Assembly (NCBI GenBank): GCA_934525325.1 | Contig: CAKSZE010000012.1 | Span: 1 to 38,317, forward strand | Length of the DNA: 38,317 nucleotides | Direction of reading: 5' to 3' | Origin: an uncultured Faecalibacterium sp. | Lineage (GTDB): Bacteria > Bacillota > Clostridia > Oscillospirales > Ruminococcaceae | In this document: piece after piece, positions 1 to 38,317 of the stretch | How positions within the stretch are numbered: the first letter of the stretch is position 1 | Layout: the number at the start of each line of letters is the position of its first letter | Position numbers and translations under genes: made by a program | The notes under the pieces: generated by a model | What the model saw: the letters and a program-made list of their open reading frames with translations, nothing else | Databases searched by the model: none | What the model was told of the DNA's origin: nothing

Positions 1-183
1 TATATCCCGCAGTCGGTAAGCCGCATTGGCAAATACGCGCTGCCCATGGAGCAGACGGTGAACATCTACTACGGCGGCACCGAGACCGCGTGGAGCAGCC
101 TTGTAAAGCAGGCACAGGCGGGCAACACCGCATTGTCCCGCGCCAAGGTCACGCCGGACGCGCTGCCCTCGCAGCTTAGCTGA
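1..183 (+). CDS. C-terminal end of a leucine-rich-repeat (BspA-type) protein, 5' truncated by window edge
   Basis: Reading frame 1 is open from the first base to a TGA at 181-183 and encodes 60 residues. The start 'YIPQSVSRIGKYAL' followed by 'NIYYGGTETAWSSL' is the usual closing pattern of BspA-type LRR_5 repeats (IPxSVxxIGxxAF, then a (V/I)YYGGTExxW tail). Such proteins are generally secreted or surface-attached and are thought to bind host or matrix ligands; that role is inferred. Only the last repeat and a 20-residue tail are visible, so overall length, signal peptide and anchoring cannot be judged. A strong terminator follows directly. Confidence 0.7.
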   Translation, partial: YIPQSVSRIGKYALPMEQTVNIYYGGTETAWSSLVKQAQAGNTALSRAKVTPDALPSQLS

Positions 184-200
184 TCTATCTTTTGTATAGA

Positions 201-238
201 AACAGGGGCTGTTGCTTGCGCAACAGCCCCTGTTTTTT
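201..238 (+). terminator. Intrinsic terminator after the LRR gene
   Basis: A perfect 15-bp stem (201-215 with 220-234) with a TTGC loop is followed by a T run. It lies between converging genes and may also stop transcription of the CLC gene from the other strand, although the T run on that side is short. Confidence 0.9.
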
Positions 239-250
239 AGCATCAAAATC

Positions 251-1528
251 TTACTCTTCCTCTTTTTTCACCCTTACGCGCCATTTGTGGGACATATACT
301 CCGAGCGCAGCTTGTTGGTGACAAAGGTCTGGCTGCTGTACAGGCCGTGGTGGCCGGAGAGCATATAGCAGATGCCGCAGCCCAGCGCGATGAGCTCCAG
401 CCCCGCGCCGCTGAACAGCTCAAAGCCCAGCAGGATGGAGGGGATCAGGACGTTGGTGGCACCGCAGAAGATGGACACCAGCCCCACTGCCGCCGCAAAT
501 TCGGCGGGCAGACCCAGCAGCGGGCCGACCACGCAGCCGAAGGTAGCGCCCACAAAAAAGCTGGGCACCACCTCGCCGCCCTTGAACCCGCAGGCAAGGG
601 TCAGCGCGGTGAGGAAGATCTTGCACAGAAAATCCCACGGCAGCGCCTGTCCCTGTTCCACGGCGGCAACGATGACGCTCATGCCCGCGCCGTTATAGCG
701 CCCCACGCCGAAGAGATAGGAAAAGCCGATGACCAGCACGCCGCCCGCAAAGCTCCGCACCCACGGGTTCGGGAGAAGCTTTGGTACAGTGTGCTCCATG
801 AAGTGGAGGGTGTAGCAGAACAGCCGGGAAACGGCAGCGCAGGCCACGCCCAGCAGGATGACCAGCAGGGCGGTGCGGACGTTCAGCTCCGGCGCGGTGA
901 GGGCAAAGTGGGTGGGCGCGATGCCAAAGGCCAGCGAGCAGCCGTAGGCGATCAGGGCGGAGGTAAAGGCCGGGACAAAGGCAGAGGTAAAGGTCAGGCC
1001 CACATCCTCCACCATCATGGCAAAGCAGGCCGCCGCCAGCGGGGTGCCGAACAGGGCAGAGAAGAACGCAGCCATGCCGCTGATGGTGGCGGTGCGGCGG
1101 TCGTGGTCCTTGAGCCGCAGCAGGGTGCCAAGATTCCAGCCGATGCTGCCGCCCATCTGCAAGGCAGCGCCCTCGCGGCCGGCAGAGCCGCCGCACAGGT
1201 GGGTGAGCACCGTGCCCAGAAAGATAGCGGGCACCAGCAGGATGCTGACCGGCTCGCCGCTCTGCACGGCGCGGAGAACGTTGTTGGTGCCCACGCCCTC
1301 GCACTTGGTCACCTTATAAAGGGCGGTGATCAGCAGACCCGCCACAGGCAAAAGGAACAGCAGCCATGGCTGCGCGGCGCGCAGTTCAGTCGCGTGCTCG
1401 ACAGCAAGGTGGAACAAGGTGCCCAGAAACCCGCAGAGCAGACCCATGGGAACCGCCAGAAAGAACCATTGCAGCGCCACCCGCACGGCGGCTTCGGCTT
1501 CGTGCCGGAATGTATCAAAATCGTTCAT
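251..1528 (-). CDS. CLC-family anion transporter, probably fluoride-specific (CLC-F)
   Basis: Polytopic membrane protein of 425 residues. The start at 1528 is chosen because AGGAG (1537-1541) sits 8 bases upstream; the open frame extends 20 codons further without a ribosome site. The CLC gating-glutamate motif appears as GREGAALQ (E119), after GTNN (80-83). The second selectivity motif reads KGGEVVP (316-322), with a glutamate at 319 where chloride-type CLCs have GGIFxP. As I recall, the GREG glutamate near 118 and the GGEV glutamate near 318 mark the bacterial CLC-F fluoride/proton antiporters, which expel fluoride. There is no C-terminal CBS domain. A sigma-A promoter lies upstream at 1579-1607. 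The short leader (about 44 bases) does not contain a recognisable fluoride riboswitch. A generic chloride transporter is the alternative. Confidence 0.8.
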   Translation of the reverse strand: MNDFDTFRHEAEAAVRVALQWFFLAVPMGLLCGFLGTLFHLAVEHATELRAAQPWLLFLLPVAGLLITALYKVTKCEGVGTNNVLRAVQSGEPVSILLVPAIFLGTVLTHLCGGSAGREGAALQMGGSIGWNLGTLLRLKDHDRRTATISGMAAFFSALFGTPLAAACFAMMVEDVGLTFTSAFVPAFTSALIAYGCSLAFGIAPTHFALTAPELNVRTALLVILLGVACAAVSRLFCYTLHFMEHTVPKLLPNPWVRSFAGGVLVIGFSYLFGVGRYNGAGMSVIVAAVEQGQALPWDFLCKIFLTALTLACGFKGGEVVPSFFVGATFGCVVGPLLGLPAEFAAAVGLVSIFCGATNVLIPSILLGFELFSGAGLELIALGCGICYMLSGHHGLYSSQTFVTNKLRSEYMSHKWRVRVKKEEE

Positions 1529-1578
1529 AGAAAGTACTCCTATATATAGACATCCGTTCCGTTTTTTGGAACCGATAT

Positions 1579-1607
1579 AAGATAACACCGCAGGGCAGGG
1601 CTGTCAA
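1579..1607 (-). promoter_or_regulatory. Sigma-A promoter of the CLC gene
   Basis: On the minus strand TTGACA (1602-1607) and TATCTT (1579-1584) are separated by 17 bp. The predicted leader carries only a small GTTCC/GGAAC hairpin before the ribosome site. Confidence 0.7.
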
Positions 1608-1650
1608 CCCCAAAATGGGCAGAGAAAAAACGGCGCTGTTCCATTTTCTG

Positions 1651-1680
1651 TTTACACCGCTCGCCCGGGTGTGCTATACT
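1651..1680 (+). promoter_or_regulatory. Sigma-A promoter of the DUF362 gene
   Basis: TTTACA (1651-1656) and TATACT (1675-1680) have an 18-bp spacer and lie 58 bp before the ATG at 1739. The promoter diverges from the CLC promoter. Confidence 0.7.
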
Positions 1681-1738
1681 GAACAAAAGAGAGACCGCGC
1701 GGCAGACGCCGCCGGAAGGATATGGGAGGAAAAACACC

Positions 1739-2863
1739 ATGGAAGCATCCAAAGTCTACTATACGGATTTCCGCTGTCCGGTGGGCACCAGCCTGCTGGA
1801 AAAGCTGCGCCGGGTGTGCATTGCCGCCGGCATCAAGGACATCGACATGGACGGCCGGTTCGTGGCCATCAAGATGCACTTCGGCGAGCTGGGCAATCTG
1901 GCCTTTCTGCGCCCCAACTACGCCAAGGTGGTGGCAGACCTGTGCAAGGAGCAGGGCGGTATGCCTTTCCTGACCGACTGCAACACCCTGTACCCGGGCA
2001 GTCGCAAGAACGCGCTGGAGCACCTGAACTGCGCCCAGCTGAACGGCTTCTGGCCCATGACCACCGGCTGTCAGGTAATCATTGGTGACGGTCTGCGCGG
2101 CACGGATGAGGTGGAAGTGCCGGTGCCGAACGGCGAATACTGCAAGACCGCCAAGATCGGCCGCGCCATCATGGATGCGGACGTGTTCATCAGTCTGAAC
2201 CACTTCAAGGGACACGAAGCCACCGGCTTCGGCGGTGCCATCAAGAACATCGGCATGGGCTGCGGCTCCCGCGCGGGCAAGATGGAGCAGCACGCTGCCG
2301 GCAAGCCCGCCGTGCAGGAGGGCTTGTGCCGCGGCTGCCACCGCTGCGCCAAGGAGTGCGGCTCGGACGCCATTACTTACAATGCCGAAAACAAGGCTGT
2401 CATCGACTACGACAAGTGCAAGGGCTGCGGCCGCTGCATCGGTGCGTGCAGCTTTGACGCCATCTATTCTCCCAACGACTGCGCCAACGAGCTGCTGGAC
2501 CGCAAGATGGCAGAGTACGCCGCCGCAGTCTGCCACGACCGTCCCTGCTTCCACATTTCTCTGGTGCAGGACATCAGCCCCAACTGCGACTGCCACGGCG
2601 AGAACGACGCCCCCATCCTGCCGGATATCGGCATCTTTGCATCCTTCGACCCGGTGGCGCTGGATCAGGCCTGCGTGGACGCCTGCCTGAACGCCGCCCC
2701 GCTGCCCAACAGCCAGCTGAGCACGAACCTTGCAAAGCCGGGCTGGAACTGCTACCATGACAACTTCAAGGACTCCAACCCCAACATCGAGTGGAAGGCC
2801 ACCCTTGAGCAGGCCGAGAAGGTGGGCATGGGCACCCGCCAGTATGTGCTGAAAAAGGTATAA
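1739..2863 (+). CDS. DUF362 family protein with two [4Fe-4S] ferredoxin motifs
   Basis: 374 residues, with GGAGG upstream of the ATG. The N-terminal and C-terminal parts match the DUF362 family. Inserted in it is a bacterial ferredoxin module with two CxxCxxCxxxC motifs: C197/C200/C203/C207 (CRGCHRCAKEC) and C227/C230/C233/C237 (CKGCGRCIGAC). This arrangement normally binds two [4Fe-4S] clusters and passes electrons at low potential. No signal peptide is seen, so it is probably cytoplasmic. The catalytic function of DUF362 is unknown; a role in anaerobic electron transfer is inference only. It is transcribed alone from its own promoter and closed by a terminator at 2870-2910. Confidence 0.9.
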   Translation: MEASKVYYTDFRCPVGTSLLEKLRRVCIAAGIKDIDMDGRFVAIKMHFGELGNLAFLRPNYAKVVADLCKEQGGMPFLTDCNTLYPGSRKNALEHLNCAQLNGFWPMTTGCQVIIGDGLRGTDEVEVPVPNGEYCKTAKIGRAIMDADVFISLNHFKGHEATGFGGAIKNIGMGCGSRAGKMEQHAAGKPAVQEGLCRGCHRCAKECGSDAITYNAENKAVIDYDKCKGCGRCIGACSFDAIYSPNDCANELLDRKMAEYAAAVCHDRPCFHISLVQDISPNCDCHGENDAPILPDIGIFASFDPVALDQACVDACLNAAPLPNSQLSTNLAKPGWNCYHDNFKDSNPNIEWKATLEQAEKVGMGTRQYVLKKV

Positions 2864-2869
2864 CGACAA

Positions 2870-2910
2870 AATGGGGCGCTGACCACACGGTCAGCGCCCC
2901 ATTGCGCTTT
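2870..2910. terminator. Bidirectional intrinsic terminator between converging genes
   Basis: A 15-bp stem (2870-2884 with 2889-2903) with an ACAC loop. It is flanked by A-rich sequence on the left and T-rich sequence on the right, so it can serve both the DUF362 gene and the lipoprotein gene on the other strand. Confidence 0.85.
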
Positions 2911-2927
2911 ATAGGTTAAGGTTGGGT

Positions 2928-3542
2928 TCAAGCTTCGCCGTTTGTCTCCGGCACAATGCCGTCCAGCACGGTCTGCAGCGCCTGCCAGTTTTTCAGGGTG
3001 CAGCCGGGCAGGGTGTCAGCGTCCAGCCCTGCGTCCGCGATGCGGCCGGTCATGCTGTCCTTATCGCTGAGCAGATCCAGCGCGGCGTCCTTGATCAGCG
3101 GCCATGCTTCGGCAAAGCCCTCCTTCTGGTTGTCGGTCAGGCCGTCGTACCAGCTGTAAAAGGCCTCCTGAATGGCCTCCGGGGAGCGGCTGGACATCCG
3201 CGCGTCCTCGGCCCAGTGCAGCAGCGATGCCGCCGCGATGACCGATTTCAGGGAGCAGCCGGATACCCCGGGCCCCCAGCCCAGACAGGGCGCAAAGGCG
3301 TTTTCTGTGCCGGTGATGGAGAACACCGAGTTCTCGTCAAAGTTGCCGGGGTTCAGCTCTCCGGTGTTGGCCTCGGTGGTGGAGGAGGGCAGCTCACTGC
3401 TGCCGGAAGCGGATGCGCTGTCCGAGGCGGGCGCAGCGCTGGATGCGGGGCTGCTTGCAGAGCCGCCGCAGGCTGCCAGCAGACAGCTCAGTAAAGCGGC
3501 GCACAGCAGCAGCGCAAGGGAGCGGATATATTTCGATGTCAT
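2928..3542 (-). CDS. Hypothetical secreted lipoprotein with Ser/Ala-rich linker
   Basis: 204 residues from the ATG at 3542, chosen because GGAGG (3551-3555) lies 8 bases upstream; the frame is open 15 codons further. A type II signal peptide (MTSKYIRSLALLL...) ends in the lipobox LLAAC, with the cysteine near residue 24. A low-complexity Ser/Ala/Pro linker follows, then a domain of about 140 residues rich in Trp, Asp and Leu (for example CLGWGPG, HWAEDAR, SWYDGL). I do not recognise the mature domain. The protein should be tethered to the outer face of the membrane. A good sigma-A promoter (3606-3634) precedes it and it ends at the shared terminator at 2870. Confidence 0.8.
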   Translation of the reverse strand: MTSKYIRSLALLLCAALLSCLLAACGGSASSPASSAAPASDSASASGSSELPSSTTEANTGELNPGNFDENSVFSITGTENAFAPCLGWGPGVSGCSLKSVIAAASLLHWAEDARMSSRSPEAIQEAFYSWYDGLTDNQKEGFAEAWPLIKDAALDLLSDKDSMTGRIADAGLDADTLPGCTLKNWQALQTVLDGIVPETNGEA

Positions 3543-3605
3543 AAGAAAAACCTCCGTAACTGGTGCCCCGGCAAGCCGCCGGAGCAAAGCGGGATCTACA
3601 CCCTA

Positions 3606-3634
3606 AGTATACGTTCTGCGCACAGCGTTGTCAA
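3606..3634 (-). promoter_or_regulatory. Sigma-A promoter of the lipoprotein gene
   Basis: On the minus strand TTGACA (3629-3634) and TATACT (3606-3611) are separated by 17 bp. Confidence 0.75.
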
Positions 3635-3716
3635 TCGTTCCGCGCAGGACGAATTTCAAGCAGCACCTGTGCAGGATATACAAAAATTCGGCTTAAATTT
3701 CGGGCAGTTCAACGCA

Positions 3717-3745
3717 TTGACATTTTCCGCGCTGGCTCGTATAAT
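3717..3745 (+). promoter_or_regulatory. Consensus sigma-A promoter of the alpha-glucoside operon
   Basis: TTGACA (3717-3722) and TATAAT (3740-3745) with 17-bp spacing, a perfect consensus. Transcripts would begin near 3752 and run straight into the antiterminator target and terminator at 3771-3854, so output is probably set by attenuation and not by promoter strength. Confidence 0.85.
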
Positions 3746-3770
3746 CAAAGCAGACAAGTGAATTTATCAG

Positions 3771-3799
3771 TGCGTGTAACTGTTCGATCAGGCATGAGC
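3771..3799 (+). promoter_or_regulatory. Ribonucleic antiterminator (RAT) target for the BglG/LicT-type protein
   Basis: TGTAACTG (3775-3782), six bases, then CAGGCA (3789-3794) match the RAT consensus TGTTACTG...CAGGCA recognised by CAT-domain antiterminators. The 3' part of the RAT overlaps the 5' arm of the terminator that starts at 3791, so protein-stabilised RAT folding would exclude the terminator. This is the classic bgl/lic arrangement. Confidence 0.8.
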
Positions 3800-3854
3800 A
3801 TCAGAGGGAAGGCGGCAACGGCATCCCTTTGGTTCTTGTGCCCTTTTTCTTTTT
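3791..3854 (+). terminator. Leader attenuator (conditional intrinsic terminator)
   Basis: A 19-nt arm (3791-3809) pairs with 3824-3842 with a single mismatch and several G-T pairs, leaving a 14-nt loop and a tract of 11 T in 12 bases (3843-3854). It shares bases 3791-3799 with the RAT sequence, so the two folds are mutually exclusive. Confidence 0.8.
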
Positions 3855-3891
3855 CACAAAAGCTGCGGCATGGAAGCGGAGGAGTGCGGCG

Positions 3892-4710
3892 ATGCAGGCT
3901 GTAAAGGTATTCAATAACAATGCGGTGTCGGTGGTCATGCCGGACGGCAGGGAAGCCATTCTCGTGGGCAACGGGCTTGGGTTCGGCCGCCGCCCGGGCG
4001 ATGTGATCGACAAAAGCCGCGTTTCCAAGGTGTACTATGTGCAGAACGAACTGCAGACCAAGTTCCTCAAGATGCTGGATAACGTCACCCCGCAGGTGAT
4101 GCAGGCCGCCGAGCGCATCTCGCTGGCGGCAGAGGAGCAGGGCATCCTGCTCAGCAGCAAAAGCACCATCTCGCTGGTGGACCATATCAGCTTTGCGCTG
4201 GAGCGCGTGGAAAAGGGCACCTTTCTGCCCAACCTCGTGCTCTCGGAGACGCGGATGCTGTACCCGAAGGAGTACGCGGTGGGGCAAAGGGCGCTGGAAC
4301 TTGTCCGGCAGTTCTGCGGCGTACAGCTGCCGGAGGACGAAGCAGGCTACATTGCCCTGCATCTGGTAGCCGGTGCGGCGGACGGTGCGCTGGCCTACGA
4401 TACCGTAAAATTCGTCAAGGCGGTCAAGGAGATCATCTGCGATACTTACAACTGCACCTTTGAGGAAGAAAGCCTCGAGACCACCCGCCTGACCGTGCAC
4501 CTCAAGTTTCTGGCGGCGCGCATCCTGCGGCACACCCCGTGGCAGGACGCCGGGCTGGAATCCATGTATACGGTGCTTTTGCAGCGCGACAGCCGCAACG
4601 AGGTGTGCTTGCAGCGCATCAATGCCTATCTGCGGCAGGAATTTGATTACGAGCTGGATCATCAGGAGCAGGTCTATCTGCTCATCCACCTGACCAAGAT
4701 CGTCGGATAA
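3892..4710 (+). CDS. BglG/LicT family transcriptional antiterminator (CAT-PRD-PRD)
   Basis: 272 residues from the ATG at 3892, which has GGAGG at 3878-3882. The start proposed by the longest frame (3829) lies inside the leader terminator. Residues 1-55 form the CAT RNA-binding domain (FNNNAVSVV, GNGLGFGRRPGD). Two PTS-regulation domains follow, with the expected phosphorylatable histidines: H98 (LVDHISFAL) and H157 (YIALHL) in PRD1, H203 (VHLKFLAARI) and H266 (LLIHLTKIVG) in PRD2. In this family, PTS phosphorylation of the histidines signals substrate and preferred-sugar status, and the active dimer binds a RAT hairpin to prevent termination. The RAT and terminator sit in its own leader, so it should autoregulate and control the downstream PTS and hydrolase genes. 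Its sugar signal is inferred from those neighbours. Confidence 0.93.
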   Translation: MQAVKVFNNNAVSVVMPDGREAILVGNGLGFGRRPGDVIDKSRVSKVYYVQNELQTKFLKMLDNVTPQVMQAAERISLAAEEQGILLSSKSTISLVDHISFALERVEKGTFLPNLVLSETRMLYPKEYAVGQRALELVRQFCGVQLPEDEAGYIALHLVAGAADGALAYDTVKFVKAVKEIICDTYNCTFEEESLETTRLTVHLKFLAARILRHTPWQDAGLESMYTVLLQRDSRNEVCLQRINAYLRQEFDYELDHQEQVYLLIHLTKIVG

Positions 4711-4797
4711 AATGTTTCAACAGGGCGTCCGGAAGCCCTGCGGAATAGAAATCATCCCCCAAAAACAGTCAAGTCAAAAAGTGAGGAGTATTACACG

Positions 4798-6357
4798 ATG
4801 AAAGAGAAAGTCATGAATGGCTTGGAAAAGTTCTCCAAAGCCATGCTCTCACCGCTGTCGTATATCTCGGCAGCAGGCCTGATCCTTGTGCTGGGCGCAT
4901 TGCTTACCAGCACAAGCCTTAGCGCGATGATCCCCGTTCTGCAGTGGACCCCCATCAAGCTGCTGGGTCAGCTGATCTACAACTGCATCATGGTCATCAT
5001 CAACAACCTCAGCCTGATGTTCTGCGTGGGCATCGCAGCAGCGCTTGCCAAAAAGAACAAGCAGCAGGCTGCCATCATCGGCCTGATGAGCTACTTTATG
5101 TACCTGACCGCCGGCAACGTCACCCTGACTCAGCTGGGCATGCTGGCCGAGGCTGATCCTCTGGTGGGTCTGTACGGCACCGGTCAGTCCACCGTGTTCG
5201 GCATCCAGACGGTGGATATGGGCGTGTTCGGCGGCATCCTGCTGGGCTTGGTCTGCGGCTGGGTGTACAACCGCACCTGTGAAAAGCAGTTCAAGGGCAT
5301 CATCACCCAGATCTACTCCGGCAACCGCTGGTCCTTTACCTGCATGGTGGTCTTTTCCATCCTGTTCGGCTTTGGTTCCTGCTTCTTCTGGCCGCCGGTG
5401 CAGAGCGTCATCAGCGCACTGACCGATCTGATCGCCACCTCCGGCAACTTCGGTCTGTTCCTGTACGGCTTCCTGGAGCGCTTCCTCATCCCCACCGGCC
5501 TGCACCACCTCATCTACACCCCCTTCCAGTTCTCTGCACTGGGCAACAGCCTGACCGTGGGCGATGCCACCTACACCGGCTCCTACATCGTTATGATGAT
5601 GGAGTACAGCATGGGTCTGCCCTTCTCGGACGGCATCGTGTGGATGTACACCGGCTTCACCAAGACCTTCGGCTACTTTGGCATCGTGGCGGCCTTCATC
5701 TTCTGCGCCCGCAAGGAGAACCGCAAAAAGACCGCTGCCGTTCTGGTGCCGCTGGCCTTTACTGCCTCTCTGGCCTCCATCACCGAGCCGCTGGACTTCA
5801 TGTTCTGCTTCTCTGCGCCCATCCTGTGGGTGGCACACGCCTGCATCTCCGGCCTGTTCATCGTGCTGCTGCACACCTTCCATGTCACCGGCTTTACCAC
5901 CAACCTCCTCGGCTCGGTGCTGATGAACCTTTCTGCCGGTGCAGATAAGACCAACTATCCCACCCTGTACCTGCTGGCGCTGTGCCAGATCGCAGTGTAC
6001 TTTGTGGTGTTCACCCTGCTGATCAAGACCTTTAACATCCACACCCCCGGCCGGGAAGAGGTGAGCACCGAGACCGCCAAGAGCGATGCACCCGCCAAGA
6101 AGGCAAGCGTGAAGAACGCTGCCGAGGTCCAGTGCGTCATCGACGGTCTGGGCGGCAAGGAGAACATCCTGTCGGTGGACAACTGCTTCACCCGTCTGCG
6201 TGTAAACATCAAGGACCCCGCAAAGCTGGACGAAGCTGCCATCAACAAGCTGCCGAACAGCGGCATCGTGAAAAAAGGTACCGATATCCAGATCGTTTAC
6301 GGTCTGCAGGTAGCCGATATCAAGCGTGCCGTGGAAGCACAGCTGGAAAACCAGTAA
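4798..6357 (+). CDS. PTS EIICB permease, alpha-glucoside (maltose/trehalose-like) type
   Basis: 519 residues in two domains. The N-terminal EIIC (about 1-415) is a polytopic membrane domain of the glucose-family type, with about ten hydrophobic segments and the motif GFLERFLIPTGLHH. The C-terminal EIIB (about 440-519) has the phosphorylated cysteine in NCFTRLR (C463). It imports a sugar and phosphorylates it, taking phosphate from an EIIA that is not fused here and not encoded nearby. The ATG has GAGGAG upstream. The gene lies 87 bp after the antiterminator, and that gap holds a CAGGGC/GCCCTG hairpin without a T run. The downstream GH4 enzyme points to alpha-glucosides, giving 6-phospho-alpha-glucosides; exact substrate is inference. 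Confidence 0.92.
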   Translation: MKEKVMNGLEKFSKAMLSPLSYISAAGLILVLGALLTSTSLSAMIPVLQWTPIKLLGQLIYNCIMVIINNLSLMFCVGIAAALAKKNKQQAAIIGLMSYFMYLTAGNVTLTQLGMLAEADPLVGLYGTGQSTVFGIQTVDMGVFGGILLGLVCGWVYNRTCEKQFKGIITQIYSGNRWSFTCMVVFSILFGFGSCFFWPPVQSVISALTDLIATSGNFGLFLYGFLERFLIPTGLHHLIYTPFQFSALGNSLTVGDATYTGSYIVMMMEYSMGLPFSDGIVWMYTGFTKTFGYFGIVAAFIFCARKENRKKTAAVLVPLAFTASLASITEPLDFMFCFSAPILWVAHACISGLFIVLLHTFHVTGFTTNLLGSVLMNLSAGADKTNYPTLYLLALCQIAVYFVVFTLLIKTFNIHTPGREEVSTETAKSDAPAKKASVKNAAEVQCVIDGLGGKENILSVDNCFTRLRVNIKDPAKLDEAAINKLPNSGIVKKGTDIQIVYGLQVADIKRAVEAQLENQ

Positions 6358-6427
6358 ACCGCTTTTCCGCGCCCCGGCGGATTGTGCCGGGCTAACCTGA
6401 AAAATACAAAAAAGGAGCGTTTATACT

Positions 6428-7786
6428 ATGGTCATTACCATTGCTGGCGGCGGTAGCACGTTTACCGCCGGTATCGTCAAATCCATCGCCCTGCGCCGGG
6501 AAGAACTGGAAGTGGACGAGATCCGTCTGTACGATATCAACAAGGAGCGGCAGGACAAGGTTGCCGTTGTGGTGGACTGGGTCCTGCATAAGGAGCTGAA
6601 TACCGACATCAAGCTGGTGGTCACCAATGATGTGCAGCAGGCTTACACCGACACCTCCTTTGTGTTTGCCCAGATGCGCGTGGGCGGCTACGCCATGCGG
6701 GAGCAGGACGAAAAGATCCCCCTGCGCCACGGCTGCGTGGGACAGGAGACCTGCGGCTGCGGCGGCATGGCCTACGGAATGCGCACCATCTTCCCCATGA
6801 TCCAGCTGATCGATGACGTGGAAAAGTATGCCAAGAAGGACTACTGGATCCTGAACTACTCCAACCCCGCCGCCATCGTATCCGAAGCCTGCCGCAAGCT
6901 GCGCCCGAAGGCACGGATCATCAACATCTGCGATATGCCCATCGCCATCATTGACGTGGTGGCAGCTGCCATGGGCATCCAGAACAAGAAGGAGATCGTT
7001 TACGATTACTTTGGCCTGAACCACTTCGGCTGGTTCACCTCCATCCAGTACCACGGCGAGGATCTGATGCCCAAGCTGCGCGCCTACATCAAGGAGAACC
7101 AGATCCTTCTGCCGGAAAGCTACCTCAAGGGCATGGGCGCGCTGACCTCTTCCGGCAGCCAGAACCGCCACACCAAGGGCAGCTGGTACTATGTGTGGAA
7201 GGGCGAGTACGAGATCATGGAGAACTTCCCGGAGTACCTGCCCAACACCTACCTGAACTACTATCTGCAGGCCAAGGAGTTCGTGGAGCATTCGGACCCG
7301 AACCACACCCGCGCCAACGAGGTGGAGGAGACCCGCGAAAAGAACCTGTTCGACGGCATCGACCACTACCTCAAGACCGGCGAAGTGGACGCCAACACCT
7401 TCTATGCCGGCAGCCACGGCGACTGGATCGCAGATCTTTCCGCTGCGCTGAAGAACGACACCAAGGCACGCTTCCTCATCATCACCGAGAACCGCGGCGC
7501 TATCCCCAATATGCCCTATGACGCAATGGTGGAGCTGCCCGCCTACATCGGCAAAAACGGCCCGGAGGTCATTGCCCGGGACAACATCCCGCTGTTCCAG
7601 CAGGGCCTGATGATGCAGCAGCTCAACAGCGAAAAGCTGCTGGTGGAGGGCTGCGTGGAAGGCAGCTACGAGAAGGTGCTGCAGGCCTTTACCCTGAACA
7701 AGACTGTGCCCAGCATGAACGTTGCCAAGGCCATTCTGGACGATATGATCGAAGCCAACAAGGGCTACTGGCCGGAGCTGCACTGA
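6428..7786 (+). CDS. GH4 family 6-phospho-alpha-glucosidase (NAD+/metal dependent)
   Basis: 452 residues, normal for GH4, with AAAGGAG before the ATG. The N-terminal nucleotide-binding motif is GGGST (7-11). The metal-binding cysteine lies in CDMP (168-171) and the partner histidine is H199 (GLNHFGW). In GH4 the CDMP signature is associated with alpha-glucosidases such as GlvA and MalH, while beta-specific members carry a different tetrapeptide, so an alpha-linked phosphorylated disaccharide is the likely substrate. The products would be glucose 6-phosphate and glucose, by an NAD+-assisted redox-elimination mechanism. It works in the cytosol on the sugar phosphate delivered by the preceding EIICB. 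The operon ends at the terminator at 7801. Confidence 0.93.
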   Translation: MVITIAGGGSTFTAGIVKSIALRREELEVDEIRLYDINKERQDKVAVVVDWVLHKELNTDIKLVVTNDVQQAYTDTSFVFAQMRVGGYAMREQDEKIPLRHGCVGQETCGCGGMAYGMRTIFPMIQLIDDVEKYAKKDYWILNYSNPAAIVSEACRKLRPKARIINICDMPIAIIDVVAAAMGIQNKKEIVYDYFGLNHFGWFTSIQYHGEDLMPKLRAYIKENQILLPESYLKGMGALTSSGSQNRHTKGSWYYVWKGEYEIMENFPEYLPNTYLNYYLQAKEFVEHSDPNHTRANEVEETREKNLFDGIDHYLKTGEVDANTFYAGSHGDWIADLSAALKNDTKARFLIITENRGAIPNMPYDAMVELPAYIGKNGPEVIARDNIPLFQQGLMMQQLNSEKLLVEGCVEGSYEKVLQAFTLNKTVPSMNVAKAILDDMIEANKGYWPELH

Positions 7787-7800
7787 GCAGCCGACCTTAC

Positions 7801-7837
7801 AGCCGCCGCAGGCATTGCCGCCTGCGGCGGCTTTTTT
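7801..7837 (+). terminator. Intrinsic terminator of the alpha-glucoside operon
   Basis: A 13-bp GC-rich stem (7801-7813 with 7820-7832) with a 6-nt loop, followed by six T. Confidence 0.9.
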
Positions 7838-7844
7838 ATGCGCA

Positions 7845-7873
7845 TTGACCTTTGCACAGCAAGGGCTTATAAT
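7845..7873 (+). promoter_or_regulatory. Sigma-A promoter of the gluQ-like gene
   Basis: TTGACC (7845-7850) and TATAAT (7868-7873) with 17-bp spacing. Confidence 0.8.
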
Positions 7874-7908
7874 GAGTAAAAACCAGTAAAGTGAAAGGAA
7901 GCCTACCC

Positions 7909-8880
7909 ATGCAAAACAAAGCCCCTGTCCCCACCAGCCGCCCGGTCACCGGGCGCTTTGCGCCCAGCCCCAGCGGACGGCTGCATCTGGGCAATCTGGC
8001 GTGCAGCCTGCTGGCATGGCTCAGCGCAAAAAGTCAGGGCGGGCGCATCGTGCTGCGCATCGAGGACTTGGACGCCGAGCGCTGTCCCCGCGTCTATGCC
8101 GACCTGTTGGAGCAGGACCTTGCGTGGCTGGGGCTTACATGGGACGAGGGCGGCAGCACCGGCGGCGCACACGCGCCCTATTACCAGAGCGAATGCGGGG
8201 ACATCTATACCGAAAGCTACCGCAAGCTGGAGCAGAGGGGGCTGGTGTACCCCTGCTTTTGCTCCCGCTCCCAGCTGCACGCCGCCAGCGCACCCCACAC
8301 CTCGGACGGCAACGTCATCTACCCGGGTACCTGCCGGGGGCTGACACCGGAGGAGATTGCGGAAAAGCGCAAAAAGAAAGCCCCTGCCTACCGCCTGATG
8401 GTGCCGGATGAGGCCATCACCTTTACGGACGGCTGCATGGGCACCCACACGGAAAACCTGCTGCGGGACTGCGGCGATTTCTATCTGCGCCGGGCAGACG
8501 GTGTGTTTGCCTATCAGCTGGCAGTGGTGGTGGACGATGCCCGCATGGGCGTCACCGAGGTGGTGCGCGGGGCAGACCTGCTTTCCTCCACGGCGCGGCA
8601 GCTGTACCTGTACCGTCTGCTGGGCTTACAAGCGCCCCGCTTTGCCCACTGCCCGCTGCTGCTTGCAGCGGATGGGCGGCGGCTGTCCAAGCGGGACGGC
8701 GACCAGAGCCTTGAAAACCTGCGGGCAAAGTACACCGCCCCGGAGATCATCGGCAAGCTGGCGTATGCTTACGGCCTGCAGCCGGAGCCCGCACCCCGCA
8801 CCCCGGAAAGCCTTGTGCCGGACTTTGCGTGGGCAAAAGTCCCCAAGCAGGATATCTGCCTGCCCGAGGGGCTGTTCTGA
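7909..8880 (+). CDS. gluQ: Glutamyl-Q tRNA(Asp) synthetase
   Basis: 323 residues from the ATG at 7909, which has AAAGGA at 7894-7899; the GTG at 7891 is upstream of that site. It has the class I synthetase core: FAPSPSGRLHLGN (HIGH motif H26-N29), RIEDLDAERC, the zinc-site cysteines in PCFCSR and PGTCRG, and the KMSKS-like RRLSKRDGD. It stops where the anticodon-binding domain of true GluRS would begin. This size and order define GluQ-RS (YadB), which attaches glutamate to queuosine at position 34 of tRNA(Asp). It is transcribed alone. The enzyme is best known from proteobacteria, so its presence in a Gram-positive setting is mildly unusual. A discriminating truncated GluRS is the less likely alternative. 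Confidence 0.88.
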   Translation: MQNKAPVPTSRPVTGRFAPSPSGRLHLGNLACSLLAWLSAKSQGGRIVLRIEDLDAERCPRVYADLLEQDLAWLGLTWDEGGSTGGAHAPYYQSECGDIYTESYRKLEQRGLVYPCFCSRSQLHAASAPHTSDGNVIYPGTCRGLTPEEIAEKRKKKAPAYRLMVPDEAITFTDGCMGTHTENLLRDCGDFYLRRADGVFAYQLAVVVDDARMGVTEVVRGADLLSSTARQLYLYRLLGLQAPRFAHCPLLLAADGRRLSKRDGDQSLENLRAKYTAPEIIGKLAYAYGLQPEPAPRTPESLVPDFAWAKVPKQDICLPEGLF

Positions 8881-8892
8881 AAAAGGAAATGA

Positions 8893-8946
8893 AAAAGCGA
8901 TCCCTGCCAGCGCCGTAGGCGCAGGCAGGGATCGCTTTTCTCTTTT
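8893..8946. terminator. Bidirectional intrinsic terminator
   Basis: A 16-bp stem (8893-8908 with 8924-8939) enclosing a second small stem GCGCC/GGCGC, with A-rich sequence on the left and a T tract on the right. It lies between the gluQ-like gene and the converging PAP2 gene. Confidence 0.88.
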
Positions 8947-9603
8947 TTATGCTCTCCGCACCTGCGGCAGCTGGCTGCGCTCGGCGGCGGTAAAGGCGCT
9001 GTCCAGCACCAGTGCCAGCAGCGCACCCAGCGCCACGTCAATGCAGCTGTGCTGCTTGAGCAGCACGGTAGAGCAGACGATGGAAACGCACAGCACAGCG
9101 GCTGCGGGACGCATCCAGCGGCGGCGGGGCGCATCAAAGATGCGGCTGCGGTAGTACGCCAGCAGCAGTGTCACCGAGTTGAACACATGGATGGAAGGGC
9201 AGACGTTGGTGGCGGTGTCGGTGCGGTACAAAAAGCGCACGATCTGCGCAAAGACGTCGCTGCCCGGCACCCAGTAGGGGCGCAGGGCAAGCGCCGTGGG
9301 CAGCACGGCGTAGCACGCCAGTGCAATGGTCATGCCGGAGAACAGCGGCAGGCACAGCCGCCAGAAGTCCTCACGCGGGGCTTTCCACAGCAGATAGAAC
9401 AGGGTGAAGGGGATCCATACGAACCACGCAAAGTAGGGGATCACCGCATATTTGCAGAAAGGGATCAAATCGTCCAGACGGCAGTGCACCAGAATGCTGC
9501 GCAGGGGGACGTTTGCCTCCAGATGGTGAAAGACGGACAGATAAAATATAGTATACAGCGCCATGAACCCGACAGGGTGGCGCGCAAGCCAGCTGCGTTT
9601 CAT
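8947..9603 (-). CDS. PAP2 superfamily membrane phosphatase
   Basis: 218 residues with GGAGG at 9610-9615 before the ATG. About six hydrophobic segments span the protein. The PAP2 active-site motifs are present: PSIH (136-139, in NVCPSIHVFNS) and SxxxxxxHxxxD (S178...H185...D189). The first PAP2 motif (KxxxxxxRP) is weak, with ALALRPY near 105-110 as the best candidate. Members remove phosphate from lipid phosphates such as phosphatidate or undecaprenyl pyrophosphate, or transfer inositol phosphate. The NxCPSxH context resembles the inositol-phosphotransferase-like subgroup. Substrate cannot be assigned. It is transcribed alone from a clear promoter at 9651-9679. Confidence 0.85.
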   Translation of the reverse strand: MKRSWLARHPVGFMALYTIFYLSVFHHLEANVPLRSILVHCRLDDLIPFCKYAVIPYFAWFVWIPFTLFYLLWKAPREDFWRLCLPLFSGMTIALACYAVLPTALALRPYWVPGSDVFAQIVRFLYRTDTATNVCPSIHVFNSVTLLLAYYRSRIFDAPRRRWMRPAAAVLCVSIVCSTVLLKQHSCIDVALGALLALVLDSAFTAAERSQLPQVRRA

Positions 9604-9650
9604 AGAATAGCCTCCTTTTGCAGAAGAGCAAGGTCTGATAGCATTGAGAA

Positions 9651-9679
9651 ATTATACGCCCGAACGATGAAGATTGCAA
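9651..9679 (-). promoter_or_regulatory. Sigma-A promoter of the PAP2 gene
   Basis: On the minus strand TTGCAA (9674-9679) and TATAAT (9651-9656) with 17-bp spacing. A second TTGACA lies further upstream at 9699-9704 without a matching -10. Confidence 0.75.
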
Positions 9680-9789
9680 GAACGAAAGGTGAAAACTTTG
9701 TCAAGTGCCGAAAAAATAATTTGTGGAACTTGTAAAAAAATACCAGCGCTCTTCTGCTGATAATACGAATCAGAGCGGCGGTTTCCTGC

Positions 9790-9844
9790 AAAAAGAAAAA
9801 ATCCACCCCTTCACCGGTCTGTAAGGATCGGCAAAGGGGTGGAT
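9790..9844 (-). terminator. Intrinsic terminator of the MATE gene
   Basis: An 11-bp stem (9801-9811 with 9834-9844), followed on the minus strand by two T runs (complement of 9790-9800). Confidence 0.8.
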
Positions 9845-9854
9845 GCCAAAAAAA

Positions 9855-11213
9855 TCAGATCACACTCTGCTCCAGCCAGCTGCCCCGGCGGAAGCGCAGA
9901 TAGAAGCACAGCGAGCGGAATACCCAGTCCAGATACATCCCCATCCAGATGCTCAGCAGCCCGCCGCCGAAGCACAGCACTGCCAGATAGCAGAAGCCCA
10001 CCCGGAACGCCCACATGGACACGATGCTCACGGTCATGGTAAAGCGGGCGTCACCGGCGGCGCGCAGGATGTTGGGCAGGGTAAAGCTGGACGGCCACAC
10101 GAACAGGGAAACGATGTTGAACCACACCATGATGTCCAGCGCCATGGCCTGTGCCTCCGGCGAGAGGTTGAACAGGGACACCGCGAACCGGTTGGCGAAG
10201 AAGAAGGCCGACAGGTTCATCACCCACGCGCCGCAGTAGGCGGTCAGCATCAGGCGGCGGGAGTAGTACACCGCCTGCTCCTTTTCGCCCGCGCCCAGAC
10301 ATTGGCCTACCACGGTCAGGGCAGCCATGCCCACGGCGTTGGCGGGGATGTTCAGGAAGGTGGTGGTGGTATTGGCCACCGCGTTGGCGGCAATGGCCGC
10401 TGTGCCAAGGGTGGAGGTCAGGCTGGAGACCGACAGCTTGCCGATCTGGAACATTCCGTTCTCGATGCCGGCAGGGATGCCCACCCGCAGGATGCGCCGG
10501 ATCAGCCCGCCGTTCGGTGCCATCGCCCGCAGGCTGTCCACCCGCAGGGCGCAGTCCGGCTTTTGCAGCAGATACAGCACCACCGCGCAGGCAATGGCAC
10601 GGGACACAAGGCTTGCCAGCGCCGCGCCCATGACCCCCATGCCGAAGCCGTAGATCAGCACCGCGTTGCCGCCGATGTTCACCACGTTCATCACCAGACT
10701 GGACAGCATACTGATCTTGCTGTTGCCCTGCGCCCGGAACAGCGCTGCACCGGCGTTGTACAGGCCGATGAAGGGGTAGCTCAGCGCCGAAAGCAGAAAG
10801 TAGGTCTCGGCGTAGTGCATCACGTCCGCGTCAATGGAGCCGAAGATGCCCCGCAGGATGGCGTGCCGCCCGCCGATGACCACCGCCGCCACCAGCACAC
10901 TGAAGCTGGACAGCACGAACAGGATCTGCGCCGCAGCCGCCTTGGCGTTTTTGGGCTCCTGATGGCCGATGTACTGGCTGGTGACCACCGCGCCGCCGGT
11001 GGCAAGCGCGCTCATGATCTGGATCATCAGGGTGTTGAAGCTGTCCACAAGGCTTACGCCGGACACGGCGGCTTCACCCACCGAGGATACCATCAAAGTA
11101 TCCGCCAGACCAATGGTCACGCTTAACGCCTGTTCCGCGATCAGCGGCAGCAGCAGCGCCACCAGCGCCTGCCGTGGAAACAGGGGAGTGGATGTGAATT
11201 TGGACGATTTCAT
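9855..11213 (-). CDS. MATE family efflux transporter
   Basis: 452 residues from the ATG at 11213, which is preceded by GGAGG; the frame runs 24 codons further upstream through the promoter leader. It has twelve predicted membrane segments and typical MATE features: PLIAEQALSVTIGLADTLMV at the N-terminus, GGAVVTSQYIGHQEPKNA, and a repeated second half. MATE proteins expel drugs or metabolites using a sodium or proton gradient. The substrate is not predictable. It is one of three unrelated-looking MATE genes in the window (27948 and 35156 are the others), each transcribed separately, so they are not recent duplicates. Confidence 0.92.
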   Translation of the reverse strand: MKSSKFTSTPLFPRQALVALLLPLIAEQALSVTIGLADTLMVSSVGEAAVSGVSLVDSFNTLMIQIMSALATGGAVVTSQYIGHQEPKNAKAAAAQILFVLSSFSVLVAAVVIGGRHAILRGIFGSIDADVMHYAETYFLLSALSYPFIGLYNAGAALFRAQGNSKISMLSSLVMNVVNIGGNAVLIYGFGMGVMGAALASLVSRAIACAVVLYLLQKPDCALRVDSLRAMAPNGGLIRRILRVGIPAGIENGMFQIGKLSVSSLTSTLGTAAIAANAVANTTTTFLNIPANAVGMAALTVVGQCLGAGEKEQAVYYSRRLMLTAYCGAWVMNLSAFFFANRFAVSLFNLSPEAQAMALDIMVWFNIVSLFVWPSSFTLPNILRAAGDARFTMTVSIVSMWAFRVGFCYLAVLCFGGGLLSIWMGMYLDWVFRSLCFYLRFRRGSWLEQSVI

Positions 11214-11256
11214 GCGGCCCTCCGTTGCAATGACAAAAAACGACTCGAATACTTCT

Positions 11257-11285
11257 ATCATACAGCGGATGCTGTCGAAATGCAA
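11257..11285 (-). promoter_or_regulatory. Sigma-A promoter of the MATE gene
   Basis: On the minus strand TTGCAT (11280-11285) and TATGAT (11257-11262) with 17-bp spacing. Confidence 0.65.
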
Positions 11286-11339
11286 GGGGTTGTATACAAG
11301 AAAGTGCCAAAAAGCAACAGTCTGCCGCGTTCAGCGCCC

Positions 11340-11368
11340 TTTACCCCCGGGCACAGTTGTGTTAAAAT
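11340..11368 (+). promoter_or_regulatory. Sigma-A promoter of the pyrophosphatase gene
   Basis: TTTACC (11340-11345) and TAAAAT (11363-11368) with 17-bp spacing. A leader of about 80 bases precedes the ATG at 11454. Confidence 0.65.
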
Positions 11369-11453
11369 AAGGTTGCAGCCCGCCCCGCTGTGCAGGAGAG
11401 GGGCGCTGCTTTGGTAAATGATAAGAAGGTAAAAGCCCATAAGGGGGTAAAGT

Positions 11454-13109
11454 ATGCAGCAAACTGCGCACAAGGTCGTGGTCATCGGGCACCGCAACCC
11501 GGACACCGACTCCATCTGCTCTGCCATTGCCTATGCAGAGCTGAAAAACAAGACCAGCGATCTGGTCTGCGAAGCCCGGCGTGCGGGCAAGATGAATCAG
11601 GAAACCGAATTCGTGCTGAAAAAGTTCGGGGTCACGCCGCCCCGGATGTGCACCGACGTCAACCCTAAAATTCGGGACGTGGACTACCGTCAGATGCCCG
11701 GCATCCCCGGCTCTACCAGCCTGCGCAAGGCGTGGGAGATCATGCGCGACCAGAAGATCGACACCCTTCCCGTGACCAGCGAGGACAACGAATTGCAAGG
11801 TCTTATCACGGTGAAGGATATCGCCACCGCCAACATGGACCTGTTCGACACCGGCATCCTTGCCAAGAGCCGCACCAGCTACCGCAATATTCTGGAAACG
11901 CTGGGCGCTACCATGGTGGTGGGCAGCGAGGACGCGGTGTGCACCACCGGTCACATCCGCATTGGCACCGCCACCCCGGAAATGCTGGAAAGCAACATGG
12001 AAAAGGGTGATATCGTCATCCTGACCAACCGCTACGAAAGCCAGCTCTGCGCCATCGAGAAGGAAGCTTCTCTTATCATCATCTGTAACGGCGCAAAGGT
12101 AGGCCGCACCATCCAGCATATCGCCGCCGAGACCGGCGTAGCCATCATGAGCGCCCCCTGCGATACCTACGCGGCAGGCAAGCTCATCAGCCAGTGTGCG
12201 CCCATCTCCTATTACATGACCCGGGACGATATCATGAAATTCACCCTCGTCACCCCGGTGGCAGACGTCACCCGCGTGATGGCAAAGGTGCGCCACCGGT
12301 ATTTCCCCATTCTGGACGCAGACGGCAAGTACTGCGGTATGATCAGCCGCCGCAACATCATCAACCTGCGCAAGCGCCGCATCATTCTGGTGGATCACAA
12401 CGAGGCCACACAGGCGGTGGAGGGCTTCGATCAGGCCGAGATTCTGGAGATCATCGACCACCACCGCATCGGCAGTCTGGAGACCAGCGGCCCGGTGTAC
12501 TTCCGCAACCAGCCGGTGGGCTGCACCGCCACCATCGTCACCCAGATGTACGATGAAAACGGCGTAGCCATCCCGCAAAAGACCGCCGGTCTGCTGCTGG
12601 CTGCCATCCTGTCGGATACGCTGGTGTTCCGCAGCCCCACCTGCACCCCCATCGACGTGAACGCCGCCAACCGTCTGGCGAAAATTGCCGGGGTGGACAT
12701 CAACGAGTTTGCCAACGAAATGTTTGAAGCCGGCGAAAAGCTGGACGGCAAGACCGCCGAAGAGGTCTTTTTGCAGGACTTCAAGGTGTTCATGTGCGGC
12801 GATATCCGCTTTGGCGTGGCGCAGGGCAGCTACATGACCCGCAAGAACCTGACCGCCGCCGAAGCGCTGCTGAAACCGTATCTCGAGGAAGCACGCAACA
12901 AGCAGAACGTGGAGGATATCTATATGCTGCTGACCGACGTGCCCAAGGAGGAAAGCGTGGTCATCTGCAACGGACGCTACGCCGCCGAGGTACTGTCCGA
13001 TGGCTTTGACACCCAGCCCGCAGCCGATGCCAGCTGGACGCTGCCGGGCGTGGTGAGCCGCAAAAAGCAGTTCATCCCCGCCCTGATGACCGCCTATCAG
13101 GAGCTGTAA
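11454..13109 (+). CDS. ppaC: Manganese-dependent inorganic pyrophosphatase with CBS and DRTGG regulatory domains
   Basis: 551 residues, the length of the CBS-containing family II pyrophosphatases (plain family II enzymes are about 310). The catalytic DHH domain starts with GHRNPDTDS (12-20) and is completed after an insertion by LVDHNE and IIDHHRIG (DHH at 335-337); the C-terminal DHHA2 domain follows. The insertion between about 70 and 300 holds a CBS motif, a DRTGG domain and a second CBS motif. In this family the CBS/DRTGG insert binds adenine nucleotides, with inhibition by AMP/ADP and activation by ATP or Ap4A. The enzyme hydrolyses pyrophosphate in the cytosol. The ATG is preceded by AAGGGGG. 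A hairpin array begins immediately after the stop codon. Confidence 0.93.
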   Translation: MQQTAHKVVVIGHRNPDTDSICSAIAYAELKNKTSDLVCEARRAGKMNQETEFVLKKFGVTPPRMCTDVNPKIRDVDYRQMPGIPGSTSLRKAWEIMRDQKIDTLPVTSEDNELQGLITVKDIATANMDLFDTGILAKSRTSYRNILETLGATMVVGSEDAVCTTGHIRIGTATPEMLESNMEKGDIVILTNRYESQLCAIEKEASLIIICNGAKVGRTIQHIAAETGVAIMSAPCDTYAAGKLISQCAPISYYMTRDDIMKFTLVTPVADVTRVMAKVRHRYFPILDADGKYCGMISRRNIINLRKRRIILVDHNEATQAVEGFDQAEILEIIDHHRIGSLETSGPVYFRNQPVGCTATIVTQMYDENGVAIPQKTAGLLLAAILSDTLVFRSPTCTPIDVNAANRLAKIAGVDINEFANEMFEAGEKLDGKTAEEVFLQDFKVFMCGDIRFGVAQGSYMTRKNLTAAEALLKPYLEEARNKQNVEDIYMLLTDVPKEESVVICNGRYAAEVLSDGFDTQPAADASWTLPGVVSRKKQFIPALMTAYQEL

Positions 13110-13111
13110 AG

Positions 13112-13309
13112 AGAATGATGCACCGTGCCTGCGGCACGGCATGATGTTCCCTGCGGGAAATGATGTTGCCCTGCGGGCAAATGATGTGTGCCTTGCGGCA
13201 CAATTGCCGCCGCAGGCGGCTGCATCATTTCCGGCGCAGCCGGAACATCATTGCGAAGCACATCATACTGCGCGCAGCACAGTACATCATTCCCCCAAAG
13301 GGGGACACC
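13112..13309. repeat. ATGATG/CATCAT hairpin array, copy without a gene
   Basis: Nine to ten short perfect hairpins are strung together, each with a different stem: GTGCC-tgc-GGCAC, TTCCC-tgc-GGGAA, TTGCC-ctgc-GGGCAA, TGTGCC-ttgc-GGCACA, GCCGCC-gca-GGCGGC, TCCGG-cgcag-CCGGA, ACTG..CAGT, CCCCC-aaa-GGGGG. In the left half they are separated by ATGATG; from the central GCCGCC hairpin onward the separator becomes CATCAT(T). The array is therefore a large inverted repeat in its spacers, while each hairpin is unique. It starts 2 bp after the pyrophosphatase stop and its last hairpin supplies the ribosome site of the acylphosphatase gene. Confidence 0.85.
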
Positions 13310-13312
13310 GCC

Positions 13313-13639
13313 GTGTTTGATTTTCTTTCCAAAAAGGACCGCACCCCGCCCGCGCTGCCGGAGGGCACGGAGCGGCGGCGCTACACCATCACCGGGCAGG
13401 TGCAGGGGGTGGGCTTCCGCTACCGGGCGCGGTACGCCGCGCAGGCGCTTGACCTGACCGGCTGGGCGCAGAACGAGGACGACGGCAGCGTGACGCTGGA
13501 AGTGCAGGGCGACCCGGACAAATTCATCTCCCTGTTCGCCATGATCCAGAAAAGTGATTATATCCAGATCACCGGCATCCGCAGCAAGAATATCCCGCCC
13601 GACCCGTGGGAGCGCGGCTTCTCGGTGAAGGGGTATTAA
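13313..13639 (+). CDS. acyP: Acylphosphatase
   Basis: 108 residues from a GTG at 13313; no ATG is suitably placed, and AAAGGGGG at 13297-13304, part of the last hairpin of the preceding array, is the only ribosome site. A 20-residue N-terminal extension precedes the acylphosphatase fold. The catalytic arginine is R36 in GQVQGVGFRYR and the catalytic asparagine is N54 in GWAQNEDDGSV. The enzyme hydrolyses acyl phosphates such as acetyl phosphate or carbamoyl phosphate in the cytosol. It probably depends on read-through from the pyrophosphatase promoter, since no separate promoter is evident. A structured 3' element and terminator follow the stop. Confidence 0.88.
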   Translation: MFDFLSKKDRTPPALPEGTERRRYTITGQVQGVGFRYRARYAAQALDLTGWAQNEDDGSVTLEVQGDPDKFISLFAMIQKSDYIQITGIRSKNIPPDPWERGFSVKGY

Positions 13640-13643
13640 GAAA

Positions 13644-13692
13644 GACGATTTAGAATGGCTTCCGCTTTGCTCTAGCCATAAATCAAGGAATT
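13644..13692 (+). promoter_or_regulatory. 3'-UTR structured element (family B), copy 1
   Basis: It lies between the acylphosphatase stop and its terminator. A 6-bp stem ATGGCT/AGCCAT (13655-13660 with 13674-13679) encloses the conserved 13-nt loop TCCGCTTTGCTCT. The downstream AAGGA can pair partly with TCC of the loop. Other copies have different but still paired stem bases, which argues for RNA structure. Confidence 0.7.
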
Positions 13693-13707
13693 ATCATTTT
13701 AAATTTC

Positions 13708-13748
13708 GGGACAGCGGAACGCCTGCGGGCGTTTCGCTGTCCCATTTT
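13708..13748 (+). terminator. Intrinsic terminator after acylphosphatase
   Basis: A 16-bp stem (13708-13723 with 13728-13743) with a TGCG loop, then ATTTTC. The AACGCC-tgcg-GGCGTT core recurs in the terminators at 30678 and 31861. Confidence 0.85.
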
Positions 13749-13770
13749 CACAAGAAAAGACCCTCCCCCG

Positions 13771-13811
13771 TGAAAACACAAAATCGGGCAGTCCGCAGAC
13801 TGCCCGATTTT
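13771..13811 (-). terminator. Intrinsic terminator of the secreted papain-fold gene
   Basis: A 14-bp stem (13780-13793 with 13798-13811) and a CGCA loop. On the minus strand it is followed by GTGTTTTC. Confidence 0.8.
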
Positions 13812-13825
13812 GTTCTATAAAAAGA

Positions 13826-13873
13826 ATCATTCCGCTGATGATGCGCAGAGCAAAGCGGAGCGCATTCAAATCC
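13826..13873 (-). promoter_or_regulatory. 3'-UTR structured element (family B), copy 2
   Basis: In the sense of the minus-strand gene ending at 13879, the stem ATGCGC/GCGCAT (13860-13865 with 13841-13846) encloses TCCGCTTTGCTCT. The loop TCCGC (13855-13859) can pair with GCGGA (13831-13835), giving an H-type pseudoknot. It again lies between stop codon and terminator. Confidence 0.7.
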
Positions 13874-13878
13874 TATTT

Positions 13879-14550
13879 TTACCCCAGCACCTTGAGGGGG
13901 GAGTTCTCCACCCACAGGGTATCGTCCAGCAGGCGGGTGACGGCAAGACGGCCGTTTGCCGTTACCCGGGCGGGGTCGAGGGCGTAGAAGTCGCTCTCGG
14001 TCAGGTTTTCCGGGTCGGCGGTGGGGGAGATGCCCGCCACGCACACCCAGTGCCCGTAGGTGCTGCTGGTGGCAATGTGGGGGTAGTTCACCTCGTCCCA
14101 GCCGGAGGAAGTCAGGTGGTATTCATAAGTAGAGGTGCGGTTCGTGTGCTTTTTGACCCCGCTGACCGTGGTGTTTTTCAGGTGCACGATGACCGGACGC
14201 CCGGCGGAAAGCTCGCTGTACAGCTTTTTCAGGCACTCGGCGCGGGTGCCGGAGTACCCCGTGTAGCCCGCTGCGGACCACACCGCTCCGTTCGACCACA
14301 TCCCGCTGCCGGAGCATACCTTGCCGTCCAGAATGGTGCGGGCGTAGCGCAGCGCGTACAGGCTGCACTTGCCGGAGGTCTGGTTGCCGATGGAAAGAAT
14401 GTGGCTGGTGTCGAAGCTGAGCAGCCGGATGCCGTTTTTCTCTTTCAGCTCAGCGGCGTGGGCACGGGGCAAAAAGGCGCACAGCAGCAAAACCAGCGCC
14501 AGAACTGCCGCCGCCAGCCGCTGTGCCGCGCGGGCGGGACAGTGTTGCAT
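13879..14550 (-). CDS. Secreted papain-fold (C39-like) cysteine peptidase-like protein
   Basis: 223 residues; ATG at 14550 with GGAGG upstream. A signal peptide of about 32 residues ends at AHA, with no lipobox, so the protein is exported. The mature part has the order of a C39-like papain fold: cysteine C62 in SGKCSLYALRYAR, GRPVIVHL near 118-124, histidine H167 in GHWVCVAG, and aspartate D192 in YALDPA. This supports a peptidase or transferase of the papain fold; whether it is active, and on what, is unknown. It is a single-gene unit converging on the acylphosphatase, and its stop is followed by a family B element and a terminator. A bacteriocin-type C39 processing role is unlikely because no ABC transporter is fused or adjacent. 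Confidence 0.65.
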   Translation of the reverse strand: MQHCPARAAQRLAAAVLALVLLLCAFLPRAHAAELKEKNGIRLLSFDTSHILSIGNQTSGKCSLYALRYARTILDGKVCSGSGMWSNGAVWSAAGYTGYSGTRAECLKKLYSELSAGRPVIVHLKNTTVSGVKKHTNRTSTYEYHLTSSGWDEVNYPHIATSSTYGHWVCVAGISPTADPENLTESDFYALDPARVTANGRLAVTRLLDDTLWVENSPLKVLG

Positions 14551-14646
14551 GGGTACTTCCTCCGAGTTCGTTTCAATTCGGACATGATTTTACCACCAAA
14601 ACGTGGTGAAAATGTGTAAAAAGGCAAAATAATGGGAAAATGGCTC

Positions 14647-14850
14647 GCCCTCTCAGGCGCTCCCGCGCCAGATTCCCCTTTTTGTCGCTGCGCGACATCT
14701 TCCCCCGGAGCGGGGGAAGTCTTTCCTCAAAGGGGGAGCCAAGCCATTAACCTCGTTGCTAAAGTGTTGGGTATAACGAGGAAGTTCCCGGCGGTGCTCT
14801 TGCCTCTCCCTTTGGGAGAGGTGGATTTGCGAAGCAAAGACGGAGAGGGC
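14647..14850. repeat. MITE-like intergenic repeat (family A, long form) with internal extra segment
   Basis: The ends are inverted repeats (GCCCTCTC ... GAGAGGGC). The same element lies reversed at 37718-37874, including shared inner sequence with TCGTTGCTAAAGT and GGTATAACGAGGA. This copy is about 47 bp longer, because of an extra segment near 14681-14727 that contains its own small hairpins (GTCGCTGCGCGAC and CCCCCGGAGCGGGGG). No protein is encoded. Confidence 0.75.
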
Positions 14851-14885
14851 GCACGCCGTTAGTCCTATCGCTAAAGTTTTAGACG

Positions 14886-14970
14886 CAATGAGAAACTTCC
14901 CGGGTGCGCCAGAGGCTCCCTCCCAGAGGGAGCTGGCGCGGCGCAAGCCGCGACTGAGGGAGTTCACCCC
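14886..14970. repeat. Family A repeat, half copy
   Basis: Matches the right half of the element at 19802-19965 (GCGCCAGAGGCTCCCTCCC, then GGGAGCTGG, then GACTGAGGGAGTTC). The left end is missing. The interval 14971-15159 behind it holds nothing recognisable before the next promoter. Confidence 0.6.
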
Positions 14971-15159
14971 ATCAACACAACATCTGTCCAAATTTAAGTG
15001 ACTCCGCACCCGGCAAAGCCGCGCCGCCGGGGCAGGGAAACGGAGATTCCGCAGATTGTCGACAAAACTGACCCCGGAGTATACCAGGACTGCAACAAAT
15101 CCCACTTATTTTCATGCTTTTTCACGAAACTGCTTCAGGAAGTTTAGCGATATTCCCGA

Positions 15160-15189
15160 TTGACAAAACCGTCACCGGTCGGATATAAT
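15160..15189 (+). promoter_or_regulatory. Sigma-A promoter, lipoprotein 1
   Basis: TTGACA (15160-15165) and TATAAT (15184-15189) with 18-bp spacing. Confidence 0.8.
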
Positions 15190-15276
15190 CAGGGCAGAAA
15201 GGCAACGATGGTTGCGAAAGCCTTTCGGGAAAAAAGAAACATAACCACAAAACAAGCTGATTGGAGGGATACCCTT

Positions 15277-15792
15277 ATGAAGAACCTGAAAAAATTCGTA
15301 GCCCTGCTGCTGGCAGGTGTGATGGCTATGGTGATGCTCACCGCCTGTGGCGGCGCAGCCTCGGAAACTTCGCTGGAAGATGATATCAGGAAGGCACTCG
15401 GCAAAAATTTGAACGCTGTAAATCTGTGTGATGCAGACGGCAGAGTCAAGAATGACAAGAGCAGTGAGCTCTATCGAATCACTAAGACCAACCTTGATGC
15501 AAAGATCAGTAACAGCCTTGCGGGCACCTTTGTGCTTGATTTTGACACCGATATTGATCCTAATAAGGAATTTGCAACAGTTACTGTGTATGCAGACTAC
15601 CGGACTGCTGGTCTTGTAGCAGATCTGGTTACTAAGATCACTGATAAATTGGGAGAGATCAAGGATACCAATAACAGTGTGGAACTTAAGAGCGAGTGGG
15701 CAAATGTTGCCGTTGTTGTCGAAACCAATGCAAAGGGCAGCTACGCTGCAATTGCAATTCAGGTCAGGAATGCGGCCTACAAGGGCAAATAA
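15277..15792 (+). CDS. Lipoprotein 1 of a tandem family (function unknown)
   Basis: 171 residues from the ATG at 15277 with TTGGAGGGA upstream; the longer frame from 15160 starts inside the promoter. Signal peptide MKNLKKFVALLLAGVMAM ends in the lipobox LTAC (cysteine 24), so the mature protein is lipid-anchored outside. The mature part is mixed alpha/beta and ends in a segment VAVVVETNAKGSYAAIAIQV that is clearly related to the C-terminus of lipoprotein 2 at 16177. No catalytic motif is visible. It opens an array of eight separately promoted lipoprotein genes. Its signal peptide is the most divergent of the eight together with lipoprotein 7. Confidence 0.85.
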   Translation: MKNLKKFVALLLAGVMAMVMLTACGGAASETSLEDDIRKALGKNLNAVNLCDADGRVKNDKSSELYRITKTNLDAKISNSLAGTFVLDFDTDIDPNKEFATVTVYADYRTAGLVADLVTKITDKLGEIKDTNNSVELKSEWANVAVVVETNAKGSYAAIAIQVRNAAYKGK

Positions 15793-15816
15793 GTAAAGAA
15801 TCATCAGTCCTTTCTT

Positions 15817-15848
15817 CCCCGGAGAGCACCCGCCCTCCGGGGCTTTTT
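15817..15848 (+). terminator. Intrinsic terminator, lipoprotein 1
   Basis: CCCCGGAG (15817-15824) pairs with CTCCGGGG (15835-15842), followed by CTTTTT. This stem recurs after every gene of the array. Confidence 0.88.
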
Positions 15849-15859
15849 GCGTACAAAAT

Positions 15860-15992
15860 ACCCCCTCAGCCTCACTACGTTCGGCAGCTCCCCCAAGGGG
15901 GCGCCTTTTGGCAATGCCGCAAAGCTTCCCGCCACCGCTGAAGCCGTCCCCTTGGGGAAGGTGGCATCGCCGCAGGCGATGACGGAAGGGGT
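15860..15992. repeat. Family A repeat (short form) with abutting family B fragment
   Basis: Begins ACCCCCTCAG and ends GGAAGGGGT, with internal inverted pairs CCAAGGGG/CCCCTTGG. Closely similar to 19658-19793 and 31921-32060. It is followed at about 15998-16016 by GCGCATTCCAAATCGTCCC, a truncated antisense family B element. No gene in 15793-16176. Confidence 0.75.
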
Positions 15993-16085
15993 TCCTCCCG
16001 GCGCGCATTCCAAATCGTCCCACCCAGCCCGGGGCTTTTTTGCGCCCTGCCCAAAAATCCCGGCAAAAAACAGGCACACTTGCCA

Positions 16086-16115
16086 TTGACGAACGCCGCC
16101 GCGCTGCTGTAAAAT
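16086..16115 (+). promoter_or_regulatory. Sigma-A promoter, lipoprotein 2
   Basis: TTGACG (16086-16091) and TAAAAT (16110-16115) with 18-bp spacing. The leader has a CCGTGC-accc-GCACGG hairpin shared with lipoprotein 4. Confidence 0.8.
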
Positions 16116-16176
16116 AAAAGCAGAATGCCCCGTGCACCCGCACGGGAACGTCTGCATTTTATGGGAGGAATGTTGC

Positions 16177-16668
16177 ATGAAAAAGTTAAAGCGTTTTGCG
16201 GCTGTTCTGCTGGCCGGTATCGTGGTGCTGACCCTGCTCACCGCCTGTGACAGCGACACAGGCATCGGCAAGATCGACAAGGAAAAACAAGACGAGCTGG
16301 AAAAACAGCTCACAAGCGTGGGCATTACGGCAAACGACCCGGAGCTGTACCAGATCGCCCTGAAACATCTGGAAGCGGACATGTTGTTCAGCAAGGGCAA
16401 GCCGTTGTTCAGGAACAGTATTTACCAAAAGGGCATCACCCCCCCTGAGAAAAACGTGATCCTGACCGTGACCAGAGAGTATGACAGCAGCAATACAGAT
16501 CTTGCGTATCTGACCACCTTCATGGATTCGATGCTCAAGCAGTATTATCCCAATGCAGCCATTAACGTGAACAGCGGCTGGTCTAAGGCGGCAGTCGTTG
16601 TAAAGACCAACGCAGAGGGCAGCTATGTTGCCCTGAGCGTTCAGGTGGAAAACCCTGCATTCCAATAA
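16177..16668 (+). CDS. Lipoprotein 2 of the tandem family
   Basis: 163 residues from the ATG at 16177 (GGGAGGA upstream). Signal peptide MKKLKRFAAVLLAGIVVL, lipobox LTAC (cysteine 24). The mature part contains QLTSVGITANDPEL and ends WSKAAVVVKTNAEGSYVALS, homologous to lipoprotein 1. The 'KKLKR' signal peptide and leader hairpin group it with lipoprotein 4, while its mature domain groups it with lipoprotein 1, so parts have been exchanged or have diverged at different rates. Extracellular and membrane-anchored; function unknown. Confidence 0.85.
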   Translation: MKKLKRFAAVLLAGIVVLTLLTACDSDTGIGKIDKEKQDELEKQLTSVGITANDPELYQIALKHLEADMLFSKGKPLFRNSIYQKGITPPEKNVILTVTREYDSSNTDLAYLTTFMDSMLKQYYPNAAINVNSGWSKAAVVVKTNAEGSYVALSVQVENPAFQ

Positions 16669-16683
16669 AAGCCCGACCTCTTT

Positions 16684-16716
16684 CCCCGAGGAGCACCCCG
16701 CTCCCCGGGGCTTTTT
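16684..16716 (+). terminator. Intrinsic terminator, lipoprotein 2
   Basis: CCCCGAGGAG (16684-16693) with CTCCCCGGGG (16701-16710), then CTTTTT. Confidence 0.88.
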
Positions 16717-16776
16717 GCATCCAACAGGCTGACGTATCTGCTCAAAAAACACTGGAAAATCTGGGCAGTCTGTACA

Positions 16777-16805
16777 TTGACGGTGGGGAAAAGACGTTGT
16801 AAAAT
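16777..16805 (+). promoter_or_regulatory. Sigma-A promoter and conserved leader, lipoprotein 3
   Basis: TTGACG (16777-16782) and TAAAAT (16800-16805) with 17-bp spacing. The leader (16806-16873) contains ATCCG...CGGAT, here extended by CACAGACT/AGTCTGTG into a long hairpin just before the ribosome site. Confidence 0.8.
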
Positions 16806-16873
16806 GAACACAGACTATCCGGGCTTTTAGGGCACGGATAAAGTCTGTGAATTTTTATTTGGAGGAATCTAAC

Positions 16874-17395
16874 ATGAAAAAGATGAAACGTCTCGTGGCT
16901 GTTCTTCTGGCCGGTATCATGGCACTGGCAATGCTCACCGCTTGCGGCGGCTCCGCCGGCACCCCTGTGACCCGTGATGACGCACTGGAGAAGAGCGTTG
17001 CCGAGTGGGCTGTGGAATGGGGCAAGGAGAAGGCAAATCTGAATCTGACTGAGGATGCCGATCTGACTGCGATCAGCGCTAAGTGCCTGCCCTCCACGGC
17101 CAAGGTATACAATGCTGGTTTTGCTAATGATAAAGAGGCTGCGGCGGATGCATTTGCTGATCTGACCAAGGTTTTTGCTGAAGCAACGAAGGACAAAAAG
17201 GTTGCGATGGTGGATGTGCTCATCCCGAACCCGATGGAGGTCACCAAGGAGAATGTGATCAATATCGTCCAGAGCAGCATGGGCAACATTCAGACTACTT
17301 TGAAGAATGCCGGTGTTAAGAACCCGGCTAAGTTCGGCGTTACCGTTACCAAGCAGGATAAATACACCCTGATCCTCTTTATGGTCAGCGAATAA
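16874..17395 (+). CDS. Lipoprotein 3 of the tandem family (KKMKRL type)
   Basis: 173 residues from the ATG at 16874 (GGAGGA upstream). Signal peptide MKKMKRLVAVLLAGIMALAM, lipobox LTAC (cysteine 24). The mature N-terminal segment (TRDDALEKSVAEW, NLTEDADLTAISAKCLP) and the last 20 residues (AKFGVTVTKQ ... LFMVSE) are nearly identical to lipoproteins 5 and 8, while the middle (about residues 73-145) differs strongly. No enzymatic motif is visible. A lone mature cysteine (ISAKCLP) is conserved in the three siblings. Function unknown; an external binding or adhesin-like role is speculation. Confidence 0.87.
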   Translation: MKKMKRLVAVLLAGIMALAMLTACGGSAGTPVTRDDALEKSVAEWAVEWGKEKANLNLTEDADLTAISAKCLPSTAKVYNAGFANDKEAAADAFADLTKVFAEATKDKKVAMVDVLIPNPMEVTKENVINIVQSSMGNIQTTLKNAGVKNPAKFGVTVTKQDKYTLILFMVSE

Positions 17396-17421
17396 GCGCA
17401 CCTTCTTAAAACTGCACCCCG

Positions 17422-17455
17422 CCCCGGAGAGCACCCGCCCTCCGGGGCTTTTTTG
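17422..17455 (+). terminator. Intrinsic terminator, lipoprotein 3
   Basis: CCCCGGAG (17422-17429) with CTCCGGGG (17440-17447), then CTTTTTT. Confidence 0.88.
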
Positions 17456-17498
17456 CGCCCTGCCCAAAAATCCCGGCAAAAAACAGGCACACTTGCCA

Positions 17499-17528
17499 TT
17501 GACGAATGCCGCTGCGCTGCTGTAAAAT
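17499..17528 (+). promoter_or_regulatory. Sigma-A promoter, lipoprotein 4
   Basis: TTGACG (17499-17504) and TAAAAT (17523-17528) with 18-bp spacing. About 70 bp around it are nearly identical to the promoter region of lipoprotein 2. Confidence 0.8.
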
Positions 17529-17591
17529 GAAAGCAGAATACCCCCGTGCATCCGCACGGGAACGCCCTGCATTTGGTAAAAGGAGCATTGC

Positions 17592-18137
17592 ATGAAAAAG
17601 TTAAAGCGTCTTGCGGCTGTTCTTCTGGCTGGTGTGCTGGCACTGGCGCTGCTCACCGCCTGCGGCGGCAGCGACCCCGGCAACCCCGCGTTTGACGCCA
17701 AGGTGGAAAACGCCTATCTGAAGGCGCTGAATGAAAAGTTTGGCAAAACGTTTGAAAACGATGCCGATATCAAGACACTGGCGGTCAGGCACATCGCAGA
17801 GATTGGCGGCGCGGACAGCCTGAGCAGCAATGCGCGCTGCAAAACAGAGGGCGACGGAAAGACCGTGGTGCGGCTGGTGCAGATCTGCTATGATGTGCGC
17901 AAAAGCACGAAAGAGAACTATGTGCCGCTTTTCTATCAGGCTGCAAAAACCGATGCTATCAAAGCGAACTATACCAATGTTCTAACCCTGTTTAAAACCG
18001 TGGAGAATGAGCTTGGCAGCGCAGAGGAAAACGGCATAACGCTGGAGCTTACCGCGCTGGGTGTCGGCGCAAAGACCATTGGCGGCAAGACCTATGTTGC
18101 CATCGGCTTTGAGCTGACCAACGCCGCTGCACAGTAA
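17592..18137 (+). CDS. Lipoprotein 4 of the tandem family (KKLKR type)
   Basis: 181 residues from the ATG at 17592 (AAAAGGAG upstream). Signal peptide MKKLKRLAAVLLAGVLALAL, lipobox LTAC (cysteine 24). The mature part starts with a helical stretch (NAYLKALNEKFGKTFENDADIKTLAVRHI) and ends in a beta-rich segment, IGGKTYVAIGFELTN, resembling the end of lipoprotein 6 (KGDKTYIAIVMTMD). Function unknown. Promoter, leader and signal peptide are shared with lipoprotein 2, but the mature sequence is not obviously alike. Confidence 0.85.
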   Translation: MKKLKRLAAVLLAGVLALALLTACGGSDPGNPAFDAKVENAYLKALNEKFGKTFENDADIKTLAVRHIAEIGGADSLSSNARCKTEGDGKTVVRLVQICYDVRKSTKENYVPLFYQAAKTDAIKANYTNVLTLFKTVENELGSAEENGITLELTALGVGAKTIGGKTYVAIGFELTNAAAQ

Positions 18138-18148
18138 TTGCACCCCGC

Positions 18149-18181
18149 CCCCGAGGAGCACCCGCTCCCCGGGGTTTTTTG
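18149..18181 (+). terminator. Intrinsic terminator, lipoprotein 4
   Basis: CCCCGAGGAG (18149-18158) with CTCCCCGGGG (18165-18174), then TTTTTT. Confidence 0.88.
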
Positions 18182-18224
18182 CATCCTGCCCAAAAATCCC
18201 GGCAAAAAACAGGCACACCTGCCA

Positions 18225-18254
18225 TTGACGAACGCCGCCGCACGGCGGTAAAAT
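18225..18254 (+). promoter_or_regulatory. Sigma-A promoter, lipoprotein 5 (hybrid type)
   Basis: TTGACG (18225-18230) and TAAAAT (18249-18254) with 18-bp spacing. The promoter is of the lipoprotein 2/4 type, but the leader after it is of the lipoprotein 3/6/8 type, so a switch in ancestry falls near 18250. Confidence 0.78.
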
Positions 18255-18322
18255 GAATGTAGGCTTCCGGGCTTTTGGGGCGCGGATGAAGTCTGTGAAT
18301 TTTTTATTTGGAGGGACCTAAC

Positions 18323-18841
18323 ATGAAAAAGATGAAACGTCTTGCGGCTGTTCTTCTGGCTGGCATCATGGCACTGGCAATGCTCACCGCTTGCGGCGGC
18401 ACGCCCAGCACCCCCGTGACCCGTGATGAAGCACTGGAAAAGAGCATTGCCGAATGGACTGTGGAACTGGGCAAGGGCGCAAGTCTGGAGCTGACGGAGG
18501 ACGCCGAACTGACTGCGATCAGCGAGAAGTGCCTGACTGCTACTGCAAGATGGTATGACGCCCGTGTTGCCGGGGACAGAAAGGCTGTCGAGGAAACAGA
18601 GGAAGAAATGACGAAGGTCGTTGCAAACGCAACGAACGGCAAAAAGATCTACATGCTGGATATTGCATTTCCGATCGAGAAGAAAGTTACAAAGGAAAAT
18701 TTTACGAAGTATATCCAGCAAAATATAAGCAGCATTGAGAATGGTCTGCATGCTGCCGGTGTTGAGAACCCGGCCAAGTTCGGCGTTACCGTTACCAAGC
18801 AGGATAGATACACCCTGATCCTCTTTATGGTCAGCGAATAA
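18323..18841 (+). CDS. Lipoprotein 5 of the tandem family (KKMKRL type)
   Basis: 172 residues from the ATG at 18323 (GGAGGG upstream). Signal peptide MKKMKRLAAVLLAGIMALAM with lipobox LTAC. The mature ends match lipoproteins 3 and 8 (TRDEALEKSIAEWTVE, LTAISEKCL, AKFGVTVTKQDRYTLILFMV). The central part (about 75-145: WYDARVAGDRKAVEETEEEM and on) is its own. Transcribed from a promoter of the other subtype. Function unknown. Confidence 0.87.
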   Translation: MKKMKRLAAVLLAGIMALAMLTACGGTPSTPVTRDEALEKSIAEWTVELGKGASLELTEDAELTAISEKCLTATARWYDARVAGDRKAVEETEEEMTKVVANATNGKKIYMLDIAFPIEKKVTKENFTKYIQQNISSIENGLHAAGVENPAKFGVTVTKQDRYTLILFMVSE

Positions 18842-18867
18842 GCGCAGTTTCTTAAAGTTTGCACCCG

Positions 18868-18898
18868 CCCCGAGGAGCACCCGCTCCCCGGGTTTTTT
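18868..18898 (+). terminator. Intrinsic terminator, lipoprotein 5
   Basis: CCCGAGGAG with CTCCCCGGG (18884-18892), followed by TTTTTT. Confidence 0.85.
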
Positions 18899-18943
18899 GC
18901 GCTCCGTTCAAAAAATAGCTGAAAAATATAGGAAATCTGTACA

Positions 18944-18972
18944 TTGACCGGGAGGGGGAGACGTTGTAAAAT
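18944..18972 (+). promoter_or_regulatory. Sigma-A promoter and conserved leader, lipoprotein 6
   Basis: TTGACC (18944-18949) and TAAAAT (18967-18972) with 17-bp spacing. The leader has the ATCCG/CGGAT pair shared with lipoproteins 3 and 8. Confidence 0.8.
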
Positions 18973-19042
18973 AAACATAAGCGATCCGGGCTTTTTGGGC
19001 GCGGATATAGTCTGTAAAATATTTTATTTGGAGGGACCTAAC

Positions 19043-19582
19043 ATGAAAAAGATGAAACGTCTTGTGGCCGTTCTTCTGGTCGGTATCATGGCACTGGCAA
19101 TGCTCACCGCTTGCGGCGGCGGCGGTGGCGGCTCGGCTATGCCGACAGATGACGTGGAAAAGGCAGAAGTTTTGTACATGGATATTTACAATGCTGTGCT
19201 GAACTCCAATTATACGAACGATGCAGATCTGAAAGCAAAGGCAAAGCAGGTCCTGGACGAAAGCCTGAATGAGGACGGCACCCTGAAGGCCGGCAAGGAA
19301 ATGACCGTTACGCTGCCGTCGGACAATCTCTTTGTTTCGACCGCTATCACCATCCTTGCACAGCCGGGAAGCCAGGATATTCCCTATGGCCAGACCAGCG
19401 AGCAGCTGACCACCGCATATAACAACCGTGATGCGGCACTTGCTGAGGTTAGAAAAAATGTTGGCACCAGCGCAGATACCCTCAAGGCAGCGATAACCCA
19501 TCTCGCCGTTGGCGCTGTGAAGAAGGGCGACAAGACCTACATTGCCATTGTTATGACGATGGACGTCTCGAAGCTGATGTAA
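19043..19582 (+). CDS. Lipoprotein 6 of the tandem family (chimeric)
   Basis: 179 residues from the ATG at 19043 (GGAGGG upstream). Promoter, leader and signal peptide (MKKMKRLVAVLLVGIMALAM, LTAC lipobox, then a run of glycines) are those of the lipoprotein 3/5/8 subtype. The mature domain is different: it lacks TRDDALEKS and the AKFGVTVTKQ end, and instead closes with KKGDKTYIAIVMTMDVSKLM, nearer to lipoprotein 4. It looks like a domain swap behind a shared export signal. Function unknown. Confidence 0.85.
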   Translation: MKKMKRLVAVLLVGIMALAMLTACGGGGGGSAMPTDDVEKAEVLYMDIYNAVLNSNYTNDADLKAKAKQVLDESLNEDGTLKAGKEMTVTLPSDNLFVSTAITILAQPGSQDIPYGQTSEQLTTAYNNRDAALAEVRKNVGTSADTLKAAITHLAVGAVKKGDKTYIAIVMTMDVSKLM

Positions 19583-19614
19583 AAACAGGAACATCTGGTA
19601 ATATTTGAACCCCG

Positions 19615-19647
19615 CCCCGAGGAGCACCCCGCTCCCGGGGCTTTTTT
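19615..19647 (+). terminator. Intrinsic terminator, lipoprotein 6
   Basis: CCCCGAGGAG (19615-19624) with CTCCCGGGG (19632-19640), then CTTTTTT. Confidence 0.87.
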
Positions 19648-19657
19648 GCGCGAAAAA

Positions 19658-19793
19658 TACCCCCTCAGTCTCGCTGCGCTCGCCAGCTCCCCCAAGGGGA
19701 CGCCTTTCGTGGTGGCGGGAAACTTTGCGGCGGCGCTTAAAGCCGTCCCCTTGGGGAAGGTGGCTGCGACCAAAGGGAGCAGACGGAAGGGGT
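19658..19793. repeat. Family A repeat (short form)
   Basis: Begins TACCCCCTCAGTC and ends GACGGAAGGGGT with internal CCAAGGGGACG/CGTCCCCTTGG. Nearly the same as 31921-32060. Confidence 0.78.
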
Positions 19794-19801
19794 TCATGCC
19801 T

Positions 19802-19965
19802 GAACTCCCCCAGTCATCTCGCTGCGCTCGATGCCAGCCCCCTCGGAGATGGGGCCTTTGGCATGGCGGTACAGTTTCAGGCTAAAGCGCAAACCTTCCG
19901 GGCGCGCCAGAGGCTCCCTCCCCGAGGGAGCTGGCAAAGCCGTCAGGCTTTGACTGAGGGAGTTC
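19802..19965. repeat. Family A repeat with near-perfect terminal inverted repeats
   Basis: The left end GAACTCCCCCAGTCA...CCAGCCCCCTC is mirrored by the right end GAGGGAGCTGG...TGACTGAGGGAGTTC. Each end carries its own small hairpin inside. The MITE-like layout is clearest here. No gene in 19583-20112. Confidence 0.78.
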
Positions 19966-20028
19966 GTCCCGCCCTCCTCGGCGCAAACATCCACAAAAAA
20001 ACCTGAAAAGATTGTATGCTTTTACCAA

Positions 20029-20057
20029 TTGCATCGGGTGTGCGGGCGTGCTATGAT
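20029..20057 (+). promoter_or_regulatory. Sigma-A promoter, lipoprotein 7
   Basis: TTGCAT (20029-20034) and TATGAT (20052-20057) with 17-bp spacing. Unlike the promoters of the other array members. Confidence 0.65.
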
Positions 20058-20112
20058 AAACCTGCAAATTGCTCGCTGGTGGGGTATGGCGGGCAGATTT
20101 GGAGGATGTATT

Positions 20113-20685
20113 ATGAAAAAAATCAAGCGTTTTGCGGCGCTGCTTCTGGCAGGCGTTCTGGCACTTGCGGTGCTGACGGGCTGCGGTGGTCAGACGACGA
20201 ATGCAGATCTTTCCGATAAGCTGGCACAGAAGGCTACCGAAGCCTACGCCAAGGCTCTTGGCGTAGAGGCAGAGAAAGCTCAGCTGGACAAGGAAGCCGC
20301 TGCTATCAACAAGGCAATGCTGGATAGGATCGGCGAGGACGGCGTGATGCTGCTCGGCAAGGACGAGAACTGTGAAGGCGAAGTGCCAGTTTTGGTTTTC
20401 TTCAATAAAAACGAAGAAACAGAAAATCACTACTATCACAACATTCTCTCGCTCGTTCCCTTCAGCGAAAATCCCTCCGAGGAAGAGGGAAGCTACCGTT
20501 TGCCGGTGACGACCCTGAAAGCGGAGCAGGTCAATGCCATCCTTTCCGGCAGCCTTGAGGGGCTGAACGCGGATCTCATTGCAACTTTGGGCAGGAACAA
20601 CGAGATCAAGGGTGTCGGCGTCTCTGCCAAAAAGCTGAAGGACGGCACCTACTGCTATGTGCTCACCGTTGACTTGATCATGTGA
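20113..20685 (+). CDS. Lipoprotein 7 of the tandem family
   Basis: 190 residues from the ATG at 20113 (GGAGGA upstream). Signal peptide MKKIKRFAALLLAGVLALAV; lipobox LTGC (cysteine 24), the only member with glycine at -1. The mature part has a helical N-terminus (LAQKATEAYAKALGVEAEKAQ), a central ENHYYHNILSLVPF and a C-terminal strand GTYCYVLTVDLIM comparable to the KTYVAIGFEL ends of lipoproteins 4 and 6. Function unknown. It follows two family A repeats, which separate it from the rest of the array. Confidence 0.84.
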   Translation: MKKIKRFAALLLAGVLALAVLTGCGGQTTNADLSDKLAQKATEAYAKALGVEAEKAQLDKEAAAINKAMLDRIGEDGVMLLGKDENCEGEVPVLVFFNKNEETENHYYHNILSLVPFSENPSEEEGSYRLPVTTLKAEQVNAILSGSLEGLNADLIATLGRNNEIKGVGVSAKKLKDGTYCYVLTVDLIM

Positions 20686-20712
20686 TCCTATTAACTGAAT
20701 TGTAAGAACGTT

Positions 20713-20757
20713 CCCCGGAGAACGGCTGCACCCCGGCCGCCCTCCGGGGATTTTTTG
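20713..20757 (+). terminator. Intrinsic terminator, lipoprotein 7
   Basis: CCCCGGAG (20713-20720) with CTCCGGGG (20742-20749) and a 21-nt loop, then ATTTTTT. Confidence 0.82.
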
Positions 20758-20816
20758 CACCCAACAGGTTGGCGTATCCGCTCAAAAACAACTGGAAAAT
20801 CTAGGAAGTCTGTACA

Positions 20817-20845
20817 TTGACGGGGGGAAAAAGACGTTGTAAAAT
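20817..20845 (+). promoter_or_regulatory. Sigma-A promoter and conserved leader, lipoprotein 8
   Basis: TTGACG (20817-20822) and TAAAAT (20840-20845) with 17-bp spacing. The 20761-20915 region is almost a copy of that before lipoprotein 3. Confidence 0.8.
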
Positions 20846-20915
20846 GAACATAAGCTATCCGGGCTTTTGGGGCGCGGATAAAGTCTGTAAAATATTTTAT
20901 TTGGAGGAATCTAAC

Positions 20916-21437
20916 ATGAAAAAGATGAAACGTCTCGTGGCTGTTCTTCTGGCTGGTATCATGGCACTGGCAATGCTTACCGCTTGCGGCGGCACCGGCA
21001 GCACCCCTGCGACCCGTGATGACGCACTGGAAAAGAGCGTTGCCGCGTGGACTGTGGAGTGGGGCAAGGAGAAGGCAAATCTGAAGCTGACGGAGGACGC
21101 CGATCTGACTGCGATCAGCGCTAAGTGCCTGCCCTCCAAGGTTAAGGAATATGATGCTGCAATTGCTAAAGACCAGCAGGCTTTCGAGAACGCAGTGACT
21201 GAGATGTATAAGATTTTTGATGAGGCAAGGAACGGCAAAAAGGTTGCAGTGGTGGAGATGAAGTTCCTGAAAAATGAGGAAGTCACCAAGGAGAGCCTGA
21301 CCGCTAAAGCTCAGAACGATATGGACGGCATTTTGAGTATTTTGCATGCTGCTGGTGTTGAACTCCCGGCCAAGTTCGGCGTTACCGTTACCAAGCAAAA
21401 GGACTATACCCTGATCCTCTTTATGGTCAGCGAATAA
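20916..21437 (+). CDS. Lipoprotein 8 of the tandem family (KKMKRL type)
   Basis: 173 residues from the ATG at 20916 (GGAGGA upstream); same length as lipoprotein 3 and its closest relative. Signal peptide and lipobox as in lipoprotein 3. Shared parts: TRDDALEKSVAAWTVEWGKE, KLTEDADLTAISAKCLPS, and AKFGVTVTKQ to the MVSE end. The segment from about residue 77 to 145 (EYDAAIAKDQQAFENAV onward) has diverged. The DNA flanking the divergent segment is almost unchanged, suggesting selection for variation or replacement by recombination. Function unknown. Confidence 0.87.
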   Translation: MKKMKRLVAVLLAGIMALAMLTACGGTGSTPATRDDALEKSVAAWTVEWGKEKANLKLTEDADLTAISAKCLPSKVKEYDAAIAKDQQAFENAVTEMYKIFDEARNGKKVAVVEMKFLKNEEVTKESLTAKAQNDMDGILSILHAAGVELPAKFGVTVTKQKDYTLILFMVSE

Positions 21438-21464
21438 GCGCACCTTCCTAAAACCTGCACCCCG

Positions 21465-21498
21465 CCCCGAGGAGCACCCCGCTCCCCGGGGCTTTTTT
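21465..21498 (+). terminator. Intrinsic terminator, lipoprotein 8
   Basis: CCCCGAGGAG (21465-21474) with CTCCCCGGGG (21482-21491), then CTTTTTT. Confidence 0.88.
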
Positions 21499-21524
21499 CG
21501 CCCTGAATCCCTCTCCGTGAAAAA

Positions 21525-21652
21525 GCAATGCCGGAAAATCCGCGTTTGCGCAGCAATGAAAGCCCCAGTGGGGCTTTTAAGTGGCAGAGCAGTCTGCGTT
21601 AGCAGATGGAGGGGCTTTGCCCCGACAAGCTCCGCAGATTTTCCGGCATTGC
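21525..21652 (+). ncRNA. Candidate structured RNA (family C), copy 1
   Basis: An outer perfect 16-bp stem (21525-21540 with 21637-21652) encloses: hairpin a TTGC-gca-GCAA; hairpin b AGCCCC-agt-GGGGCT (21561-21575); then GAGC (21587-21590) pairing with GCTC (21629-21632) around hairpin c TCTGC-gtta-GCAGA (21593-21606) and hairpin d GGGGC-ttt-GCCCC (21611-21623). The second copy at 38032-38155 keeps every helix with compensating base changes. I cannot name the family. Solitary copies of mobile-element guide RNAs (HEARO/omega-RNA-like) are one possibility. Confidence 0.6.
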
Positions 21653-21669
21653 AAATTTAAAATAATTCT

Positions 21670-21716
21670 TCCGCTGTTTATGCGCAAAGCGCACGCGGCG
21701 CGCATTCCAAATCGTC
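21670..21716 (-). promoter_or_regulatory. Family B structured element, copy 5 (no gene attached)
   Basis: On the minus strand ATGCGC/GCGCAT (21700-21705 with 21680-21685) encloses a GCCGC loop that can pair with GCGG downstream. In the position where other copies have a terminator hairpin, this one has the outer stem of the family C RNA (21525-21652), followed on the minus strand by TTTTTCAC. Confidence 0.6.
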
Positions 21717-21742
21717 CCGCCTTGCCCGGCGGGCTTTTTTTC
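21716..21742 (+). terminator. Terminator-like hairpin upstream of the jet operon
   Basis: CCCGCC (21716-21721) pairs with GGCGGG (21728-21733), followed by CTTTTTTT. It would block read-through from the lipoprotein array into the jet promoter. Confidence 0.6.
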
Positions 21743-21750
21743 GCCTTTTT

Positions 21751-21779
21751 GTGACAAACCCCGCCCGCTGTGGTACAAT
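21751..21779 (+). promoter_or_regulatory. Sigma-A promoter of the jetABC-like operon
   Basis: GTGACA (21751-21756) and TACAAT (21774-21779) with 17-bp spacing, 37 bp before the first ATG. Confidence 0.65.
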
Positions 21780-21815
21780 AAAAGGGTATCGAACACACAC
21801 AGAAAGGACGTTTCC

Positions 21816-23246
21816 ATGCAGCTGTTTGAACTGGTCAGCCCACGGCTGTTCCGCCCGCTGGCGGGGCCCAACCGGGCGTTTTATGCAGAGCTTTTGCTGC
21901 TGCTCTGGGAGGAGTGCCGCCATACGGCAGATTACAGCATTTCCCGCGCCGAAGCCGTCTCCCGTGCCGAGGATTATTTTGCCGCGCTGGCAAAGCCGCT
22001 GGCGCTGGACGCCGACGGCGCGGGCGATGAGGACGAGCAGCCCACCCGCGACCCCCACACGCTGGCGGTGGGCTTTCTGCTGCGGCTGCGCCGCACCGGC
22101 TGGCTGGAAGAGCAGCCCGGCAGCTACGAGACGGAGCCAACCCTTGCCTTTATGCCGGAGGTCACCCCGCTGCTGGACGCGCTGGAAGAAATTTTGAACC
22201 CCCGGGTGGTCACCTATACCGGCAAGCTGTATAAGGCGTGGCAGCTGCTGGGCAGCATCGGGCAGGAAAAAAGCCCCTACGAAAACGTGCTGCGGGAGGT
22301 GGCGGCAGATCTTGAGACTTTGAACAAGTCTCTGCGCGCCCTCAACGCTTCCATCGGGCATTATATCGACCGCCTTACCCATAACCGCACCCCGCAGGAG
22401 GTGCTGGAACTGTTCGACCAGTACGAGGAAAAGGTGGTGGCAGCGGCGTACCACCGCTTTAAAACCAGCGATAACCTGTTCAATTACCGCGCCTATCTGG
22501 AAGAAGAGCTGGACGATTGCGAGCAGAACCAGCTGCCCCGTTTGGCGCTGGACTACGCCCGGGTGGAGCGCTGCGCCCCCGGCGAGGCTGCACCCCGGGT
22601 GCGTGCCCTCATCCAGCAGCAGCGGGATGCGCTGGAAGAGATGAGCACCCTGATGAAGGAAATTGACGCCAGCCACATCCGCTACCGCAAGCGGGCGGTG
22701 CAGCGGGCACAGTTCCTATTGCTGAGCGACCGCTCGGCGCAGGGCAGCGTCACCGCCCTGCTGCGCCGCTATGCCGAGGACATCCGCAGCCCGGAGCAGC
22801 TGTTCGAGCCGGATGACGGCCCGGTGGCGGCGCGGCTGCATCTGTACCCGGCGGCAGTGTTCGGCGCAAAACCGCTGTATCCTCCCGCCGCGCCCCGCAC
22901 CGAAGCGCCCCTTGCCCCGGTGCGCACCGAACCCCTGGACCCCGAACGGCTGCGGCAGGAGCAGCAGCTGCTGCTGGACTACGCCCGCCTTGCCGTCACC
23001 GAGGAAAACGTGGCGCTGCTGGCGCAGCAGGCATTGGCTGCCCGCCCGCAGGTGAACGCTTCCACCCTTGTGGAGGAATACCCGAACGACTTTACAGGCA
23101 TCATCGGCCTGCACACCTATTCCCAGTCGCCGCACCGGGAGTATGATATCACCCTGACCGGAAACTGGGTGGAGCGCGGCGGCTTCCGGTTTCAGGATTT
23201 TGTCCTGACCCGCCGCAAGGAGGTAAACACGGATGGCAACCATTGA
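21816..23246 (+). CDS. jetA: Wadjet JetA-like (kleisin/MukF-type) subunit
   Basis: 476 residues, with GAAAGGA before the ATG. No membrane segment or signal peptide. The N-terminus (MQLFELVSPRLFRPLAGPNR) and largely helical, charged body match the JetA family of Wadjet systems, which plays the kleisin role that links the SMC heads, like MukF. It overlaps the next gene by 14 bp, a tight translational coupling. The gene trio order kleisin-KITE-SMC is the diagnostic feature. In known Wadjet systems the JetABC motor extrudes loops on plasmid DNA and JetD cuts it; no JetD is found here. A MksBEF-type housekeeping condensin is the alternative reading. Confidence 0.82.
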   Translation: MQLFELVSPRLFRPLAGPNRAFYAELLLLLWEECRHTADYSISRAEAVSRAEDYFAALAKPLALDADGAGDEDEQPTRDPHTLAVGFLLRLRRTGWLEEQPGSYETEPTLAFMPEVTPLLDALEEILNPRVVTYTGKLYKAWQLLGSIGQEKSPYENVLREVAADLETLNKSLRALNASIGHYIDRLTHNRTPQEVLELFDQYEEKVVAAAYHRFKTSDNLFNYRAYLEEELDDCEQNQLPRLALDYARVERCAPGEAAPRVRALIQQQRDALEEMSTLMKEIDASHIRYRKRAVQRAQFLLLSDRSAQGSVTALLRRYAEDIRSPEQLFEPDDGPVAARLHLYPAAVFGAKPLYPPAAPRTEAPLAPVRTEPLDPERLRQEQQLLLDYARLAVTEENVALLAQQALAARPQVNASTLVEEYPNDFTGIIGLHTYSQSPHREYDITLTGNWVERGGFRFQDFVLTRRKEVNTDGNH

Positions 23247-23841
23247 TCTGCTGGAAGAGACCGCAAACTATCTGCTCAACCACTGCTTCGTGCTGGGCTG
23301 CGTAGAGGAACAGCGGGCAAAATATCTGTATATTCAGGATCACCTCAACGAGGTGCGGGCAGTGTTCAAACCCTTGGGCTACGCGGTGCTTTTGTACCCC
23401 GCACCCATGCAGGCGGCGGCGCTGGTCAACGAGCACGAGGGCAGTCAGGCACGGCTGCTCAAGTACGAGAGCATTCTGCTGCTGGTGCTGCGGCTTTTGT
23501 ACCTGCAAAAGCGGGAAAGCCTTGCCGCCAGTGCAGACGAGGTGCTGGTCACCGTGGAAGAAGTGCAGGCCGAATTGCAAAAGATGAACCTGCCCCGCAA
23601 GCTGGATCAGCAAACGTTGGAAAAGCTTATGCGCACCCTGCGCCGGTACAATCTGGCGCGTCCGGTGGGGCGGCTTTCCGGGCTGGACAGCCGCATCGAG
23701 GTGTTCCCCACAGTGCTGCTGGCGCTGCCGGACGCCGACCTTGCGGATGCCGCCGCCGAGAGCGCCCGCACCCGCACCGAGCTTGGCCTGTACGAGCGCC
23801 CGGAGGGCGCAGACATGGAAGCAGGGGAGGGTGAAGCATGA
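23233..23841 (+). CDS. jetB: Wadjet JetB-like (DUF4194, KITE/MukE-type) subunit
   Basis: 202 residues, the usual size for DUF4194. The ATG lies inside the end of jetA with AAGGAGG upstream. Features include NYLLNHCFVLGCVEEQRAKYLYI, YESILLLVLRLLYLQKRE and RRYNLARPVGRLSGLDSRIEVFPTVL, the double winged-helix pattern that binds the kleisin in MukBEF-like complexes. It overlaps jetC by 4 bp (ATGA). Its role is structural: with JetA it forms the regulatory part of the SMC complex. Confidence 0.85.
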   Translation: MATIDLLEETANYLLNHCFVLGCVEEQRAKYLYIQDHLNEVRAVFKPLGYAVLLYPAPMQAAALVNEHEGSQARLLKYESILLLVLRLLYLQKRESLAASADEVLVTVEEVQAELQKMNLPRKLDQQTLEKLMRTLRRYNLARPVGRLSGLDSRIEVFPTVLLALPDADLADAAAESARTRTELGLYERPEGADMEAGEGEA

Positions 23842-26800
23842 TCGAACTCAAGCGCCTGAAACTTATCAACTGGCACAACTTTGAAAATACCACCTTCGAC
23901 TGCGCCCGCCTGACCTATATGATCGGCGTGAACGCCGTGGGCAAGACCACCATTCTGGACGCCATCCGCTACTGCCTGACCACCAACCGCAACTTCAATG
24001 CGCTGGGCAATAAAAAGAGCGGACGCACCCTGCAGGGCTCTGTCCACGCCAAGCAGCGCGGCGAAAACGCCTACCGCCGCCCGGGGCACACCGTGGCCTA
24101 TATCGGGGCAGAGTTCTGGGACAGCGTCAAGCACACCAGCTTTGTCATCGCGGTGCGGGTGGAATCCGAAGGCCCCATGCAGGAGCTGCACCCCGGCGAC
24201 CAGACATGGTATATCTCGGAGGACGGCATCACGCTGGAACAGCTGCCCTTCATCGACCCGCGCACCGGTGCGCCCAGCGCCAAGGAGGATTTTAAGCCCG
24301 CCGAGGGGCGGCTTTCCTATACCCGCAGCCCCAGCGAAGCGCGGGATAGGATCTGCCGCGCACTGGGCATTGGACGCGCAGCCAGCCCGCTGGGCAAAAA
24401 GTTCAACGAGGTGTTCCAGATGGGCACCAGCATGGACGAGATCCCGAATTTCCGGGAGTTTCTGTACCAGTATATCCTCCCGCAGCCGGAACTGGACTTG
24501 GAAGCCTTGCAGGGTGACCGCCTGGAGCTGGAAAACCTGCACGCCGTGCTTGCGGAAGCCCAGACCCGCGCCGATGCGCTGGATGAGATCGTGCGTTTCG
24601 GCCGCGAAGCCGCCGAAAAACAGACCGAAGCCCTTGTGAACCGGGGTGCCGCCCTGCTGGCGCGGGCCGCCGCCGATGCCGGGGAAAAGGCTGTCTGGCA
24701 GGAGCGGGTGGAGGCCGGACGCCGCCAGCAGGAGACCCTGCGCACCCGCTACGCCGAAGCCAAGACCGCCGAAGCGGAAGCCCGCCGCGCCTATCTGACC
24801 GCCCACAGCGCCGCCGGTGCCAGCGGCGAAGGCCGCGCGCTGGATGCCCTCAGCGAGGAACTGGCGCACCGGCAGACCGCGCTGGACGCCGCCGCCCGCA
24901 AGGCGGACACTGCTGAAAAGGCCGCCGAAAAGACCGGCAATCTGCTGGCGGTGCTGCGCCGCAGCGGCTTTGCCGCCGGGCAGAAGCTGGCAGACCTGAC
25001 CCCCGACACCCTGCCCGCCCTGACCGACTGGCTGACCGCACAGGAAAAGCCGCTGGAAGAAGCCTATTTTGCCGCCCGGCAGCACACCGCCGCCTTGCAG
25101 CGGCAGCAGACCGAGAAGCGCGCCGAGCTGGACGCCGTGTCCGGCGGCAAGTGGGTGTACCCCCACGGCGACGCCGCCACCCGGGTGCGGGACGCCGTGA
25201 ACGCCGAGCTGAAAAGCCGGGGCATGGAGCCGGACGCCCGCATCTTCTGCGAGCTGCTGAACGTGGAGGACGAGAGCTGGCAGGACTGCGTGGAAGCCTG
25301 TCTGGGTGACCGTCGGTTCGATATCCTTGTGCCGCCCGCCCACTACGCCGCTGCCAAAAGCGCCTTTGTGGCGCTGAAGGATAAGGTCGGCCCCATCAGC
25401 CTGCTGGACACCCCGGGTCTGCGCAAGGCCAACCGCCGCGCCGACACCGCCCCCGCCGACAGTCTGGCGGCACAGGTCACCAGCGAAAACCCGCTTGCCG
25501 CGCAGTATGCCGACACCATCCTGCGCCGCATCGTCTGCTGCGACACCCCCGACACGCTGGAAAACTACCCCGACAGCGCCACCCGGGACCTTCTGCGCCA
25601 TCATCCCTTCCGCTTGGAGCGTCTGCGCACCCCGCAGCGCTATATCGGCTTGGAAGCACGCCGCGCCCGCGCCGGGGCACTGGCAGGGGAGATGAACGCC
25701 CTTGCCGAGGAGGTGCGCGCCGCCGCACAGGCAGAGCAGAACCTGAAAGCCGCCTACAGCCAGTACCAGACCCTTTTGCGCGGCACCACGCTGGAAGAGC
25801 TTGCCGCTTTGTGGGACGCCCGCGCCGCCCTGACCGCCGCCCGCGCGGCGGTGGAGGAACAGGCGGCAAAGCTTGCCGAGTGCCGCGAGAACCCCCTGCT
25901 GCAGCAGCTGTACAAGGAGGAAGAGGTGCGCGAAGCCGCATGGGAAGCCGCCCGCACTGCCGTGGAGCAGACCGGCGGCGACCTGCGTGTATGCGAAAAA
26001 CAGATCACTTCCTGCGAGACGGAGCAGCAAAAGGCGGTGGACACCGCCGAAAAGAGCGCACAGGCTGCCGAGAGCTTCTTTGCCGCCCACCCGCTGGTGG
26101 AGCCGCTCTCCCGCAGCCGTCAGCAGGCGCTCACCGGGCCGGACAAATCCCCCCGCGCCGCCGCACAGGCTGCCGAAAAGGCACAGGCCAAGCTGGACGA
26201 TGCCCTGACCGTTTACCTGAACAGCACGCTGGAACCGGCGCAGAAAGCCTATAACCAGCGCTATGTCTGCGATTATCCCTTGGGTCTTGCCGGGCTGGAG
26301 CAGTACCGCGCCCAGCATGAGAGCCTTGTGCGCATCGACTTGGAGCGCTACGCCGCCCGCTTGGAGCAGGCGCAGCGGGACTGCAAGGACCGCTTCCGCA
26401 AGGATATCCTGTTCCGCATGAAGGACGATATCTTCAACGCCCGGCGGCAGTTCCGGGAGCTGAACAAGGTCATGGAGCAGCTGACCTACGGCGAGGAGGT
26501 CTACCGCTTTGAGCTGGAACCCAGCCGCGACCCGCAGCTGGCGGCGTTCTATCAGGTCATCGTGGACAAGGGCAACCAGCAGATGACCGAGGGCGATTCT
26601 CTGGACAACCTTGCCGCCACCGCCGACCCCGCCTATGAGCGTCAGGTGGACGAGCTGATGGAAAAGATCATGGCAGACGTGGACGAGAACACCCGCGCCC
26701 GGCAGGAGGGGCGCACCGCCGCCGGTGCCACCCTTTCGGACTATGTGGACTACCGCACCTATCTGGACTACGATATCAAGGTGACCAATCAGGTCACCGG

Positions 26801-27137
26801 GCAGCAGGCGTATCTGTCCCGCGTCAGCCGCGATTCCTCCGGCGGCGAGAATCAGGCACCCTTCTATGTGGCCATCTGCGCCAGCCTTCTGCAAATCTAC
26901 CAGAAGAGCGAAAACAGCATCCGTCTGGTGCTGCTGGACGAAGCTTTCAGCAAGATGACCAGCGACCGTATCCGCCCCATGATGGAGCTGTTCCGCCGCC
27001 TGCAATTGCAGGTGCTGCTCATCTCCACCGTGGAAAAGAGCACCGCCATCCAGCCCTACTGCGATATCACCTACTCCATCGTCCGCCACGGCGATGCCAA
27101 TGCCATCGCGCCCTTTGTCCGCCTTGCGGCGGAATGA
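23838..27137 (+). CDS. jetC: Wadjet JetC-like SMC/MukB-type ATPase
   Basis: 1099 residues with GGAGGGTG before the ATG. The Walker A motif is GVNAVGKT (30-37); the ABC signature is SGGEN (1001-1005); the Walker B motif is LVLLDEAF (D1034, E1035); STVEKSTAI follows. Between about 280 and 480 and between 590 and 830 lie long Ala/Glu/Gln-rich coiled coils; the intervening section corresponds to the hinge. This is the layout of an SMC-like loop-extruding motor. In Wadjet the ATPase recognises and reels in small circular DNA. The gene appears intact and is the last of the operon. Its codon choice is strongly GC-biased, like the chromosome genes around it, so there is no sign of very recent transfer. 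Confidence 0.9.
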   Translation: MIELKRLKLINWHNFENTTFDCARLTYMIGVNAVGKTTILDAIRYCLTTNRNFNALGNKKSGRTLQGSVHAKQRGENAYRRPGHTVAYIGAEFWDSVKHTSFVIAVRVESEGPMQELHPGDQTWYISEDGITLEQLPFIDPRTGAPSAKEDFKPAEGRLSYTRSPSEARDRICRALGIGRAASPLGKKFNEVFQMGTSMDEIPNFREFLYQYILPQPELDLEALQGDRLELENLHAVLAEAQTRADALDEIVRFGREAAEKQTEALVNRGAALLARAAADAGEKAVWQERVEAGRRQQETLRTRYAEAKTAEAEARRAYLTAHSAAGASGEGRALDALSEELAHRQTALDAAARKADTAEKAAEKTGNLLAVLRRSGFAAGQKLADLTPDTLPALTDWLTAQEKPLEEAYFAARQHTAALQRQQTEKRAELDAVSGGKWVYPHGDAATRVRDAVNAELKSRGMEPDARIFCELLNVEDESWQDCVEACLGDRRFDILVPPAHYAAAKSAFVALKDKVGPISLLDTPGLRKANRRADTAPADSLAAQVTSENPLAAQYADTILRRIVCCDTPDTLENYPDSATRDLLRHHPFRLERLRTPQRYIGLEARRARAGALAGEMNALAEEVRAAAQAEQNLKAAYSQYQTLLRGTTLEELAALWDARAALTAARAAVEEQAAKLAECRENPLLQQLYKEEEVREAAWEAARTAVEQTGGDLRVCEKQITSCETEQQKAVDTAEKSAQAAESFFAAHPLVEPLSRSRQQALTGPDKSPRAAAQAAEKAQAKLDDALTVYLNSTLEPAQKAYNQRYVCDYPLGLAGLEQYRAQHESLVRIDLERYAARLEQAQRDCKDRFRKDILFRMKDDIFNARRQFRELNKVMEQLTYGEEVYRFELEPSRDPQLAAFYQVIVDKGNQQMTEGDSLDNLAATADPAYERQVDELMEKIMADVDENTRARQEGRTAAGATLSDYVDYRTYLDYDIKVTNQVTGQQAYLSRVSRDSSGGENQAPFYVAICASLLQIYQKSENSIRLVLLDEAFSKMTSDRIRPMMELFRRLQLQVLLISTVEKSTAIQPYCDITYSIVRHGDANAIAPFVRLAAE

Positions 27138-27245
27138 GGTGCGCATTGTATGCGCAATGATGTCTGCCTGCGGCAGATGATGTGCTATGCAATGATGTTC
27201 CGGCTGTGCCGGAAATGATATGCCTTGCGGGGCGTGCAGAAAGGA
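27138..27245. repeat. Hairpin array, left arm (ATGATG orientation)
   Basis: Starts directly at the jetC stop. Units: TGCGCAT-tgt-ATGCGCA, ATGATG, TCTGCC-tgc-GGCAGA, TGATG, TGC-tat-GCA, ATGATG, TTCCGG-ctgtg-CCGGAA, ATGATA. Same spacer and same style as the left half of 13112-13309, with different stems. Confidence 0.8.
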
Positions 27246-27251
27246 AAACCA

Positions 27252-27608
27252 ATGCGGGAAGATAAACTGGCAGACCGTTCTATGGAGTTTGCAGTGCAGA
27301 TCATTGAACTGACAAAGACGCTGCGCGCAAGAAAAGAATTCATTATGGCAAACCAAATTGGACGTTCCGGTACATCCATCGGCGCAAATATCCGTGAGGC
27401 GCATTATGCGCAAAGCCGGGACGATTTTGTTTCCAAACTTGAAATTGCTCTGAAAGAAGCCAACGAAACTGATTATTGGCTGGAACTTTTGTTTCGTACC
27501 GGTTATTTGCCTGACCAGCAGTTCCGACAGCTTCGGGCGCAGTGCGCAGAACTGCGTGTGCTGCTGATTGCATCCTGCAGAACGGCAAAACAGAAGCCGT
27601 GCGGATGA
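27252..27608 (+). CDS. Four-helix-bundle protein (23S rRNA intervening-sequence protein family)
   Basis: 118 residues from the ATG at 27252, preceded by AAAGGA. The signature motifs are present: QIGRSGTSIGANIREA (about 37-52) and SKLEIALKEANETDYWLELL (about 61-80). Members form pentameric four-helix bundles and are basic; they occur inside 23S rRNA intervening sequences, and a relative (Avd) accompanies diversity-generating retroelements. A nucleic-acid-binding role is inferred. Here the gene sits between two arms of a hairpin array with opposite spacer orientation, not in rRNA and not near a reverse transcriptase. Base composition is lower in G+C than jetC, suggesting separate ancestry. No own promoter is clear. 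Confidence 0.88.
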   Translation: MREDKLADRSMEFAVQIIELTKTLRARKEFIMANQIGRSGTSIGANIREAHYAQSRDDFVSKLEIALKEANETDYWLELLFRTGYLPDQQFRQLRAQCAELRVLLIASCRTAKQKPCG

Positions 27609-27735
27609 CCGTACTTAATGTGCGTCAGCACACATCATTTTGCGCGTAGCGCAAACCTCATTGCGTAGCAACCTCATTTCTGCGCAGCAGAACATCATGC
27701 AACTGCAATTTTGCCTTGCGGCAGAGTGATGCAAA
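27609..27735. repeat. Hairpin array, right arm (CATCAT orientation)
   Basis: Units: TGTGCG-tca-GCACA, CATCATT, TTGCGC-gta-GCGCAA, CCTCATT, GC-gta-GC, CCTCATT, TCTGC-gca-GCAGA, CATCAT, then TGCC-ttg-CGGCA, GTGATG. The spacer is reversed relative to the left arm, so arm-gene-arm forms one element of about 600 bp between jetC and the MATE promoter. Confidence 0.78.
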
Positions 27736-27742
27736 ACTGGGG

Positions 27743-27771
27743 TTGACATAAAAAATAAACTTTGTTATACT
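27743..27771 (+). promoter_or_regulatory. Sigma-A promoter of the MATE gene
   Basis: TTGACA (27743-27748) and TATACT (27766-27771) with 17-bp spacing. Confidence 0.85.
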
Positions 27772-27811
27772 GTTTTTCGCTCATCGGAGGGCTGTTTCAA
27801 CGTAATTGAAG

Positions 27812-27917
27812 GGCCGGATAAGATGTCACCGTTCGTGCTTCCCGGAGGCTGTGGGCACCGTAGTGCCGCAGCAGAAAAGGGAACGCACCGGAGCGGTGGT
27901 TCTTATCCGGCCTTTTT
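27812..27917 (+). promoter_or_regulatory. Candidate leader RNA ending in a terminator (riboswitch-like) before the MATE gene
   Basis: One long rod: 12-bp closing stem (27812-27823 with 27901-27912), then CACCG/CGGTG (27827-27831 with 27894-27898), GTGC/GCAC, TTCCC/GGGAA (27839-27843 with 27879-27883), an asymmetric internal loop (GGAGG opposite CAGAAAA), and a tip CTG..GGCAC/GTGCC..CAG with a 4-nt loop. The closing stem runs into five T, so it doubles as a terminator inside the leader. I do not recognise a known riboswitch class. Confidence 0.6.
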
Positions 27918-27947
27918 GTATGTGCAGAGTTCAAAAAAGGAGGAGTT

Positions 27948-29297
27948 ATGCCAAAGAAAGCCATCCAATTGTCCGATCATTTCAACTATTCCCGCCTGCT
28001 GCGGTTCGTGCTGCCCTGCATCGGCACCATGCTGTTTACCTCCATCTACGGCATCGTGGACGGGCTGTGTGTCTCGAACTTTGTGGGCAAAACGGCCTTT
28101 GCGGCGATCAATCTTATCATGCCGCTGCCGCAGATGCTGGGCACTGTCGGCTTTATGCTGGGCACCGGCGGCAGCGCCATCGTGGGCATCACGCTGGGCG
28201 AGGGCGACCGGAAAAAAGCCGACCGCTATTTTTCCATGTTTATGTGGGCGGCGCTTATCTCGGCCGGTGTGCTGGCTGTGCTGGGCATTGTGTTCCTGCG
28301 GCCGGCCGCCGTGCTGCTGGGCGCAAAGGGCGAGCTGCTGGACTACGCCGTGCGCTACGGGCGCATCCTGATGCTGGCGCTGCCGGGCTTCGCTTTGCAG
28401 AATCTGTTCCAAAGCTTTTTCGTCACCGCCGAAAAGCCGCATCTGGGCTTCTGGTTCACCGTAGGTGCAGGCTGCACCAACATGGTGCTGGACGTGGTAA
28501 TGGTGGGGATGCTGCACTGGGGCGTGGAGGGCGCTGCCCTTGCCACCCTTATCAGCCAGCTGGTGGGCGGCGTGCTGCCGGTATTTTATTTTATCAGCCG
28601 CAACAACACCAGCTGTCTGCACCTGTGCAGAACGCAGTTTTACGGCCGCGTACTGTGGGATGCCTGCATCAACGGCTCTTCTGAGCTGATGACAAGCCTT
28701 TCCATGTCGCTGGTCAATATCCTGTATAACTTCCAGCTGCTGCGGCTGGTCGGGGAAAACGGCGTGGCGGCTTACGGCGTCATCATGTACGCCGCCTTCC
28801 TGTTCGTGGCGGTGTTCGTGGGCTATGCCGTGGGCAGCGCGCCCATTGTCAGCTTCCATTACGGTGCCCGCAACCGTGCCGAGGTGCACAACCTCTACCA
28901 GAAGAGCCTGCGCCTCATCGCCGTGGTGTCTGTGACCCTGACGGCGGCGTCCATGGTCATCATTCCCCATGTGGCGCACATCTTTGTGGGCTACGATGCC
29001 CAGCTGCTGGCGCTGACCAGCCGCGCGTTCCGGCTGTATGCACTGTGCTTCCTCATCAAGGGTTTCAACATCTATGCGTCCTCCTTCTTCACGGCGCTGG
29101 GCGATGGCGTGACGAGTGCCCTGATCTCCTTTCTGCGCACGTTTCTGTTCCAGATGGCCGCGCTGCTCATCCTGCCCGCCCTCTGGGGCCTTGACGGCGT
29201 GTGGCTGGCCGTCACCGCCGCGGAGCTTGCCACGCTGGCGGTGACCGTGTATATGTTCGTGACAAAGGATCAGAAATTCCATTACCGTCATAGTTGA
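27948..29297 (+). CDS. MATE family efflux transporter (MepA-like)
   Basis: 449 residues with AAGGAGGAG before the ATG. Twelve predicted membrane segments; MATE features include LRFVLPCIGTMLFTSIYGIV at the N-terminus and GTGGSAIVGITLGEGDRKKA. The general appearance is that of the MepA subgroup, which exports cationic drugs. It is preceded by a strong promoter and a leader that can form a terminator (27812-27917), so expression is likely conditional on a ligand or on translation of the leader. The substrate is unknown. The gene is not part of the jet operon; the hairpin element separates them. Confidence 0.92.
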   Translation: MPKKAIQLSDHFNYSRLLRFVLPCIGTMLFTSIYGIVDGLCVSNFVGKTAFAAINLIMPLPQMLGTVGFMLGTGGSAIVGITLGEGDRKKADRYFSMFMWAALISAGVLAVLGIVFLRPAAVLLGAKGELLDYAVRYGRILMLALPGFALQNLFQSFFVTAEKPHLGFWFTVGAGCTNMVLDVVMVGMLHWGVEGAALATLISQLVGGVLPVFYFISRNNTSCLHLCRTQFYGRVLWDACINGSSELMTSLSMSLVNILYNFQLLRLVGENGVAAYGVIMYAAFLFVAVFVGYAVGSAPIVSFHYGARNRAEVHNLYQKSLRLIAVVSVTLTAASMVIIPHVAHIFVGYDAQLLALTSRAFRLYALCFLIKGFNIYASSFFTALGDGVTSALISFLRTFLFQMAALLILPALWGLDGVWLAVTAAELATLAVTVYMFVTKDQKFHYRHS

Positions 29298-29341
29298 CGC
29301 GCTATAACCAAAAAGCCGCCGGGGCCCCGGCGGCTTTCCTG

Positions 29342-29881
29342 TTATTCAAAGGTATATTCCACCAGCTGGCAGTTTTTGATGCCCGCAGCGGCGTATTCCT
29401 CGTTGGTCATATCGTAAAAATAGGAGTGCACCACCCGGGCAATGCCGTTGTGCGCCACCAGCAGGTAGGTCTTGCCGGTGTCGGCTTTCAGCTCGTCCAG
29501 CAGGTTGTAGATGCGCTGTGCCAGCTGCATCATGCTTTCGCCGCCCACATAGCGGTCGGCAAAGTGGGTCTTGGAAATGCGGAACTCCGCGCCGTCCCGG
29601 GGCGTGCCCTCGTACTTGCCAAAGCACTGCTCCCGCAGGCGGGGCTCGCAGCGGGCAGGCAGACCGGTAGCGGCGGCAATGGCCTTTGCGGTGTCGGCGG
29701 CGCGGGAAAGGGGAGAGTACAGAATTTCGTCAATGTGCAGGCCGCTGTCCCGGACAAGCTCGCCCAGCTGCCGCGCCTGCTGTTGCCCGTGAGCGGTCAG
29801 CGGGCTGTCGGTCATGCCGCAGATCTTGTTTTCCACGTTCCATACCGTTTCGCCGTGGCGGGTAAAATAGATATTGTGCAT
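29342..29881 (-). CDS. Histidine phosphatase family protein (phosphoglycerate-mutase-like)
   Basis: 179 residues from the ATG at 29881, which has AAGGAG upstream; the frame extends 49 codons further through the preceding gene. The phosphohistidine motif is TRHGETVWN (H9), followed by DSPLTAHGQQQARQLG, the SPLSRAADTA strand-helix, GGESMMQ, and the second histidine in LLVAHNGIARV. It will be cytosolic. The family includes broad phosphatases, alpha-ribazole phosphatase and phosphoglycerate mutases; the length and absence of a mutase-specific insertion favour a phosphatase. It is the second gene of a two-gene unit, 11 bp behind a small hypothetical protein. Confidence 0.9.
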   Translation of the reverse strand: MHNIYFTRHGETVWNVENKICGMTDSPLTAHGQQQARQLGELVRDSGLHIDEILYSPLSRAADTAKAIAAATGLPARCEPRLREQCFGKYEGTPRDGAEFRISKTHFADRYVGGESMMQLAQRIYNLLDELKADTGKTYLLVAHNGIARVVHSYFYDMTNEEYAAAGIKNCQLVEYTFE

Positions 29882-29892
29882 AAAATTACTCC

Positions 29893-30105
29893 TTACAGCT
29901 TGTGCAGGGTGCCGTCCGGCAGCAGACAGACGGCGTCCCCCTCGTCGATGCCCAGACGGGTCAGCTCCCTGTCCGGGTAGGGCAGGATGCGGGCAGCCCC
30001 GGCGGCATCGGTCAGGGTCACATCGCACAGCACCGGCTGCCCGGCGGGCAGCTCCTCGCAGCCGTACAGCTGCTCGTCAATGCGCAGCACGCGGTATTCC
30101 GGCAT
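29893..30105 (-). CDS. Small hypothetical protein, first gene of the phosphatase unit
   Basis: 70 residues; ATG at 30105 with AAAGGAGG upstream, and a matching promoter at 30135-30164. The sequence is beta-rich with many turns (GCEELPAGQPVLCDVTLTDAAGAARILPYPD, LGIDEGDAVCLLPDGTLHKL is its end), with no signal peptide or membrane segment. I do not recognise the family. Tight spacing to the histidine phosphatase suggests a linked role. Confidence 0.7.
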   Translation of the reverse strand: MPEYRVLRIDEQLYGCEELPAGQPVLCDVTLTDAAGAARILPYPDRELTRLGIDEGDAVCLLPDGTLHKL

Positions 30106-30134
30106 GGTACAGCCCCTCCTTTGTGTTTTTCCTT

Positions 30135-30164
30135 ATTATATAGCACCCGGGGGCTTTGGTGCAA
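30135..30164 (-). promoter_or_regulatory. Sigma-A promoter of the two-gene phosphatase unit
   Basis: On the minus strand TTGCAC (30159-30164) and TATAAT (30135-30140) with 18-bp spacing. Confidence 0.7.
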
Positions 30165-30422
30165 GGGGGAGGGGGACGATTTAGAATGCGCTCCGCGGGA
30201 AAGACTTCTACTTGCCGTTAGCGTGCAAAGACGCTCCGCTGGGCCAGAGGCAGGGAGGGGTGTTCCGACTCCCCCCTCCCTACCTCTGGACTCCACCCAC
30301 CCCGCAACGGGCCAAGGGCTGCACGCCCTTGACAATCCTAAAGAAGAAGTCGAAGCACAAAAAAGCTAGCGCTGCGCCAGTCGGCGCTATCGCTTTAACG
30401 CTTTTTTCGCTTCTCCATCCAT
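30165..30422. other. Gene-free stretch with a family B fragment and a strong palindrome
   Basis: 30175-30200 is a truncated family B element (GACGATTTAGAATGCGCTCCGC). 30244-30289 is a long hairpin: CCAGAGG and AGGGAGGGG pair with CCCCTCCCT and CCTCTGG. 30360-30412 holds AAAAAAGC...GCTTTTTT and GCGCC-agtc-GGCGC. No open frame with a ribosome site was found. Confidence 0.55.
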
Positions 30423-30572
30423 AGCCCCTCAGGCTCACTACGTTCGCCAGCTCCCCCAAGGGGGAGCAGGAACGCCCGGAAGCTTTGCGCTTGAGCCTGA
30501 AACTTTCCCGTCATGCCAAAGGCTTCCTCCCAGATGGAGCTGGCAAAACCGTCAGGTTTTGACTAAGGGAGT
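30423..30572. repeat. Family A repeat
   Basis: Begins AGCCCCTCAGGCTCA and ends TTTTGACTAAGGGAGTTTAG, with inner AGATGGAGCTGGCAAAACCG, as in 19802-19965. Degenerate left half. Confidence 0.7.
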
Positions 30573-30672
30573 TTAGCCCACTGAAATTCTGCAAAAAAAC
30601 TTTCCCCGCAGCGCTGCGCTTTCGCAGAAAGCGGCGCTGCAGATGCCGTTTATCTTTACGACCCCTCTGGTG

Positions 30673-30713
30673 AAAAAGTGTTCCAGAAACGCCCGCAGGC
30701 GTTTCTGGAACAC
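30673..30713 (-). terminator. Intrinsic terminator attached to an orphan family B element
   Basis: A perfect 16-bp stem (30678-30693 with 30698-30713) with a CGCA loop, followed on the minus strand by TTTTT. No minus-strand gene lies upstream of it. Confidence 0.75.
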
Positions 30714-30730
30714 AAATATAAAAAGCAAAT

Positions 30731-30778
30731 TCCGCTGATTATGCGCAGAGCAACGCGGAGCGCATTCCAAATCGTCCC
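30731..30778 (-). promoter_or_regulatory. Family B structured element, copy 4 (orphan)
   Basis: Minus-strand stem ATGCGC/GCGCAT (30760-30765 with 30741-30746), loop TCCGCGTTGCTCT, and GCGGA downstream (complement of 30731-30735) able to pair with the loop TCCGC (complement of 30755-30759). Confidence 0.65.
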
Positions 30779-30807
30779 GCCGCCAGCGGGCAAAAAACCT
30801 CCCCCGC

Positions 30808-30837
30808 TTGACAGCAATGCTGGAAAATTGTTACAAT
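30808..30837 (+). promoter_or_regulatory. Sigma-A promoter of the LysR gene
   Basis: TTGACA (30808-30813) and TACAAT (30832-30837) with 18-bp spacing. Confidence 0.8.
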
Positions 30838-30870
30838 ACGATTACGACTGCAAACCATGCGGAGGGGTTC

Positions 30871-31806
30871 ATGAATATTACGGAACTGCGATATCTGGTA
30901 GCCATCATGAAATGGGGGTCGGTGTCGGCGGCGGCAAAGCAGCTGTACGCGGCGCAGCCCAATGTCAGCAAGGCGCTGAAGAACCTGGAAGAGGAATACG
31001 GGCTGCGCATTTTCGAGCGCTCCTCCACGGGCATGATCCCTACCGAGCAGGGCAAGCGGTTCATCCGGCAGGCGCAGCGGGTGCTGCAGCAGGTGGATGA
31101 GCTGGAGCAGGAGGCGCACCAGCAGCGCAGCTGCGCCGAGCTGCGGGTGGTGCTGACCCATGCCACCTACGCCTCCTATGCGGCGGTGGATTTTTTGCAG
31201 CAGGCTGCCCGCAGCGAGCAGCTGCGGGTGCATATCCGGGAGAGCGGTGCGATTGAAGCCTTGGATTTTGTGCTGCGGCAGGGCTACCACATGGCGCTGC
31301 TGCGCTATGCCGCCGAGGACGAGGACTACTACCTGCGCTACTGCCAGCGCCACGGCCTGCGGCAGGAGCCCATCATGGAGTTTTCCTATCTGCTGCTCAC
31401 CAGTCAGGACAGCCCGCTGGCGCGGCGGCAGGTGCGCGAGCTTGACGAGCTGAACGACTACATCGAGGTGCTGCACGGCGACACCCATCTGCCCGGGGAG
31501 GAGGGCACTGTCTCCCGCTGGCAGGCAAACCCCAACCGCCGCATCCATGTGTACGAGCGGTGCAGCCAGTTCTCCATTCTGCAAAACCTGCCTACGGCCT
31601 ATATGTGGTCATCCCCCATGCCGCAGCGCGCGCTGGAGCAGTACCATCTGGCGCTGCATAATTGCCCGGCGCAGAAGCAGCAGATGCGGGACGTGCTGGT
31701 GTACCCGGAGCGGGAGCCTTTGCAGCCGGAGGAGCAGCTGTTTGTGCAACTGCTGCACAAGCAGGCAGATGCCACCATCAAGGACAGCGGGTGGAAGAAG
31801 ATTTGA
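30871..31806 (+). CDS. LysR family transcriptional regulator
   Basis: 311 residues from the ATG at 30871 (GGAGGGG upstream). The N-terminal winged helix is typical: MNITELRYLVAIMKWGSVS, AAAKQLYAAQPNVSKALKNLE, FERSSTGMIPTEQGKRF (1-60). A linker helix follows, then a substrate-binding domain that is recognisable in outline (ELRVVLTHATYASYAAVDF, then strands and helices to about 295) but diverges from well-known members. LysR proteins usually control a divergent or nearby gene; the nearest downstream gene is the CstA-family transporter at 32424 after about 600 bp of repeats, so a link is only a guess. A family B element begins right at its stop codon. Confidence 0.92.
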   Translation: MNITELRYLVAIMKWGSVSAAAKQLYAAQPNVSKALKNLEEEYGLRIFERSSTGMIPTEQGKRFIRQAQRVLQQVDELEQEAHQQRSCAELRVVLTHATYASYAAVDFLQQAARSEQLRVHIRESGAIEALDFVLRQGYHMALLRYAAEDEDYYLRYCQRHGLRQEPIMEFSYLLLTSQDSPLARRQVRELDELNDYIEVLHGDTHLPGEEGTVSRWQANPNRRIHVYERCSQFSILQNLPTAYMWSSPMPQRALEQYHLALHNCPAQKQQMRDVLVYPEREPLQPEEQLFVQLLHKQADATIKDSGWKKI

Positions 31807-31843
31807 AATGCCCTCCGCGCTGCTCTGGGCATCAATAGCGGAA
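31801..31843 (+). promoter_or_regulatory. 3'-UTR structured element (family B), copy 3
   Basis: Overlaps the LysR stop. Stem ATGCCC/GGGCAT (31808-31813 with 31827-31832), loop TCCGCGCTGCTCT, and GCGGA (31838-31842) able to pair with the loop TCCGC. The terminator follows at 31861. Confidence 0.72.
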
Positions 31844-31860
31844 GAATTATTTTAAATTTT

Positions 31861-31901
31861 GGGGTACAGAAACGCCTGCGGGCGTTTCTGTACCCCTTTT
31901 T
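31861..31901 (+). terminator. Intrinsic terminator of the LysR gene
   Basis: A perfect 16-bp stem (31861-31876 with 31881-31896), TGCG loop, then TTTTTC. Confidence 0.9.
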
Positions 31902-31920
31902 CACAGGTGGGGTGGGCGGA

Positions 31921-32060
31921 TACCCCCTCAGTCACGGCTTGCGCCGTGCCAGCTCCCCCAAGGGGACGCCTTTGCGCTATGCTGCAAGCTTTTCCGCCAC
32001 CGCCAAAAGCCGTCCCCTTGGGGAAGGTGGCTGCGACCAACGGGAGCAGACGGAAGGGGT
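31921..32060. repeat. Family A repeat (short form)
   Basis: TACCCCCTCAGTC ... GACGGAAGGGGT, with a GGCTTGCGCC hairpin at the left and CAAGGGGACG/CGTCCCCTTG inside. Closest to 19658-19793. Confidence 0.78.
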
Positions 32061-32199
32061 GCTCCGCCTGAGAGGGCGAATTTCCCTTCTTTTCGTCCCA
32101 AATTCCACGTTTTGGGGAGAAAATCGCAAACGTTTAAGCAAAGTGCACAAAAAGGCGGCGCAAAGTTTGGCGGGGACTGTTTTGACCGTTCCCGGGAGA

Positions 32200-32423
32200 A
32201 AAACAAGGAGAAATTGCAAAATGAATTAAAACGCATTATCACTGAAAAATGCAAGTTTGCACAAACAAATAAAATAAGCGGTCATATACTTTTTGATATG
32301 GGAACTATACCTAAAAAATATTAACACAATTATGAAAAAGGTGTTAACATGAAGCCAGAGATCGGTCATAGCCGCAGTATGGCATAAGCTGCTGCGGCTG
32401 AAATTCAAAAGGAGGTTTCTGGT
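32200..32423 (+). promoter_or_regulatory. AT-rich regulatory region of the cstA-like gene
   Basis: The stretch 32200-32350 is far richer in A+T than its surroundings. It contains an inverted repeat TTAACAC (32322-32328) / GTGTTAA (32341-32347) spaced by 12 bp, suitable for a dimeric regulator, and several TATACT/TATTAA-like hexamers, but no unique promoter can be chosen. A leader hairpin AGCCGCAG/CTGCGGCT (32370-32377 with 32392-32399) lies just before the ribosome site AAAGGAGG. Confidence 0.45.
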
Positions 32424-33926
32424 ATGATTAGTTTCTTACTGTGTCTGGCGCTTCTGATCGTAGGCTACTTTGTCTATGGTAAGATCGTGGACAACACGTT
32501 CGGACCGGACGACCGCGAAACTCCTGCTGTGCGCATCAACGATGGCGTTGACTACGTTGTGATGCCCCAGTGGAAGCTGTTCCTCGTCCAGCTGCTGAAC
32601 ATTGCAGGTCTGGGCCCCATCTTTGGTGCACTGCAGGGTGCTCTGTGGGGTCCCGTGGTGTTCCTGTGGATCACCTTCGGCACCATCTTTGCCGGCGGCG
32701 TACATGACTACTTCTCCGGCATGATGAGCGAGCGCAACGACGGCGCTTCCATCGCTGAGGTCACCGGCCGCTATCTGGGCCCTGTGATGCAGACCATCAT
32801 GCGTGTGTTCTCTGTGGTGCTGCTGATCATGGTCGGTACCGTGTTCGCAGTCGGCCCCGCAGGCCTGATCGTTACCCTGTGCAAGAACGGCGGTATGTCC
32901 GGTGTGATGACCACCACTCTGTTCTGGCTGATCATCATTCTGGTGTACTACTTCATCGCAACCTTTATCTCCATTGATGCCATCATCGGTAAGATCTACC
33001 CCCTGTTCGGCATCTGCCTGATCATCATGGCTGTGGGCGTTATCTTCGGTATCTTCACCAACCCTGCCTACACCATCCCCGAGATCTGGGCAAACTTCAG
33101 CAATATGCACCCCTCTAACACTCCTATCTGGAGCTTCATGTTCATCACCGTTGCTTGTGGTGCTATCTCCGGCTTCCACTCCACCCAGTCGCCTCTGATG
33201 GCTCGCTGCATGAAGAGTGAGAAGCAGGGTCACTTCGTATTCTACGGTGCAATGGTCAGCGAGGGCATCATCGCTCTGATCTGGGCTGCTGCCGGCTGCG
33301 CACTGTACACCATCACCGACGGCAAGATGGTCGGTCTGGCCGAGGCTCTGGCTGCCGGTCAGTCTGCCGCTATCTACGACGTCTGCCTCAAGACCATGGG
33401 TAAGGTCGGTGTGGCACTGGCTATGATCGGTGTCGTCATCTGCCCCATCACCTCTGGTGATACCGCCTTCCGTTCCGCTCGTCTGACCTTGTCCGACTGG
33501 CTCAAGATCGATCAGGACAGCTACGCAAACCGCCTGAAGCTCTGCATCCCCGTGCTGGGCGTTGGTGCCTTCCTTGGCATCGGCAACGCACTGGGCTTCA
33601 TCAACTACACTGTCATCTGGCGTTACTTCAGCTGGACCAACCAGACGCTGGCTATGATCGTCCTGTGGGCTGCTTCCATGTACCTGTTCAAGGAGAAGAA
33701 GAACTTCTGGATCACCGCCGTGCCTGCAACCTTCATGAGCGCTGTGTCCTGCACCTACTTCGTGCTGGCTCCCGAGTGCCTGGGCAAGATGATCAACACC
33801 TATGCGGACGGCAAGCTGGTGGCTTACAACACCGCCGTTGCTTACCCCATCGGCATCGTCTTTGCCATCGCAATGCTGGCTCTGTTCCTCCATGCTACCA
33901 AGAAGCACTCTGCTTCCAAGGCATAA
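32424..33926 (+). CDS. cstA: CstA family carbon-starvation/pyruvate (peptide) transporter
   Basis: 500 residues, the short Gram-positive version (the E. coli protein is about 700). ATG preceded by AAAGGAGG. The family hallmarks are the N-terminal LLCLALLIVGYFVYGK, INDGVDYVVMP, then GPIFGALQGALWGP, FAGGVHDYFSGMMSERNDGAS and GFHSTQSPLMARCM. About 13-14 membrane segments. CstA proteins import pyruvate and have been linked to peptide uptake, often under carbon-limitation control. Codons end in T (gct, ggt) much more often than in the genes around it, a pattern usual in highly expressed genes of such genomes. It is a single-gene unit between an AT-rich control region and a strong terminator. Confidence 0.92.
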   Translation: MISFLLCLALLIVGYFVYGKIVDNTFGPDDRETPAVRINDGVDYVVMPQWKLFLVQLLNIAGLGPIFGALQGALWGPVVFLWITFGTIFAGGVHDYFSGMMSERNDGASIAEVTGRYLGPVMQTIMRVFSVVLLIMVGTVFAVGPAGLIVTLCKNGGMSGVMTTTLFWLIIILVYYFIATFISIDAIIGKIYPLFGICLIIMAVGVIFGIFTNPAYTIPEIWANFSNMHPSNTPIWSFMFITVACGAISGFHSTQSPLMARCMKSEKQGHFVFYGAMVSEGIIALIWAAAGCALYTITDGKMVGLAEALAAGQSAAIYDVCLKTMGKVGVALAMIGVVICPITSGDTAFRSARLTLSDWLKIDQDSYANRLKLCIPVLGVGAFLGIGNALGFINYTVIWRYFSWTNQTLAMIVLWAASMYLFKEKKNFWITAVPATFMSAVSCTYFVLAPECLGKMINTYADGKLVAYNTAVAYPIGIVFAIAMLALFLHATKKHSASKA

Positions 33927-33960
33927 GGAACTGACGGCTCCATTTCTCCGTAAGTAACCT

Positions 33961-34004
33961 GCGCCCGCCGCTGCCTGACCGTACAGCGGCGGGCGCTGTT
34001 TTTT
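33961..34004 (+). terminator. Intrinsic terminator of the cstA-like gene
   Basis: A 13-bp GC-rich stem (33961-33973 with 33984-33996), 10-nt loop, followed by TGTTTTTT. Confidence 0.9.
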
Positions 34005-34082
34005 AAAAATCAAGGCTTGCAATTGCCCCCGCCCCGTGGGAAAATAGGGGCGTAGAATTTAAAGCAAAGAAGGGAACTACCC

Positions 34083-35099
34083 ATGATTTTCAAACCCGCA
34101 CAGCTGGGCATGGCAAAGCTTGACCCGCAGGAGTTGGAGGCAGACAAAAAAGCCTGCCGGAAGATCGGCCCCTGCGGCGTGGGCAAAAAGGCGCTGTACC
34201 TGAACAGCTTTTACATCGACCGCCGCTATTATCTGCCCTACGGCAGCATCACCCGGGTGTTCAAGCGGGTGGCTATGAGCTCCGGCGGCTTTTCCGGCAA
34301 GGGCGTGTTTGCCTCCATGGCCTATCTGGTGGTGGAGTATGACGGCGGCAAGCAGAAGCAGTGCAACTTCAAGGACGAGCGGGACGTGGACGCCCTGCTG
34401 GAGGTGCTGGCGAAGGAGCAGCCGCAGCTGCATCTGCTCAGCGCCGCCGGTGAGCAGGCGCTGGAGAAAAAAGCCGCCGAAAAGGCCGCCCGCAAGCTGC
34501 CGGAACTTTCCGAGGACGCGCAGCACAGCCTTACCGTGCTGCGCCGGGCAAAGGAGTATCTGGACGCAAAGCCGGAGCTTTCTGCCGAGCTGAGCGCTGC
34601 CCAGCGCCGCAAGCGTGCGCAGCTGCAAAGCAAGCCGGTGTATCGGTATGTGGCGCTGGCCATCTTTGTGCTGGGCGTTGCAGCGGCGGCCTACGGTCTG
34701 TACTCCGTGTTCAGCCACACCGGCAGCTACGGCGTGTACTTTGCATTGTTCGGCTTTGCCGCTATCTTCCTGTTTTCCAGCTACAATATGCTGCCCACCG
34801 CCCACAATAACCACGCTGCCATCATGAAGCGTGCGGACAAGGCGGAAGCCGCCATGGCAGAGTATGTGAAGCACTACCCCCACGGGGCGTTCCCGGTGGC
34901 AAGCTGGTACGCCCACCCCATCGTGCTCAAGCGGATGATGGACGCTATCGAGGAAGGCAACGCCGTTACCGTGCCCGAAGCACTGGATGCAGTCAAGGCG
35001 CGCCTGAAGAGCCTGAACGCGGACGTGCAGGTGGAGCAGGAGGAATACGACGAGGTGGTGGTCATCAAGGCCATGTTCCTCAACCACGATTATCAGTAA
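34083..35099 (+). CDS. Hypothetical membrane protein, two transmembrane segments
   Basis: 338 residues; AAGGGA upstream of the ATG. The N-terminal part (about 30-115: KALYLNSFYIDRRYYLPYGSI, AYLVVEYDGGKQKQCNF) has the strand pattern of a bacterial PH-like domain; this is a weak resemblance. A charged Ala/Lys/Glu-rich linker (about 120-185) follows, then two adjacent hydrophobic helices (about 195-240: YVALAIFVLGVAAAAYGLYS and YGVYFALFGFAAIFLFSSYN) and a soluble helical tail of about 95 residues. No enzymatic motif is visible. It is transcribed alone and ends at the 20-bp terminator at 35105-35148. Function unknown. Confidence 0.75.
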   Translation: MIFKPAQLGMAKLDPQELEADKKACRKIGPCGVGKKALYLNSFYIDRRYYLPYGSITRVFKRVAMSSGGFSGKGVFASMAYLVVEYDGGKQKQCNFKDERDVDALLEVLAKEQPQLHLLSAAGEQALEKKAAEKAARKLPELSEDAQHSLTVLRRAKEYLDAKPELSAELSAAQRRKRAQLQSKPVYRYVALAIFVLGVAAAAYGLYSVFSHTGSYGVYFALFGFAAIFLFSSYNMLPTAHNNHAAIMKRADKAEAAMAEYVKHYPHGAFPVASWYAHPIVLKRMMDAIEEGNAVTVPEALDAVKARLKSLNADVQVEQEEYDEVVVIKAMFLNHDYQ

Positions 35100-35104
35100 A
35101 GTAG

Positions 35105-35148
35105 AAAAACCCCTCTGGAAAATCTGCGGATTTTCCAGAGGGGTTTTT
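35105..35148. terminator. Bidirectional intrinsic terminator
   Basis: A perfect 20-bp stem (35105-35124 with 35129-35148) and TGCG loop, with A and T runs at its feet. It serves the membrane protein gene and the converging MATE gene. Confidence 0.93.
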
Positions 35149-35155
35149 AATCATA

Positions 35156-36517
35156 TTACGCCGCCGCGGGCTTGCGGAAGATCGCCATGGCACGCTTGTA
35201 GCAGCTGGCAAAATAGGCGATCTCCGCCAGTGCGGTCAGCGTCCAGCTGCACGGGTACAGCAGGTACAGCGCCGGGATGGTGTGGAAGTGGGCAAAGATG
35301 GTGTACACCCAGATCACCCGGAATACGCAGGAGCCCAGCACCACGATGACGGTGGGCACCACCGTCTTGCCCAGCCCGCGGGAGGCGGCGATGGTGCAGT
35401 CCATAAAGGCGGAGATGCAGTAGGCAAACGCCATCACAGCCACCCGCTTCATGCCGGCGTCAATAACGGCGGCTTCGGTGGTGAACAGCGCAAGGAAGGA
35501 CGGCCCGCAGAAGAACAGCGCCGCGCCCAGCACAAGCCCCACGCCGAAGGAGTAGCCCAGACTGATGAAGTAGCTCTTCTTCACCCGGTCAGGCCGTCCC
35601 GCGCCGTAGTTCTGGCTCATAAAGCTGGCACACGCCATGTAGAAGGCCGCCATGCAGTCGTAGATCAGCGCATCCGCGTTGGCGGCGGCGCTGTTGCCCT
35701 TGACCATCAGGGAGTCGAAGGAGTTGACACCCGCCTGAATGAACAGGTTGGCAATGGCAAAAATGGCGTTCTGCAAACCGGCAGGTACGCCCAGCGCAAG
35801 GATGCTCTTGGCCTGTGCCGGGTCCAGCTGCAATTTGTGCACGTCCAGCGCGTAGCAGTCCTGCACCCGGGTCAGCGCCCGCAGGATCAGAAATGCCGAA
35901 ACGCACTGGCTGATGGCACTGGCCAGCGCCACGCCTACCACGCTCAGATCGCACACGATGACAAAGAACAGGTTCAGCAGAATGTTCAGCGCACCGGCAA
36001 TGGACAGATACATCAGCGGCTTTTTGGTGTCGCCGATGGAACTGAACACCGCGTTGCCGAAGTTGTACAGCGCCAGCGCCGGCATACCCAGAAAATACAC
36101 CCGCAGATACAAAATCGCGCCGGGCAGCAGATCCTCCTTGGTGTTCAGCAGCCGCAGCATGGCGGGGGAGCCCAGCAGGCCGATGAGCAGCAGCACCACA
36201 CCGGCAACGGCGCTGATGATGGCCGCCGAGTGGACGGTCTTTTCCACGTCCTTGGGGTGGCGCGCGCCGTAAAAACGCGCCACCAGCACATTGATGCCGT
36301 TGCTCAGACCGATGAGAAAGCCGGTGAACAGGGTCACCAGCGTGCTGGTGGAGCCCACGGCGCCCAGCGCCGTAGACCCGGCAAAGCGTCCCACCACTGC
36401 CACGTCCGACATATTGAACAGCACCTGCAGCAGGTTGGAAAGCGCCAGCGGCAGACTGACCAGAAAGATCTGCTTGGCCAGAGGGCCTTCCGTCAGCGTA
36501 TTCGTTTGAGAAGCCAT
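35156..36517 (-). CDS. MATE family efflux transporter
   Basis: 453 residues; ATG at 36517 preceded by AAAGGAAA. Twelve predicted membrane segments in two homologous halves. MATE features: LPLALSNLLQVLFNMSDVAVVG, ARFYGARHPKDVEKTV, GVPAGLQNAIFAIANLFIQAGVN and SFMSQNYGAGRPDRVKK. It exports an unknown compound with a cation gradient. Single-gene unit; promoter at 36581-36608, which lies just behind the terminator of the tRNA gene. Confidence 0.92.
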   Translation of the reverse strand: MASQTNTLTEGPLAKQIFLVSLPLALSNLLQVLFNMSDVAVVGRFAGSTALGAVGSTSTLVTLFTGFLIGLSNGINVLVARFYGARHPKDVEKTVHSAAIISAVAGVVLLLIGLLGSPAMLRLLNTKEDLLPGAILYLRVYFLGMPALALYNFGNAVFSSIGDTKKPLMYLSIAGALNILLNLFFVIVCDLSVVGVALASAISQCVSAFLILRALTRVQDCYALDVHKLQLDPAQAKSILALGVPAGLQNAIFAIANLFIQAGVNSFDSLMVKGNSAAANADALIYDCMAAFYMACASFMSQNYGAGRPDRVKKSYFISLGYSFGVGLVLGAALFFCGPSFLALFTTEAAVIDAGMKRVAVMAFAYCISAFMDCTIAASRGLGKTVVPTVIVVLGSCVFRVIWVYTIFAHFHTIPALYLLYPCSWTLTALAEIAYFASCYKRAMAIFRKPAAA

Positions 36518-36580
36518 ACTCTTTTTTCCTTTATCCTATACATCCTAAACCGTGCCCGCGCACACCGGGGCACAGCCTCT

Positions 36581-36608
36581 ATTATAAGGCACTGCGCCGC
36601 TTTTGCAA
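36581..36608 (-). promoter_or_regulatory. Sigma-A promoter of the MATE gene
   Basis: On the minus strand TTGCAA (36603-36608) and TATAAT (36581-36586) with 16-bp spacing. Confidence 0.7.
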
Positions 36609-36626
36609 GATGGATTCGATAAAATA

Positions 36627-36668
36627 AATAAAAAGGACTGCCGCACAAAACCTGTGCAGCAGTCCTTG
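36627..36668 (-). terminator. Intrinsic terminator of tRNA-Arg
   Basis: AAGGACTGC-tGCACA (36653-36667 complement) pairs with TGTGC-gGCAGTCCTT (36633-36647 complement), with one mismatch, followed on the minus strand by TTTTTATTT. Confidence 0.88.
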
Positions 36669-36743
36669 GTGCGACCGGGAGGATTCGAACCTCTGGCCTT
36701 CCGGGTCGGAGCCGAACGCTCTATCCAGCTGAGCTACGATCGC
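36667..36743 (-). tRNA. tRNA-Arg, anticodon CCG
   Basis: 77 nt including an encoded 3' CCA. Acceptor GCGATCG/CGGTCGC (one G-T pair), position 8-9 TA, D arm GCTC...GAGC, anticodon stem TTCGG/CCGGA with loop CTCCGAC, variable AGGCC, and T loop TTCGAAT. The T stem has an A-C mismatch at its outer pair. It reads CGG codons. A promoter at 36775-36803 and a terminator directly after make it a single-gene unit. Confidence 0.95.
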
Positions 36744-36774
36744 AAATGCCGTACCCCTTTGGTGGGTACAACAC

Positions 36775-36803
36775 AGTATAACACATCAGAATGCAAAATG
36801 CAA
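36775..36803 (-). promoter_or_regulatory. Sigma-A promoter of tRNA-Arg
   Basis: On the minus strand TTGCAT (36798-36803) and TATACT (36775-36780) with 17-bp spacing. A GTACCC/GGGTAC hairpin lies between it and the mature tRNA. Confidence 0.78.
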
Positions 36804-36813
36804 ACGAAAATCG

Positions 36814-37590
36814 TCAACCCTTTCGGTTTCGCAGCCAGATGCGGTGCAGACCGTCGGTGATCAGGGTCTCGCGGTAGTGGATGGGGGTGCGGCAGGCCTC
36901 CCGGATGGAGCGGGGCAGGTCGCCGGTGGCGTAAAAGGCGGTCTGTGCGCCCAGCTCGGCGCAGAAACGGTCAGCCAGACCATCCAGCAGGCTGGCAGTG
37001 CCCAGCACGAAACCGTTTTGCAAACAGGCCGAGGTGCTCTTGCCCAACACCGAGTCCGATGCGCGGGCTGCAGGGTCGATCTGGGGCAGCTGGGCAGTCT
37101 TTTGCACCAGCGCATTCATGGAAAGCTGCGGCCCGGGCAGGATCACGCCGCCCACAAGCTCCTGCTTGGCGTTCACCGCCATCAGGGAGATAGCCGTGTC
37201 TGCCGAGATGACCACCAGCGGCCCGGGACACTCTGCCAGCGCCGCCACCGCGCCGCACAGCAGCTCTGCGCCCAGCTGGGCGGGGTTGTCCAGTCGCAGC
37301 TTGATGCCGCTTTTCAGCCCCGGCCCCACGGTCAGGATGCGCGCCTTGCATAAGAGCTGTAAAGCCGCCAGCACCCGCCCGCTGAGCATGGGCACCACAC
37401 TGCCCAGAATGCCGCCCTCGATCTGCGCCGGGGATGCCCCGTACAGCTGTAACAGATTCACCAGCCGGATGGCGTATTCCTCCACCGTGGCAGCGGGGTC
37501 GGAATGCAGCCGCCCGCAGAAGATAAGGGTATCTTGTTCGTAGCCGCCCACAGTGATGTGGGTGTTGCCGATATTGACGGTGAGGATCAT
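36814..37590 (-). CDS. coaX: Type III pantothenate kinase-like protein (CoaX), divergent active site
   Basis: 258 residues, the usual CoaX length; AAAGGAG before the ATG. The fold is clear from NIGNTHITVG, GGILGSVVPMLS, VGPGLKSGIKLRLDNP, LGAELL and ELVGGVILPGPQLSMNAL. CoaX phosphorylates pantothenate, the first step of coenzyme A synthesis. Several conserved acidic residues are changed: the DxGNT motif starts with asparagine (N6), GAD(R) reads GAE (109), and the usual D(F/L)GTA aspartate is serine (S129, in ISADTAIS). The enzyme may therefore be inactive, altered in specificity, or use the neighbouring D131. It has its own promoter and overlaps nothing. Confidence 0.85.
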   Translation of the reverse strand: MILTVNIGNTHITVGGYEQDTLIFCGRLHSDPAATVEEYAIRLVNLLQLYGASPAQIEGGILGSVVPMLSGRVLAALQLLCKARILTVGPGLKSGIKLRLDNPAQLGAELLCGAVAALAECPGPLVVISADTAISLMAVNAKQELVGGVILPGPQLSMNALVQKTAQLPQIDPAARASDSVLGKSTSACLQNGFVLGTASLLDGLADRFCAELGAQTAFYATGDLPRSIREACRTPIHYRETLITDGLHRIWLRNRKG

Positions 37591-37633
37591 GGGTCAGGGC
37601 TCCTTTCGCAGCGCTCTATAATGTATATAATAT

Positions 37634-37662
37634 ATAATAGCGCACCCGCCGCCGATGCGCAA
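37634..37662 (-). promoter_or_regulatory. Sigma-A promoter of coaX
   Basis: On the minus strand TTGCGC (37657-37662) and TATTAT (37634-37639) with 17-bp spacing. Confidence 0.6.
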
Positions 37663-37717
37663 GGCTTTTGCTGGGGGAGGGGCAGAGCGGAAGGCTTGAT
37701 ATTAGGCAACGGCGTGC

Positions 37718-37874
37718 GCCCTCTCAGTCAAAGCCTGTCGGCTTTGCCAGCTCTCCCAAAGGGAGAGCCAAGAGCACTGCCGGAAACCTCCTCGTTATAC
37801 CTTATACTTTAGCAACGAACTTAACGGCTTGGCTCCCCCTTTGGGGAATCTGGCGCGGGAGCGCCTGAGAGGGC
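37718..37874. repeat. Family A repeat (long form), inverted relative to 14647-14850
   Basis: The ends GCCCTCTCAG...CTGAGAGGGC are inverted repeats. The interior matches the reverse complement of 14647-14850 without that copy's 47-bp extra segment. No gene lies in 37591-38317. Confidence 0.78.
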
Positions 37875-37919
37875 ATTTACCCCTCCGCAAAGAAAATAGA
37901 AAAAAGATGTCAAAAAGTG

Positions 37920-37948
37920 TTGACAAGCGCACCGGGGTGTGGTATTAT
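37920..37948 (+). promoter_or_regulatory. Strong promoter P1 of a putative rRNA operon
   Basis: TTGACA (37920-37925) and TATTAT (37943-37948) with 17-bp spacing. First of a tandem pair leading toward the right edge of the window. Confidence 0.75.
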
Positions 37949-38031
37949 ACTTGAGCGCCAAGCGCTGAGACAAAAGAATGACTTCTGAAGCCTCAGCAGG
38001 AAGCCCTTGAAAAGAACCAATGAACGTTCAA

Positions 38032-38155
38032 AAGTTTTGCGGTTGCGAAAGCAATGAATCGCCCCGGTGGGGCGTTCAAGCAAACAGAGCGGTCTTGCGA
38101 AAGCAAGATGGAGGGGTCTCACCCCGACAAGCTCACGGTTAGCACCGAGAAACTT
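38032..38155 (+). ncRNA. Candidate structured RNA (family C), copy 2
   Basis: Outer stem AAGTTT/AAACTT (38032-38037 with 38150-38155); hairpin a TTGC-gaaa-GCAA; hairpin b CGCCCC-ggt-GGGGCG (38060-38074); GAGC (38087-38090) with GCTC (38131-38134) enclosing hairpin c TCTTGC-gaaa-GCAAGA and hairpin d GGGGT-ctc-ACCCC; then an extra hairpin CGGT-tagc-ACCG. The GAAA tetraloops show that the plus strand is the RNA sense. It lies between the two tandem promoters. Confidence 0.6.
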
Positions 38156-38202
38156 AAAGCGCTCCAAGTTCACAAAACTTCAAAAGTTTCTCAAAAAAGT
38201 GC

Positions 38203-38231
38203 TTGACAAAAAACCGCTTCTGTGGTAAAAT
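38203..38231 (+). promoter_or_regulatory. Strong promoter P2 of a putative rRNA operon
   Basis: TTGACA (38203-38208) and TAAAAT (38226-38231) with 17-bp spacing. Confidence 0.8.
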
Positions 38232-38237
38232 AATCAA

Positions 38238-38317
38238 GTCGTCAGCCGCTAAGGCTGAGGCGCACAGGACCTTGAAAATTGAACAATATCGAAAGAACTT
38301 GTAACGGAACCTATATT
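38238..38317 (+). other. Probable rRNA operon leader, running off the window
   Basis: After P2 come a TCAGCC/GGCTGA hairpin (38242-38258) and GGACCTTGAAAATTGAACAA (38270-38289), a sequence typical of leaders and spacers of clostridial rRNA operons (boxA-like antitermination region). A 16S gene is expected just beyond base 38317 but is not in view. Confidence 0.6.

Follow-up and report, generated by a model that had tools for sequence, protein, structure and literature searches.

REPIN/RAYT systems comprise miniature, inverted, hairpin-forming repeats of intergenic DNA, with many gene-less copies in each genome and a rare protein gene beside its cognate repeats, and in these systems protein types and repeat types go together (PMC3116915, excerpted text). 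The S23/IVP protein has been published from inside rRNA insertions, and the excerpted text of PMC11270868 calls the domain functionally uncharacterized. The TAACTGA heptamers of Beggiatoaceae, cyanobacteria and Bacteroidetes were described by MacGregor as 7-nt direct repeats by start and stop codons, with a distribution similar to that of XisH/XisI (MacGregor 2015, PMC4679880, excerpted text). The same text asks which protein binds the heptamer repeats, and it contains none of the words 23S, helix bundle or intervening.

The locus described here combines an S23/IVP gene with arrays of short boxes. It lies in a 38,317-nt stretch of DNA from an uncultured Faecalibacterium sp. (contig CAKSZE010000012.1, positions 1-38,317), referred to below as the window. 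In the excerpted texts of the open PMC literature, a scope outside which most subscription papers fall, no link of PF05635 to such arms was found.

The armed gene and the gene-less copy in the window

The gene-bearing locus spans 27133-27698. Its left arm (27133-27220, plus strand) contains five boxes, AATGAGG, AATGATG, GATGATG, AATGATG and AATGATA, with starts at 27134 (ATGAGG), 27157, 27177 and 27192 (ATGATG) and 27215 (ATGATA), and four hairpins at 27140-27156, 27163-27177, 27183-27191 and 27198-27214. The SbcC-like gene terminates inside the first of these boxes (stop codon TGA, 27135-27137), and its end supplies the left flank copy GCGGCGGAATGA (27126-27137, plus strand). The right arm (27614-27698), with boxes on the minus strand, displays CATCAT at 27633 and 27693, CCTCAT at 27656 and 27672, a degenerate inner box TTAAT near 27615, and hairpins at 27619-27632, 27639-27655, 27661-27671 and 27678-27692. 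Downstream, at 27718-27729 on the plus strand, is a near-copy of the SbcC 3' end, GCGGCAGAGTGA, identical to GCGGCGGAATGA at 10/12 positions and preceding the TGCAAAAC of the empty site.

The gene-less copy (13113-13291) is flanked by the genes for a DHH pyrophosphatase and an acylphosphatase. Its left arm (13113-13205, plus strand) includes four ATGATG boxes (13115-13181), four hairpins and a central AATT (13202-13205); its right arm (13202-13290, minus strand) has CATCAT at 13223, 13246, 13261 and 13285. An outer hairpin, TCCCCCAAAGGGGGA (13291-13305, no strand assigned), marks the right junction, and its 3' half corresponds to the GGGA present at the empty site. Folded as DNA, the array at 13112 gives z values of -6.1 (plus) and -7.3 (minus). 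Chains of at least three ATGATG or CATCAT boxes occur 3 times in the window and 0 times in each of 40 dinucleotide shuffles. Each window arm can be read from the sequence as five boxes and four hairpins once degenerate boxes count, the strict count being four for three window arms. The first-pass annotation took the arms around the gene for exact halves of the gene-less array; opposite, inverted arms are present as it described, but the right arm, with two CATCAT and two CCTCAT, is an imperfect half. Among Rfam matches at gathering score in the window, none falls at the arms and the sole one is a tRNA (36670-36743).

Between the arms lies a gene of 118 aa on the plus strand (27252-27608, ATG to TGA). 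Its earlier identification as a four-helix-bundle gene of the 23S intervening-sequence family, framed by inverted arms, is borne out: the protein scores 105.5 bits against PF05635 (curated cut-off 33.8 bits) and 113.6 bits against TIGR02436 (curated cut-off 24 bits), and its prediction displays four helices at a mean pLDDT of 94.9, a four-helix bundle as in 2rld and 2gsc. No known nuclease family was matched in profile searches. The closest protein among the best 80 of 256 matches, at 97 percent, is from Faecalibacterium prausnitzii CNCM I 4541 (L051, identical in position to L001 in genome G029), which fits a Faecalibacterium origin of the window. Ten residues are invariant across 49 aligned relatives, including E49, D58, K62, K68, E69 and E72. 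The window gene differs from its G029 copy by 31 synonymous and 5 nonsynonymous codons (dN 0.029, dS 0.604); it is under purifying selection.

The neighbours of the IVP gene in the window are the SbcC-like and MATE genes; it does not lie inside an rRNA gene. The MATE transporter gene has a conserved leader at 27806-27935 ending in a terminator-like hairpin, GGCCGGATAAG...CTTATCCGGCC, likewise seen in G001, G023 and G027; against Rfam this leader gave only two weak matches, far under gathering score.

Occupancy of orthologous sites and dispersal of copies

A check for empty sites, proposed with the first-pass annotation, yielded empty orthologous sites at both window positions. At the SbcC-like site, for which 16 loci were compared, G029 carries arms with gene like the window, G010 carries arms without the gene and G031 a remnant, while the site is empty in G001, G023 and G027, whose flank is ~97 percent identical to the window and holds a single copy of the 12-nt flank. 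A target duplication does not appear to be constant: it is ~12 nt at the SbcC site, and none is visible by eye in the copies of G050. Of 30 loci compared at the DHH site, those of G001 and G029 contain the array as the window does and the other 28 are without array, G023 giving the clearest empty form. The array here is 97.9 percent identical between the window and G029 over 193 nt, the adjoining gene 87 percent. In L150 (G027), L151 (G004) and L157 (G030) the gap between the DHH and acylphosphatase genes holds a different intergenic repeat, CCCC...TTTTGTCGC...GAGGTGGCATTGCGGAGCAATGACGGAGAGGG.

Nine flanks of G029 arrays were searched, and seven sites (all but L210 and L218) were examined in other genomes. 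L209 has no array in G001, G004, G010, G023, G027, G030 or G031; L214 and L215 have none in ten genomes each, and L219 none in six. L216 is filled in G001, partial in G030, represented by a single box in both G023 and G027, and without array in G010, G016 and G026. L217 is filled in G001, split or decayed in G030, and without array in G004, G010, G023, G026, G027 and G031. L211 is inverted in G001 and lacks an array in G010, G023, G027 and G031. Comparison of G029 with G001 shows two elements flipped against their flanks and one (L216, L221) colinear. The unrelated G029 sites L210 and L211 have only a 231-bp element in common. At L294 (G010) and L295 (G031), the site of L211, the empty form is GGAAATGCATTATTC, which looks like a fusion of the first ATG to the last CAT and is possibly a deletion scar. 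By eye, L213, L217 and L219 of G029 have terminator-like hairpins between the arms, and their arms start at a stop codon or immediately downstream of one.

The IVP gene was found in one of 31 genus genomes (G029). The exact ATGATG pattern marks 13 array sites in G029, 5 in G001 and 1 in G030; by their letters the remaining matches look like coding sequence, and decayed arrays, the one in G010 among them, escape the pattern. G001 and G030 thus have arrays and no IVP gene. Arrays of the AGTKATATT pattern occur in 10/61 relatives, all within the 18 that bear an IVP gene, and in six of these ten the box also flanks an IVP gene; G053 has an IVP gene with AGTKATATT arms but no array by pattern. In G050, with 25 array-pattern matches (some overlapping), the gene-less L312-L324 are MITE-like in sharing ends with the gene-bearing L010 and L025 of the same genome, which have ends or inner motifs in common with them. 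L312 and L313 align over 235 common columns, starting and ending at the arm edges or no more than 7 nt from them. Gene-bearing copies also multiply inside a genome (L002 with L019; L042 and L043 with L050). G081 and G159, both without the gene, have single long tandem arrays.

A wider survey is given little weight. Runs of five ARTGA heptads were found in 8/249 Bacillota genomes, six of them PF05635-bearing (G254 being below the cut-off), PF05635 itself being present in 49/249; the reversed pattern occurs in 12/249, seven with PF05635, and it describes AGTRANN heptads, so that it is no clean null.

The suggestion that the two window copies are gene-bearing and gene-less forms of a mobile element is supported by orthologous sites that are filled, empty, inverted or gene-deleted, by dispersed copies that end at the arms, and by the mostly gene-bearing state of the array genomes.

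Arms across the IVP family

Homologue loci were picked on protein similarity without regard to arms: 50 from relatives, the best 80 of 256 from the genome collection, and 12 from plasmids or phages (28 records with a match, 13 retrieved, flanks of 12 examined). L051 was removed before counting, being the same place as L001. The automatic arm test kept 134/141 loci, dropping those in which either flank was shorter than 150 nt; by the same flank rule 128/136 gene matches were kept, five loci having more than one match. Box arms were detected in 111/134 IVP loci and in 106/1265 control windows of the same loci, in a sample that includes the best 80 of 256. Visual inspection of ten of the 23 automatic misses revealed repeats resembling arms in eight and no clear ones in L026 and L045. 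Homologues normally carrying no arms would have spoken against the first-pass annotation; they normally carry them. The check proposed there concerned Oscillospiraceae; arms accompanying the homologues are not restricted to that family and extend to many phyla.

By eye the arms fall into two architectures. Tandem heptads, often five of the form ART-NNNN, are found in Bacteroidota, Planctomycetes, Chloroflexi, cyanobacteria and others; boxes separated by hairpins are found in Clostridia. L031 and L035 are intermediates, displaying heptads with one hairpin in a single gap. In many clostridial loci of the hairpin class (such as L002, L007 and L019) both arms precede the gene, while the window copy has the gene between its arms. 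Boxes are sense upstream in 21 frames and reversed in 2, a count uninformative on gene direction because an inverted frame reads alike from both sides. A co-evolving stem between the arms was considered and dropped, mirrored linkers scoring 0.803 against 0.783 permuted (p 0.12, 13 loci, low power).

Additional features were seen at individual loci. In L006 (G053) the right arm block is tandemly repeated downstream of the gene, giving 12 CTTCAT boxes. At several clostridial loci an outer hairpin core, TTTGTCTACnGACAAA, is visible by eye, and the IVP stop overlaps the ATG of the next gene as ATGA. tRNA genes are present at 8/10 IVP loci tested (L002, L008, L017, L025, L029, L042, L043 and L050), often after a terminator. 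Gene sets of the defence type hold armed IVP genes: between cas2 and cas1 on an Anabaena plasmid (L301), between hsdS and hsdR in Monoglobus (L306), and between helicase and N-6 methylase genes in Chlorohelix (L305). On a plasmid of Nostoc sp. ATCC 53789 (L299) the IVP gene adjoins xisH and xisI.

Box sequence follows the protein. Protein identity correlates with shared arm 6-mers at a Mantel r of 0.39 for 83 loci and 0.58 for the 49 clostridial ones, with 0/5000 permutations as high; 83/128 loci were kept, those without an arm 6-mer being dropped, and the sample includes the best 80 of 256. In genomes with several IVP genes, box 6-mers are shared more with the nearest protein of another genome than with paralogues of the same genome at 15 loci, less at 3 and equally at 11. 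Gene and arms merely travelling together could yield such co-variation as well as recognition could, and the genomes are not independent points.

Box number likewise has a preferred value. Heptad runs peak at exactly five, with 24 upstream and 31 downstream among 141 loci (sample including the best 80 of 256) and at most 0.05 in shuffles, and the peak is seen at period 7 only. Hairpin arms with a strict ATG core (n=27) have 5 boxes in 11, 4 in 10, 3 in 5 and 6 in 1. The solved relatives 2rld and 2gsc have five chains each, and by analogy the window protein may be a pentamer, as these appear to be. The action of the IVP protein on the arms, raised as a possibility at first reading, is thus supported indirectly, by the co-variation of box and clade and by the five boxes and five chains.

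Competing explanations and known systems

The locus is probably the gene-bearing form of a repeated element, its S23/IVP protein being the likely factor for end recognition, with one pentamer subunit predicted per box on a single strand. This reading rests on the AGTKATATT distribution, the Mantel co-variation, the five-heptad peak, the G050 copies and the 111/134 association, and the element is likely of an undescribed kind. Counting against it are the arrays of G001 and G030, where no IVP gene occurs, the incomplete match between AGTKATATT arrays and IVP genes armed with that box, hairpin arms of fewer than five boxes, the many clostridial loci with both arms ahead of the gene, a target duplication that does not appear constant, folding energies that lean to RNA, and the absence of a match to known nuclease families. 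The IVP protein would recognise and pair the element ends by direct binding, a pentameric ring taking up the five boxes of an arm as single strand, one subunit per box. The hairpins would replace the 4-nt linkers of the heptads, so that the boxes would keep one spacing only when single-stranded. Gene-less copies may be moved or kept by the IVP protein in trans, with host replication or repair enzymes cutting and joining; host enzymes are invoked since neither a reverse transcriptase nor a Y1 transposase follows the element in its distribution.

The strand bound during movement is taken, in preference to RNA, to be single-stranded DNA at replication forks, a choice on which the evidence is divided. 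Folding energies as DNA give no consistent strand preference, while RNA of the box strand is more stable in two of three box classes, which suits RNA; kinship with Avd would also fit RNA. The same boxes inverted at both ends would suit DNA. Among linkers with a foldable hairpin, to which the loop analysis was confined (65/76, 39/43 and 46/74 in the three box classes), TNC triloops on the box strand make up 34/47, 18/24 and 18/29 of triloops, equivalent to GNA on the other strand. GNA loops are stable in DNA. Strand choice by loop type was dropped as proof, the DNA energies being without consistent preference.

The main rival to a mobile element is a post-transcriptional regulon, in which an IVP ring would bind five RNA boxes in mRNA leaders or 3' ends in the manner of TRAP, autoregulate, and set the fate of arm-bearing messages, arm dispersal being secondary. 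However, boxes lie on opposite strands at the two ends, so that any transcript has sense boxes at only one of them, and arms appear and vanish together with the segment between them and flip in place; the pairing test of arm units, negative but weak (13 loci, p 0.12), also counts against it. On balance the regulon is unlikely, if still worth weighing. Far less probable is an origin of the arms as ordinary terminator hairpins or microsatellites drifting by chance beside small genes. The long gene-less arrays of G081 and G159, the reversed-pattern heptads in 12/249 genomes and the terminators enclosed by some arms lend it something, but the peak at exactly five with period 7 only, the inverted symmetry, the clade co-variation and the 111/134 association are already inconsistent with it, and hardly any credence is left to it.

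Two readings would assign movement to a known enzyme. A Y1/RAYT transposase might move the arrays as REPIN-like elements, the IVP gene being a passenger, and inverted hairpin ends, a single-copy helper and dispersed gene-less copies are a logic common to both systems (PMC3116915, excerpted text). Y1 (PF01797) matches are slightly in excess, in 9/18 gene-bearing and 14/43 gene-less genomes; Y1 is nevertheless absent from 7/10 AGTKATATT-array genomes, G029 has only a fragment of 34 positions, and box sequence is predicted by the clade of the supposed passenger. Dependence on Y1/RAYT was rejected, as Y1 does not track the element, and a passenger role is very improbable. The first-pass annotation had also pointed to help for a retroelement. 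As an accessory of this or a DGR-like kind, IVP would assist a reverse transcriptase in copying the arms, for which its fold and distant kinship with Avd speak. RVT_1, however, is found in 5/18 gene-bearing and 18/43 gene-less relatives (p 0.39), and a genome profile search gave none in G029, which has the orthologous locus, nor in G032, G040, G052, G053, G055, G056, G058 and G061. RVT_1 thus does not track the element either; dependence on reverse transcriptase was rejected, and there is very little chance that an accessory role explains the locus.

If the mobile element reading is true, a class of mobile element without recognisable recombinase would be added to those known. Linking the number of boxes, the clade of the protein and the dispersal of the element in one rule gives the S23/IVP domain a testable function, and IVP offers a candidate partner for orphan heptamer repeats. 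More speculatively, and with rather more doubt than belief, S23/IVP could be the whole protein side of a multi-phylum class of mobile elements, in which a pentamer would count five ART boxes on one strand, one per subunit, and join the ends, while host replication would place copies at RTGA-like sites; the 23S intervening sequences and the orphan heptamer repeats of cyanobacteria and Beggiatoa would then be relics.

TRAP, the trp RNA-binding attenuation protein, is a ring with one short repeat per subunit. Its resemblance is confined to the manner of working, since its fold and subunit number differ from those of IVP, for which binding is predicted. Avd of DGRs is distant kin of IVP by fold, but no reverse transcriptase tracks the IVP element. 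For the heptamers of MacGregor (2015), the reverse complement, AGTTATC, fits the ART-NNNN class of IVP heptads; TAACTGA itself forms no repeats in the 12 plasmid and phage IVP loci, and we infer from sequence a possible link of these repeats to IVP. The 23S rRNA intervening sequences carry the same PF05635/TIGR02436 protein, whereas the IVP of the window lies between protein genes and has box-array arms. As in REPIN/RAYT, so far as the excerpted account of those systems goes, IVP arrays are inverted, hairpin-forming, dispersed and gene-less; the protein of the IVP system, however, is a four-helix-bundle S23/IVP rather than a Y1 transposase, and each element end carries an array of about five spaced boxes in place of a single REP.
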